Assembly (NCBI GenBank): GCA_018268675.1
Contig: JAFDWB010000062.1
Span: forward strand, 1-49,917
Direction: 5' to 3'
DNA length: 49,917 nucleotides
DNA from: Actinomycetota bacterium
GTDB lineage: Bacteria > Actinomycetota > Thermoleophilia > Solirubrobacterales > 70-9
Positions 1 to 49,917 of the stretch are shown one piece after another; the stretch's first letter is position 1; each line of letters begins with the position of its first letter. The translations under genes and the position numbers were made by a program. The notes under the pieces were generated by a model. That model saw only the letters and a list, made by a program, of their open reading frames with translations. It made no database searches and was not told the DNA's origin.

Positions 1-125
1 GCGCCACCGAGGAGGGCTCCCGCGCCACCGCCCCGATGGTGGTCGCGATCTGCGAGGCCGAAGAGCTCCCCGGCCATGCCCGCAGCGCCCAGGAACGGCT
101 CGACCGGCTGACGCTGGCGTCGTGA
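1..125 (+). CDS. Histidinol dehydrogenase family protein, C-terminal end (partial)
   Basis: Only the last 40 codons are present, read in the third frame and ending with TGA at 123-125. The peptide contains EEGSRATAPMVVAICEAEEL followed by PGHARSAQERL. This matches the usual C-terminus of the HisD family, where a small helix ends in a His-Ala-x-x-x-x-x-x-Arg-Leu tail. HisD oxidises histidinol to histidine, but family members such as sulfopropanediol 3-dehydrogenase (HpsN) act on other polyols. The stop lies 10 bases before the next gene, an iron alcohol dehydrogenase, and no other his gene is in view. I therefore infer a catabolic HisD homologue rather than the histidine-biosynthesis enzyme. 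The 5' end lies outside the window. Confidence 0.6.
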   Translation, partial: ATEEGSRATAPMVVAICEAEELPGHARSAQERLDRLTLAS

Positions 126-135
126 CGGAGGCAGG

Positions 136-1305
136 ATGGCGGTGAGCGAGTTCACGATGCAGGTGCCCGCGCAGGCGCTCTTCGGCGCCGGCGTCCGCAG
201 CCAGGTCGGCGAGCAGATCCGCCGCCTCGGCGGCACCCGGGCCCTGCTGGTCACCGACCGGTTCATGCTCTCCTCGGGGCCGGCGGAGGAGATCAAGGGT
301 CTGATCGAGGCGGCGGGCGTCGCGTGCGCGGTGTTCGCCGACGTGCAGCCCGACCCGACCGACGTCAACGTCGCCACCGGGCTCGAGGCCCTGCGGGCGG
401 CGGCTGCCGACGTGGTGGTGGCGTTCGGCGGCGGCAGCGTCCTCGACGCGGCGAAGATGATGACGATCCTCGCCGCCAACGAGGGGCCGCTGCGCGAGTT
501 CCGCGGGTACCACCGGATCCCCGCCGCGGGCATCCCGCTGATCGCGGTCCCGACCACCGCGGGCACCGGCAGCGAGGCGACCCGGGTCGCGGTGATCACC
601 GACACCGAGCGCGACGAGAAGCTGATGATCCTCGACGGGCACCTGGTCCCGGCGGTGGCGATCGTCGACTTCGAGCTGAGCGCGACGATGCCGCCGAGCC
701 TCACCGCCTTCGTCGGGGTCGACACGCTGACGCACGGGATCGAGGCCTACGTCTCGGCGCTCGCCAACCCGCTCACCGACGCGCTCGCGCTCGCCTGTGT
801 GCGGCTGGTCGGCGAATTCCTCGAGCGCGCCTGGCGCGACCCGGGCGACATGGAGGCGCGGGCCGGGATGGCGATGGCAGCCTACGCCGGCGGCGCCGCC
901 TTCGCCAACGCCAGCGTCGGGCTCGTGCACGGCATGAGCCGGCCGATCGGCGCCGTCTTCCATGTGCCCCACGGCCTCTCCAACGCGGTGCTGCTGCCGA
1001 CCGTCACCCGCTTCTCCCTGCCCGGCGCGAGCGGCCGCTACGCGCAGCTCGCGCGGCTGCTCGGTTTCGCCGCGGAGGGCGAGGACGACGCGACCGCGGC
1101 GGCGCGGATGGTGGCGGGGCTCGAGGATCTGAACCGGCGCCTCGAGGTGCCGCGGCTCGGCGCGCTCGAGCAGCTCGAGGAGGGCGCCTTCGAGGCCAGC
1201 GTGGCGAAGATGGCGGCCGACGCCCTCGCCTCGGGCAGCCCCGACCGCAACCCGGTCGTCCCGACCGCGGAGGAGATCGTCGTCCTATACAAGGAGGCCT
1301 GGTAA
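136..1305 (+). CDS. Iron-containing alcohol dehydrogenase
   Basis: NAD(P)-dependent group III alcohol dehydrogenase of 389 residues, the usual family length. Seen in the sequence: the nucleotide-binding GGGSVLDAAK motif at 98-107, the PTTAGTGSEAT signature at 139-149, and probable metal ligands D196, H200, H265 and H279. These line up with the four iron ligands of lactaldehyde reductase FucO. The ATG follows a GGAGG (127-131 region) at good spacing. It lies 10 bases after the HisD-family stop and 4 bases before the isomerase gene, so the three form one operon. With an epimerase and a polyol dehydrogenase as partners, its substrate is probably a short hydroxyaldehyde or polyol. The exact substrate cannot be read from the sequence. 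Confidence 0.9.
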   Translation: MAVSEFTMQVPAQALFGAGVRSQVGEQIRRLGGTRALLVTDRFMLSSGPAEEIKGLIEAAGVACAVFADVQPDPTDVNVATGLEALRAAAADVVVAFGGGSVLDAAKMMTILAANEGPLREFRGYHRIPAAGIPLIAVPTTAGTGSEATRVAVITDTERDEKLMILDGHLVPAVAIVDFELSATMPPSLTAFVGVDTLTHGIEAYVSALANPLTDALALACVRLVGEFLERAWRDPGDMEARAGMAMAAYAGGAAFANASVGLVHGMSRPIGAVFHVPHGLSNAVLLPTVTRFSLPGASGRYAQLARLLGFAAEGEDDATAAARMVAGLEDLNRRLEVPRLGALEQLEEGAFEASVAKMAADALASGSPDRNPVVPTAEEIVVLYKEAW

Positions 1306-1309
1306 AGCG

Positions 1310-2149
1310 ATGGGCAACGTCTACGTCGGCATCAACCTCGAGTTCACCCGCCCCGAAGGGCGCTCCTTCGAGTGGGCGACCGCGAAGGCGGCCGAGATGG
1401 GGTTCGCCTACGTCGAGCCGATGGTGCACTGGGGGCGGGAGCTGCTCAGCGCGGCGGGGTACTTCCACAGCGTGTCGATGCTGGACGACCCGCTCCACAT
1501 GCGTGAGAACGTCGAGGGCCACGGCCTGCGGATGTCGGCGATGTCGGCCCACAGCCCGCTCTGCAAGCCCGACGTGTCGACCGATTATCTGAAGCAGGCG
1601 GTGCGCTTCTGCGCCGAGGCCGGGTGCCCGATCGTGATCACCGACGACGGTCCCGCGCGGCCGGCGTGGGGCGGTCCCGACGAGCACCACGTGCTGATGC
1701 GGTACGCGCTCGAGGAGGCGGTCGCCGCGGCCGCGGCGCGGGGGATGGTGCTCGCCCTCGAGACCCACGCCGAGTACACCGCGACCCCGGCCGCGTTCGC
1801 GCGCACCGCGGGCCTCGTCGACAGCCCGGCGCTGGGGATGAACCTCGACACCGGCAACAGCTTCCTCAGCGGCAACGACCCCCATGTCTGGCTCGAAGAG
1901 GCGATCGACGACGTCGTCCACGTCCACGCCAAGGACATCTCCAAGGAGGACGCCGAGCGCTACCGCGGCAAGGTGCGCGGCATGCTCGGCTGCGCCTGCG
2001 GCGACGGCGTGATCGACTGGGCCCGCATCGTCGAGACCTGCCGCCGCGCCCCCCGCGACCTCGTCCTCTCGGTCGAGTGCGGCAACGCCGCCGACGCCGA
2101 ACGCAGCCTCGACCACCTGGTCTCGGTCGGCGCCCAAGCTCGTCCCTGA
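1310..2149 (+). CDS. Sugar phosphate isomerase/epimerase (TIM barrel, AP-endonuclease-2 family)
   Basis: A 279-residue xylose-isomerase-like TIM barrel. Probable divalent-metal ligands are E151 (in LALETHAEY), D180 (in GMNLDTGN), H206 (in VVHVHAKD) and E256 (in LSVECGN), the pattern of D-tagatose 3-epimerase and hydroxypyruvate isomerase relatives. The GDGVID segment near 231-236 is also typical of this family. The ATG is preceded by AAGGAGG at about 1291-1297, inside the end of the upstream gene, and the gap to that gene is 4 bases. Together with the alcohol dehydrogenase and the HisD homologue it suggests interconversion and oxidation of a small sugar, polyol or sulfonated polyol. Substrate assignment is inference only. 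Confidence 0.85.
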   Translation: MGNVYVGINLEFTRPEGRSFEWATAKAAEMGFAYVEPMVHWGRELLSAAGYFHSVSMLDDPLHMRENVEGHGLRMSAMSAHSPLCKPDVSTDYLKQAVRFCAEAGCPIVITDDGPARPAWGGPDEHHVLMRYALEEAVAAAAARGMVLALETHAEYTATPAAFARTAGLVDSPALGMNLDTGNSFLSGNDPHVWLEEAIDDVVHVHAKDISKEDAERYRGKVRGMLGCACGDGVIDWARIVETCRRAPRDLVLSVECGNAADAERSLDHLVSVGAQARP

Positions 2150-2234
2150 GCCCGGCCGGCCGGCGCCCGAAGCCGGCTTGAGGCCCGTCGGCGCCGGCAT
2201 CGGTGAGCCCCGGCCTCCCGAGGATCCCCGGTGA

Positions 2235-2273
2235 GTTCGCAGTTACCCACACATAGCGTGGATAAGTGCGAAC
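2235..2273. repeat. Dispersed hairpin family 1, copy A
   Basis: Inverted repeat with 16-base arms (14 match) that begins GTTCGCAGTTA and ends AAGTGCGAAC, with a 7-base loop. It lies between the convergent isomerase and tatA genes, so it may also help end transcription. No T-run follows it. The outer arm sequence is shared with copies at 9861, 12632, 26351 and 45351. Confidence 0.75.
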
Positions 2274-2334
2274 GCACCGGCTGGTGGACTTGCTGACTGG
2301 TGTCCGCGAACGCTCCCGCAGACGGCCCGGGGCG

Positions 2335-2529
2335 TCAGCCGACTTTGGACTCGACCTTTGCCGGCTCGGCCTCGACCTCGTCCTTCTTCTCGCCGGTCAC
2401 GCCTTCCTTGAACTCGCGCATGCCGCGGCCGAGGCCGCTGCCGAGCTCGGGGAGGCGTCGGGGGCCGAAGACCAGAAGGGCGACGACGAGGACGATGATG
2501 ATCTCGAGGGGTCCGATATTTCCTAGCAT
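2335..2529 (-). CDS. tatA: Sec-independent protein translocase TatA
   Basis: A 64-residue protein with one N-terminal membrane helix (about residues 5-21, LEIIIVLVVALLVF). The hinge FGPRRLPELG and the amphipathic helix GSGLGRGMREFKEG follow, then a short charged tail rich in Glu and Lys. This is the canonical TatA layout: oligomers form the channel that exports folded twin-arginine proteins. The protein is at the short end of the family, which is common in Actinobacteria. It stands alone here without tatB or tatC, and is divergent from the aspartase gene and convergent with the operon on its left. Confidence 0.92.
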   Translation of the reverse strand: MLGNIGPLEIIIVLVVALLVFGPRRLPELGSGLGRGMREFKEGVTGEKKDEVEAEPAKVESKVG

Positions 2530-2606
2530 CGGCCGACCGTAGTCGCGGCGGGGCGGGAGGGAAACCCACAGAATGAGCAGAGTGGGGCCGGGGATGTCTC
2601 ACCGTG

Positions 2607-2628
2607 GCCTGCCTCACTCTGTGCAGGC
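2607..2628. promoter_or_regulatory. Inverted repeat in the tatA-aspA divergent region
   Basis: GCCTGC and GCAGGC are separated by 10 bases, in the 157-base gap between divergent tatA and the aspartase gene. The position suits an operator, but the arms are only six bases and such repeats arise by chance in GC-rich DNA. Confidence 0.25.
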
Positions 2629-2686
2629 GCACCCTGAATCCTTCGCACGTCGTGCCTGGTGAGGCGCGCGCGCCTGGAGGAGCATC

Positions 2687-4051
2687 TTGGCCGTGAGCAT
2701 CGCGGTCAGGGCCGAGCACGACATGCTCGGGACACATGACGTCCCGGCCGGCGCCCTCTACGGAGTCCATACCGCGCGCGCCCTGGAGAACTTCCCCTAC
2801 GGGTCGCCGGTCCTCGGCGACGTGCCGGAGTTCTGCCGCGCCCTGGTGATGGTGAAGCGGGCGGCGGCGCGGGCCAACCTCGAGTGCGGCGTCCTCGACC
2901 GCGGGCGCGGCGGCGCAATCGTCTCCGCCTGCGACGAGCTGCTCGCCGACCCCGAGTTGCTGCGCGCCAACCTGGTCCTGCCGGTGCTCCAGGGCGGCGC
3001 CGGTACCTCGACCAACATGAACGTCAACGAGGTTGTCGCCAACCGCGCCCTGCAGCTGCTCGGCCACGAGCCGGGCGACTACGAGCACCTCCACCCGAAC
3101 GACCACGTCAATCGCTCGCAGTCGACCAACGACGTCTACCCGACCGCTCTCCGAGTCGCCCTCATCCTCCGCAACCGGGTGCTCGAGGAGGCGTTTCGCG
3201 ACCTCGCCGCGGCGCTCGGCGGGCTCGCCGAAGCCCACCCCGACACGGTCAAGCTGGGCCGCACGCAGCTGCGCGACGCGGTGCCGATGCTGATCGCCGA
3301 CGAGATCGGGGCCTGGGCCGACGGCTGCCGCCAGACGATCGTCGAGCTGAGCGTCACCGCCGACCGCCGGCTGGTCGAGGTGCACCTGGGCGGCACGGCG
3401 ATCGGCACCGGGCTGGGCGCCCCCGCCGGCTACGCCGACCTCGCGCTGCGCTTCCTCGCCGAAGAATGCGCGATCGCCCTGCGCCCGGCGGCGCGCCCGA
3501 TCTCCGCCACCACCGACCCCACCGCCCTCCTCGCCTACAGTGCCGCGCTGCGCTCCGGCGCCGTCCGCGTGGCGAAGCTCGCCAACGACCTGCGGCTGCT
3601 CTCCTCCGGACCGCGCACCGGGCTCGGGGAGCTGCGGCTGCCGCCCGTGCAGGCGGGCTCCTCGATGATGCCGGGCAAGGTCAACCCGGTCATCCCCGAG
3701 TTCGTCAACCAGCTCTGCTTCCGCGTCCACGGCCTCGATCTCGCGACCACGCTCGCCCTCGACGCCGCCCAGCTCCAGCTGAGCGCGATGGCCCCCGCCG
3801 CCGCGGCCTCCCTGTTCGAGGCCCAGGACTGCCTGCGCGTGGCCTGCGAGGCCCTGGCCGAGCGCTGCGTCGCGGGGATCGCGGTCGACGAGGCGAGGCT
3901 CGGCGCCTACGCCGCGGCCGGCCTCGGCGAGCTGACCGAGGCGGCCTCGACGCTCGGCTACGAGGAGAGCTCGCGGCTCGCCCGCGAGGCCGAGCGCGCG
4001 GGCCTGCCACCGGCGGTCGAGGTCGCATCCGACCGCGGCGGCGACGCCTGA
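2687..4051 (+). CDS. aspA: Aspartate ammonia-lyase (aspartase)
   Basis: Member of the fumarase/aspartase superfamily, 454 residues. It interconverts L-aspartate with fumarate and ammonia. Seen: the substrate-binding GGAGTSTNMNVNEV segment near residues 102-115, LHPNDHVNRSQSTND near 136-150, KLGRTQLRDAVPM as in aspartases, and the superfamily signature GSSMMPGKVNP in the flexible catalytic loop. Fumarase C would give a similar pattern, but the TQLRDAVPM block favours aspartase. GGAGGAG lies at 2676-2682, so the start is either TTG 2687 or GTG 2693, and the spacing does not decide between them. The protein is cytoplasmic. The acyl-CoA hydrolase gene follows 13 bases downstream. Confidence 0.82.
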   Translation: MAVSIAVRAEHDMLGTHDVPAGALYGVHTARALENFPYGSPVLGDVPEFCRALVMVKRAAARANLECGVLDRGRGGAIVSACDELLADPELLRANLVLPVLQGGAGTSTNMNVNEVVANRALQLLGHEPGDYEHLHPNDHVNRSQSTNDVYPTALRVALILRNRVLEEAFRDLAAALGGLAEAHPDTVKLGRTQLRDAVPMLIADEIGAWADGCRQTIVELSVTADRRLVEVHLGGTAIGTGLGAPAGYADLALRFLAEECAIALRPAARPISATTDPTALLAYSAALRSGAVRVAKLANDLRLLSSGPRTGLGELRLPPVQAGSSMMPGKVNPVIPEFVNQLCFRVHGLDLATTLALDAAQLQLSAMAPAAAASLFEAQDCLRVACEALAERCVAGIAVDEARLGAYAAAGLGELTEAASTLGYEESSRLAREAERAGLPPAVEVASDRGGDA

Positions 4052-4064
4052 CCCGGCGCCCACC

Positions 4065-5150
4065 TTGATCCTCGCCAAACACGTGAAGGCGCGCGTCGAG
4101 GGGCACCTCGGGCGCGTCACGCTGGATCGGCCCGAGGCGATCAACGCGCTGACCCAGGCGATGATCGAGGAGATCGACTTTGCTCTCGACCGCTTCGAGG
4201 CCGACCCCGAGGTCGCCGCCGTGGTCCTCGACGGCACCGGCGAGCGGGGCTTCTGCGCGGGCGGCGACGTGGTGGCGCTGCGCGCCTCGGCGCTCGAGGG
4301 CGGCGCCGCGGCCCGCCGCTTCTGGCGCGACGAGTACCGCCTGAACGCGCGGATCGCGAGCTACCCGAAGCCCCTCGTCGCGATCATGCACGGCATCGTG
4401 ATGGGCGGCGGGGTCGGCCTCGCCGGGCACGCCGGCTGCCGGATCGCGACCGCGGACCTGACCTGGGCGATGCCCGAGGTCTCGATCGGCTTCGCCCCCG
4501 ACGTCGGCGCCACCTACCTGCTCTCGCGCCTGCCCGGGGAGCTGGGCGCCTGGCTGGCGCTGACCGCGCGCCGGGTCGACGCGGCGGGAGCGGTGGAGCT
4601 CGGCCTGGCCGATGCCGCCCTCGACCGGGAGGGCGTCGAGCGATTCCTGCGCGACCTCGCGAGCGGCGATCCGGCGAGCGTCATCGGCGCGCTCGCGCCC
4701 GCGGACCGGACCGTCGCCGGCCCGCCGGGCGCGCTCCGCGAGTGGGTCGACACTCGCTTCGCCGGCGACGACGTCGAGGCGATCGAGGCGGCGCTCGCCG
4801 GCGACGGCGCCGCTCCGGCCCGCGCGACGCGCGACGCGATGCGGCGCGGCTCGCCGACCTCGCTCAAGGTCACCCTCGCGACGCTCCGCGCGGCGCGGCA
4901 CCTGCCCTCCCTGGACGCCTGCCTCGAGCAGGAGTACCGGACCTCGTGCTCGTTCCTTGCCGTCGAGGACTTCCGCGAGGGCATCCGCGCGGTGCTCGTC
5001 GACAAGGACGGCGCGCCACGCTGGGACCCGCCCGCGCTCGAGCGGGTCGACGCCGCGACGGTGGATCGTATCCTCGCCGGGCCGGGCGACCTGGAGCCGC
5101 TCTGGGACGGCGATCGACACGAGAGGAGCCGAGCGTGGACGTCTGTCTGA
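4065..5150 (+). CDS. 3-hydroxyisobutyryl-CoA hydrolase / enoyl-CoA hydratase family
   Basis: A 361-residue crotonase-fold protein, longer than simple enoyl-CoA hydratases and of the length of 3-hydroxyisobutyryl-CoA hydrolases, which act in valine breakdown. Seen: FCAGGD at 63-68, the oxyanion-hole HGIVMGGGVGL at 109-119, and MPEVSIGFAPDVG at 136-148. That last block is characteristic of the hydrolase subfamily, with E138 and D146 as likely catalytic residues. The TTG start at 4065 has no clear Shine-Dalgarno sequence and may be coupled to the aspartase stop. GTG 4083 is an alternative. The last 16 bases overlap the next gene, so the two are co-transcribed. Confidence 0.85.
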   Translation: MILAKHVKARVEGHLGRVTLDRPEAINALTQAMIEEIDFALDRFEADPEVAAVVLDGTGERGFCAGGDVVALRASALEGGAAARRFWRDEYRLNARIASYPKPLVAIMHGIVMGGGVGLAGHAGCRIATADLTWAMPEVSIGFAPDVGATYLLSRLPGELGAWLALTARRVDAAGAVELGLADAALDREGVERFLRDLASGDPASVIGALAPADRTVAGPPGALREWVDTRFAGDDVEAIEAALAGDGAAPARATRDAMRRGSPTSLKVTLATLRAARHLPSLDACLEQEYRTSCSFLAVEDFREGIRAVLVDKDGAPRWDPPALERVDAATVDRILAGPGDLEPLWDGDRHERSRAWTSV

Positions 5151-6112
5151 TGATCGAGGGGCAGGAGGACGTGACCTGGGAGGACTGGACCGCCCTCGCC
5201 CGCGCCTGCGAGCGCGCCGGCCTCGGCACGATGTTCCGCTCCGACCACTACCTGACCGTGGTCGAGGGGAGCGGCCGCGGCGCCCTCGACGCCTGGGCGA
5301 CGATCAGCGCCCTGGCGGCGACCACCGAGCGGCTGCGGCTCGGGACGCTGGTCTCGCCGGCGACCTTTCGCCACCCCTCGGTCCTGGCGAAGATGGTGAC
5401 GACCGCGGACCACGTCAGCGGTGGCCGGGTCGAGCTCGGGATCGGCGCGGGCTGGTGGGTCGCCGAGCACGAGGCCTACGGCTTTCCGCTCGACCCGATC
5501 GGCGCGCGCATGGACGCGCTCGAAGAGCAGTGCGAGATCCTCGTCCGCCACTGGGAAGGCGGCCGCTTCTCCTTCGCCGGCGAGCGCTACCGCTCGCTCG
5601 AGGTCGAGCCGCTGCCGCGGCCGGTCCAGGAGCACGGGCCACCGCTCATCCTCGGCGCCGGCGGCAGGCCGCGGAGCATCCGCCTCGCCGCCCGCCTCGC
5701 CGACGAGTACAACGTCCCCGAGCTGACCGCGGCCGAGCTGGCCGCCGTGCGGCAGCGGCTCGACCAGGCCTGTGAGGCGATCGGCCGCGACCCGGCGACC
5801 CTGCCGCTGTCGGTGATGACCGGCTGGGTGGTCGGCGCGGACGAGGCCGACCTCGACCGGCGGCTGGGCCGGCTGGCGGCGTGGGAAGGGGCCGAGAGCG
5901 CCGCCGCCTACCGCGCCGCGCTGCCGCCGGGCTGGATCGTCGGCACCGTCGAGCAGGCCCACGAGCGGGTCGCCGCGCTCGCCGCCGCGGGCGTCGCCCG
6001 GGTGATGGCGCAGCACCTCCTCCACCGCGACCTCGACGCGGTCGAGCTGCTCGGCCGCGAGTTCTCCGGCCCCTTCACCGCGGGCCGACGGCCGCCGCTC
6101 AGCCCGCCATGA
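5135..6112 (+). CDS. Luciferase-like (F420-dependent type) oxidoreductase
   Basis: A 325-residue member of the bacterial luciferase-like superfamily with a TIM barrel that typically binds FMN or F420. Seen: MFRSDHYL near residue 29, RLRLGTLVSPATFRHPSVLAKMV-type segments near 67-90, and GRVELGIGAGWWVAEHEAYG near 97-115, all typical of actinobacterial F420-dependent members. The GTG at 5135 follows GAGAGGAG (5121-5128) at good spacing and starts inside the end of the hydrolase gene, so translation is coupled. Substrate is unknown. The C-terminal 14 bases overlap the convergent SDR gene. Confidence 0.87.
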   Translation: MDVCLMIEGQEDVTWEDWTALARACERAGLGTMFRSDHYLTVVEGSGRGALDAWATISALAATTERLRLGTLVSPATFRHPSVLAKMVTTADHVSGGRVELGIGAGWWVAEHEAYGFPLDPIGARMDALEEQCEILVRHWEGGRFSFAGERYRSLEVEPLPRPVQEHGPPLILGAGGRPRSIRLAARLADEYNVPELTAAELAAVRQRLDQACEAIGRDPATLPLSVMTGWVVGADEADLDRRLGRLAAWEGAESAAAYRAALPPGWIVGTVEQAHERVAALAAAGVARVMAQHLLHRDLDAVELLGREFSGPFTAGRRPPLSPP

Positions 6113-6872
6113 AGCCGCCGTCGATCGACAGCGCCGCGCCGGTCACCCACTTCGCCATCGGCGAGCACAGGTAGAGCACCAGGTGGGAGATCTCGGCGGG
6201 GTCGGCGATCCGCGGGATCGCGTGGTTGTCGCCGAGCCACTTGTCGAAGTCGAAGTAGGGGTTGTCCTTGAAGTGCTCCATCTCGCCCCAGTGCATCGGC
6301 GTGTCGACCGAGGAGGGACAGATCGCGTTGGCGCGGATGTTGTCTTCGCCGTACTGGACCGCGGTCGATTTCGTCAGCCCGACGACGGCGTGCTTGCTCG
6401 CCGTGTAGGCGGAGTAGCCCCAGGCGCCTTTGAGGCCGAGGGTGGAGGCGGTGTTGACGATCGAGCCGCCGCCCGCGCGGCGGAGCGCCGGGATCGCGGC
6501 GCGGGTGCCCCGCATGACGCCGGTCTGGTTGACCGCGATCACCTCGTCCCACTCCTCGTCGGTGACCTCGCCGACCCCCTCCATGCGCACGATCCCGGCG
6601 TTGTTGCAGAGGATGTCGAGGCGGCCGAAGCGCTCCTCGGCCAGCGCCACGGCGCCCGCCCAGTCCTCGTTGCTGCGGACGTCGAGGTGGGTGTAGAGGG
6701 CGCTGCCGCCCGAGTCGGCGATCTCCGCGGCGACCGCCTCGCCTTTCTCGTCGAGGATGTCGCCGCCCACCACCGCGGCGCCGGCGGCGGCGAGGACCCG
6801 CGCGTGGGAGGCGCCCTGGCCCTGCGCCGAGCCCGAGATCAATGCGACTTTCCCCTCCAGCACCCGGTCCAT
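6099..6872 (-). CDS. SDR family oxidoreductase (mycofactocin-type look)
   Basis: A 257-residue classical short-chain dehydrogenase. From the chosen start (MDRVLEGK) the Rossmann motif reads SGSAQGQGASHA at about 13-24. NNAG is followed by the active-site Tyr-Lys in YSAYTASKHAVVG, and the C-terminus is GGFMAG. The GQGASHA form and the mid-protein insert near PYFDFDKWLGDN are reminiscent of mycofactocin-coupled SDRs, which hold their NAD tightly. I infer this and cannot test it here. ATG 6872 is chosen because AAGGAGG sits 6 bases upstream of it. An earlier ATG at 6878 would overlap that site. A possible -10 (GAATACT) lies near 6915. Confidence 0.88.
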   Translation of the reverse strand: MDRVLEGKVALISGSAQGQGASHARVLAAAGAAVVGGDILDEKGEAVAAEIADSGGSALYTHLDVRSNEDWAGAVALAEERFGRLDILCNNAGIVRMEGVGEVTDEEWDEVIAVNQTGVMRGTRAAIPALRRAGGGSIVNTASTLGLKGAWGYSAYTASKHAVVGLTKSTAVQYGEDNIRANAICPSSVDTPMHWGEMEHFKDNPYFDFDKWLGDNHAIPRIADPAEISHLVLYLCSPMAKWVTGAALSIDGGFMAG

Positions 6873-7010
6873 CTCCATCCTCCTTCTGAGCGGCGGTCGA
6901 AGGTGCCCAGTATTCGGGCGCCGCGGCGGGGCCGCAACGGCCAAACCATGTAAAGAGGAGGGGGGAGGCTGCGCGTCCTGAGCAGCGGGCGGCGGTCTCG
7001 GGCCGGGCGG

Positions 7011-7592
7011 TCAGGCCGCGCCCGCGGGCCGCTCGATCCCGGCGAGGATCAGCGCCAGCACCCGGTGGGCGACGGCGGAGCGGGCGCCCGGGTCGGCCAG
7101 GCCCTCCATCGCGCCGCGCGCCATCCCGAGGGCGAGGAAGACGTCGTCGATGGCGAAGTCGCGGCGCAGGGTGCCCGCCGCCTTGGCGTCGCAGAGGGGG
7201 TCCTTGAGGAGCTTGGCGAGCCGGCGGCGACTGGGCTCGAACTGGGAGTCGGTCTCGGCGTCGCGGCGGGCGAGGACGGCGAGGCCGTGGAGGCCGACCA
7301 TGCCGTCGATCAAGCTGCGGAGGAGGACGAAGAAGGCGTCGGGCTGCCCGGCGTGCTCGGCGGCGAGGGCGGCGATGCGGTCGACGTGCTCGGCGAGGAC
7401 CTCGGCGGCGAGGGCGCCGCGGCTGGCGAAGTTGCGGTAGAGGGTCGCCTGGCCGACGCCCGCGCGCCGCGCCACCTGGCACATCGCGACGTCGGCGGAG
7501 TCGGCGAAGAGGGCGCGCGCCGCTGCGAGGATCGCCGCGCGGTTGTCGCGGGCGTCGCGCCGCAGCTGGTCGGGCGGGGCAAGGTCCGTCAT
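7011..7592 (-). CDS. TetR/AcrR family transcriptional regulator
   Basis: A 193-residue repressor. The N-terminal helix-turn-helix spans about residues 15-60 and includes ILAAARALFADSADVAMCQV and AGVGQATLYRNFASRGAL, the classic TetR recognition helix. The remainder is a helical ligand-binding domain. It is divergent from an MFS transporter gene. Two identical half-site palindromes lie in the 249-base gap (7614 and 7736), which suggests it represses itself and the pump. The SDR gene 138 bases downstream on the same strand may belong to its regulon. Confidence 0.92.
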   Translation of the reverse strand: MTDLAPPDQLRRDARDNRAAILAAARALFADSADVAMCQVARRAGVGQATLYRNFASRGALAAEVLAEHVDRIAALAAEHAGQPDAFFVLLRSLIDGMVGLHGLAVLARRDAETDSQFEPSRRRLAKLLKDPLCDAKAAGTLRRDFAIDDVFLALGMARGAMEGLADPGARSAVAHRVLALILAGIERPAGAA

Positions 7593-7613
7593 CGGGCCGG
7601 AACGCTACCAACC

Positions 7614-7627
7614 GGACAGGGGTGTCC
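7614..7627. promoter_or_regulatory. Probable TetR operator, site 1
   Basis: GGACA-N4-TGTCC, preceded by ACC. It lies 22 bases upstream of the TetR start codon and is repeated with identical arms at 7736-7749. Confidence 0.6.
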
Positions 7628-7735
7628 AGGTGACGCGGATCACCCGAATGGCGTGACTACATCACACAGGCGTCACATATCGCGGGGAAAGCGGAGAATG
7701 ACTCCGGTTATGTGATATCCCTTCCGGGTCCCACC

Positions 7736-7749
7736 GGACAGCGATGTCC
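7736..7749. promoter_or_regulatory. Probable TetR operator, site 2
   Basis: Second copy of GGACA-N4-TGTCC, also preceded by ACC, 92 bases upstream of the MFS start. The spacing between site centres is 122 bases, so one site per divergent promoter is plausible. Confidence 0.6.
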
Positions 7750-7841
7750 GCTTTTCCGGTCCCAACCCCAGCCTTCCCGGAGAGCCCACCCGAGATGACC
7801 AGAACCGCCCGTTCCGCCGCCCGGCCGCGTGGAGGCTGCTG

Positions 7842-9329
7842 ATGCGCCAAGGCCCGCTCGCCGGTCGCTATCCCGCCGTCGCCGCGATGGTGCTGCTCGC
7901 GCTGCTGCCGTACCTGGCGCTGTCGGGCGCGCTCGAGGCGGTCACGCCGATCATCACCGAACAGCTCCACACGAGCGCCCAGACGATGGCGCTCGGGTCC
8001 GGCCTCGCCAACGCCGCCTACGCGGTCGGCACCGTGCTCGCGGTGCAGTTCGCCCAGCACTACCCGCAGCGGCGGATGCTGCTGATCTACGCGGTCATCC
8101 TGGTGATCGGTTCGGTGCTGGCCGCGGCGGCGACCAGCGTCGAGGTCTACATCGCCGGCCGCATCCTCCAGGGCCTCTGCACCAGCCTCCTGCTGATCGC
8201 CGCGGTGCCGCCGCTCGCCCTCGGCTACCCGACCAGCAAACTGAAGACGACGGCGACGATCATGAACATGGTGATCTTCGGCGCCGTCGCCGCCGGCCCG
8301 GCGATCGGCGGGTTGCAGGCGCAGGCCGACGCCTGGCGGCCGCTCTTCTGGATCGTCGCCGCGGTCGCGCTCGTCGCCCTCGTCCTCGCCGTGCTCACCT
8401 TCGAGGACGCGCCGCCGGCGGACCCCGACTCGCCGCGCGACCCGCTCGCGCTGATCCTCGCCGGGGTCGGCTGCGTCGCCGCCTTCTTCGGCTCGGCGCA
8501 GCTCACCAGCCACGCCTTCCTCGACCCGATCGTGATCTTCCCGCTCTTCGGCGGCCTCGCCGTGATCGTGGTCCTGATCGTCTACCAAGCGAGGGCGAAG
8601 AACCCGCTGCTGACGATCCGCTCGATGCTCACCTCGACGATCCCGGTGGCGGGGATCGTGCTCGCCCTGCTCGCCGCGGCGGCCTCCGTCTCGGCCACGG
8701 CGCTGACCGCCGGCGCGCTGGCCGAACGGTACGACCCGCTCCACCTCGGCCTGCTCTACCTGCCCGAGCTCGGCGGCGCGGTGCTCACCGCCTTCGCCCT
8801 CGGCTACGTGCTCACGCGACGCTCGATCCACTACCTGCCGCTGGTCGGGATGGCCTTCCTCGCGGCGGGCATCCTGGTGTTCCGGATCGAAGTGCCCTCG
8901 AGCGAAGGGCTGACCCTGCTCGGCTCCTTCCTCACCGGGATCGGACTCGGCGCCACCGTCGCCCCGGCCCTCTTCGTCGCCGGGTTCGCCCTGCGGGCGA
9001 CCAACTTGCAGCGGGTGTTCGCGATCGTCGAGCTGCTGCGCGCCGTGGCGGCTTTCATGATCGCGCCGATCTTCGCCCACTTCGCCCTGAACGTCAGCGG
9101 CGGCTTCGACCGCGGCGTCGGCATCGTGCTCTGGGTCGGCTTCGCCCTGGCGGTGCTGGGCGGGATCATCCCGGTCGTGCTCTACCTACTCGGTGGCGCC
9201 CGCACCGAGGCGCCGGACCTCGACAGTTTCCTCGCCGGCGAGGGCTCCGCCTACTACTCGCCGCCGCTGCTGGCCCGCCTGCGTAACCTGCCGGGGCGTA
9301 GGCGTCCCGCGACCCAGGGAGTGGACTGA
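7842..9329 (+). CDS. MFS transporter (DHA2-like, about 14 membrane helices)
   Basis: A 495-residue integral membrane protein with repeated hydrophobic segments throughout, long enough for the 14-helix DHA2 drug:proton antiporter layout. GRILQGLCTSLLLIAAVPPL near residues 107-126 corresponds to the helix-4/motif B region. The C-terminal 40 residues are polar and cytoplasmic. It sits behind a divergent TetR gene with two candidate operators, the standard arrangement for an inducible efflux pump. Its stop codon overlaps the start of the universal stress protein gene by one base (TGATG), so the two are translated together. Confidence 0.88.
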   Translation: MRQGPLAGRYPAVAAMVLLALLPYLALSGALEAVTPIITEQLHTSAQTMALGSGLANAAYAVGTVLAVQFAQHYPQRRMLLIYAVILVIGSVLAAAATSVEVYIAGRILQGLCTSLLLIAAVPPLALGYPTSKLKTTATIMNMVIFGAVAAGPAIGGLQAQADAWRPLFWIVAAVALVALVLAVLTFEDAPPADPDSPRDPLALILAGVGCVAAFFGSAQLTSHAFLDPIVIFPLFGGLAVIVVLIVYQARAKNPLLTIRSMLTSTIPVAGIVLALLAAAASVSATALTAGALAERYDPLHLGLLYLPELGGAVLTAFALGYVLTRRSIHYLPLVGMAFLAAGILVFRIEVPSSEGLTLLGSFLTGIGLGATVAPALFVAGFALRATNLQRVFAIVELLRAVAAFMIAPIFAHFALNVSGGFDRGVGIVLWVGFALAVLGGIIPVVLYLLGGARTEAPDLDSFLAGEGSAYYSPPLLARLRNLPGRRRPATQGVD

Positions 9330-9823
9330 TGGAGGGAGCTGTGACCGAGCCGACCGGTGCGCCCGGCGCGGCGCCGTGCGAGGCCGCCGGCCCGGCGATC
9401 TTCGCCTACGACGGCTCCGATCTGGCGGCGTACGCGATCGAACAGGCGGGCATCCAGCTGGCGCCGGGGCGCGAGGCGCTGGTCGTCTGCGTCTGGCAGC
9501 CGGCCGACGTCGGCTTCGTCCCGGCCAAGGGCCGCCACCTGCACGCGGCGGCCGCCAACGAGGTCGCCGAGGCGGCCCAGGAAACCGCCGCCCAGGGCGC
9601 CGAGATCGCGGCGCGCGCGGGCTTCCGCGCCCGCCCCCTGACGGTCGAAGCGGCCCCGACCTGGAAGGGCCTGGTCAAGGTCGCCCAGGAGCATCGCTGC
9701 GGCCTGATCGTGATCGGCTCCCACCAGCGCAGCGGCCTGCTCGGCCACCTCGCCGGCTCGGTCGCCGCCGCCACCGTCTCCCACTTCGACAGCTCCGTCC
9801 TGGTCATCCACAAGCCGCACTGA
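9329..9823 (+). CDS. Universal stress protein (UspA family)
   Basis: A single-domain, 164-residue Usp protein. Seen: the first strand and nucleotide-binding Asp in FAYDGSDLAAYAIEQA (25-40), and the ATP-binding segment GSHQRSGLLGHLAGSV at 130-145. SSVLVIHKP forms the last strand. The Gly pattern suggests an ATP-binding type. It has a one-base overlap with the MFS gene and ends 37 bases before a dispersed hairpin. Confidence 0.9.
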   Translation: MEGAVTEPTGAPGAAPCEAAGPAIFAYDGSDLAAYAIEQAGIQLAPGREALVVCVWQPADVGFVPAKGRHLHAAAANEVAEAAQETAAQGAEIAARAGFRARPLTVEAAPTWKGLVKVAQEHRCGLIVIGSHQRSGLLGHLAGSVAAATVSHFDSSVLVIHKPH

Positions 9824-9860
9824 GGCGGGCCGCGGCCGCCGCCCCGCACCCGCCGGATGC

Positions 9861-9899
9861 GTTCGCAGTTGGCCACAACAGTTGTCGATAAGTGCGAAC
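9861..9899. repeat. Dispersed hairpin family 1, copy B
   Basis: Arms begin GTTCGCAGTT and end AAGTGCGAAC, 19 bases each with 15 matching and a one-base centre. The innermost ACAAC/GTTGT pairs perfectly. It lies between the stress-protein gene and the secreted hydrolase gene, both on the plus strand. Confidence 0.75.
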
Positions 9900-9992
9900 T
9901 CACCACGGCGTGGGGGGCTGCGACGCATCCGTCACCGGGCGCGCACGAGGCGCGCCGACCGGCGTCGGCCGGTGGCTTGCCATAAGGTTCTC

Positions 9993-10020
9993 CCCAATAT
10001 TGGGTATATCCATTACATAA
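9993..10020 (+). promoter_or_regulatory. Palindrome and probable promoter of the secreted hydrolase gene
   Basis: A perfect 12-base palindrome CCCAATATTGGG (9993-10004) is followed by an AT-rich stretch with TACATAAT near 10014-10020, a good -10 candidate 23 bases before the ATG at 10043. This is one of the few AT-rich patches in the window. The palindrome would sit near the -35 position, where an operator would act. Confidence 0.45.
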
Positions 10021-10042
10021 TTTGTGGTAGAAGTTCTCCAGC

Positions 10043-12559
10043 ATGGGGGAAGCGGGAACTTCCATCAGCTGGAGGTGGCCGGGGTGGCGAACGGTGGGAT
10101 TGTCGCTGGCCATCTCGGTTCCGCTCCTCCTCTTCATGGCGGGCAGGGCGGGGATCGCCGCCGCGGCGCCGGCCTTCGAAGCGAACGGCAGCGTCGAACA
10201 GGTCTACGCGACCGGTGTCGCGCCGGGCGCCCAGGTCACGCTCCTCGACGGGCAGGGCGATCCGGTCCAGTCGAAGGGCGCCGACGGGCTCGGCGCGGTG
10301 CTCTTCCGCGAAGTCGCGCCGGGCAGCGGCTACCGGGTCGAAGCCGGCGGCAGGGAATCGGAACCGCTGACCGTGTTGACGCAGCGCTCGGCGCCGCCGA
10401 ACCCTTCGATCTACGACCAGAAGATCGAACCGCACGGCTACCAGTACCTGACCACGCGCGACGGGACCAAGCTCGCGATCGACGTCCACCCACCGCAGGA
10501 CGTGCTCAAGCTGCTGACGAACAAGATCCCGAACCCGGCCGAAGCGGCAGGCGCCCACGAAACGCCGCAACTACCGCTCGGCGAACTCGAAAGGGTCCTC
10601 GGGGTCGAAGGGCTGTCCGAACTGCTCGGCAGGGTCGGCGAAGGCCTCGGCGGGGTCACGCTGAGCGGCCCGAGCCGGCGGGTCCTGCTCCAACTCCGCA
10701 AGCGGGTGGCCGCCCACGGCTCGGCGCTTGAACTCCCGTACGTCCCCAGCGGCCCGACCCCGACCCTGATCGAGTACTCCGGCTACGGCTACGCCGACCC
10801 GGCCGGGCCCGAACACGGGATCGCGATGATCGCCGAGCTGATGGGCTTCACCGTCGTCGACGTCAACATGCGCGGCACCGGCTGCTCCGGCGGCGCCTAC
10901 GACTTCTTCGAACCGCTGCAGAACCTCGACGGCTACGACGTGGTCGAGACGATCGCCCACCAGCCCTGGGTCCTGCACCACGAAGTGGGGATGATGGGGA
11001 TCTCCTACGGCGGCATCAGCCAGCTCTTCACCGCCGCGACGCGCCCGCCCGACCTTGCCGCGATCGCGCCGCTGTCGGTGATCGACAACACCCAGACGAC
11101 GCTCTACCCGGGTGGCATCCTCAACACCGGCTTCGCCCTCCAGTGGGCGAAGGAGCGCGTCCACGACGCCGAAGCGGCCGGGCCGACGAGCGGCCAGGCA
11201 TGGGCCTACAAGCGGATCCAGGAAGGCGACGAAACCTGTCGCAAGAACCAGGCGCTCCACCCCGAAGCGGTCAATCTGCTGAAGAAGGTCGAGGAAAACA
11301 GCCACTACAAACCGACGGTGGCGGATCCGCTCTCCCCGATCACCTTCGTCAACAAGATCGACGTGCCGACCTTCCTGGCCTGCCAGTGGACCGACGAGCA
11401 GACCGGCGGCCACTGCCCGGACCTCGCCGAGCACTTCACCGGCACGCGGAAGAAGTGGTTCACCTTCACCAACGGGACCCACATCGACTCGCTCGACCCG
11501 GCGACCTTCAACCGCTGGCTCGACTTCCTCGAGCTCTACGTGGCAAAGCAACCGCCGCTGGCGGCCGGGGCCGTCATGCACCTGGCGGCGCCGCTGGTCT
11601 TCCAGGAAGCGATGGGGATCCCCGGCCTCACCCTGCCGCCCGACCCGGTGCAGCTGCTCCCGACCTACCGGTCGGCGCTCGCCGCCTTCGAAGCGCAGAA
11701 GCCGATCCGCGTCTTCTTCGACAACGGCGCCGGCGGGTCCTCCGCCGGGCAGCCCTACCCGGGCTTCGAAGAATCGTTCAACGAATTCCCGATCCCGGGG
11801 ACGGTGGCGAAGGCGTTCTACCTGGCGCCCGGCGGCAGCCTGAAGAACCGGCCGCCCGCCGGGACGCACGCCGACGAATTCACCTGGGACGCGGGCGCCC
11901 TGCCGCTGCAGGACTTCGGCGGCGACACCGGCTCCGGCGCCGGCGGGCTCTGGACGGCGACCCCGACCTACCACTGGGAACAGAGCCCGCCCGGCTCCGC
12001 CGTCTCCTACGTGACCGCGCCCTTGACCGAAGACACCACCGTGATCGGCGGCGGCGCCGTCAACGTCTGGGTCCGCTCCCAGGCCCCGAACGTCGACCTC
12101 CAGGCCACCGTCTCCGAAGTGCGCCCGGACGGCAAGGAGACCTTCGTGCAGAACGGCTGGGTGCGGGCGGACGAGCGCAAGCTCGACCCGAAGAAGTCGA
12201 CCCCGCTCGAGCCGGTCCTCAGCCTGCGCGAAGCCGACGTCTCACCGATGCCGCCGAATGAATTCGTCAAGGTGACGATCCCGCTCTACTACGAGGGCCA
12301 CGCCTACCGCGCGGGTTCCCGCATCCGGGTCACGATCGCCGCCCCGAACGGGACGCAGCCGATCTGGGACTTCGAAGAAACCGAACCGCCAGGCAAGACG
12401 CAGGTCGCGATCGCCTACTCGAAGACCGACCCCTCGAACCTCCTGCTCCCGGTCGTCCCCGGCATCGCGGTGCCGACCGGCCTCCCCCCGTGCCCCGGCC
12501 TGCGCGGCGAGCCGTGCCGCGAATACGTCCCGTTCGCGAACCGGCCCGCGACGCCCTGA
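10043..12559 (+). CDS. Secreted CocE/NonD-type hydrolase (X-Pro dipeptidyl-peptidase S15 family)
   Basis: An 838-residue exported alpha/beta hydrolase. A hydrophobic signal segment spans about residues 17-43. A carboxypeptidase-regulatory-like beta domain follows (about 45-115), then the hydrolase core with the nucleophile S321 in GISYGG. D451 (CQWTDEQ) and H480 (NGTHID) are in the right order to complete the triad. The C-terminal third is the jelly-roll domain of PepX/CocE enzymes. An insert of about 90 residues (155-245) between strand regions is longer than in typical CocE. The family cleaves acyl esters, amides or X-Pro peptides, and the substrate here is unknown. Glutamate is coded mostly by GAA, unlike neighbouring cytoplasmic genes. 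Confidence 0.85.
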   Translation: MGEAGTSISWRWPGWRTVGLSLAISVPLLLFMAGRAGIAAAAPAFEANGSVEQVYATGVAPGAQVTLLDGQGDPVQSKGADGLGAVLFREVAPGSGYRVEAGGRESEPLTVLTQRSAPPNPSIYDQKIEPHGYQYLTTRDGTKLAIDVHPPQDVLKLLTNKIPNPAEAAGAHETPQLPLGELERVLGVEGLSELLGRVGEGLGGVTLSGPSRRVLLQLRKRVAAHGSALELPYVPSGPTPTLIEYSGYGYADPAGPEHGIAMIAELMGFTVVDVNMRGTGCSGGAYDFFEPLQNLDGYDVVETIAHQPWVLHHEVGMMGISYGGISQLFTAATRPPDLAAIAPLSVIDNTQTTLYPGGILNTGFALQWAKERVHDAEAAGPTSGQAWAYKRIQEGDETCRKNQALHPEAVNLLKKVEENSHYKPTVADPLSPITFVNKIDVPTFLACQWTDEQTGGHCPDLAEHFTGTRKKWFTFTNGTHIDSLDPATFNRWLDFLELYVAKQPPLAAGAVMHLAAPLVFQEAMGIPGLTLPPDPVQLLPTYRSALAAFEAQKPIRVFFDNGAGGSSAGQPYPGFEESFNEFPIPGTVAKAFYLAPGGSLKNRPPAGTHADEFTWDAGALPLQDFGGDTGSGAGGLWTATPTYHWEQSPPGSAVSYVTAPLTEDTTVIGGGAVNVWVRSQAPNVDLQATVSEVRPDGKETFVQNGWVRADERKLDPKKSTPLEPVLSLREADVSPMPPNEFVKVTIPLYYEGHAYRAGSRIRVTIAAPNGTQPIWDFEETEPPGKTQVAIAYSKTDPSNLLLPVVPGIAVPTGLPPCPGLRGEPCREYVPFANRPATP

Positions 12560-12583
12560 ACGGTCGATCCGGGGCGGCGCGCT

Positions 12584-12616
12584 CGACGCTTGTCCACGTA
12601 TCGAGGACAAGCGTCG
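12584..12616. terminator. Dispersed hairpin family 3, copy A (perfect 12-base arms)
   Basis: CGACGCTTGTCC and GGACAAGCGTCG flank a 9-base loop, 25 bases after the hydrolase stop. It is placed like a transcription terminator but has no T-run. A related hairpin lies at 16001-16025. Confidence 0.55.
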
Positions 12617-12631
12617 GGTCTCCCCCCGGGC

Positions 12632-12674
12632 GAGTTCGCAGTAATCGTCGGATAGCGACGAAAACTGCGAACTC
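12632..12674. repeat. Dispersed hairpin family 1, copy C
   Basis: Outer arms GAGTTCGCAGT/ACTGCGAACTC pair over 11 bases. Inner arms TCGTCG/CGACGA pair over 6 bases, separated by an AA/AA internal loop. It sits between the convergent hydrolase and katG genes, 16 bases before the katG stop. Confidence 0.8.
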
Positions 12675-12690
12675 ACCTCGGGTGGGGCGG

Positions 12691-14943
<2,253 letters not shown>

Positions 14944-14954
14944 TCAAGTTGCTT

Positions 14955-15386
14955 TCACGGGATCGGTGCGGCGACGCAGTCGGGGCAGCGGCCCCAGTAG
15001 ATGACCTCGGCCTCGTCGATGGTGAAGCCGTGGGCGTCGGACGCGGTGAGACAGGGGGTGTCGCCGACGGCGCAGTCGACGTCGGCGATCGCGCCGCAGG
15101 AGCGGCAGATGACGTGGTGGTGGTTGTCGCCGACGCGGGACTCGTAGCGGGCGACCGAGCCGGCGGGCTCGATCCGCCGTACCAGCCCGGCGTCGGTGAG
15201 CGCCCGCAGCACGTCGTAGACGGCCTGCGGGGAGACCTCGCCGAGGTCGGCGCGAACCGCCTCGATCAGCGCGCCGGTGTCGGCGTGCGGGTGGTCGTAG
15301 ACGGCGGCCAGGGCGGCGAGCCGCGGCCGGGTGACCCGGAGGTCGGCCTGGCGCAGCAGCAGCTCGTAGTCGACGGTCGTCGGCAC
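14955..15386 (-). CDS. furA: Fur-family regulator upstream of katG (FurA/CatR-like)
   Basis: A 143-residue Fur-family repressor. A winged helix spans about 1-80 ([35 protein letters not shown]). The dimerisation domain carries the HHH metal motif ([11 protein letters not shown]) and two CxxC pairs, CRSC and CPDC, that bind structural zinc. The position directly upstream of katG marks it as the FurA/CatR type, which senses peroxide through metal-catalysed oxidation and represses itself and katG. The GTG start at 15386 lies about 8 bases from the end of a probable -10 box, so the mRNA is likely leaderless, as reported for mycobacterial furA. Confidence 0.93.
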
Positions 15387-15393
15387 GGAGGCC

Positions 15394-15421
15394 AGTATGG
15401 CGCCTTTCTGGAATCGATCAA
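15394..15421 (-). promoter_or_regulatory. furA: Probable furA-katG promoter (leaderless)
   Basis: On the minus strand TTGATC (15416-15421), a 16-base spacer and CATACT (15394-15399) form a good -35/-10 pair. Transcription would begin at or within a base or two of the GTG start at 15386. The surrounding DNA is AT-richer than average, as expected for a Fur operator. Confidence 0.55.
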
Positions 15422-15435
15422 GTTAAGAACCTGTG

Positions 15436-15996
15436 CTAAGAGGTCGTGGCGCGCGCCGCCTCGAGCCGCTCGAAGCGCTCGAGGAACTCGCGCCGCGCCC
15501 GCACCGGGTCCCACGGCTCGATCTCGATCTCGAGCGGCTCGAACCCCTCCAGCTCCGGCCAGGCGCCGTCGGTCGAGGTGAACGCCTGCCGCTCGGCCGC
15601 CAGCAGCGACCGGTCGATCGCCTTCATCCCGGCGGGCGGCGCCCCGAGCCCGAAGCGCACCCGGATCGCCTCCTCCAGCAGTTTCTCGGCGCGCCGATAA
15701 GGCGGCCCGAGGTCGCTCCGGTGCTTGATCGGGTGCGGCAGGTCGACCAGGTATGCCTCGCCCGCGTCGTGCAGCAACGCGACCAGGCCCTCGTCCGCCG
15801 AAGCCCCTCGCTCCCCGCACACGTCACTCACGATCGCCGAGTGCTGCGCCACCGAGTAGAAGCGCCGCGCGTGCCCGCCGAACCGACACTGGTTGGCGAG
15901 CGCCTGAGCGATGTCACCGATGTCGATGCTCCCCGGATCCGGCGCGAGCGGATCGACCCACCGCCCCGAAACCGTCTGAATCGCCCCGTCCGCCAT
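15436..15996 (-). CDS. HD-domain phosphohydrolase
   Basis: A 186-residue helical HD-superfamily protein. Metal-binding residues are in FGGHARRFYSVAQHS (first His, near residues 40-54) and LLHDAGEAYLVDLPHP (the His-Asp pair, near 74-88). It resembles YfbR/YedJ-like 5'-nucleotidases and other small HD hydrolases that remove phosphate from nucleotides. ATG 15996 (MADGAIQTVSGRW) is chosen over an upstream in-frame ATG because the latter would include a hairpin (16001-16025) that looks like untranslated leader. The fur gene follows 49 bases downstream. Confidence 0.83.
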   Translation of the reverse strand: MADGAIQTVSGRWVDPLAPDPGSIDIGDIAQALANQCRFGGHARRFYSVAQHSAIVSDVCGERGASADEGLVALLHDAGEAYLVDLPHPIKHRSDLGPPYRRAEKLLEEAIRVRFGLGAPPAGMKAIDRSLLAAERQAFTSTDGAWPELEGFEPLEIEIEPWDPVRARREFLERFERLEAARATTS

Positions 15997-16000
15997 CGAC

Positions 16001-16025
16001 GCTTGTAACCCTATGGGTGACAAGC
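16001..16025 (-). promoter_or_regulatory. Dispersed hairpin family 3, copy B, in the HD-hydrolase leader
   Basis: GCTTGT-A-ACCC and GGGT-G-ACAAGC pair around a TAT loop with one internal mismatch. It ends 5 bases before the HD-hydrolase start codon, so it would hide or shape the ribosome-binding region. Its outer arm and flank (CGACGCTTGT) match the hairpin at 12584. Confidence 0.5.
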
Positions 16026-16054
16026 TCGGAACCGCCGCCGGGGCGTGCGCCGGG

Positions 16055-16120
16055 ACCAGGGAGCCCCGGCCTTGCGGTGTTCCCTACTTGCACATAGGCC
16101 AAGTAAGGAACATCGCAGGG
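16055..16120. repeat. Dispersed hairpin family 2, copy A
   Basis: A 66-base unit starting ACCAGGGAGCCCCGGCCTT and ending CGCAGGG. It is 62/66 identical to 33742-33807 by hand alignment. Its core is an inverted repeat around CACATA. In this copy the stem carries two mismatches. It lies 32 bases beyond the 3' end of the MFS gene on its right. Confidence 0.85.
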
Positions 16121-16152
16121 GCCGCCCGACGGCAGCCGGCCCGGCCCTGTCC

Positions 16153-17388
16153 CTAGCCCGCCGACTCCACCGCCACGGGCGCCAGCCGGCCCTCGTCCCT
16201 TGCCTCGCCTTCGCGCGGCAGCGTCAGCGCCAGGGCGAGCGCCACGAGGGTGAAGGCGGGGAGGGTGAGGAGGGCGGTGGTGACGCTGGTGGCGTCGGCG
16301 AGGAGGCCGAGGCCGGCGGCGATCAGGCCGCCGAGGCCGATCGAGAGGCCGAAGGTGATGCCGGAGGCCAGGCCGGTGCGGCCGGGCAGGTAGGCCTGGC
16401 CGATCACGACGGTGGTGGCGAACGGGGCGTCGACGAGGAAGCCGATCGCGGCGAGGGCGACGAAGCTGGCAGGCAGGCCGAGCGCCGGCAGCAGCGCCAG
16501 GAGGATCGTGAGCGGCACCGTCGCCCAGACCAGGACCAGGCGGCGCCCCCAGCGATCGGCGCAGCGGCTGCCGACCAAGGTGCCGAGCGCCCCCGCCGCC
16601 AGCATCGTCGTCAGCGCGATCCCGCCGACGGTGTCGCTGGTGCCGAAGTGGTGGATGAGGTAGGTCGGGATGAACGCCTGCAGGCCGAAGAAGGCGACGG
16701 TCCGGCCGACGGCGGCGCCGGTCAGTCGCGCGAACGGCCACCAACGGGCGCGGCCGGGCCGGGCGTGGTCGTGGTGCCGGTGGCGGGCCGCCGCGGCCGC
16801 CGCCCGCTCCCCGCGTAGCTCGCGCAACAGCACGCCCCCCGCGACCAGCGCGGGCAGCGCCAACAGCGGCGAGGCGCGCAGCCCGAAGATGCCGACCGTG
16901 AGCAGCACCGCCAGCGGCCCGACGGCGAAGCCGATGTTGCCGCCGACCGAGAAGTAGCTCATCCCGCGCGCCGTCCCGCGCCCCGCCCGCCCGGCCATCC
17001 GCGCCGCCTCGGGGTGGAAGAGGGCGACGCCGAGCCCGCTGACCGCGAGCGCGATCGCCAGCGCCGCGTAGGAGTCGCAGAAGCCGACCGCGCCGAGCCC
17101 CAGCCCGGCGACGACGACCCCGAGCGGCGCCAGCAGCGGGAAGTCGAGACGGTCCGACCAGATGCCGAAGAGCGGCTGGACGACCGACGAGGCGATCGTC
17201 GCCGCCGTGACCAACGCGGTCGCCGAGGCGAGCGAGAGCCCGCGCTCGGCGATCAGCGTCGGCAGCAGGGCCGGCACCGCGCCCTGGGTCAGATCGGCGC
17301 AGGCGTGGGCGAAGGAGAAGGGGACGATCGCGCGCCGGTCGATCGGCGCCGCCGTCGCGCCGCGACCCACGGCGGTGGCGGCGCTCAA
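16153..17388 (-). CDS. MFS transporter, fosmidomycin-resistance-like (Fsr family)
   Basis: A 411-residue, 12-helix major facilitator. The opening FSFAHACADLTQGAVPALLPTL, the SVVQPLFGIWSD loop and GLGVALFHPEAARMAG closely resemble Fsr-type efflux proteins. A His- and Arg-rich cytoplasmic loop (RHRHHDHARPGRARW) separates the two halves. TTG 17388 overlaps the TetR stop (TTGA) and would couple translation. GTG 17370 is the alternative and neither has a strong Shine-Dalgarno site. It is co-transcribed with the TetR gene. Confidence 0.85.
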   Translation of the reverse strand: MSAATAVGRGATAAPIDRRAIVPFSFAHACADLTQGAVPALLPTLIAERGLSLASATALVTAATIASSVVQPLFGIWSDRLDFPLLAPLGVVVAGLGLGAVGFCDSYAALAIALAVSGLGVALFHPEAARMAGRAGRGTARGMSYFSVGGNIGFAVGPLAVLLTVGIFGLRASPLLALPALVAGGVLLRELRGERAAAAAARHRHHDHARPGRARWWPFARLTGAAVGRTVAFFGLQAFIPTYLIHHFGTSDTVGGIALTTMLAAGALGTLVGSRCADRWGRRLVLVWATVPLTILLALLPALGLPASFVALAAIGFLVDAPFATTVVIGQAYLPGRTGLASGITFGLSIGLGGLIAAGLGLLADATSVTTALLTLPAFTLVALALALTLPREGEARDEGRLAPVAVESAG

Positions 17389-17954
17389 CTCGAGACCCCG
17401 GAGAGGAGCAGGTCGACGACCTGCGCCCGCGCCCGCTCCACCTCCCAGCGGTGCCCGACGCGCATGTGCCGGTAGGTCCAGCTCACCGCGTTGAAGAGCA
17501 GCGTCGCGGTCGCCTCCGCGTCCTCGCCCGGGTCGAGCGTCCCCTCGCGCGCCCCGTCTTCGAGGATCCGCCGTAGCGCCCCGGTGAAGCTCGCCTTGGT
17601 GAGGATTTCGCCGTCGCCGCTCTCGTGGAAGATCGGCTCCAGCTCCTCGCCGAGGCCCTCGAGCAGGCCGAGGTAACGCTCGTCGACCCGGCAGACGCCT
17701 TCGAGCGCGAGCCGCAGCCGCCCCGGTGCCGGGCCCTCGGCGCTGAGGGCGGGGAGGGCGGCGGCCTGGAACTCCTCGACCAGCAGCTCGCCGAGCGCCT
17801 CGCGCAGGTCCTCCTTGCCGATCCCGCGCCGGTGCAGCGTCATCCGCGACAGCCCCGCCGCGCTCGCCAGGTCTTCGACCCCGAGCTCGTGCCAACTCCG
17901 GTCGCCGAGCTCGTCCCGGATCCGCTCCAGCCGCTCTCTCTCGATCTGCGCCAC
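17385..17954 (-). CDS. TetR-family transcriptional regulator
   Basis: A 189-residue protein with an N-terminal helix-turn-helix (LGVEDLASAAGLSRMTLHRRGIGKEDL, about residues 23-50) and a helical effector domain. The recognition helix reads LHRRGIGK rather than the common YRHFPSK, a mild deviation. The GTG start at 17954 is one base from an inverted repeat (17956-17992) that is a likely autoregulatory operator. It leads the two-gene unit with the Fsr-like pump. Confidence 0.88.
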   Translation of the reverse strand: MAQIERERLERIRDELGDRSWHELGVEDLASAAGLSRMTLHRRGIGKEDLREALGELLVEEFQAAALPALSAEGPAPGRLRLALEGVCRVDERYLGLLEGLGEELEPIFHESGDGEILTKASFTGALRRILEDGAREGTLDPGEDAEATATLLFNAVSWTYRHMRVGHRWEVERARAQVVDLLLSGVSS

Positions 17955-17955
17955 T

Positions 17956-17992
17956 GTTACGTCAACGTATCAAGAGATGACGCCGACGTAAC
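17956..17992. promoter_or_regulatory. Inverted repeat at the TetR promoter
   Basis: GTTACGTC and GACGTAAC (8 bases) are separated by 21 bases and end one base from the TetR start codon. A TTGATAC-like -10 lies between the arms on the minus strand, so a bound repressor would block RNA polymerase. Confidence 0.55.
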
Positions 17993-18087
17993 TCGCCCCG
18001 AGGGGCGCCGCGATGGCCGAATCCGGGGCGCCGGTTCTGCCGCGCCGTCCGTTGCGCCGCGCGGGCCGCTCGCGGCACGATGCGGGG

Positions 18088-18267
18088 GTGGGAGACGGCG
18101 TCTCGATCCAGCTGCGCGGGCCGGGGGGAGGCGGCTTGAAGAGCGACTACGCCGAGCAGGCCGAGTTCGCGGCCCGCGAGCACATCTCCTTCCCCCTGCT
18201 CGGCGACGAGGGTCTGCCGCTCGCCTGGCTCCGTGGGCAGGCCGCCGGGGCCGGGGAGAAGCGGTGA
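18088..18267 (+). pseudogene. Peroxiredoxin (AhpC/TSA-type) remnant
   Basis: A 59-codon frame from GTG 18088. The stretch GVSIQ, then SDYAEQAEFAAREHISFPLL and GDEGLPLA, matches the middle of small peroxiredoxins, whose pattern is GVS-Q, YQREAAERLHLPFPLLSD and LRLA. The part with the peroxidatic Cys (TxxC) and the whole C-terminal half are missing, and a Gly-rich insert (RGPGGGG) interrupts the match. The stop overlaps the SIS gene start by 4 bases (GTGA), so it may still be translated and coupled. I read it as a decayed fragment, but a small functional protein is possible. Confidence 0.5.
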
Positions 18268-19235
18268 GCGCGCTCGCCGAGACGATCGCGATGCAGGGGC
18301 GGGTGCTCCGCCACGCCCTCGAACTCGACATCGGGCCGGCGCTCGCGCGGCTCGCGGGCGCCGAGCGGGTCTGGCTGGTGGGGACCGGGACCAGCGAGCA
18401 CGCGGCGCAGCTCGGCGCCGCGATGCTGGCGACGGCCGGGCTCGATGCCCGCGCCTCCTCGGCGGCCGGCTTCGTCGCGGCGGGCCGACGGCCCCTCCCC
18501 GGCGACGCGCTGGTCGTCATCAGCCACACCGCCGAGACCGCCTTCGCGCGCCGGGTCCGCGAGGACGCGCTCGCCGCCGACGCGCGCCTGCTGACGATCA
18601 CCGGCGAGGGCAAGGGCTGGCCGGAGGCGATCGAGGCCGCCCCGCCGGAGCGCTCGGAGACCTACACCGCGAGCTACCTCGCCGCGCTCCTCGTCCTCGC
18701 CCGGCTCGCCCACGGTCTCGGCGGCGAGGAGTGGGGCGCCGAGGAGCTGGCGGCGATCCCGGACCTGGTCGAAGGCGCGGGCGCCGAACCGCTCCCGCTC
18801 GAGCTGCCGCCGCCCCGGCTCACCGTCCTCTTCGGCTCGGGCCCCGCCGCGGTCACCGCCCGCGAGGGGGCCCTGAAGCTGCGCGAGGCCTCCCGCCTGC
18901 TCGCCGAGGGTCTCGAGGCCGAGTACCTCCTCCACGGCTCCGCCGTCCCCCTCACCGCCGAGGACCTCCTGATCGCGCTCGACCCGGGGGGCGACCCCTC
19001 CGGCCTCACCGCCGGCCTCGCCGAGGCCGCCGAGCGCGAGGGCATCCCCGTCACCCGCCTCGACCCGCCCGCCGCGCTCCACCCGCTCCTCGCCCAGCTC
19101 CCGCTGACCGTCCCCCTTCAGACCCTCGCCTCCCGCTGGGCCGACCGCCGCGAGTTCGACCCCGACCGCGTGATCCTCGGCAGCTGGGCCGCCCCGCCCC
19201 TCTGGACCGCGGGCGCGCCGGAGCGGATCAAATAG
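18264..19235 (+). CDS. SIS-domain protein, GlmS isomerase/AgaS-like
   Basis: A 323-residue protein with two sugar-isomerase (SIS) domains. The first has WLVGTGTSEHAAQLGAAML (about 36-54) and VVISHTAETAFARRV. The second begins LTVLFGSGPAAVTAREGALK, followed by LRE(A)SRLLAEGLEAEYLLHG, which resembles the GlmS LKLKE...EAYPAGELKHG region. No glutaminase domain is present, so it is not glucosamine-6-phosphate synthase. A deaminase or isomerase for amino-sugar phosphates is likely. GTG 18264 follows GGGGAG (18252-18257) at 6 bases. Confidence 0.82.
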   Translation: MSALAETIAMQGRVLRHALELDIGPALARLAGAERVWLVGTGTSEHAAQLGAAMLATAGLDARASSAAGFVAAGRRPLPGDALVVISHTAETAFARRVREDALAADARLLTITGEGKGWPEAIEAAPPERSETYTASYLAALLVLARLAHGLGGEEWGAEELAAIPDLVEGAGAEPLPLELPPPRLTVLFGSGPAAVTAREGALKLREASRLLAEGLEAEYLLHGSAVPLTAEDLLIALDPGGDPSGLTAGLAEAAEREGIPVTRLDPPAALHPLLAQLPLTVPLQTLASRWADRREFDPDRVILGSWAAPPLWTAGAPERIK

Positions 19236-19334
19236 AGGCACTCGCTTCCGTATGTCTCGACCAGATCCTTACGCGACGCTCCCGCCTCCCGCACAGGCAG
19301 GCTCCGCTGAGCGTTCGGGCCACGGCCGGCCGGC

Positions 19335-19985
19335 CTACCGGGCCATGCCGCTCAGGGACGCGGTGAGGAGCGAGGCGGGGGAGCCGGCGGCGAGGTCGAG
19401 CACGCCGGCGTTCCTGCCGGAGCGGGTGACGAGGTGGGCCGGGACCGACTCCCCGCACTCGGGCGCCGGCCCGGCGAATCCCCAGGCGTGCCAGTAGCCG
19501 CGCAGCGCCGCTTCGCCGCCGATCAGGAAGTGGACCGGGCCGCCCGGGCGCAGGCCGTTGCGGGCGAGGAAGGCGCGGACCGCCCCGGGCGAGTCGGCGG
19601 CGGGGTCGGCGGAGATCGCCAGCACCGCGCCCTGCCCCGGACGCAGTTCCGCCGCCGCCCGCCCGAGCAGGCCGCCGAACGCCTCGCAGTGGGTCGAGAG
19701 GAAGAGGACCGCGTACGGTTCGCCCCGCAGCGAGGCGCTGTCGAACGGCCGGCCGTCGCCGCCTTCGGTGAGGCGCACGCGCGGCGTGGGGGATCCGGTC
19801 GCCGCCGGGCTCACCGCTTCGGCCTGCGGGCGCGGCGATTCCCGCGTCGTCGGCGTCCCCTGGATTTCTTCGCCGCGGTTGCCGAAGACCTTGACCGCCG
19901 CGGCGATCGCGAGGCCCGCGAGGATCGGCAGGACCACGGCCAGCGCGGCGATCAATTTCAGGCGCCGTCCGCGCCGCTCGTCCAT
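19335..19985 (-). CDS. Membrane-anchored Sco1/SenC-like thioredoxin-fold protein lacking the CxxxC motif
   Basis: A 216-residue protein with one N-terminal membrane anchor (about 10-32), a Pro/Thr/Ser-rich linker (40-70) and a thioredoxin-like domain. YAVLFLSTHCEAFG (91-104) aligns with the Sco GYTHCPDVCP copper site, but only C100 is present. The position of the second cysteine is glycine. SVPAHLVTRSGR near the C-terminus could supply the Sco histidine. It is divergent from ctaG by 72 bases, which supports a link to cytochrome oxidase assembly. A redox or peroxiredoxin-like role is the alternative. Confidence 0.6.
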   Translation of the reverse strand: MDERRGRRLKLIAALAVVLPILAGLAIAAAVKVFGNRGEEIQGTPTTRESPRPQAEAVSPAATGSPTPRVRLTEGGDGRPFDSASLRGEPYAVLFLSTHCEAFGGLLGRAAAELRPGQGAVLAISADPAADSPGAVRAFLARNGLRPGGPVHFLIGGEAALRGYWHAWGFAGPAPECGESVPAHLVTRSGRNAGVLDLAAGSPASLLTASLSGMAR

Positions 19986-20057
19986 GTCAGCCGCCCGCCG
20001 TCGACACCGCCGGAACCCTATTCTTCACTCCATGCCGATTCGCGACGATCGGCGCCG

Positions 20058-20981
20058 ATGAGCGCGCCCCTGCCGCTCGCCGACCTCCTCAGCTCCTTCT
20101 GGTCGGTGAGCGAGATCGCCGCGCCGCTGGTCCTCGCCGGCCTCTACCTGAAGCGGGCCAACACCCTCGCCCGCGAGGGCCGCCCGGTCCCCGCCTGGCG
20201 CCAGATCTGCTTCGGCTTCGGGGTCGTCGTGATCGGCATCTCGATCGCGGGCCCGATCGACGACCAGGCCGACAAGCTCCTCTGGGTCCACATGATCCAG
20301 CACCTGATGCTGGCCGACGTCGCCTCGCTCCTGATCGTGCTCGGCTTCACCGGGCCGCTGCTCCAGCCACTCCTCAGCTTCCGCGCCGGCCGCCCCCTGC
20401 GCCGTCTCACCAACCCGGTGGTGGCGATCTCTTTCTTCACCCTCAACCTCTACATCTGGCACGTCCCGTTCCTCTACCAGGCGGTGCTGACCAACGAGTC
20501 CCTGCACGTCTTCGAGCACCTGCTCTTCATCGGCACCGGGATCCTGCTCTGGATGCCGCTGTTCGGGCCGCTGCCGAAGCCGCAGTGGTTCGGCAAGGCC
20601 GCCCACGTCGTCTACACCGTCTTCATCTGGGCGCCGGCGATGGTGATGGCCAACGCCTTCATGTGGTCCGACGTCGTCTTCTACCCGGACTATTCGAAGA
20701 CCGCCGAAGCGGTCGGCATCACGCCGATCGCCGACCAGAGCACCTCGGGCGCGATCCTGATGGCCGAGTGCACGGTCCTCGCCCTCTGCATCTTCGGCTG
20801 GGTCTTCCTCAACTGGGCCAAGGAGGACATCGAAAAACAGGACCTCCTGGACCTGGCGATCGACCGCCACGTCGAGCTGACCCCGGCCCGCGCCGCCCGC
20901 GCCGTCGCCGCCGGCCGCGGGCCCGAACTGCGCGCCCGGATCGAAGCGGGCCAGTCGATCCCCGAGCATCACACGCCCTGA
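20058..20981 (+). CDS. ctaG: Cytochrome c oxidase assembly factor CtaG (caa3 type)
   Basis: A 307-residue polytopic protein with about seven membrane segments. Conserved histidine-containing blocks HMIQHLMLADVAS, NLYIWHVPFLYQA and HVFEHLLFIGTGILLWMPL are characteristic of the caa3_CtaG family, which helps load copper into cytochrome oxidase. A charged C-terminal tail (about 255-307) is cytoplasmic. ATG 20058 begins MSAPLPLADLL. The neighbouring divergent Sco-like gene is a natural partner, although no oxidase subunit genes are in the window. Confidence 0.92.
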   Translation: MSAPLPLADLLSSFWSVSEIAAPLVLAGLYLKRANTLAREGRPVPAWRQICFGFGVVVIGISIAGPIDDQADKLLWVHMIQHLMLADVASLLIVLGFTGPLLQPLLSFRAGRPLRRLTNPVVAISFFTLNLYIWHVPFLYQAVLTNESLHVFEHLLFIGTGILLWMPLFGPLPKPQWFGKAAHVVYTVFIWAPAMVMANAFMWSDVVFYPDYSKTAEAVGITPIADQSTSGAILMAECTVLALCIFGWVFLNWAKEDIEKQDLLDLAIDRHVELTPARAARAVAAGRGPELRARIEAGQSIPEHHTP

Positions 20982-21188
20982 ACCGTCTGTCCCGCGGGTG
21001 GCGCGTGGCCGGGAGCTGCATAGCGGTTTGCGGCGATCTCCTCAAGGGTTAAGCTGCACCTACCGAAATTAAGTACGCCCCGGCGGACCTTTTGTTGATC
21101 GGCGGTGTTGAAGTCGGCGGAAATTCGGCGCTCGCGGAGAGAAGCGGGCGAGAGAAGTGGGCATTTGTGTCGAAAGAGGAAGCGAACA

Positions 21189-22694
21189 GTGATCGGTAAA
21201 GACGCCCGCCGGCGGTCGGCGTACCTGGCGGCGCTCGTGCTCGCCGCGGTCCTCGCCTTCGCCTTCCCGGCGCTCGCCGCCGCCGACACGACCTCCGCCG
21301 GCGAAGCGGCCGCGGCGGTCGAAGAAGGGGGCGCGGTCCTCGAACCCGTCCCCACCACGCCGGCGCAGGCGCTCGCGTTCTGGACCCGGCCGCGGCTCGA
21401 AGCCGCCGTGCCGCTGCCGCCCGTGGTTCTGCCCGGCGAGGCGCCGGAAGCCCCTCGTCCCGCCCGCGAAGGCGCTCAGGAGAGCGCTCAAGCCGGCCCG
21501 CAAAGCGCGCGCACCGCGGCGCTCGCCGCCGCCGCGACCGGCGTCGGCGGCGTCGAAATCACCGGCGACGAATCGAAGGTCTTCCCGAACAGCGCCAACG
21601 GCAAGGTGTACGGGGTCTTCGGGATCTCGCCGCCGCAGCTGTTCGAATGCTCCGGCAGCCTGGTCAGCGGCAACCTGGTGCTCACCGCCGGGCACTGCGT
21701 GATCAACCCCGAAACCGGTGCCCGCGCGATGCTCGTCATCTTCATGCCCGGGTACAACGAACAGTCGGAGCCGTACGGCACCGCGGTGTCGACGGCGACC
21801 GACTATGTCTTCACCAAGTCCTGGGAACAGACGGCGAAACCCGGCTCGATCCCCAACGAGGGCAACGACCTGGCGCTGCTGAAAATGCGCACCAACGTCG
21901 AAGCGACGGTCGGCGGGGCGCTGAAGATCGCCTTCGACCAGAGCTGCAACCAGACCTACACCCAGTACGGCTACCCGGCCGAAAAGCCCTACGACGGCGA
22001 AGTCCTGTACTCGCACGTCGCCCCCTACCTCGGCCCGGACACGAACCCGCTGTTCTCGCCGACGCCGATGAAAATCCAAAGCGACTTCACCAAGGGCGCC
22101 AGCGGCGGGCCCTGGACGGTCGGGCCGAGCAGCGCGCCGACCGTCCTCTCGCTGACCGCCTACAGCTACGAAAGCCAGCCCGGCTACCTCTACGGGCCCT
22201 ACTTCGGCGAGGTCGCGCGGAAGGCCTACGAACTCGCGCTCGGGCGGCCGGTGCCGATCGGGATCGAAGAAACCTGCAAGCCGCTGGAACCGCCGGTCGT
22301 CCACCCGCCCGCGCCCGCCCCGGCCCCGCCCAGTGCGGCACCGGCGGCGCCCACGGTCAGGCTGCGGGTGACGCGCGTCCGCCGGCGCGCCAACGGCTCC
22401 GCCGTCCTCACCGCGAAGGTGAGCACCGCCGGGGAGCTGAAGCTGAGCGGCACCGCCGTGCGGGCCGAATCGCTCAGCACCCAGGCCGCCGGCAAGTACC
22501 GCCTGATCGTCGCCCCGAAGGGCAAGGCGACCCGCCGGCTCAAGCGTGCGGGGCGCACCAAGGTCGGCGTCAGGGTCGCCTTCAGCGCCTCCGGCAAGAC
22601 CCGCCGGGTCTCGCGCTCGATCCGCCTCACCCGTCGGGGCGCCGGGGCGCCGGCCCAGCCATCCAGCTCCGCCGGTCGCCGCGCGGTCCGTTAG
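21189..22694 (+). CDS. Secreted trypsin-like serine protease with C-terminal Ig-like domain
   Basis: A 501-residue exported protein. From GTG 21189 (GAGGAAG upstream at good spacing) it begins with basic residues and a clear signal peptide (YLAALVLAAVLAFAFPALA) cut near residue 33. A pro-region of about 110 residues follows, then a chymotrypsin-fold domain with H169 (LTAGHC), D227 (NEGNDLALL) and S305 (KGASGGP). A Pro-rich linker (PPAPAPAPPS) joins a basic C-terminal domain starting RLRVTRVRRRANGSAVL, a type common in secreted proteins of Solirubrobacterales. Glutamate is mostly GAA. Confidence 0.9.
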   Translation: MIGKDARRRSAYLAALVLAAVLAFAFPALAAADTTSAGEAAAAVEEGGAVLEPVPTTPAQALAFWTRPRLEAAVPLPPVVLPGEAPEAPRPAREGAQESAQAGPQSARTAALAAAATGVGGVEITGDESKVFPNSANGKVYGVFGISPPQLFECSGSLVSGNLVLTAGHCVINPETGARAMLVIFMPGYNEQSEPYGTAVSTATDYVFTKSWEQTAKPGSIPNEGNDLALLKMRTNVEATVGGALKIAFDQSCNQTYTQYGYPAEKPYDGEVLYSHVAPYLGPDTNPLFSPTPMKIQSDFTKGASGGPWTVGPSSAPTVLSLTAYSYESQPGYLYGPYFGEVARKAYELALGRPVPIGIEETCKPLEPPVVHPPAPAPAPPSAAPAAPTVRLRVTRVRRRANGSAVLTAKVSTAGELKLSGTAVRAESLSTQAAGKYRLIVAPKGKATRRLKRAGRTKVGVRVAFSASGKTRRVSRSIRLTRRGAGAPAQPSSSAGRRAVR

Positions 22695-22759
22695 GTGGTC
22701 GATCCCACGGCCGAGGAGGGACGGGGGCGGGGTTCGGGCCCAGGCGGCCGTCCGAGGTG

Positions 22760-22817
22760 GTCCCGGGCGCCTCATGGGGGTCCTGGCGGGCTGTGACCCC
22801 CATGAGGCGCCCGGGAC
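22760..22817. repeat. Perfect 23-base-arm hairpin, left end of the nested element
   Basis: Arms start GTCCCGGGCGCC and end GGCGCCCGGGAC, perfectly paired over 23 bases, around the loop CTGGCGGGCTGT (22783-22794). The loop is the reverse complement of 23197-23208. Confidence 0.9.
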
Positions 22818-22917
22818 GTGAGGGATGTGTGGGGAAGAGGGCACGGGTTCGTGACGAAGACGTCGGGGACGTCACACTTTCGTGCCATTTGAAGGCCAAG
22901 ATCGGGGCCCCGGAGCT

Positions 22918-22963
22918 CGCTGCAGCGATTAGTGTCGCCCCAGCGACCTTTATCGCTGCAGCG
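22918..22963. repeat. Nested hairpin in the centre of the element
   Basis: CGCTGCAGCGAT and ATCGCTGCAGCG pair over 12 bases. Inside them GTCGC and GCGAC pair around CCCA. Each arm also contains the 10-base palindrome CGCTGCAGCG. Confidence 0.8.
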
Positions 22964-23176
22964 TGTCCCGGACGTCCGAGGAAGACGGGAGGAAGGGTGA
23001 CGGACCCCCCCTTCCCCGGCCGACCCCGGTCAGCTGTTCTTTTTGCCGGACTGGTCGGTATAAGGAACAGCTGGAGGGAGGGGCGTCCTCGAGGCGACGG
23101 CGAATTCCCACTTCGGTGACGAACCCGTGACGGTCCCGTGACTCCCTCGCGACCCATGCCTCTCTCCCCGCAGACC

Positions 23177-23228
23177 CGGCCGTCTCGGCCACGGCCACAG
23201 CCCGCCAGGGTCGTGGCCGGGACGGCCG
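23177..23228. repeat. Right-end hairpin of the nested element
   Basis: CGGCCGTCTCGGCCACG and CGTGGCCGGGACGGCCG pair over 16 of 17 bases. The loop contains ACAGCCCGCCAG (23197-23208), complementary to the loop of the hairpin at 22760. Confidence 0.85.
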
Positions 23229-23290
23229 CGTCCCTTGTCCTTCGGGCGCCAGCCGGCACGCGCCCCATCCCTTCCCAGGGCTCCCGCGCC

Positions 23291-23360
23291 ATCTAGGCTG
23301 CCCCCGACTCACGGCGTGGGGAACTCCGGTGTGAATCCGGGGCTGACGCGCAGCGGTGTG
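23291..23360 (+). promoter_or_regulatory. Cobalamin-riboswitch-like core, apparently truncated
   Basis: The stretch contains GGGGAACTCCGGTG (23318-23331), TGAATCCGGGGCTGA and then GCGCAGCGGTG (23348-23358). These follow the conserved AdoCbl-riboswitch order GGGAA, CCGGTG, AATCCGG, CTG, CCCGCA and CGGTG, as in Streptomyces. An upstream AGGCTGCCCCC could form the preceding arm with GGGG. The 3' part with the usual B12 box (CCGAAGACCTGCC-like) is not visible. Instead CGCAGCGGTG with a GGGCTC follow-up occurs twice (23349 and 23366). It ends about 65 bases before the HAD phosphatase gene. Confidence 0.6.
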
Positions 23361-23423
23361 GGCTCCGCAGCGGTGGGCTCGCTCGATTACGCCGCCGTCC
23401 CTGGTCATCCTTAGGATCGCCCG

Positions 23424-24074
23424 GTGAGCGAGGTCGGCCAGGGGAGCACCGCGGCGGGCGCCGACATCTGGGCGCCGGCGGCGATCCTCGCCGACCTCGA
23501 CGGCACGCTGGTCGACTCGGTCGCCTCCAGCCAGCGGGCCTGGGGCGCGTTCGCGCGTCGGCGCGGGCTGGACGAGGAGGAGACGCACCGTTTCGCGATG
23601 GGCCGGCCGACGCGGGAGACGGTGGCGCTGCTCGTGCCGGAGGGTGAGCGGGAGGCCGAACAGGGGCAGATCGACCGCGACGAGGTGGACGACGCCCGCT
23701 CGGTGACCGCCTACCCGGGCGCCGCCGAGCTGCTCGCCGGGCCGATCCCGATCGCGGTGGTGACCAGCGGCTCGACCGCGCTGGCGACGGCGCGCCTGCG
23801 CGGCGCGGGGCTCGAGCCGCCCGCCGTCCTCGTCACCGCCGACCGGATCGTGCGGGGGAAGCCCGACCCCGAACCGTTCCTGCTCGGCGCCCGCGAGCTC
23901 GGCGTCGACCCGGCCCGCTGCCTCGCCCTCGAGGACGCCCCGAGCGGGATCGAGTCGGCGCGCGCCGCCGGCATCCCGGTCGTCGCCGTCCGCACCTCCC
24001 ACCCCGACGCCGAACTGGCCGGGGCGACGGTCGTCCTCGACACCCTCGCCGAAGCGGTCGCCCGTCTGCTCTGA
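23424..24074 (+). CDS. HAD-superfamily phosphatase (subfamily IA)
   Basis: A 216-residue haloacid-dehalogenase-fold hydrolase. Motif I is DLDGTLVDS with catalytic D24 and D26, motif II is in VVTSGSTA, the motif III lysine is in GKPDPEPF, and motif IV is ALEDAPSGIESA. A small helical cap lies between motifs I and II. This is the pattern of sugar-phosphate and glycerol-phosphate phosphatases. The GTG start has only a weak AGGA upstream. If the cobalamin-riboswitch-like leader is active, this gene would be its target, and a role in cobalamin-related phosphate removal could be asked. Confidence 0.88.
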   Translation: MSEVGQGSTAAGADIWAPAAILADLDGTLVDSVASSQRAWGAFARRRGLDEEETHRFAMGRPTRETVALLVPEGEREAEQGQIDRDEVDDARSVTAYPGAAELLAGPIPIAVVTSGSTALATARLRGAGLEPPAVLVTADRIVRGKPDPEPFLLGARELGVDPARCLALEDAPSGIESARAAGIPVVAVRTSHPDAELAGATVVLDTLAEAVARLL

Positions 24075-24081
24075 CGGGGCG

Positions 24082-25116
24082 CTACGCGGCGGCGGGGGCG
24101 GCGAGGGCCGCGGCCTCGGCCAGCAGCTCGACGCTGCGCACGCGGTTCTCGACCGAGTCGGCGTAGTGGACGGTGATCAGCTCCTGGGCGCCGGTCTTCG
24201 CCTGGAAGTCGGCGAGGTAGGCGGCGGCTTCGGCGCCGGTGCCGATCGCCGAGTAGGTGAGCATCTCGTCGACCGCGCGGGCGCGGGGTGAGGCGAGGAT
24301 CTGGTCGACCTCCTCCTCGGAGAGCTTGCCGCCCCCCGGTGGCCTGAAGAGCCCTTTGACGCGCACGCGCCGCGTCACCTCGAGCTGGGCCTCGGCGCTC
24401 GCCTTGTCAGGCGCCGCGATCACGCCGACGCCGGCCATCGCGTAGGGCTCGGCCAGCTGCGCGGAGGGCTTGAAGCTCTCGCGGTAGAGGCGCAGCGCGT
24501 CGAAGAGCGAGTGCGGCGCGAAGTGGGAGGCGAAGGCGTAGGGGAGTCCCAGGACCGCGGCGAGCTGGGCGCCGAAGAGCGAGGAGCCGAGGATGTAGAG
24601 GGGGACGTGGGTGCCCTTGCCGGGGATCGCGACGACGCCGGAGATCGGGCTGTTCTCGGAGAGGAGGCCCTGCAGCTCGACCACGTCCTGGGGGAAGCGT
24701 TCGCTCGAGAGCTCGTCGCGACGCAGCGCCCGCATCGCGGCGGTGTCGGAGCCGGGGGCGCGGCCGAGGCCGAGGTCGATGCGGCCGGGGTGGAGGGTCT
24801 CCAGGGTGCCGAACTGCTCGGCGATCACCAGCGGCGAGTGGTTGGGCAGCATGATGCCGCCGGCGCCGAGGCGGATCGTCTCCGTGTGGGCGGCGATGTG
24901 GGCGATCAGGACCGCGGTCGCGGAGCTGGCGATCGAGCGGATGTTGTGGTGCTCGGCGTACCAGATGCGGCGGTAGCCGAGCCGTTCCGCCGCCCGGGCG
25001 AGCTCGACGCTCCCCGCGAAGCTGTCGGCGATGGTCTCGGCGGGGCCGACCGCGGCGAGGTCGAGGATCGAGAGCGGGACGTCGGGGCGCCGCGGCGCGT
25101 CGGTCGGGTCGGTCAT
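24082..25116 (-). CDS. Luciferase-like monooxygenase (group 1 MsnO8-type)
   Basis: A 344-residue flavin-dependent TIM-barrel protein. SILDLAAVG at the N-terminus, RIWYAEHHN near 49-57, [26 protein letters not shown]-type segments near 80-105 and [10 protein letters not shown] are characteristic of the luciferase family oxidoreductase group 1. Members use FMNH2 or F420 and their substrates are mostly unknown. The stop lies 7 bases from the convergent HAD gene. An aldo-keto reductase gene lies 30 bases upstream on the same strand. Confidence 0.9.
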
Positions 25117-25146
25117 CCCCTAAGCATGCCGGACGCGGTCGTTCGT

Positions 25147-26205
25147 CTAGAGCCCGGACCCGATCCCGCCCCCGCGCGCCTCCGCCCACTCGTCGACGCC
25201 GGCGTCGAAGTCGACGATCCGCTCGATCGCGGCGAGCTCCTCGGCGCTGAAGTCGAGGTTGGCGAGCGCGGCGACGTTCTGGTCCAGCTGTGCGGGCGAG
25301 GAGGCGCCGATCACCAGCGAGGTGACGCGCGGGTCGCGGAGCGCCCAGGCGAGTGCCATCTGCGCCAGGGTCTGGCCGCGCTCGGAGGCGAGCGTGGCCA
25401 GCCGGCGGACCCGGTCGATGACGCCGTCGTCGAGCCAGGAGTCCTCGAAGGCGCCGTAGCCCCTGCGGGCGGCGCGGGAGTCGGCCGGGACGCCGTCCAG
25501 ATAACGGCCGGTGAGGAGGCCCTGGGCGAGGGCGGTGAAGCCGATCACGCCGAACCCGAGCTCCCCGGCCGCCTCGAGGAGGCCCTCGTCCTCGATCCAG
25601 CGGTTCAGCATCGAGTAGCTCGGTTGGTGGATCAGCAGCGGCGTGCCGAGGTCGGCGAGGATCGCGGCCGCCCGGCGGGTGTGCTCGGCGTCGTAGGAGG
25701 AGATGCCGACGTAGAGCGCCTTGCCCTGGCGGACCGCGGTGTCGAGCGCGCCCATCGTCTCCTCGAGCGGGGTCGAGCCGTCGAGCCGGTGCGAGTAGAA
25801 GATGTCGACGTAGTCGAGGCCGAGGCGGGCGAGCGACTGGTCGAGCGAGGCGAGCATGTACTTGCGCGACCCGCCGCCCTGGCCGTAGGGGCCCGGCCAC
25901 ATGTCCCAGCCCGCCTTGGTCGAGACGACCAACTCGTCGCGATAGGGGCGGAAGTCCTCCCGCATCAGCCGGCCGAAGTTGACCTCGGCGGCCCCGTAAG
26001 GCGGGCCGTAGTTGTTGGCGAGGTCGTGGTGGACGATGCCGAGGTCGAAGGCGCGGCGGGCGATCTCCCGCTGCCCCTCGAAGTTCCGGTCGTCGCCGAA
26101 GTTGTGCCAGTAGCCGAGCGAGAGCACCGGCAGCTCGAGCCCCGAACGCCCCGTGCGCCGGTAGATCATCCCGCCGTAGCGATCGGGGTCTGCCTCGTAG
26201 CTCAT
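25147..26205 (-). CDS. Aldo-keto reductase (YghZ-like)
   Basis: A 352-residue NADPH-dependent aldo-keto reductase. It begins MSYEADPDRYGGMIYRRTGR and has the catalytic Asp-Tyr in FDLGIVHHDLANNYGPPYG, Lys in VVSTKAGWDMWPGPYG and His in VDIFYSHRLDG. The residues after the tyrosine and the GPYGQGGSRKYML-type block are typical of the L-glyceraldehyde-3-phosphate reductase (YghZ/Gpr) subgroup, which detoxifies methylglyoxal-related aldehydes. ATG 26205 is preferred over an upstream in-frame start that has no family similarity. A short ORF with a strong ribosome site ends 10 bases upstream. Confidence 0.9.
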   Translation of the reverse strand: MSYEADPDRYGGMIYRRTGRSGLELPVLSLGYWHNFGDDRNFEGQREIARRAFDLGIVHHDLANNYGPPYGAAEVNFGRLMREDFRPYRDELVVSTKAGWDMWPGPYGQGGGSRKYMLASLDQSLARLGLDYVDIFYSHRLDGSTPLEETMGALDTAVRQGKALYVGISSYDAEHTRRAAAILADLGTPLLIHQPSYSMLNRWIEDEGLLEAAGELGFGVIGFTALAQGLLTGRYLDGVPADSRAARRGYGAFEDSWLDDGVIDRVRRLATLASERGQTLAQMALAWALRDPRVTSLVIGASSPAQLDQNVAALANLDFSAEELAAIERIVDFDAGVDEWAEARGGGIGSGL

Positions 26206-26215
26206 CGCCCGATTT

Positions 26216-26296
26216 CTACCCACTCCGCGGGTTCGACGCCACCGCGGGCCGCCCGAGGTCCTCGCCGCCACCCGCGAGCTGGTCGAAGAAAGTCAT
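26216..26296 (-). CDS. Short ORF (26 residues) leading the aldo-keto reductase gene
   Basis: ATG 26296 is preceded at 5 bases by GAGGAGGG, the best Shine-Dalgarno sequence in this area. The frame reads MTFFDQLAGGGEDLGRPAVA and a few more residues before TAG, ending 10 bases from the reductase start. The aldo-keto reductase itself has no good ribosome site, so translation of this short frame could feed it. I recognise no family. It may be a leader peptide, a small protein or a gene remnant. Confidence 0.4.
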   Translation of the reverse strand: MTFFDQLAGGGEDLGRPAVASNPRSG

Positions 26297-26350
26297 GTGG
26301 CCCTCCTCGAGACCTTGCCGGGCGCTGCCCGCGGGGCGCCCGCGGCCGTG

Positions 26351-26391
26351 CGTTCGCAGTTAGCCACAACAGTTGTGGCTAACTGCGAACG
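26351..26391. repeat. Dispersed hairpin family 1, copy D (perfect 20-base arms)
   Basis: Starts CGTTCGCAGTTAGCC and ends GGCTAACTGCGAACG, with perfectly paired 20-base arms around a single A. It is the most symmetric copy and lies between the divergent aldo-keto reductase and membrane-protein genes. Confidence 0.85.
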
Positions 26392-26762
26392 CGGTCCGGG
26401 GCGCGCCCGCCACAACGCACGGGGACCGTCCCGTCGCGTGGTGGGAAACCGTCGGTAGGAGACGGAAACCAACCACCGAAGGCCGGGGGCTCCCCGGGCC
26501 GGCGCACGCCCGCGAGGCGGCAGCCGGCGGCCCGCCTCCGGCGTTTACGCCTTTCGCCGGCGATCTGCCTGGATCAGGTATGAAGGCGCGGTGCCTCACG
26601 TGATTGCCTGGTGTGGATTCGTTGGGGCCTGGCTGCTGGTCGCCGGGCCGCTCGACCAGGCGGTGCCGCCGGTCTGGTGGGTGCAGCGACGGCGGCTGTG
26701 CGGCGCGACCACCCGCCTGCGCATGGAGCGCCGCCGGCGACGACCCGCCCTCGACGGCTGAG
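26392..26762. other. Stretch with no convincing gene
   Basis: Frames open here in several phases but show no family similarity and end up Arg/Gly/Pro-rich, as expected of random GC-rich DNA. A small inverted repeat, ACCGTC/GACGG, lies near 26448-26465. The true start of the next gene is taken as ATG 26763. A promoter for it is probably somewhere in this stretch, but I cannot place it. Confidence 0.4.
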
Positions 26763-27626
26763 ATGGCGCCGCGCGAATGGGTAGAGCGGCTGGGCGCGGT
26801 GGCCCGCGGCGTCCGCGACGGCGACGAAGCCAAGGTCGTCGGCGCGGTCGAGGCCCTGAGCCGCCGCCACCGCCTGCTGGCGCCGCTGGCCCTGGTCGTC
26901 GGCGGCGTCGCGATCCTCTTCGGCAGCCTTCGCCTGCTGCTCTCCAACTGGCGCCTCACGGCGATCCAGATCCCACCCGCGATGTGGATCTGGGTGGCGA
27001 TGTACGACCTCCGCGCCCACGTCCTCCACGACAACACCGTGCACACGCTGACCGGCCCGGTGGTCATCCCCATCGTCGCCGCGATCATGGCGATCACCGC
27101 CGGCTGCTTCTACCTCAACGCGGTCTTCGGCTTCGCGATCAGCCAGGGCGGCAAGCCGGAACTCGGCCCGGCGATGCGGGAAGCGCGGCAGCACCTGGCG
27201 ACGATCCTGGCCGCCGGCGCCGTCGTCGGCCTCGCCCTCGGGCTGACGGTCACCGTCGTCACCCGCGCCCACCGGCCCTGGTTCGCGCTCACCCTGAGCA
27301 TCGTGATCGGCGTGATGATGGTCGCCTACGTCGCCGTCCCGGCGCGCCTGATCGGCATCGACACCGGCACCGTCTCCCGCCGCGACCGCCTCTCGGCGAG
27401 CGTCGTCAGCAGCGTCCTCGGCGCCGCCGTCAGCACCCCCGCCTACGTGATCGGCCGGGTCGGGCTGCTGATGATCGGCTCCCCGTTCCTCCGCTTCCCG
27501 GGGATCCTCGTCTACGCGCTCGGCTTCACCCTGCAGGCGGGCGCGACCAGCGCGGTCAAAGCGGTGAAGCTGGGGGCGAAGCTCGGCCGCCGCGACGCGC
27601 AGGCGACGGTGCGCGAGGACGTCTGA
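26763..27626 (+). CDS. Multi-pass membrane protein of unknown function
   Basis: A 287-residue protein with about six hydrophobic segments. Roughly they are LLAPLALVVGGVAILFG, WIWVAMYDL, VVIPIVAAIMAITAGCFYLNAV, ILAAGAVVGLALGLTVTVV, ALTLSIVIGVMMVAYVAV and VVSSVLGAAVSTPAYVIG. A soluble N-terminal helix of about 35 residues precedes them and a basic tail follows. ATG 26763 (MAPREWVERLG) is preferred because the longer upstream frame is Arg/Cys-rich nonsense. I do not recognise the family. It precedes an XRE-cupin regulator gene by 42 bases. Confidence 0.65.
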   Translation: MAPREWVERLGAVARGVRDGDEAKVVGAVEALSRRHRLLAPLALVVGGVAILFGSLRLLLSNWRLTAIQIPPAMWIWVAMYDLRAHVLHDNTVHTLTGPVVIPIVAAIMAITAGCFYLNAVFGFAISQGGKPELGPAMREARQHLATILAAGAVVGLALGLTVTVVTRAHRPWFALTLSIVIGVMMVAYVAVPARLIGIDTGTVSRRDRLSASVVSSVLGAAVSTPAYVIGRVGLLMIGSPFLRFPGILVYALGFTLQAGATSAVKAVKLGAKLGRRDAQATVREDV

Positions 27627-27668
27627 CTCGACGGAGGCCGGAGGCGATGAGATGATCGCCGCCGTTCC

Positions 27669-28247
27669 ATGAACAAACTCGACCTGGGCACACGACTGCG
27701 CGCGCTGCGCGCCGAGCGGGGACTCTCGCTCAGCCAACTGGAAGCGGCGACGCACATCTCGAGCTCCTTCCTCTCCCTGGTCGAGAGCGGCAAATCCGAC
27801 ATCACGATCAGCCGGCTGGTGCGGCTCGCCGACTTCTACGACGTCGAGCTGAGCGACCTGGTCGAGGGCCGGCGCTCCGACCGGCGCCCGATCGAGGTGA
27901 TCCGCGAGGGCGAAGGCAGCGTCCTCGCCTCGCGCGCCGAGGGGGTGGTGGCGCGCTTCCTCGGCCACTTCCGCTGGCAGCTCTCGCCGCTGATCGTCGA
28001 GTACGAGCCGGGCGGCGCCTTCGACGCCGTCGACGGCGAGCGGGCGGCGCGCGAGATGCTTCACCACCACGAGCTCTTCATCTACGTCGTCTCGGGGACC
28101 TTCGAAATCGAGGTGAGCGGGGAGGGCCCGGTGACGGTCAACCGCGGCGACTCGGTCCTGATCCGCGACGGCGCCGACCGCGTCGTCAACATCGGCCGCC
28201 GCCCCGGCCGGCTGCTGGCCGTCGGCGTCGCCGTCGGCGGGACCTGA
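27669..28247 (+). CDS. XRE-family regulator with C-terminal cupin domain
   Basis: A 192-residue protein. The helix-turn-helix spans about 6-60 (LGTRLRALRAERGLSLSQLE, SFLSLVESGKSDITISRLVRLADFY). A cupin barrel from about 100 to 190 carries a His-rich MLHHHELFIYVVSGTFEIEV motif that could bind a metal or small ligand. Such HTH-cupin proteins often control catabolic or stress genes in response to a metabolite. The ATG is 43 bases from the membrane-protein gene, so they may share a transcript. Confidence 0.92.
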   Translation: MNKLDLGTRLRALRAERGLSLSQLEAATHISSSFLSLVESGKSDITISRLVRLADFYDVELSDLVEGRRSDRRPIEVIREGEGSVLASRAEGVVARFLGHFRWQLSPLIVEYEPGGAFDAVDGERAAREMLHHHELFIYVVSGTFEIEVSGEGPVTVNRGDSVLIRDGADRVVNIGRRPGRLLAVGVAVGGT

Positions 28248-28285
28248 CGCCGCCCGGCGCCCGCCTTCCTTAGATTCCCCTGAGA

Positions 28286-29224
28286 GTGAGCTCCGCGGAA
28301 CTCGTCCGGGGGGGCTCCGAGGCGGAGCCCGTATGGCGCTTCGGCCACTGGCCGGCGGTCCGCCGCTGCGCGCTCGCGCTCTACTTCGCCGGCTTCGTCG
28401 TCTGGAGCTACACCTACGGGATCCCGGTCCAGCGCGAGCTGGTGGTCGCCTGGGTCTGCGGGGCGCTCGCCTGCGCCTGTCTCGGTCGCCACCCGCGGGA
28501 GATGCTGCAGCTCGTCTTCGACTGGGCGCCGATGGTGGTCGTCCTCGCCGCCTACGACATGACCCGCGGGCTCGCCGACAAGCTCGGCATCGGCGTCCAC
28601 TTCCTGCCGATGATCGACTTCGACCGCACGGTCTTCTTCGGCCAGACCCCGACCGAATGGCTGCAGCACCACCTCTACGACCCCCACGTCCTGAGCGCCT
28701 GGAACGTCGCCTTCACGCTCGTCTACACGAGCTACTTCATCACCCCGTTCGCCCTCGCGGGCTGGCTCTGGGCCCGCGACCGCCCCGCCTATCTCCGTTT
28801 CGTCAAGCGGCTCGTCTCGCTCTCGATCGCGGCCGTCGTCACCTACGTCCTCTTCCCGGCGGCGCCGCCCTGGTTGGCCGGGCAGGAAGGGCACCTCCAC
28901 GACGTGGCCCGGACCACCTCGGAAGGCTGGAAGATCATCGGGGTCGGCACCTCGATCCTCTTCTCCGAAGGGCAGGCCGCGGTCAACCTGGTCGCCGCGG
29001 TGCCCTCGCTCCACGCCGCCTTCACGATGCTGGTCGCGCTCACCGCCTGGGACATGATCCCGCGGCGCCGCGCGCGCCCGCTGGTGCTCCTCTATCCCGC
29101 CGCGATGGCGCTGACCCTGATGGCGACCGGCGAGCACTACTTCTTCGACATCCTGCTCGGCTGGGCCTACGCGGGGGTGACGCTGCTCGGCTGGTCGGCC
29201 TGGGAGCGGCGTCGAGTTCCATAG
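28286..29224 (+). CDS. PAP2-family membrane phosphotransferase (Aur1/Ipt1-like)
   Basis: A 312-residue polytopic protein. The PAP2 signature occurs as VPSLHAAFTM near 246-255 and ATGEHYFFDILLGW near 281-294, giving the two catalytic histidines and the aspartate of the inositol-phosphotransferase (Aur1-type) subgroup. About six to eight membrane helices surround them, with the active site facing outward. Actinobacterial relatives are linked to lipid head-group transfer or dephosphorylation. The substrate is not evident. The GTG start has a weak ribosome site, and the gene stops inside the promoter region of the MarR gene. Confidence 0.85.
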   Translation: MSSAELVRGGSEAEPVWRFGHWPAVRRCALALYFAGFVVWSYTYGIPVQRELVVAWVCGALACACLGRHPREMLQLVFDWAPMVVVLAAYDMTRGLADKLGIGVHFLPMIDFDRTVFFGQTPTEWLQHHLYDPHVLSAWNVAFTLVYTSYFITPFALAGWLWARDRPAYLRFVKRLVSLSIAAVVTYVLFPAAPPWLAGQEGHLHDVARTTSEGWKIIGVGTSILFSEGQAAVNLVAAVPSLHAAFTMLVALTAWDMIPRRRARPLVLLYPAAMALTLMATGEHYFFDILLGWAYAGVTLLGWSAWERRRVP

Positions 29225-29243
29225 TTTTTCTATCTTGTCGGAG
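29221..29243 (+). promoter_or_regulatory. MarR promoter with ATAG-N5-CTAT palindrome, probably leaderless
   Basis: ATAG, TTTTT and CTAT (29221-29233) overlap a TATCTT -10 candidate (29231-29236). That -10 is followed 7 bases later by the GTG start of the MarR gene. A self-bound repressor would cover the -10 box. Confidence 0.45.
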
Positions 29244-29704
29244 TGAACTCGGCTCCGTCCGACCGCGCCGCGGCGATCGACCTGGTCGCGAGCACCCTGC
29301 TCGGGCGCGCCGCACGCCTCACCCGCCTGCTGATGCGGAGCGGCGCCCACAGCCTCTCGCGGACCGAGGTCGGCGTCCTCTCGACCCTCTCCGACGGCCC
29401 CCGCCGGATCACCGAACTGGCCCAGACCGAGGCGCTCGCTCAACCAACCGTCACCCAGCTGATCGACAAGCTCGAGGGGCGCGGGCTGGTCGCCCGCGCG
29501 CGCTCGGGTGAGGACGCGCGCGTGGTCCTGGTCGCGGCCACCGCCGCCGGGGCCGAGCGCCTGGAGGAGGTCAGGGCCGAGGTCCGCGCCAGCATGCGCG
29601 AGGCGCTCGCCGACCTTCCCGATGCCGAGCTGACCGAGCTCGCCCACGCGGCCGAGACCCTCGGGGGGCTGATCGAGAAGCTGCAGCCCGCCCGCGACGC
29701 ATGA
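29243..29704 (+). CDS. MarR-family transcriptional regulator
   Basis: A 153-residue winged-helix repressor. The recognition region ITELAQTEALAQPTVTQLIDKLEGRGLVAR and the wing RARSGEDARVVLVAATAAG are canonical MarR, and flanking helices form the dimer interface. The GTG start lies just after the -10 box. The stop overlaps the MFS start by 4 bases (ATGA), making a classic MarR-efflux pair in which the pump's substrate would relieve repression. Confidence 0.94.
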   Translation: MNSAPSDRAAAIDLVASTLLGRAARLTRLLMRSGAHSLSRTEVGVLSTLSDGPRRITELAQTEALAQPTVTQLIDKLEGRGLVARARSGEDARVVLVAATAAGAERLEEVRAEVRASMREALADLPDAELTELAHAAETLGGLIEKLQPARDA

Positions 29705-31167
29705 GCGCCACGCGCCGCGCCCGGCTCCTGCCCGGAGCGCTGGTCTCGATGGTGATGGTCACCGGGATCATCTCCTCGCTCGGCGCGCCGCTGATCCCGA
29801 GCATCAGCGCGGACCTCGGCGTGTCCCTCAGCGCGGCCCAGTGGTCGCTGACCGCGACCCTGCTGGTCGGCGTCGTGTCCGCGCCGATCATGGGACGGCT
29901 GGCCGACGGGCCGCGGCGCCGCGAGGCCCTGCTCGGCAGCCTCCTGGTCGTCACCGCCGGCAGCGTGATCGCGGCGCTCGCTCCGAGCCTCGCGGTCCTC
30001 GTCGCCGGACGGGCGATGCAGGGCCTCGGCCTCGGCCTGGTGCCGCTGGGGATGGCGGCGGCGCGCGACGAGCTGCCGGCGGCGCAGGTCCCCGGCGTGA
30101 TCGGGCTGCTCTCGGTCGCGGGCGCGGCGGGGGTCGGGGCCGGCTACCCGATCTCCGGCCTGCTTGCCGGGATCGACCTCTCGGCGGCCTTCTGGTTCGG
30201 CGCGGTGGCGTCGTCGCTGGCCCTGGCGCTCGCCTTCGTCTTCGTCCCCTCGACCGCGGGGCGGCCGCCCGCGCCGCTCGACGCGGTCGGCGCGGCGCTG
30301 CTGACGGGCGGCCTCGCGGCCCTGCTGATCGCGATCGCCGAGGGGAGCGGCTGGGGTTGGGGCGCGGCGCCGACGGTCGTCCTCTTCCTCGCCGCGATCG
30401 CCTCGCTCGGCATCTGGGCGGCCCAGCAGCTGCGCGTCGCCGAGCCGCTCGTCGACCTGCGCCTCGCCCGCCACCCGGCGGTGCTGACCGCCGACGTCTG
30501 CGCGACCGTGCTCGGCGTCGCCATGTACATGTTCCTCTCCGCCGCCAGCGAGTACGTGCAGACGCCGAGCACGCTCGGGTACGGGTTCTCCGCCTCGGTG
30601 GTCGTCGCCGGGCTCTGCCTGGTCCCCTTCTCGGTGGTCAGCGTCGTCGGCTCGCGCGCCCTGCCGCTCTCCACCCGGCTGCTCGGCAAGCGGAACCTGC
30701 TGCCGGTCGGCTCGCTGGTGATCGCCGCGGGCGGCCTCGTCTTCGCCCTCTTCCACGTTCACCTGTGGAGCGCCTTCGCGATGATGGCGGTGCTCGGGCT
30801 CGGCTTCGGGCTCACCTTCGCGGCGATCCCGGGGATGATCGTCGGCGCCGTGCCGGAAAGCGAGACCGGCAGCGCGACCGGCTTCTACCAGGTGGTCCGC
30901 TACATCGGCTTCTCGCTCGGGAGCGCGATCGCCGCGTCGCTGCTCGCCTCGGCGACCCCGGCCGGGAGCCGCCTTCCCGGCCTCTCCGGCTACACGGCGA
31001 TCGTCTGGACCGGGATCGCGATCTGCGTCGCCGCCGCGGCCCTCGCCTGGCTGCTGCCGCGGCGCGGCGCGGGGGCCGCGCGCGAGCCGGACGCCGCCGA
31101 GCTCCGCCGCGAGGAGGAGGAAGCCGAGCTCGCGAGCGCCGGCCTGCCGGGGGTCGGAGCCGACTGA
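29701..31167 (+). CDS. MFS drug:proton antiporter (DHA2-like)
   Basis: A 488-residue protein with about 14 hydrophobic segments. The first half carries AAQWSLTATLLVGVVSAPIMGRLADGPRRR, which is motif A after helix 2, and VLVAGRAMQGLGLGLVPLGMA, motif B. A C-terminal acidic tail (REEEEAELASAG) is cytoplasmic. Co-translated with the MarR regulator, it is probably an inducible exporter of a toxic small molecule. A second, unrelated MFS gene begins 25 bases downstream. Confidence 0.9.
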   Translation: MSATRRARLLPGALVSMVMVTGIISSLGAPLIPSISADLGVSLSAAQWSLTATLLVGVVSAPIMGRLADGPRRREALLGSLLVVTAGSVIAALAPSLAVLVAGRAMQGLGLGLVPLGMAAARDELPAAQVPGVIGLLSVAGAAGVGAGYPISGLLAGIDLSAAFWFGAVASSLALALAFVFVPSTAGRPPAPLDAVGAALLTGGLAALLIAIAEGSGWGWGAAPTVVLFLAAIASLGIWAAQQLRVAEPLVDLRLARHPAVLTADVCATVLGVAMYMFLSAASEYVQTPSTLGYGFSASVVVAGLCLVPFSVVSVVGSRALPLSTRLLGKRNLLPVGSLVIAAGGLVFALFHVHLWSAFAMMAVLGLGFGLTFAAIPGMIVGAVPESETGSATGFYQVVRYIGFSLGSAIAASLLASATPAGSRLPGLSGYTAIVWTGIAICVAAAALAWLLPRRGAGAAREPDAAELRREEEEAELASAGLPGVGAD

Positions 31168-31192
31168 GCCGCCGGCGTGCGACGCTGGTGGG

Positions 31193-32401
31193 ATGGCCTC
31201 CGACACCGTCGCGCAGCCGAGCCACGGCCTCGCCGCCTACCGCCGCGTCCTCGCGGCCCCGCGGGTGCGGTCCCTGGTGGTCCTCGCCACGGTCGCGCGG
31301 ATGCCGATCGGGATGGGCGCGGTCGCTCTCATCCTCTTCGTCCACGACCAGTTGCACTCGTTCGGCAGCGCCGGGGTCGTGGCGGGCGCCTACACGATCG
31401 GGCTGGGCGTCACCGGGCCGATGCTGGCGAGGCTGATCGACCGGCGCGGCTCGCGGCTTGTCGTCGTGCCTGGCGCGCTGGTCGCCTTCGCGGCCCTGGT
31501 GGTGACGGTGCTGCTCGGGATCGCCGGTGCCGGGACGATCCCGCTGGCCGCGGCAGCCTTCCTCTCCGGGGCGACGAACCCGCCGGTCGGCGGCATCCTC
31601 CGGCAGCGCTGGCCCGAGCTCGTCGGCCCGGGCGAGCTCCACACCGCCTATGCCCTCGACGCGGTGATGATCGACCTCGTCTTCATCGGCGGCCCGCTTC
31701 TCGCCGGGGTCTTCGCGGCGACGGCGGGTCCGGCGACGGGGCTGATCGTCGCGGGCGCGCTCGGCGTGGTCGGCGCCGCCGGGTTCGCCCGCCTCTCGAC
31801 CGTGCCCGCGGGCAGCAACCCGGACGCCGAGCGCCACTGGCTCGGCGCGCTCGCCTCGCCGACGCTGCGCCTGCTCGTCTTCTCCGGGGTGCCGATGGCC
31901 GGCACCTTCGGCGCCCTGGACGTCACCTTGCCCGCCTTCGGGGCGCACCATGGCGCCGCCGCGCTCGGTGGCCCGTTCACGGCGGCGCTGGCGGTCGGCT
32001 CGGGGATCGGGGGCATTCTCTACGGCAGCCGTCACAACCTGCTCGGCCCGCCGCGGCGGGCGCTGGTCGCCCTCGGGGCGTTGATGGCGCTCACCTGCGT
32101 GCCGCTGATCGGCGCCCAGACGGTTGCCGAGATGTTCGTCTGCGCGGCGCTCGCCGGCATCTGCGTGGCGCCCCAGGTCACGGTCCGCAACCAGATCGCG
32201 CAGGGCAGCCTGATCGCCGGCACGGCGACCGAGGCATTCACCTGGCTGACCTTGGCGACGACCGTGGGCGCGAGCATGGGCTCGGCGATCGTCGGCCCGC
32301 TGGTCGAGGTGGCGGGCTGGCGGGCCGGGGCGGTGGTCGCCGTCGCCCTCCCGGCCGCGGCCACCCTGGTCCTGTTGGCGCGCCGCGACGTGATCGAGTG
32401 A
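31193..32401 (+). CDS. MFS transporter (DHA1-like, 12 helices)
   Basis: A 402-residue protein with about twelve membrane segments and the motif-A-like loop ARLIDRRGSRLVVVPG after helix 2. The short N-terminus and IGMGAVALILFVHDQLHSFGSAGVVAG segment resemble actinobacterial MFS proteins of unassigned substrate. It follows the DHA2 pump by 25 bases and is probably in the same transcript. Two adjacent pumps of different classes behind one MarR is unusual but not rare. Confidence 0.87.
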   Translation: MASDTVAQPSHGLAAYRRVLAAPRVRSLVVLATVARMPIGMGAVALILFVHDQLHSFGSAGVVAGAYTIGLGVTGPMLARLIDRRGSRLVVVPGALVAFAALVVTVLLGIAGAGTIPLAAAAFLSGATNPPVGGILRQRWPELVGPGELHTAYALDAVMIDLVFIGGPLLAGVFAATAGPATGLIVAGALGVVGAAGFARLSTVPAGSNPDAERHWLGALASPTLRLLVFSGVPMAGTFGALDVTLPAFGAHHGAAALGGPFTAALAVGSGIGGILYGSRHNLLGPPRRALVALGALMALTCVPLIGAQTVAEMFVCAALAGICVAPQVTVRNQIAQGSLIAGTATEAFTWLTLATTVGASMGSAIVGPLVEVAGWRAGAVVAVALPAAATLVLLARRDVIE

Positions 32402-32444
32402 GCGCGTCGTTGACAGGCGGGGACGCGCCCGCCAGGATCGGCGC

Positions 32445-32843
32445 ATGTCCGACATGGTCAAGGTCGATCCCACGGCCTCGCTCGGCTCCTCCTACGCCGC
32501 CGCCCTGGCGCTGAAGGACTTCGACCGGATCCTCGAGCTGCTGCACCCGGAGATCGACTTCCGCGCCCTGACCCCGCGCCGTTTCTGGGAGGCCTCGGAT
32601 CCGGAGGAGATCGTCGCCGGCGTGCTGCGCGTGTGGTTCGAAGACAGCGACGAGATCATCTCGATGGAGCAGTTGGAAACCGACGCCTTCGCCGACCGGG
32701 AGCGGGTCGGCTACCGCTTCCTCGTGCGCAACCCGGAAGGCCTCTTCGAGGTCGAGCAGCAGGCCTACATCGGCGAGCGCGACGGCCGGATCGGCTGGAT
32801 GCGCACGGTCTGCTCCGGGTTCCGGCCGGTCGAGGGGGAGTGA
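32445..32843 (+). CDS. SnoaL-like/NTF2-fold protein
   Basis: A 132-residue cone-shaped alpha+beta (NTF2-like) protein. The N-terminal helices (SSYAAALALKDFDRILELLH) lead into PEIDFRALTPRRFWEA and VLRVWFEDSDEIISME, and the later beta strands include VGYRFLVRNPEG. Such proteins include hydroxysteroid isomerases, polyketide cyclases and many orphan members. No catalytic set is obvious. ATG 32445 and ATG 32454 are both possible. The stop directly abuts the GTG of the methyltransferase gene, so the two are a pair. Confidence 0.75.
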   Translation: MSDMVKVDPTASLGSSYAAALALKDFDRILELLHPEIDFRALTPRRFWEASDPEEIVAGVLRVWFEDSDEIISMEQLETDAFADRERVGYRFLVRNPEGLFEVEQQAYIGERDGRIGWMRTVCSGFRPVEGE

Positions 32844-33713
32844 GTGGCGGACGTCGCCGCCGCCAACGAGGAGTCGCGGGACGCCTGGAGCGGGCCCCTC
32901 TTCGAGCGCTTCGTGCGCTTCCGTCCCTACGTCGCCGAAGGGCTCGGGGCGCACGGCGAGGTGGCGATGGCGGTGCACCCACCGGCCGCGGGCGCGCGGG
33001 TCCTCGACATCGGCTGCGGCTTCGGCGACACCACGCGGCGCCTGGCGGCGCTGGTCGGGGGTGAGGGGGAGGTGGTCGGCGTCGACGTGTCGGAGCCGTT
33101 CGTCGAGCTGGCGCGCGAGGAGGCGGCGGCGATGGGCGTCGCCAACGTCGAGTACCGGCTCGGCGACGTCCAGGTGGCCGACCTCGGCGGCCCCTACGAC
33201 TACGCCTTCTCGCGGATGGGCGTGATGTTCTTCGCCAACCCGGTGCAGGCGCTCGGCAACATCCGCGAGGCGATGAGTCCGGGCGGCCGCGTCTGCTTCG
33301 TGGTCTGGCGGCGCAAGCTCGACAACTCCTGGGTCCACGAGGCCGAGCGGGTCGTCGAAGGCTACCTCGAGCACCCGGAGAAGTCCGAGGAGCCGACCTG
33401 CGGCCCGGGTCCCTTTTCGATGGCCGACGCCGATGTCGTCACCGAACAGCTCCGCATCGCCGGCTTCGAGCAGATCGAGCTGCGCCGCTGCGACCTGCCG
33501 CTCCGCATGGGCGCCGACCTCGACGGCGCCGTCGACCTGGTGATGGCGATCGGCCCCGCCGGCGAGGTCCTCCGCCTCTGGGGCGATCGCGCCGACGAGC
33601 TCCGCCCCCGCATCGCCGCCGATGTCCGCGCGGCCCTCGAGCAGTTCGAGACCCCCGAGGGAATCGAGGCCCCGTCCTCGACCTGGATCGTCTCGGCCGT
33701 CGCGCCGGGGTAG
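32844..33713 (+). CDS. SAM-dependent class I methyltransferase
   Basis: A 289-residue Rossmann-type methyltransferase. Motif I is VLDIGCGFGDTTRRLA (about 53-68), the acidic loop is VVGVDVSEPFVELARE, and motif IV is YDYAFSRMGVMFFANP. The post-motif region SPGGRVCFVVWRRKLDN is typical of UbiE/Coq5-like and small-molecule methyltransferases. It starts with GTG immediately after the SnoaL-like gene. The pairing suggests a small natural-product or lipid tailoring step, which I infer only from neighbourhood. Confidence 0.88.
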   Translation: MADVAAANEESRDAWSGPLFERFVRFRPYVAEGLGAHGEVAMAVHPPAAGARVLDIGCGFGDTTRRLAALVGGEGEVVGVDVSEPFVELAREEAAAMGVANVEYRLGDVQVADLGGPYDYAFSRMGVMFFANPVQALGNIREAMSPGGRVCFVVWRRKLDNSWVHEAERVVEGYLEHPEKSEEPTCGPGPFSMADADVVTEQLRIAGFEQIELRRCDLPLRMGADLDGAVDLVMAIGPAGEVLRLWGDRADELRPRIAADVRAALEQFETPEGIEAPSSTWIVSAVAPG

Positions 33714-33741
33714 TCCGGCTGCCGCCCGGCGGCGCGCCCGT

Positions 33742-33807
33742 ACCAGGGAGCCCCGGCCTTCCGGTGTTCCTTACTTGCACATACGCCAAGTAAGGAACAC
33801 CGCAGGG
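33742..33807. repeat. Dispersed hairpin family 2, copy B
   Basis: A 66-base unit matching 16055-16120 at 62 positions. Its core, CGGTGTTCCTTACTTG and CAAGTAAGGAACACCG, is a perfect 16-base stem with a 9-base loop. It lies between the convergent methyltransferase and FadH-type genes, two bases beyond the latter's stop. Confidence 0.88.
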
Positions 33808-33809
33808 CG

Positions 33810-35933
33810 TCAGCCGGCCCCGCCCCCCGAATCAACGCCCGGACGCTCCGCCCCCGCCAGCTCGTACGCCGCGCGGAGGCCTTCGGCGAAGGCGCGGACG
33901 GCATTGAGCTCGGTGGGGCTCTCGGCGCCGCCGACGACGCGGTGGGGGATCTGGAGGCGTTCCAGGAGGGGGCGGAGGTCGTCGCGGCGCTCTTGGCCTG
34001 CGGCGATCACGACTCGGTCGGCGGGGATCAATTCGAAGGTCCCGTCCTCCAGCTCGATCTCGACCCCGTGCGGGGTGATCTGACGGTAGGTGAGGTTGGT
34101 GCGCGTCTCGACCCCCGCGTGCTTCAGCGCGTCGATCCAAACCCAGCGCGTCGTGCGGCCGATCCCCGCGCCGATTCGGCCCGAGCGGCGCATCAGCGTT
34201 ACACGCGTCCCATTGGTCAAATCTTTGGTGTGGAGAGAAACTCGGTCTATACGCGAGTAAGTCCCCACGGGAGCCGGAGCGACTCGGTAGCGCTCGAAGA
34301 AATCGGCCGCATCGGCGGGTTCGTGCGTCAGTAGGTGCGCCAAGTCGACGCCGATGCCGCCGGCGCCGACGATCGCCACGGAGCGGGCGTCGCCGAGGCC
34401 GGCCTCGAACGCCTCGGCGTAGTCGACGACGTGGGGGAGGGACGAGCCGGGGATGTCGACCGCGCGAGGGTGGACGCCGGTGGCGAGGACGACGCCGGCG
34501 CAGTCGGCGATCACGTTGGCGTCGTGCTCGTGAACCTCATGGCCGAGGTGGATGCGCACGCCGAGGCGCGCGAGCTCGGATTCGAAGTAGGCGATCGTCG
34601 CCCCGTAGTCCTCCTTGCCGGGAACGAGCCGCGCCCAGCGGAACTGGCCTCCCAGCTCCTCGCGCGCCTCGTAGAGATGGACCGCGCCCCCGAGCGCCGC
34701 CAGCGCCCGCGCCGCCTCCATCCCCGCCGGCCCGCCGCCGATCACGGCGAATCTTTTCCTCTGTGCGGGAGACGCGTCGACCCCGAACTCGACCTCGTAT
34801 CCCGCCCGCGGATTCACGAGGCACGACACGCGCTCCCCCACGATCGAGCGATCGATGCACGCCTGATCGCAGGAGATGCACACGTTCACCGCTCCGGCTT
34901 CCCGTCCCTTCGCCACGATCCGTGGATCGGCCAAAAAGGGCCGCGACATCGAAACCAGATCGACGCCTCCCCCCGCGAGCACGACCTCCGCGTCTCGCAG
35001 CCGATTGATCCTGTTCCCCGCAATCACCGGCACCGCCGCCGTAGCCGCCGTAGTGGCGGCAGTGCCGGTGATCGAGGTCTTCAGTCCTTCCGCCCAACCC
35101 ACAAACGCCCCCGCCGGCACTGCCCCCTGCACCGTCGGCACCCCCGATTCGTGCCACCCGACCCCGACGTTCAACGCGTCGACCCCCGCCGCGACGAGCG
35201 CCGCCGCGAACGCCTCGACCTCCTCCCAAGGCCGTGCCTCGGGCATCAACTCCGCCCCCGTCATCCGGAAGAGGACCGGGAAGCCGTCCCCGACCGCCTC
35301 GCGCACCGCCGCCGCGATCTCGATCCCGAAGCGCATCCGCCGCTCCGCGTCGCCGCCCCAGGAGTCGTCGCGGAGGTTGGTCACCGGAGAGAGGAACTGG
35401 TCGACCAGGTACCCCTCGGAGCCCATCACCTCGACCGCGGCGAAGCCGAGCTCCCGCGCCAGCGCCGCCCCCGCCGCGAACTCCGCGACCACCTCCCACA
35501 CCTCGTCCTCGCCGAGCGCCCGCGGCTCGACCCGCGACACGCGGCTCGCCACCGCCGAGGGCGCGACGACCTCCCCGGGCGAGTCGCCGAGCGCGTAGCG
35601 CCCGGCGTGGAAGAGCTGCAGGGCGATCCGCGCCTCGGTCCCCTCCGTCGCCCCCGCGACCTCGCTGAGCGCCCGTCGCGCGCCCTCCGTGCCGAGCACC
35701 CCGTAGCTCGCGTCCGCCGCCGCGTCCGCCGACACCGCCCAGCCCCCGGTCACGATCAGCCCCGCGCCGCCGAGCGCGCGCTCGCGGTAGAACGCCGCCA
35801 GCCGCCTGCCGGCGTCGGCCGCCCCCTCGACCCCGAGGTGCATCGACCCCATCACGATCCGGTGCGGGAGCCGCAGGCCGCCGATCGCGATCGGCGCGAA
35901 GATGTGGTCGAGCGCGGCGCCCGGCTCAGGCAT
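33810..35933 (-). CDS. 2,4-dienoyl-CoA reductase, FadH type (FMN/FAD/4Fe-4S)
   Basis: A 707-residue, two-part flavoprotein. The N-terminal Old-Yellow-Enzyme barrel has Y175 in [14 protein letters not shown] and H261 in [10 protein letters not shown], equivalent to the catalytic pair of E. coli FadH. The iron-sulfur cysteines C352, C355, C359 and C371 follow in [15 protein letters not shown] and SCLVNPRA. The FAD/NADPH half starts at [10 protein letters not shown] (399-408). A low-complexity insert ([15 protein letters not shown], about 287-301) is absent from E. coli FadH. It reduces conjugated dienoyl-CoA with NADPH. Its ATG overlaps the SDR stop by 8 bases. In this operon it probably reduces a cyclohexadiene-carbonyl-CoA intermediate. 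Confidence 0.88.
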
Positions 35934-36741
35934 CCGGCAGCCGCAGCGGCCCGGTCGCGTCGTCGAAGAACGGCGGCGCGACGATCGTCAGCCCGCCGTC
36001 GACCACGATCGTCTGCCCGGTGATGTACTCGGAGCGCGGTTCGAGCAGGAACTCGACCGTGTCGGCGACCTCCTCGACCGTCCCCGGCCGCCCTTTGGGC
36101 ACCTTCGGCAGCACCTTCTCCTCCATGTCGGGCATCCCCTCGACGCCGTAGAAGTAGGCCAGCGAGTCGGAGTCGATCAGCCCGCCGTTAACCCCGTTGA
36201 CGTTGATCCCGAGCGGCGCGAACTCGACCGCCATGTAGCGCACGTAGGCCTCCAGCGCGGCCTTCGCGGCGCCGAGGTTGGCGTAGGTCGGGTAGGCGCG
36301 GATCGAGCCGTAGCTCGACAGCGTGACGATCCGCCCGCCGTCCGTCATCAGGTCCACCGCCCGCTGCGCCCCGAGCACGAAGGAGCGGATGTTCATCGCG
36401 TAGGAGCGGTCGAGGTGGTGCAGTTTCAGGTCGCGGATCAGCTTGAAGCTCGACGCCGCCGCGTTGTCGACGAAGTAGTCGAGCCGGCCGAACTCCTCGC
36501 CCGCGGCCTCGAAGAGGCGGTCGATGTCCTCCGGCGACTCCATGTCGGCCTGCACCGCGATCGCCCGCCCGCCGCGCTCCTCGACCCCGCGCACGACCTC
36601 CGCCGCGAGCTCCTCGTTCACCTTGTAGTTGACCACCGCCGAGCCGCCCTTCGACGCCAGCGACAGCGCCAGCGTGCGGCCGATCCCGCGCGAGCTCCCG
36701 GTGATCAGCGCCACCTTCCCGGCGGCGAACCCCTCAGCCAT
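35926..36741 (-). CDS. FabL-like enoyl reductase (divergent SDR)
   Basis: A 271-residue SDR with TGSSRGIG at 14-21. The active site is Y153-x6-K160 (YANLGAAK), the spacing of enoyl reductases rather than the Y-x3-K of ketoreductases. [17 protein letters not shown] and [13 protein letters not shown] closely resemble Bacillus FabL (ENR III). The gene starts 3 bases after the acyl-CoA dehydrogenase stop. Reduction of a 2-enoyl thioester is therefore the likely chemistry. In the operon context it could do the job of ChcA, which reduces 1-cyclohexenylcarbonyl-CoA. This is inference from family and neighbours. Confidence 0.85.
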
Positions 36742-36744
36742 CGA

Positions 36745-37947
36745 TCAACCCAGCTCCCGCTCGGCGATCGAGGCGTGGACGGGGGCGAAGACCTCGCGGG
36801 CGATGATCGTCTTCTGGATCTCGTTGGTCCCCTCCTCGAAGCGCTGCGCGCGCGCGTCGCGGTACACCCGCTCGATCGGCGAGGAGGCCCAGAAGCCGAT
36901 CCCCCCGTGCGCCTGGAGCGCCTTGTCGGTGACCCGGGTGAGCATGTCGACCGCGGTCAGCTTCGACATCGAGGAGAGCACAGCGGCGTCCGCCGCGCCC
37001 GCCTCCCAGCGCCGCGCCGCGTGCAGGGCAAGCTGGCGGGCCGCTTCGATGTCGGCGGCGTTCTCGGCGAGCGCGAAGGAGATCGCCTGGCGCTGGGAGA
37101 GCGACTTGCCGAAGGTGACGCGCCGCGCCGCGTGCTCCGCCGCCAGCTCCTGCGCCCGTCGCGCCAGCCCGACGCAGGTCGTCGCGACGGCGATCCGGCT
37201 CGGCGTCAGGAAGCCGCCGAAGGCGACCTGCAGACCCTTGCCCTCCTCGCCGAGCGTGTCCGACACCGGCACCGGGGCGCGGTCGAAGACCAGGTGAGCG
37301 TGGTCGGTCCCGCGCACGCCCATCGACTCGCCCATGTCCTCGACCCGCACGTTCGGCGTGTCGCGGTCGACCAGCAGCGCCACCGTCCCTTCGGCGCCGG
37401 TCGTCCCCGCCAACCGCGCGAAGAGGAGCCAGCGGTCGCAGCTCACCCCGAAGGTGATCAGGTGCTTCTCGCCGGTCAGGTAGTAGGTGTCGCCCTCGCG
37501 CTCCACCTCGCAGCGGAGGTCGGCGCCGGTGCCGGCGGTCGGCTCGGTCAGGGTGAAGGCGACGGTGAGGTCGCCGGTCACCGCGGGCATCACATAATCG
37601 CGGCGCTGCTCCTCGGTCGCGAACTGGTCGACCGAGCGCCACACCCCGTTGGAGACGTGGACGATCATCCGCAGCGAGGCGTGCGACATCGAGAAGAGCT
37701 CGAGCAGCTCCAGGTAGCGCGAGAACGGGATCCCGCGGCCGCCGTACTCGACCGGCCCGGCCAGCGAGAGGTAGCCGCGCCCCTTCAGCTCGTCCCGCAG
37801 CTCCGGCGGCACCGCGCGCTCGGCCTCGATCCGCCGCGTCCACTCCTCCCCCTCCCCGGCGACGTACGCGGCGATCTCCGCTTTCAGCTCCTCGAAGCCC
37901 GCCTCGTCGAAGGTCTCGGGCAGGGGAATGGCGGCTTGCGGCGTCAT
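36745..37947 (-). CDS. Acyl-CoA dehydrogenase family protein
   Basis: A 400-residue FAD protein with the three-domain acyl-CoA dehydrogenase fold. FTLTEPTAGTGADL (middle-domain FAD contact), RVTFGKSLSQRQAISFALAE, QAHGGIGFWASSPIERVYRD and FEEGTNEIQK are all present. E372 occupies the usual catalytic-base position before Gly-Thr. The ATG overlaps the stop of the fusion gene by one base (TGATG), so expression is coupled. In the proposed cyclohexanecarboxyl-CoA route it would add or remove a ring double bond. Fatty-acid oxidation is the plain alternative, but no thiolase or hydratase lies beside it. Confidence 0.9.
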   Translation of the reverse strand: MTPQAAIPLPETFDEAGFEELKAEIAAYVAGEGEEWTRRIEAERAVPPELRDELKGRGYLSLAGPVEYGGRGIPFSRYLELLELFSMSHASLRMIVHVSNGVWRSVDQFATEEQRRDYVMPAVTGDLTVAFTLTEPTAGTGADLRCEVEREGDTYYLTGEKHLITFGVSCDRWLLFARLAGTTGAEGTVALLVDRDTPNVRVEDMGESMGVRGTDHAHLVFDRAPVPVSDTLGEEGKGLQVAFGGFLTPSRIAVATTCVGLARRAQELAAEHAARRVTFGKSLSQRQAISFALAENAADIEAARQLALHAARRWEAGAADAAVLSSMSKLTAVDMLTRVTDKALQAHGGIGFWASSPIERVYRDARAQRFEEGTNEIQKTIIAREVFAPVHASIAERELG

Positions 37948-40900
37948 CAGACGGGCTCCTTGCTGGTCGGTTGCGGCTCCTCCGGCCGGAGCCCTTTGGC
38001 GCGGTCGCGCAGGACGAACTTCTGGATCTTGCCACTCGGCGTGCGGGGCATCGCGGCGACCGTCTCGACCCGCTCGGGCCAGTAATGCTTCGCCACCCCG
38101 TGCGCGTCCAGGTGCTCGCGGACCTCGGCGAGGCTGAAGTCGGCGCTCCAGTCGGGGTCGCGGACGACGAAGGCGCAGGCGCGCTCGCCGAGGCGCGGGT
38201 CGGGCATCGCCACGATCGCCACCTCGGCCACCGCCGGGTGCGCGTGGAGCAGCTGCTCGATCTCGGCGACCGGCACCTTCTCGCCGCCGCGGTTGACGAT
38301 GTCCTTGACCCGGCCGGTGAGGCGTAGGTAGCCGTCGGCGTCGATCGTCGCCAGGTCGCCGGTGCGGTACCAGCCGTCCGCGGTCATCGCCGCCGCGGTC
38401 AGGTCGGGACGGTCGAGGTACCCCTCGAAGAGGCAGCGGCTCGTCACCTGGAAATTCCCCTCCTCGTCGGGGCCGAGGACCTGGTCGGCGTCGTCCACGA
38501 TCCGGATCCGGGTGCCGGCGAGCGCCCGCCCGTCGGTGCCCCAGACCTTCTCCGGGTCGTCGCCGGGGGCGGCGAGGGCGCCGAGACAGGACTCGGTCGA
38601 GCCCCAGGCGCCGCAGACCGCGGCGGCGAGGATGCGGGTCGCGCGCTCGGCGAGCGCCCGCGGCACCGCGGCGCCGGTGACGACGAAGATCCGCAGCGCC
38701 GGCGGCGCCTCCTCCTCGCCCGCCTCGACCACCCGCACGAGGTCGGCGAGGAACGGCGTCGCCGCCTGCACGAAGCTGCCGTCCCACTCGCGCAGGGCGC
38801 GGGCGCCGCGGCGCGGGTCCCAGACGTCCTGGATCACCTGGGTCGAGCCGAGCGCGAAGGCCAGCCACATCCCGTACAGCAGGCCGGTCTGGTGGGCGAG
38901 CGGGGTGGGGATGAAGATCGTGTCGGCGCGGCCGAGTCCGAGGTGCTCGACCTCCATCATCGCCGCCCGGGTCAGCGCGTCGTAGCGATGCAGCACGCCT
39001 TTAGGCTCACCGGTCGAGCCGGAGGTGAAGAAGAGCTGGGAGAGTGCCGTCGGCGCCGGTTTGCGGGCGGCGATCGCGGCGCGGTCGGGGTCTTGGGCGG
39101 CGAGCGCGGCGGCAAAGTCGTGCCAGCGGGCCGCGCCGGCCTCGGGGAGGGCCGGGGCGCCGGCGGCGCCGACCACGAGCACGTGCTCGACCGGGAGCGG
39201 GGCGTCGCCGTTCGGCGCGGCAAGCATCGCGGCGACCTCCTCGGCGTGCCGCCGCCCGCGGAACTCGTCGGCGACGACCAGCACCCGCGCCCCGGAGCGG
39301 CGCAGGGCGAAGCCGATCTCGCGCTCGCGGAAGATCGGCATCAGGGCGCAGCAGATCGCCCCGACCTTCATGCAGGCGAGGGTCAGGATCACGAACTCGC
39401 CCCAGTTCGGCAGCTGGTAGGCGACCGTCTCGCCCGGCTCGACCCCGAGCTCCAGCAGCAGCGACGCCGCCCGGTCGGCCTCGCGGTCGAGCTCCTCCCA
39501 GGTCCACACCCGGGTGCCGCCCGCCCGCACGTCGACGACCGCGTCCTCGCCCGGCCGCTCGCGCGCCCAGCGCCCGACCCAGTCGACGATCGGGATCTCC
39601 GCCGCCTGGTCGATCGCGATCGACTCGACCGCCCCCGCCGGGGCGCCCTCGCCGGAGCGGGCGCGGTCGTCCTCGATCGAGAGGTCGATGCCGATCGCCG
39701 CCATGTCCTCGAGGAAGCCGGGGTAGGAGATGCGGAACGCGTTCGGGTAGGTCAGCGAGCTCTCGCCGCGGGCGCGCGAGGCCGCCACGGTGAGCGACAT
39801 GTGGACCCGGTGGTCGTTGAAGCTGGAGAGGGGGGAGCCGGTCAGGTCGCCCTCGATCCCGCGCACCACCAGCTCGTCGCCCTGCTCTTCGACGTCGCCG
39901 CCCATGCGGTTCAGCTGCAACATCGAGACGACCCGGTCGGACTCCTTCAGACGCACGTGGGCGACGTTGTGGAAGCGCGTCTCGCCGCTCGCGAACTGAC
40001 CCATCGTCGAGAGCACCGGCAGCATGTCGGGCATCGGCCGGCAGTCGATCTCGACCCCACGCAGCCGCACCCCGTCGTGGCGGACCCGCACCCCGCCCGC
40101 GGCGCGGTCGAGCTCCATCGGCAGGCCCATCTCGGCGACCACGTCGAGGAAGTGGGCCTCGGGGTGGTCGACCTTGCCGCCGTCGATCTCGGCGACGCCG
40201 CGGAAGAGCACGTCCGACGGGTGGATCGAGGTGGCGGCGAGGCCGAAGGCGAGCGAGCCGATGTCGGGAGGGAGGGTGATCTCGGCCGGATGGGCGGTCT
40301 GCCCGGGTTCGATCTCGAAGCGCCGCCAGTCGTCGGCGACCGCGACCTCGAGCCCGAACTCGCGCATCATGTTCACGGTCAGTTCGACGTAGGGGCGCTC
40401 GTTCAGGGTGCCCTCGACCTCGATCGTCGTCGGCCCGCTCGCGAACGGCGCGACCATGATCAGGCCCGAGATCCACTGGCTGAGCGTGCCCGCGATCGAC
40501 ACCCGGCCGCCGTGCGGGCGCCGCGGCCGGACCGTGATCGGGGGGGTCGAGTTGGCGGAGGAGAGCTCGACGCCCATGTCGGTGAGGGCCTCGAGCAGCG
40601 GTCCGATCGGGCGGCGCTGGAAGTACTTCTGGCCGGTGATCGTGACCGGCGCGTCGGCCAGCGAGGCAAGCCCGACCATGAAGTAGAGCGTGGTGCCGGA
40701 GGAGCCGACCGAGACGGTGTCGCGCAGCGGCCGGTAGGGGAGGCCGCCGCCGACGAGGAAGCCGTCGGCGGTCGTCTCGATCCGGGTGCCGAGGCCGGTC
40801 AGCACCTCGATCGTCGATTGGACGTGTTTGGCGGCGACGCCGCCCTTGATGCGGCTCTCGCCCTCGGCCAGCGACGCCAGCATCAGCGCCCGGTGGGCGT

Positions 40901-40970
40901 GGTACTTGGACGCGGGGACCGAGATGTCGCCTTCCAGGCGTCCCGTCGTTTCCCGAACGTAGAGATGCAC
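37947..40970 (-). CDS. EPSP-synthase-like domain fused to AMP-forming acyl-CoA ligase
   Basis: A 1007-residue two-enzyme protein. Residues 1-430 form an AroA-type double barrel. K22, R27, R120, Q165, D315, E343, R346 and R388 are kept, but the canonical Ser after K22 is Tyr23, the NAGTxxR loop reads SSGTTLY (Tyr96 for Arg), and the late Lys is Ile414. Residues about 456-1000 are an acyl-CoA synthetase: TSGSTGEPKG (649-658), GAWGSTES (787-794), YRTGDL (868-873), and Lys981 in PSGKIQK. From memory, ansatrienin clusters have separate AnsJ and AnsK and the phoslactomycin cluster a fused PlmJK, used to make cyclohexanecarboxyl-CoA from shikimate. The short leader has no clear ribosome site. Confidence 0.9.
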   Translation of the reverse strand: MHLYVRETTGRLEGDISVPASKYHAHRALMLASLAEGESRIKGGVAAKHVQSTIEVLTGLGTRIETTADGFLVGGGLPYRPLRDTVSVGSSGTTLYFMVGLASLADAPVTITGQKYFQRRPIGPLLEALTDMGVELSSANSTPPITVRPRRPHGGRVSIAGTLSQWISGLIMVAPFASGPTTIEVEGTLNERPYVELTVNMMREFGLEVAVADDWRRFEIEPGQTAHPAEITLPPDIGSLAFGLAATSIHPSDVLFRGVAEIDGGKVDHPEAHFLDVVAEMGLPMELDRAAGGVRVRHDGVRLRGVEIDCRPMPDMLPVLSTMGQFASGETRFHNVAHVRLKESDRVVSMLQLNRMGGDVEEQGDELVVRGIEGDLTGSPLSSFNDHRVHMSLTVAASRARGESSLTYPNAFRISYPGFLEDMAAIGIDLSIEDDRARSGEGAPAGAVESIAIDQAAEIPIVDWVGRWARERPGEDAVVDVRAGGTRVWTWEELDREADRAASLLLELGVEPGETVAYQLPNWGEFVILTLACMKVGAICCALMPIFREREIGFALRRSGARVLVVADEFRGRRHAEEVAAMLAAPNGDAPLPVEHVLVVGAAGAPALPEAGAARWHDFAAALAAQDPDRAAIAARKPAPTALSQLFFTSGSTGEPKGVLHRYDALTRAAMMEVEHLGLGRADTIFIPTPLAHQTGLLYGMWLAFALGSTQVIQDVWDPRRGARALREWDGSFVQAATPFLADLVRVVEAGEEEAPPALRIFVVTGAAVPRALAERATRILAAAVCGAWGSTESCLGALAAPGDDPEKVWGTDGRALAGTRIRIVDDADQVLGPDEEGNFQVTSRCLFEGYLDRPDLTAAAMTADGWYRTGDLATIDADGYLRLTGRVKDIVNRGGEKVPVAEIEQLLHAHPAVAEVAIVAMPDPRLGERACAFVVRDPDWSADFSLAEVREHLDAHGVAKHYWPERVETVAAMPRTPSGKIQKFVLRDRAKGLRPEEPQPTSKEPV

Positions 40971-41118
40971 TGCCGGGAACGTATATGTAGAGCCAGTCGG
41001 CAGGCGGTCTGCGTACCCCGATCAGGCGGGTGGCGCGAGGGCCGGGTCCGCGCGAATCGGGATAATGGGGTTGCATGTGCGCCCGGTGCCGTCCGCAGTG
41101 ATCCCAGGAGGAGACCCA
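40971..41118. promoter_or_regulatory. Divergent promoter region between the fusion operon and the ketosynthase
   Basis: In 148 bases, GATAAT (41061-41066) is a plus-strand -10 candidate for the ketosynthase. AGGAGGAG (41106-41113) is its ribosome site. On the minus strand TACATATAC (about 40982-40990) is a -10 candidate some 12-20 bases from the fusion-gene ATG. A shared region suggests joint control of starter supply and condensation. Confidence 0.5.
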
Positions 41119-42351
41119 GTGTCGTACCAGGCACCTGTCGTCACCGGGCTCGGGGCGCTCACGCCGGTCGGGCTCGACGCGCCCTCGACCTGGGAGGCAC
41201 TCGTGGCCGGCCGGTCGGGGATCGGGCCGATCACCCAGTTCGACGCCTCCGGGCTGGCGACGCGGATCGCCGGTGAGGTGAGGGGGTTCGATCCGGTGGA
41301 GACGCTCGGCGCCAAGCGGGCGCACCGCACGGCGCGCTTCTCGCAGCTGGCGATCGCGGCGGCGCGCGAGGCGGTCGCCGACGCGGGGCTCGACGTGGCG
41401 GCGGTGGCCGACCGGGTCGGGGTCGCGATCGGCAGCGCGGTGGCGGGGACGCCGGAGACCGAGCGCAACCTGCGGGCGTTGGTCGACGAGGGGCCGCGCG
41501 CCGTCAGCCCCTTCTACGTCGCCTCGACGATCCTCAACATGGCCTCCTGCGAGGTGGCGATCGACCTCGGCGCCCACGGGCCGGTGACCGCGAGCGCGCT
41601 GGCCTGCGCGACCGGCACCTACGCGCTGCTGGAGGCGCGCCGCCTGATCGTCGCGGGGGAGGCCGACGTGGTGATCGCGGGCGGGGCCGACGCGGGGATC
41701 AACGAGGCGGTGATCGCCGGCCTCTCCAACATGGGCCCGCTGTCGGAGCGCAACGACGACCCGGCGGGCGCGAGCCGCCCCTTCGACTCCGACCGCGACG
41801 GCTTCGTGTTCGGCGAGGGCGCGGTCGTCCTCGTCCTCGAGTCGGCCGAGCACGCGGCGGCCCGCGGCGCCACCACCTACGGCTCGGTGGCGGGCGGTGC
41901 CCTCACCTCGGACGCCTTCCACATGAGCGCCCCGGAGCCGAGCGGCGATTATGCCGCGGGCGCCATCCGCCTGGCCCTCGAGCGCTCCGGCATCGCCCCC
42001 GAGGAGCTCGGCTACATCTGTGCCCACGGCACCGCCACCCGGGCCAACGACACCTCGGAGAGCCGCGCCATCCGCGAGGCCCTGGGCGACGCCGCCGACC
42101 ACATCCCGGTCTCCTCCCCCAAGTCCATGGTCGGCCACCTGATCGCCGCCGCCGGCGCCCTCGCCGGGATGGTCTGCCTCCTCGCCATCCGCGACGGCGT
42201 CGTCCCTCCGACCATCAACCTCACCGACCCCGACCCCGACTGCGACCTCGACCACGTCGCCCTCACCGCCCGCCAGGCCACCGTCGACGCGGCGATCGCC
42301 AACGCCTTCGGCTTCGGCGGCCAGAATTGCGTCGTCGGCTTCCGGCGTTAG
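41119..42351 (+). CDS. Beta-ketoacyl-ACP synthase (FabF/KAS II type)
   Basis: A 410-residue thiolase-fold condensing enzyme. The catalytic triad is C163 (ALACATGTYA), H303 (CAHGTATRAND) and H340, with the supporting K335 (SPKSMVGH). GFGGQN closes the active site near the C-terminus. GTG 41119 is chosen because AGGAGGAG lies 5 bases upstream. It is divergent from the cyclohexanecarboxyl-CoA-type operon, which suggests elongation of chains built on an unusual starter. Initiation itself would normally need a KAS III, which I do not see here. Its end overlaps the convergent XRE gene by 4 bases. Confidence 0.93.
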   Translation: MSYQAPVVTGLGALTPVGLDAPSTWEALVAGRSGIGPITQFDASGLATRIAGEVRGFDPVETLGAKRAHRTARFSQLAIAAAREAVADAGLDVAAVADRVGVAIGSAVAGTPETERNLRALVDEGPRAVSPFYVASTILNMASCEVAIDLGAHGPVTASALACATGTYALLEARRLIVAGEADVVIAGGADAGINEAVIAGLSNMGPLSERNDDPAGASRPFDSDRDGFVFGEGAVVLVLESAEHAAARGATTYGSVAGGALTSDAFHMSAPEPSGDYAAGAIRLALERSGIAPEELGYICAHGTATRANDTSESRAIREALGDAADHIPVSSPKSMVGHLIAAAGALAGMVCLLAIRDGVVPPTINLTDPDPDCDLDHVALTARQATVDAAIANAFGFGGQNCVVGFRR

Positions 42352-42629
42352 CTGCGTAGTCGCGGCAATTCGGGCGGGTCGGCGACGACGATCTCGCCAC
42401 CCCCGGGGCCCGGTTTGAAGCCGATCCCCTCGAGCAGGGTCGAGAGCGGCACTTCGAGTGCGCCCGCCAACCTGATCACGGTCTCCAGGAGCGGCTGACG
42501 CTGGCCGGTCTCGAACAGGCTGATCTGGGTGCGGTGGATGCCCGCGCGTTCGGCGAGGCTTTCCTGGCTCAGCCTTCTGGCCTGTCTGATCCGCAGGAGG
42601 TTCCCCCCAAAACGCTCCAAAAGGTCCAT
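42348..42629 (-). CDS. XRE-family DNA-binding protein
   Basis: A 93-residue protein, almost entirely a lambda-repressor-type helix-turn-helix: LLRIRQARRLSQESLAERAG, IHRTQISLFETGQRQPLLET and VIRLAGALEVPLSTLLEG. A 25-residue acidic/proline tail follows. It is divergent from the HTH-HEPN gene pair with a 223-base gap, so it may control that promoter. The C-terminal half resembles the small XRE protein at 43987 (LVRLSGALGVSADVLVEG). Confidence 0.88.
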   Translation of the reverse strand: MDLLERFGGNLLRIRQARRLSQESLAERAGIHRTQISLFETGQRQPLLETVIRLAGALEVPLSTLLEGIGFKPGPGGGEIVVADPPELPRLRS

Positions 42630-42852
42630 ATTTGCAGGCTTTCTGCTTCATAGCGACACTCAACAGGCGGGGGCCTGAGATTGGTTGCGGGGCTCGAAAA
42701 TCAGATTCAGAAGTAGACAACACGTCTCGGACGGACTAAGGTGCGCTTCAGGAGGCAGCGTCGTGGGCAGGCTGGGGTCGGTCGAACGCGCCGTGACACT
42801 TCTGCGCGCTTTGCGTGTGACTTTTTCCGCGATTTAGATTGTGAGGTAAAGA

Positions 42853-43590
42853 GTGAATGTCGCTATCCTCTCGGCGATGCCCGAGCTGGACTTCAAGACG
42901 CCCTTCGACGAGTTGAGCGAGCTGCGCGCGGTGCTGACGACCCGGCAGATCGCGGAGTTGACCGGCCTGCGCCGCGAGACGATCTCGCGGGCGCGTCCCG
43001 ACAGCCGCTTCCAGCGGCGGACGGAGAAAGCTTTGGGGGAGCTCTATCTCGTCGCCACCCGGATGCGGGCGGTAGTCGGCGACGATCTGGGTCAACTCGC
43101 CGCGGTCCTGCGGCGACCTCAGGCGGAGTTCGCGGGACGCTCGATCGCGGATCTGCTCCGAGATGGTCAGGTGGATGTCGTCCTCGAGCACCTGCCCTCG
43201 CCGGCGTCGTCCCCGGAGATGCGGCCGGAGGACATCCAGTTCGATCCGGCGACGCTTGCCGCCCTGGCTGAGACCGGGGACCCCGCGGCGGAGACGCCGG
43301 CGGCCGCCGAAGATCGCGAGGTCGCGGCCTTGATCGAAGCCGATCCGGACCTGGGATCCCGGCTCCCCTCGATCGAGGCGGCGATCCGCGACCACTTCGG
43401 CCCCGGCGCGCGGATCGGGCGGGCGATCGTCACCGAGCAGAGCGCGCCGGAGGGGAGCGACCACCTCTACCTTCGTGTCCGCACCGAGCTGCCCTTCGAC
43501 GAGGAGATCGAGCGCCTCGCCGATCTGCTGAGCGAGGAGGAGGGTCTCCTCGGTCCCGTGCGGGCGCGGTTGACGATCGGCACGCTGTGA
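42853..43590 (+). CDS. HTH/DUF2384-like (Xre-MbcA-ParS type) protein with extra C-terminal domain
   Basis: 245 residues. A helix-turn-helix lies at about 27-48 (LTTRQIAELTGLRRETISRA). A segment at 76-113 (GDDLGQLAAVLRRPQAEFAG, SIADLLRDGQVDVVLEHL) follows the pattern of the MbcA/ParS toxin-binding domain. An acidic linker (about 114-160) then leads to an unrecognised alpha/beta domain (165-245) with HLYLRVRTELPFDEEIERL. GTG 42853 has GAGG 6 bases upstream. The stop overlaps the HEPN gene by 4 bases (GTGA). I infer an antitoxin-like partner of the HEPN protein. MbcA-type antitoxins usually pair with RES toxins, so this pairing is unusual. Confidence 0.65.
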   Translation: MNVAILSAMPELDFKTPFDELSELRAVLTTRQIAELTGLRRETISRARPDSRFQRRTEKALGELYLVATRMRAVVGDDLGQLAAVLRRPQAEFAGRSIADLLRDGQVDVVLEHLPSPASSPEMRPEDIQFDPATLAALAETGDPAAETPAAAEDREVAALIEADPDLGSRLPSIEAAIRDHFGPGARIGRAIVTEQSAPEGSDHLYLRVRTELPFDEEIERLADLLSEEEGLLGPVRARLTIGTL

Positions 43591-43964
43591 ACTGGGAGGA
43601 CTACATCGTGCTCGCCAGGGCCCTGGCCCGGCATCGGCGCGAGGCCATGGATCGGAGCGCAGTGAGCCGCGCCTATTACGGCGCGTTCAACAAGTCCCGA
43701 CGCTGGCTCGAAGCCAACGTCACGCCGATCGACGACCGCCGCGCCCACGAACAGGTCTGGGAGACCTTCAAAACCGCCGACCTCGCCAGCGCCGGGACCC
43801 GCAGGGAGTGGCTCCTGGTCGGCGGTCTCGGCGACTCGCTGCGTCGTCTCCGCAACCAGGCCGACTACGACGACCAGGTCGAGCTTGCCGGTGGCGTCGA
43901 GCGGGCGGTGGCGTCCGCGGAGCGGATCGTCCGGCTGCTCGACCGGCTCGAGCTCGCCCACTGA
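43587..43964 (+). CDS. HEPN-domain protein, probable toxin-like partner
   Basis: A 125-residue all-helical protein. DRSAVSRAYYGAFNKSRRWL (22-41) is the hallmark first helix pair of HEPN proteins. LRRLRNQADYDDQ (85-97) carries the R-x4-Y version (R89, Y94) of the Rx4-6H ribonuclease motif. HEPN proteins are often RNases in toxin-antitoxin and defence systems, or helpers of nucleotidyltransferases. It starts within the stop of the HTH/DUF2384-like gene, and no nucleotidyltransferase gene is present. Loss of the His may mean an altered or absent RNase activity. Confidence 0.8.
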   Translation: MNWEDYIVLARALARHRREAMDRSAVSRAYYGAFNKSRRWLEANVTPIDDRRAHEQVWETFKTADLASAGTRREWLLVGGLGDSLRRLRNQADYDDQVELAGGVERAVASAERIVRLLDRLELAH

Positions 43965-43986
43965 TGGCACCTCCCCGATCGTTGCG

Positions 43987-44199
43987 ATGGATGTCCGCGG
44001 CCGTTTCGCGATGAATGTCGCGGCGGCGCGGCGAGAGGCCGGCATGAGCCGGGAGGAGCTGGCGCAGCGCGCGGGCCTGGACCGCTCGGAGATCGACTCG
44101 ATCGAGGCCGGGAGAGGGGCGCCCGATCTGGACACGCTGGTGCGGCTCTCCGGCGCACTCGGTGTCTCGGCCGACGTCTTGGTCGAGGGGATCTCCTAA
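43987..44199 (+). CDS. Small XRE-family DNA-binding protein
   Basis: A 70-residue single helix-turn-helix: NVAAARREAGMSREELAQRA, LDRSEIDSIEAGRGAPDLDT and LVRLSGALGVSADVLVEG. ATG 43987 is chosen because the frame upstream overlaps the HEPN gene without sense. It lies 22 bases after the HEPN stop and ends overlapping the convergent GNAT-like gene by 4 bases. It likely regulates the HEPN operon, perhaps together with the XRE protein at 42348. Confidence 0.82.
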   Translation: MDVRGRFAMNVAAARREAGMSREELAQRAGLDRSEIDSIEAGRGAPDLDTLVRLSGALGVSADVLVEGIS

Positions 44200-45326
44200 G
44201 AATCTGTCGCGAGCGCGCGTTCGTAGACGCGGTACTTCTTAACCACGCGGCCGTTCATGGCTTCGAGGCCGGAGTTCATCGCGTGGTTGGTCTCGAGGAT
44301 GAAGCCGGCCTCGCCGTGTTTCAGGCGTGAGCGGGCGGCGGCTTCGAAGTGTTCGACGTAGAGGAGGGCGGCGACGCCGGTGTGCTGCCACTCGGGCTTG
44401 ACGCCGAGGAAGCCGACGCGGAGGCGATCGGTGGTGCGGTTGCGCATCAGGAAGTCGAACCAGCCGGTGGGGAGGAGGCGGCCGTTCATGCGTTTCTGGA
44501 GCTGGTTGGCGTCCATCACGGTGATCGCCATCGCGATCGTCTCCCCCTCGCGTTCGGCGACCATGAACCATTCGGGCGAGTAGACGAGCTGGAGGTCGAG
44601 CGCGTAGGCGTCCAGGTCCTCCTTCGAGTAGGGGACGAAGCCCCAGTTCTCCGACCAGGCCGAGTTGTAGACGTCGGCAAACTTGTCGAGGTCCTTGCGC
44701 AGCGAGCGGCGGGTCATTTTGCGCACCTCGACCCCGTACTTCTCGCGGCAGCGCTTGGCGAGTTTCTCGATGATCGGCTTCATCGAGGCGCGGTCGTCGA
44801 TCGAGAGGTCCCAGGAGAGGAGGTCCATCGCCTTCACCAGGCCCGCCTCCTCGATCCGCCGCTGGTAGTAGGGCGGGTGCCAGTTCTGGCGGATCAGCGG
44901 TTCGAGGTCGAAGCCCTCGATCAGGATCCCGCCCTCCTCGTTCAGGCTGAAGTCCATCGGCCCGAGCATCTGGTCGCAGCCGCGCGCCCGCAGCCACGCC
45001 TCCGCGGTCCCGAGGAGCGCGGTGAGGATCTCCGGGTCGTCCTCGAACTCGAGGAAGCCGAACATCCCGGTCCGGGTGCCGTGGAACTGGTTGTAGGCGA
45101 AATCGATCTGGGCGGTGATCCGCCCGACCACGCGCCCCTCGCGCCGGGCCAGGAAGTACTCCGCTTCGCCGTGCTTGAAGTAGGCGTTCAGGCGCCGGCT
45201 GAGGAAGATGCGCCGCTCGAGTTTCAGCGGCGTCACCCACGGCGTGCCCGCGTGGAGGCGGAAGGGCAGGTCGATGAACTCGCCGATCTGGCGGCGACCC
45301 TCGACGGTGGTGATCTCGACCCCCAC
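44196..45326 (-). CDS. GNAT-fold acyltransferase-like protein
   Basis: 376 residues. The N-terminal half includes EYFLARREGRVVGRITAQID and GMFGFLEFEDDPEILTALL, the beta-bulge and helix of a GNAT domain. The later RVGFLGVKPEWQHTGVAALL matches the acetyl-CoA pyrophosphate-binding loop of a second GNAT domain. LGPMDFSLNEEGGILIEGF is typical of an uncharacterised actinobacterial and proteobacterial family. The GTG at 45326 (GVEITTVEGRR) is chosen because longer frames run into the hairpin at 45351. Substrate unknown. Confidence 0.72.
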   Translation of the reverse strand: MGVEITTVEGRRQIGEFIDLPFRLHAGTPWVTPLKLERRIFLSRRLNAYFKHGEAEYFLARREGRVVGRITAQIDFAYNQFHGTRTGMFGFLEFEDDPEILTALLGTAEAWLRARGCDQMLGPMDFSLNEEGGILIEGFDLEPLIRQNWHPPYYQRRIEEAGLVKAMDLLSWDLSIDDRASMKPIIEKLAKRCREKYGVEVRKMTRRSLRKDLDKFADVYNSAWSENWGFVPYSKEDLDAYALDLQLVYSPEWFMVAEREGETIAMAITVMDANQLQKRMNGRLLPTGWFDFLMRNRTTDRLRVGFLGVKPEWQHTGVAALLYVEHFEAAARSRLKHGEAGFILETNHAMNSGLEAMNGRVVKKYRVYERALATDS

Positions 45327-45350
45327 GGTCAGGAAACCTACTGCCCCGGT

Positions 45351-45393
45351 GAGTTCGCAGTTTGCCGCGCTATCCGCGGGTTTCTGCGAACTC
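45351..45393. repeat. Dispersed hairpin family 1, copy E
   Basis: Outer arms GAGTTCGCAG/CTGCGAACTC and inner arms CCGCG/CGCGG pair, separated by short internal loops. It lies between the GNAT-like gene and the alcohol dehydrogenase pseudogene, in the same architecture as copy C. Confidence 0.78.
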
Positions 45394-45407
45394 ATCGCGA
45401 CGGGCGC

Positions 45408-45706
45408 TCAGTTGAACTCGATCACGCTGCGGATGCCGTCCTGGGCCTCCATCAGCTCGAAGCCGCGGTTCACTTCGTCCAGGGTGATCTTGTGGGAGAT
45501 GAAGGGGGTGACGTCGATCTCGCCGGCGAGGGCCCGGTCGACGAGGATGGGGACCTGGTCGCGCCCCTTGACGCCGCCGAAGGAGGAGCCGGCGACGCGG
45601 CGGCCGGTGATCAGGAGGCGGGGGACGACGTCGAGGGTCTCGCCCTTGCCGGCGCGAGCGCGAGCGGCTGCCCGAACTCCTCCAGCACCGCGGCCCGGAT
45701 CTTCAC
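45408..45706 (-). pseudogene. Zinc-type alcohol dehydrogenase with large internal deletion
   Basis: GTG 45706, preceded by GAGGAGGAG, reads VKIRAAVLEEFGQPLALAP, a normal zinc-ADH N-terminus. At about 45650 the sequence jumps, in a different frame, to the normal C-terminus: LDVVPRLLITGRRVAGSSFG, GVKGRDQVPILVDRAL and then IRSVIEFN before the stop. About 250 codons, including the zinc ligands and the NAD-binding fold, are missing. The N-terminal frame ends after 31 codons at TGA 45611-45613. The remnant is therefore non-functional, produced by one deletion between short GC-rich sequences. Confidence 0.88.
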
Positions 45707-45831
45707 GCTCGCTCCTCCTCTCGAAAGGCCCTTTCCAAGCCGATCCTAGCCCCAGCCCGCCGCCCCGCCGGCGCCTCGGGCATCCGTCTATCCCGGTCCG
45801 GTCTTTTAAGTAGCCGGGTAGGCCTGCCGAC

Positions 45832-47523
45832 ATGGAGTCCATGCGCCCGCTCCTCCTCGCCCCGCTCGCCGCCTTGGCGGCGCTGCTCCTCTTCGGGGCG
45901 ACCGAGGCCGGGGCGGGCGACCCGACCTGCCACGGGAAACCGGCGACGATCGTCTCCAATGCGCCGACGATCATCGGCACCAAGGCCCCCGACGTGATCG
46001 TCGCCGGCCCCGGGAACAACGTCATCCACGGGGAAGGCGGCAACGACCTGATCTGCGCCGGGGCCGGCAACGACACCATCTACGGCGAACGCGGCAACGA
46101 CACGATCTACGGCGAAGAAGGCGAAGACACGATCTACGGGGAACGCGGCTCCGACACCCTCGACGGCGGCCCCGGCAACGACCGGATCTTCGGCGGCCGC
46201 GGCTCCGACCAGATCGAAGGTGGGCCGGGCTCCGACCTGCTCGAGGGCGAACAGGGCAACGACACCGTCAACGGCGGCGCCGGTGACCACGACATCGTCG
46301 AGGGCAACCAGGGCGACGACACGCTGAACGGCGGTCCCGGCAACGAAGACGTGATCATCGGCGGCCCCGGCAACGACCAGATCGACGGCGGCCCCGGCGA
46401 ACACGACATCGCCGACTACGCGGGCGCCGGCGGCGCGGTCACCATCAACCTGCAGACGCAGACCGTCACCGGGGCCGAGAACGAGCACCTGGAAGGGATC
46501 GAGGACGCGATCGGCGGTTCCGGGAACGACACCCTGATCGGCTCCTCGGAAACCGCGAACCGGCTCGACGGCGGACCCGGCAACGACCACCTCGAAGCGG
46601 TCGGCCCCGGCGACGCCGCCTTCGGCGGTCCGGGCGGCGACCAGTGCACCGGCGGCTTCGCCGCAGAAACCTCCTGCGGGCCGGCGGCGGGCACCAACGG
46701 CCTCGCGGTCGAAATCTACGAATCGATCGACGGCCAGTCGACGCTGATCCTCACCGGCAGCCCCGGTCCCGACGTCGGCACCGTCGACTACTCGGCCGGT
46801 CAGTGGATCATCACCGGCTCCGACGTCACCCTTGGCGACCCGACCAACCCCGACTGCACCGGCGGCGGCACGGTGGTCTGCACCGGCAAGGTCGACGCGA
46901 TCGAAGCGAACATGGGGGCGGGCGACGACGAAATGACGATCGGCGAATCCGTCCCGGCCTCGATCTCGGCGACGCTCGAAGGCGGCACCGGCTCCGACAA
47001 GCTCGTCGGCGGCCCCGGCAACGACGTCCTCTACGCGGGCCCCGACCACGTCCCCGACATCCTCGAAGGCGGCCCCGGCAACGACGTCCTCTACGGGGTC
47101 AACATCTTCCACCCGAAAAAAGACTCGGGCGCGGCGACGATGAACGGCGGCCCCGGCTCAGACCTGATGATCGGGGGCCAGCCCTGCGACGGCGACACCT
47201 TCAACGGCGGCCCGGGCGCCAACGACAGCGCCTCCTTCGCCCGCATCCACAACTCGGCCGGCGTCGCGGTCGAAGCAACGATCGGCGGCTCCGTCACGAC
47301 CCCCGGCGTCCCCAACTGCACCCCCGGCCACATCACCGCCAGCACGGAGAAGATCGAGGGCTCGCCCGGCAACGACATCCTCACCGGCGACAACGGGCCG
47401 AACACCCTGCTCGGCCGCGGCGGCAACGACAAGCTGAACGGGATGGGCGGCGTCGACGACTGCATCGGCGGCGCCGGCCACGACACCGCCACCAACTGCG
47501 AGCAGGAAGCCTCGATCCCCTGA
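45832..47523 (+). CDS. Secreted RTX-type calcium-binding repeat protein
   Basis: 563 residues. A signal peptide (about 5-27, LLLAPLAALAALLLFG) is followed by tandem GGxGxDxUx nonapeptides. These are dense between residues 60 and 200 (GGNDLICAG, RGNDTIYG, PGNDRIFGG) and return at about 375-420 and 515-545. Such repeats fold into calcium-loaded parallel beta-rolls outside the cell. A spacer (about 280-370) with two Cys pairs has no recognised domain, and no catalytic domain is visible. Start choices are ATG 45832 and ATG 45841. The underlying DNA is a visible near-repeat of GGCGGCCCCGGCAACGAC. Glutamate is mostly GAA. Confidence 0.9.
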   Translation: MESMRPLLLAPLAALAALLLFGATEAGAGDPTCHGKPATIVSNAPTIIGTKAPDVIVAGPGNNVIHGEGGNDLICAGAGNDTIYGERGNDTIYGEEGEDTIYGERGSDTLDGGPGNDRIFGGRGSDQIEGGPGSDLLEGEQGNDTVNGGAGDHDIVEGNQGDDTLNGGPGNEDVIIGGPGNDQIDGGPGEHDIADYAGAGGAVTINLQTQTVTGAENEHLEGIEDAIGGSGNDTLIGSSETANRLDGGPGNDHLEAVGPGDAAFGGPGGDQCTGGFAAETSCGPAAGTNGLAVEIYESIDGQSTLILTGSPGPDVGTVDYSAGQWIITGSDVTLGDPTNPDCTGGGTVVCTGKVDAIEANMGAGDDEMTIGESVPASISATLEGGTGSDKLVGGPGNDVLYAGPDHVPDILEGGPGNDVLYGVNIFHPKKDSGAATMNGGPGSDLMIGGQPCDGDTFNGGPGANDSASFARIHNSAGVAVEATIGGSVTTPGVPNCTPGHITASTEKIEGSPGNDILTGDNGPNTLLGRGGNDKLNGMGGVDDCIGGAGHDTATNCEQEASIP

Positions 47524-47532
47524 CCGGGTAGC

Positions 47533-48282
47533 GTGAAGTCGATGTCCGACGCCGACCCCGAGATCGAGGTCGTCCTCGCCGCCTACGACGCCTTCGCCCG
47601 CGGCGACATCACCGCCGCGACCAAGGATCTCGACCCCGAAGTCGAGTGGATCCCGCCGATCGCCTGCGGGGGCGGCGGTCCACGCGTCGGCCCGGCCGCC
47701 GTCGCGGAGTACCTGGAGGACGCGCGGGCGGAGTGGAAGCACCTCACCTCGGAGCCCGCCGCGCAGCGGGTCGGGCCGGAGATCGTCGTCGTCCACCGCC
47801 TCCACGGCAACCTCCTGGACGGGGCGCCGCGGGAGGTCGAAATCGCCGACGCCTTCCGCTTCCGCGAGGGGCGGATCGGCCGCATGCGCGCCTACGAGGC
47901 GCCCGAGGAGGCCTTTGCCGCGGCGCCGCTGCGGCGCTGGATCGACGCCTATCTGGCCGCCTGGGAGTCGAACGACCCGGAGGCGATCGCGGCGCTCTTC
48001 ACGCCCGACGCGGTCTACCGTTTCGAGCCCTGGGAGCCCTGGCGCGGCGGCGAGGAGATCGTCGCCGGCTGGCTCGAGCACGCCGACAAGCCCGGCGCCG
48101 CGACCTTCCACTGGTGGCACGTCGCCCGCGACGGCGACCTCTGGACGGTCGAGGCGCGCACCCGCTACCACGACCGCAGGGGCGACTACTCGAACCTCTG
48201 GCTGGTCGAGCTCGACGACGCGGGACGCGCCCGCGGCTTCAGCGAGTGGCGGAAGCAGCTGCCCGAGGGCGCGGGCGGTTGA
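47533..48282 (+). CDS. Tandem SnoaL-like (NTF2-fold) protein
   Basis: 249 residues comprising two NTF2-like domains. The first, about 8-125, contains LAAYDAFARGDITAATKDLD and EVEWIPP. The second, about 130-245, contains IDAYLAAWESNDPEAIAALF, PDAVYRFEP and RWYH-type strands (ARTRYHDRRGDYSNLW). Each resembles a ketosteroid-isomerase-like domain, so the protein may be a self-contained pseudodimer. GTG 47533 or ATG 47542 are both possible starts, 10-18 bases after the RTX stop. Function is unknown. Confidence 0.78.
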   Translation: MKSMSDADPEIEVVLAAYDAFARGDITAATKDLDPEVEWIPPIACGGGGPRVGPAAVAEYLEDARAEWKHLTSEPAAQRVGPEIVVVHRLHGNLLDGAPREVEIADAFRFREGRIGRMRAYEAPEEAFAAAPLRRWIDAYLAAWESNDPEAIAALFTPDAVYRFEPWEPWRGGEEIVAGWLEHADKPGAATFHWWHVARDGDLWTVEARTRYHDRRGDYSNLWLVELDDAGRARGFSEWRKQLPEGAGG

Positions 48283-48305
48283 GCCGGCCGGTCGCCGGCT
48301 GCCGC

Positions 48306-49232
48306 TCAGATGGCGGTGAGGCGGGACAGCTCGTCGGGGGTGAGGGTGAGCTGCATGGAGGCGAGGAGCGGGACGAGCTGGGACGCGTCGCGGGCGCTGG
48401 CGATCGGGGCGAGGACGGTCGGCTGCTCGCGCAGCCAGGCGAGGGCGACGGCGGCGGGCTGGGTGTCGTGGGCGGCGGCGATCTCGTCGAGCGCCGCGAG
48501 CATCCGTTCGCCGCGGGCGTCCAGGTAGGGGACGGCGCCAGGGGCGCGGGGGCTGTCGACCGCGGCACCGCCGGGGCGGTACTTGCCGGTGAGGAAGCCG
48601 CGCGCCAGGCCGTAGTAGGGGAAGCAGGCGAGGCCCTCGCGTTCGCAGACCGGACGCGGGTCGGTCTCGTAGTCGCGCTCCATCAGGTTGTAGTGGGGTT
48701 GCACCGCGACGAAGCGGGGCAGGCCCTCGCGGTCGGCCAGCGCGAGCGCCTCGGCGAGGCGCGCGCCCGAGTAGTTGGAGGCGGCGATGTGGCGTACCTT
48801 GCCCGCGGCGACCAGCTCGCCGAAGGCGCCGAGCGTCTCCGCGAGCGGCGTGTCCGGATCGTCGGCGTGGGCGTAGTAGAGGTCGATGTGGTAGGTCCCG
48901 AGGCGGCGCAGGGAGTCGTCGGCGGCGCGGCGGATCGTCTCCGGGCGAAGGTTGTCGAGCCCCGGGAATTTGCCGACCTTGGTGGCGATCACGACGTCGT
49001 CGCGGTTGCCGCGCGCCGCCATCCACTCGCCGATGATCGTCTCCGACTCGCCGCCGTCGCCGCCCGGCGCCCAGGCGGAGTAGGAGTCGGCGGTGTCGAC
49101 GAAGTTGCCGCCGCCGGCGACGTAGGCGTCGAGCACCGCGAAGGAGGCCTCGCGGTCGGCGGTCCAGCCGAAGACGTTACCGCCGAGGCAGAGGCCGGAG
49201 ACGTCGAGGTCGGAGCCGGGGATGAGCGCCAT
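48306..49232 (-). CDS. Aldo-keto reductase
   Basis: A 308-residue NADPH-dependent aldo-keto reductase of the YajO/YakC-like group. The catalytic set is Asp-Tyr in FVDTADSYSAWAPG, Lys in VVIATKVGKFPG and His in HIDLYYAHADDPDTP. PIASARDASQL near the C-terminus contributes the NADPH 2'-phosphate region. It is convergent with the tandem SnoaL gene by 23 bases. The substrate is probably a small aldehyde or ketone, not identifiable further. Confidence 0.9.
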   Translation of the reverse strand: MALIPGSDLDVSGLCLGGNVFGWTADREASFAVLDAYVAGGGNFVDTADSYSAWAPGGDGGESETIIGEWMAARGNRDDVVIATKVGKFPGLDNLRPETIRRAADDSLRRLGTYHIDLYYAHADDPDTPLAETLGAFGELVAAGKVRHIAASNYSGARLAEALALADREGLPRFVAVQPHYNLMERDYETDPRPVCEREGLACFPYYGLARGFLTGKYRPGGAAVDSPRAPGAVPYLDARGERMLAALDEIAAAHDTQPAAVALAWLREQPTVLAPIASARDASQLVPLLASMQLTLTPDELSRLTAI

Positions 49233-49438
49233 CGGGCGACTCTAGCGACTCGGCCAAGTGGCCGAAATCGCGCCGGAAGCGGCGAAAACCAGACGTTCGG
49301 CGGTGTCGATGTTCGCCGACCGGAGCGAATCGATAGGTTTCCGATACGAGTAAAAATGAGGAGTGGCGGGTAAGGCCACCTTCGGCTCTGGCAAGCGCTT
49401 TCAGTCTCGTCTACGGGACCTCCTGAAAGGTTGATTCG

Positions 49439-49917
49439 GTGAAAGATAAAGACCTGGGGCTCAAATTCTGGGCGGCTGTGGCAGTGAGCGCGATCGGCAT
49501 GGGTGTCGCCATCGCTTTCGTCGCGGGCTTCTTCCTCGGGCACTTCACCGGGCACGAAACGACCACCACGGTGACGGCGGCCGGCGCAGGGGCGGCCGGG
49601 GAAGCCGAAACCGCCGCCAACGGGATCACCCCGGCGCCCGAATTCACCGCCGAAGAACTGAGCGCGCACGCGGGCGCCAACTGGATCACGAACGGCGGCA
49701 GCATGTCGAACGACCGCTTCTCGACCCTCTCCGAAATCAACACCGAAAACGTCAAGGAACTGAAAGGCGACTGGGTCACCAAGATCGGCGCCAACGCCAC
49801 CGCGGCCAAGTTCTCCGCCGAGGGCCAGGCGATCGAGTACGAAGGGACGATCTACATCACCGACGGGGCCGACGACGTCTTCGCGATCGACGCCCACAAC
49901 GGCCACCGGCTCTGGAC
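49439..49917 (+). CDS. Membrane-anchored PQQ-dependent (quinoprotein) dehydrogenase, N-terminal part
   Basis: 159 codons are present and the gene runs off the window. GTG 49439 has AAAGG about 8 bases upstream. One N-terminal membrane helix (AVAVSAIGMGVAIAFVAGFF) is followed by a Thr/Ala/Glu linker. The propeller then begins with NWITNGGSMSNDRFSTLSEI, INTENVKELKGDWV and YITDGADDVFAIDAHNGHRL, the first-blade pattern of methanol/ethanol quinoprotein dehydrogenases. The catalytic part is outside the window. Glutamates are almost all GAA, as in the other exported proteins here. Confidence 0.85.
   Translation, partial: MKDKDLGLKFWAAVAVSAIGMGVAIAFVAGFFLGHFTGHETTTTVTAAGAGAAGEAETAANGITPAPEFTAEELSAHAGANWITNGGSMSNDRFSTLSEINTENVKELKGDWVTKIGANATAAKFSAEGQAIEYEGTIYITDGADDVFAIDAHNGHRLW

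What the first reader, a model, noticed from the sequence alone, without database searches (positions are those of the whole stretch)
39650..40970. EPSP-synthase domain that has lost canonical substrate residues
Aligned by hand to E. coli AroA, the domain keeps K22, R120, Q165, D315, E343, R346 and R388. It replaces the Ser after the first Lys with Tyr23, the Arg of the NAGTxxR loop with Tyr96, and the late Lys with Ile414. These positions touch the phosphate groups in real EPSP synthase. The pattern points to an unphosphorylated shikimate-like substrate and a different reaction, such as an elimination.
Basis: partly seen in the sequence, partly recalled or inferred. Interest (0 to 1): 0.7.

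Follow-up and report, generated by a model that had tools for sequence, protein, structure and literature searches.

The report
Shikimate-to-cyclohexane gene cassette, AroA look-alike
What looks like a broken copy of the herbicide-target enzyme AroA is most likely the first enzyme of a known pathway that turns shikimate into cyclohexanecarboxyl-CoA, found here in uncultured soil actinobacteria, where it probably supplies the starter for cyclohexane-tipped membrane fatty acids.

Summary
Window 39651-40970(-) is an EPSP-synthase-fold domain fused to an acyl-CoA ligase (1007 aa), with Tyr23, Tyr96 and Ile414 where E. coli AroA has Ser23, Arg100 and Lys411. A canonical aroA and a murA lie elsewhere in the genome. 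The residue reading needs correction. Ile414 is not diagnostic (AroAs of the same order have Val there). The diagnostic changes, 28/28 against 13/13 AroA, are S23Y, D49H, A95S/C, R100Y and S169L; Glu replaces Ser197 in 28/28. S169 and S197 are the 3-phosphate side of the pocket (recalled), so an unphosphorylated shikimate-like substrate fits. The domain heads a tight operon (fusion, acyl-CoA dehydrogenase, Yx6K enoyl reductase, FadH/OYE flavoenzyme). The same order recurs in other actinobacteria, several Streptomyces copies lying next to polyketide synthases. Its gene content matches, from memory, the ansJKLM/chcA and plmJK cassettes that make cyclohexanecarboxyl-CoA from shikimate. Here it sits beside a distinct FabF that co-occurs with the cassette, and the genome shows no PKS dehydratase, so omega-cyclohexyl fatty acids are the likeliest product. 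This is a new member of a known kind. The reaction of the EPSPS-like domain (probably 1,4-dehydration of free shikimate) remains unproven and is now testable.

The parts
37947..40970 (-). Fusion gene (GTG start, 1007 aa): EPSPS-like domain + acyl-CoA ligase, PlmJK/AnsJ-AnsK-like
   Evidence: same fusion in L023-L034 and most Streptomyces hits L066-L075, L077
39651..40970 (-). EPSPS-fold domain (aa 1-440), proposed shikimate 1,4-dehydratase; clade-specific Y23, H49, S91, Y96, L163, E191
   Evidence: PF00275; AF2 pLDDT 92.2, Z 46.1 to 1G6S over 415 residues, rmsd 2.4; residue table
38001..39572 (-). Acyl-CoA ligase domain (aa 467-990); best NCBIfam model is cyclohexanecarboxylate-CoA ligase TIGR03208, below its cut-off
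36745..37947 (-). Acyl-CoA dehydrogenase (400 aa), AnsL-like; ATG overlaps the fusion's stop (TGATG)
35926..36741 (-). SDR enoyl reductase, ChcA-like; best model FabL, active site Y-x6-K as in enoyl reductases
33810..35933 (-). FadH/OYE-type Fe-S flavoenzyme (707 aa), AnsM-like; overlaps the SDR gene by 8 bp; absent from some relatives' loci
41065..42351 (+). Divergent FabF-type beta-ketoacyl-ACP synthase II of a cassette-associated FabF subclade
40398..40400 (-). Codon of Glu191 (E. coli Ser197): acidic residue on the S3P 3-phosphate side, candidate general acid for loss of the 3-OH
   Evidence: E in 28 of 28 CHC-type, never in 13 AroA; role inferred

Best explanation
The locus is a cyclohexanecarboxyl-CoA (CHC-CoA) biosynthesis cassette of the AnsJKLM/ChcA, PlmJK type. 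The EPSPS-like domain takes free shikimate, not shikimate 3-phosphate. It removes the C3 hydroxyl and a C6 proton (1,4-elimination) to give a dihydroxycyclohexadiene carboxylate. The fused ligase activates this as a CoA thioester. The acyl-CoA dehydrogenase, the enoyl reductase and the FadH/OYE flavoenzyme then carry out the dehydrations and reductions that lead to CHC-CoA. In this bacterium CHC-CoA most likely primes fatty-acid synthesis, giving omega-cyclohexyl fatty acids, with the neighbouring FabF as a dedicated elongating synthase. Shown: the fusion, its residue signature, conservation of the cassette, PKS linkage in some Streptomyces, FabF co-occurrence, separate AroA and MurA. Inferred: each catalytic step, the product and its destination. 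Glu191 as general acid in the elimination is inference only. The confidence given is for the cassette identity; the exact reaction of the EPSPS-like domain is less certain (see the PEP rival and the novel case).
For: Operon of four tightly packed genes. The ligase's best NCBIfam model is cyclohexanecarboxylate-CoA ligase, and the dehydrogenase's list includes cyclohexane-carbonyl-CoA dehydrogenases, all below cut-off. The SDR has a Y-x6-K enoyl-reductase motif, kept in 25 of 26 loci. The gene order recurs in Sinosporangium, partly in Arthrobacter/Paenarthrobacter, and in Streptomyces, where 11 of 393 genomes have the domain. Five Streptomyces loci lie beside modular PKS genes and one beside a KS pair, as expected if CHC-CoA is a PKS starter (phoslactomycin PKS uses it, PMC9730843; asukamycin and omega-cyclohexyl fatty acids, PMC4147253; gene cluster from shikimate, PMC6693128 and PMC10295569 citing doi 10.1038/79479). 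CHC-type EPSPS domains form one clade (100/99.9) apart from AroA and MurA. The S3P carboxylate ligand R27 (role recalled) is kept in 28/28 while 3-phosphate-side residues become Leu and Glu. The FabF subclade occurs in the same 7 of 61 relatives as the fusion, and 4 of the 6 FabF-positive Streptomyces have the fusion (hypergeometric p 5e-6). No PKS dehydratase model matches in the own genome.
Against: No sequence of AnsJ, PlmJK or ChcA could be fetched, so equivalence rests on domain order and recollection. Most PEP-site residues are kept (K22, R124, E341, R344, H385, R386), which a PEP-free dehydratase would not obviously need. Direct gamma-deprotonation of a free acid is chemically hard. The recalled pathway also needs an enoyl-CoA isomerase (ChcB), which I did not look for. 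Omega-cyclohexyl fatty acids in this order are not documented in anything I read. In the 7 relatives FabF adjoins the fusion, so that co-occurrence is partly plain linkage, and cassette FabFs are not a clean clade. The absent-PKS test used one Pfam model on a draft genome.
Confidence: 0.83

Rival explanations
1. Same cassette, but the EPSPS-like domain uses PEP: it attaches an enolpyruvyl (ketal) group to a shikimate hydroxyl to make a leaving group, then eliminates it.
For: K22, R124, E341, R344, H385, R386 and D313 are invariant in all 28 CHC-type domains; the AF2 model aligns best with closed, ligand-bound EPSPS structures.
Against: R100Y and K411I alter the PEP/intermediate side, N94S and D49H also change it (site roles recalled). 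Such an activation has no precedent that I know of.
Confidence: 0.2
2. An extra, ordinary EPSP synthase (AroA) kept for aromatic amino acid synthesis or inhibitor tolerance.
For: TIGR01356 aroA scores 306.7, above its 287.25 cut-off; TM-score 0.88 to AroA structures.
Against: A canonical AroA is present in the genome. Invariant S23Y, D49H, R100Y, S169L, S197E. Fusion and operon with CoA-ester enzymes.
Confidence: 0.03
3. A catabolic module that degrades hydroaromatic acids (shikimate, quinate or cyclohexane carboxylate) through CoA esters.
For: Ligase and dehydrogenase resemble cyclohexanecarboxylate degradation enzymes in NCBIfam.
Against: Linked to PKS genes in several Streptomyces and to a dedicated FabF elsewhere; carries an enoyl reductase, not hydratase or thiolase genes, in the operon.
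Confidence: 0.07
4. CHC-CoA cassette whose product in this organism is a polyketide or other secondary metabolite, not fatty acids.
For: Such use is suggested by Streptomyces loci L086, L087 and others beside PKS genes.
Against: No PF14765 PKS dehydratase match in the own genome; no PKS domain hit in the two Solirubrobacterales relatives' flanks checked or in the window; FabF beside the cassette.
Confidence: 0.15

Closest known systems
Cyclohexanecarboxyl-CoA cassette ansJKLM + chcA of ansatrienin (Streptomyces collinus; Cropp, Wilson and Reynolds 2000, doi 10.1038/79479, cited in PMC10295569 and PMC6693128)
   Same: EPSPS-like, acyl-CoA ligase, acyl-CoA dehydrogenase, flavoenzyme and enoyl reductase encoded together (names and roles recalled, paper not read)
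   Different: Here the first two are fused and the cassette adjoins a FabF, not a PKS; sequences not compared directly
plmJK/plmL/plmM/chcA of phoslactomycin
   Same: Fused EPSPS-like/ligase protein (recalled); starter CHC-CoA confirmed in PMC9730843
   Different: Polyketide context; no FabF in the modular-PKS-linked Streptomyces cassettes seen here
Omega-cyclohexyl fatty acid biosynthesis (Alicyclobacillus, PMC10562698; asukamycin producer, PMC4147253)
   Same: Proposed end product and shikimate origin of the ring (origin recalled)
   Different: Genes of Alicyclobacillus could not be compared; lineage here is Solirubrobacterales, with no lipid data
EPSP synthase AroA (EC 2.5.1.19)
   Same: Fold, and most catalytic residues of the PEP side
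   Different: 27-29% identity; S23Y, D49H, A95S/C, R100Y, S169L, S197E; separate clade

Membership tests
CHC-CoA biosynthesis cassette (AnsJKLM/ChcA, PlmJK type) | EPSPS-like protein distinct from the cell's AroA | tested here: met
CHC-CoA biosynthesis cassette (AnsJKLM/ChcA, PlmJK type) | Linked acyl-CoA ligase, acyl-CoA dehydrogenase, SDR enoyl reductase and FadH/OYE flavoenzyme | tested here: met
CHC-CoA biosynthesis cassette (AnsJKLM/ChcA, PlmJK type) | Sequence orthology to characterised AnsJ, PlmJK, ChcA | not tested
   No such record was in the collections reached; unnamed PKS-linked Streptomyces homologues at about 60-65% identity are indirect support
CHC-CoA biosynthesis cassette (AnsJKLM/ChcA, PlmJK type) | Makes CHC-CoA from shikimate | not testable with these tools
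   Needs enzymology or feeding
CHC-CoA biosynthesis cassette (AnsJKLM/ChcA, PlmJK type) | Delta3,Delta2-enoyl-CoA isomerase ChcB in the genome (recalled) | not tested
   Not searched; recalled to lie outside the cluster
EPSP synthase AroA | EPSPS fold and PF00275 | tested here: met
EPSP synthase AroA | Residues S23, S169, D49 and R100, invariant in the AroAs compared | tested here: not met
   13/13 AroA against 0/28 CHC-type
EPSP synthase AroA | Forms EPSP from S3P and PEP | not testable with these tools
   Assay needed
MurA | Groups with MurA | tested here: not met
   22% identity to the MurA-like L042; separate clade; true MurA at G000:C56

The most novel reading that the evidence does not exclude
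The EPSPS fold has been converted into a PEP-independent, phosphate-free shikimate 1,4-dehydratase. A glutamate occupies the 3-phosphate site (E191) and a His replaces Asp49, so it does without a flavin an elimination like the one chorismate synthase does with one, and it feeds its product directly to a fused CoA ligase. In uncultured Solirubrobacterales this makes omega-cyclohexyl membrane lipids with a dedicated FabF.
Probability: 0.45. Interest if true: 0.6.

Novelty: new member of a known kind. Interest (0 to 1): 0.42.

Why it matters
The first step of cyclohexanecarboxyl-CoA biosynthesis, how an EPSP-synthase relative starts to strip shikimate of its hydroxyls, has to my knowledge not been worked out biochemically. 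The residue signature found here gives concrete mutants and a clean way to tell these enzymes from AroA, which the NCBIfam aroA model does not do. The cassette-plus-FabF arrangement predicts omega-cyclohexyl lipids in a lineage where I found no report of them, which would matter for lipid biomarkers and annotation.

Tried and rejected
Direct retrieval of AnsJ, PlmJK, asukamycin or Alicyclobacillus genes failed. The plasmid collection gave only AroA-like hits of about 34% identity or less among the best rows, the single genome-contig scan reached only close relatives, and phylum sampling cannot reach Bacillota. The asukamycin and phoslactomycin cluster papers tried are not held; Cropp 2000 is known only through papers citing it; the look-up used a DOI other than Cropp's, so whether that paper is held was not tested. 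Searches for a paper describing an EPSPS-like shikimate dehydratase found none. Papers searched for exact S3P contact residues did not list them for the phosphate, so the roles of S23, S169 and S197 rest on recollection of 1G6S. K411I as a marker was rejected. The idea that cassette FabFs are strictly one clade is not shown (p-AU 0.21 does not reject it).

Full report
Observation. Residues 8-423 match PF00275 and residues 467-990 an AMP-binding acyl-CoA ligase. Two of its three 'lost' residues hold up as markers: S23Y and R100Y are seen in 28 of 28 relatives and in none of 13 AroAs. The third does not: position 411 is Val in the AroAs of this order, including the window genome's own. The AroAs compared include E. 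coli's and those found in the same genomes as the CHC-type domains.

Not the housekeeping enzyme. The genome has a separate AroA next to a prephenate-dehydrogenase-like ORF (G000:C16) and a MurA (G000:C56). All 12 genomes checked that carry the odd domain also hold at least one further PF00275 gene, mostly an AroA and a MurA. In a maximum-likelihood tree the odd domains form one group (support 100/99.9) apart from AroA and MurA. The NCBIfam aroA model nevertheless scores the domain above its cut-off (306.7 against 287.25), so automatic annotation would call it AroA. The AlphaFold2 model is confident (pLDDT 92.2) and superposes on S3P-bound EPSPS (1G6S: Z 46.1, 415 residues, rmsd 2.4).

Context. 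The fusion's stop overlaps the start of an acyl-CoA dehydrogenase gene (TGATG). An SDR follows after three bases, and then a FadH/OYE-type Fe-S flavoenzyme whose start overlaps the SDR by 8 bp. The SDR carries Y-x6-K, typical of enoyl reductases rather than ketoreductases (family fact recalled), in 25 of the 26 loci in which it was found, and its best model is FabL. A FabF lies divergently, its annotated start 94 bp away.

Relatives. Named contigs with the fusion and cassette are Solirubrobacterales MAGs (L023-L030), Sinosporangium album (L031), Arthrobacter koreensis (L032), Paenarthrobacter sp. (L033) and Arthrobacter terrae (L034). In L032 no SDR, and in L033 and L034 no flavoenzyme, was found in the stretch held. 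In an unnamed family (f20) the EPSPS-like protein and ligase are separate genes. Among 393 Streptomyces (genus inferred from chaplins), 11 have the domain, one of them interrupted by a stop. The fusion-dehydrogenase-SDR order is kept in all ten genomes with an intact copy, most with the flavoenzyme. Five Streptomyces loci (G800, G807, G804, G782 and the second copy in G809) lie within about 30 kb of modular PKS genes, and one (G631) beside a KS pair. Others (G809:C18, G460) have the FabF instead and no PKS in about 30 kb on either side; G630 and G738 have neither.

What it is. From memory, the gene set and the fusion match the cyclohexanecarboxyl-CoA genes of ansatrienin (ansJKLM, chcA) and phoslactomycin (plmJK, plmL, plmM, chcA). 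Held papers confirm that a gene cluster for this CoA ester made from shikimate was moved into S. avermitilis (PMC6693128, PMC10295569, citing doi 10.1038/79479), that the phoslactomycin PKS starts with it (PMC9730843), and that it also primes omega-cyclohexyl fatty acids (PMC4147253). I could not fetch those reference genes, so family identity is very likely but untested by direct sequence comparison.

Likely end use here. The cassette FabF belongs to a distinct FabF group (100/100) that also holds FabFs found elsewhere in the Conexibacter and A. terrae genomes that carry the cassette. It occurs in exactly the 7 of 61 relatives that have the fusion, although there it adjoins the fusion. In Streptomyces it occurs in 6 of 393, 4 of them among the 11 with the fusion domain (p 5e-6). 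The own genome has no match to the PKS dehydratase family PF14765. Together this favours omega-cyclohexyl fatty acids over a polyketide.

Mechanism. Inferred: because R27 (carboxylate ligand in AroA, recalled) is kept in all 28 while S169 and S197 on the 3-phosphate side become Leu and Glu, the domain most likely binds free shikimate before CoA activation. A 1,4-elimination of the 3-OH with a C6 proton, with E191 as a possible acid, fits the pathway. The conserved PEP-side residues leave a PEP-assisted route open (confidence 0.2). H49, Y23 and Y96 line the changed pocket, but their roles are unknown.

Verdict. A correct and careful observation of a known enzyme type in a new lineage, with a sharper residue signature and a plausible lipid role. 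The chemistry of the first step remains the open, testable question.

Noticed in passing
41065-42351 (+): FabF of a distinct subclade that co-occurs with the CHC cassette across lineages; two Streptomyces (G524, G697) have this FabF without the EPSPS-like fusion, for reasons unknown.
   Followed up: partly
37947-40970, NCBIfam TIGR01356: The aroA equivalog model accepts this divergent domain above its curated cut-off, so databases probably hold it as AroA.
   Followed up: yes
33810-35933 and loci L033, L034, L083, L086, L090-L093: The FadH/OYE flavoenzyme was not found in several related cassettes within the stretch held, so it may be dispensable or replaced by a gene elsewhere.
   Followed up: partly
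L076, L089 (Streptomyces G540): A CHC-type EPSPS domain with an in-frame TGA and no cassette around it: apparently a decaying copy.
   Followed up: no
L066 and L077 (Streptomyces G809): One genome holds two CHC-type fusions, one with full cassette plus FabF and one beside a modular PKS.
   Followed up: partly
44196-45395 (-): A 399-aa protein with only weak GNAT similarity, about 82-91% identical in relatives and kept near the cassette.
   Followed up: no
32844-33713 (+): A SAM methyltransferase convergent to the operon, kept in the same place in L025-L027.
   Followed up: no
45832-47523 (+): A calcium-binding-repeat (RTX-like) protein just beyond the cassette region.
   Followed up: no
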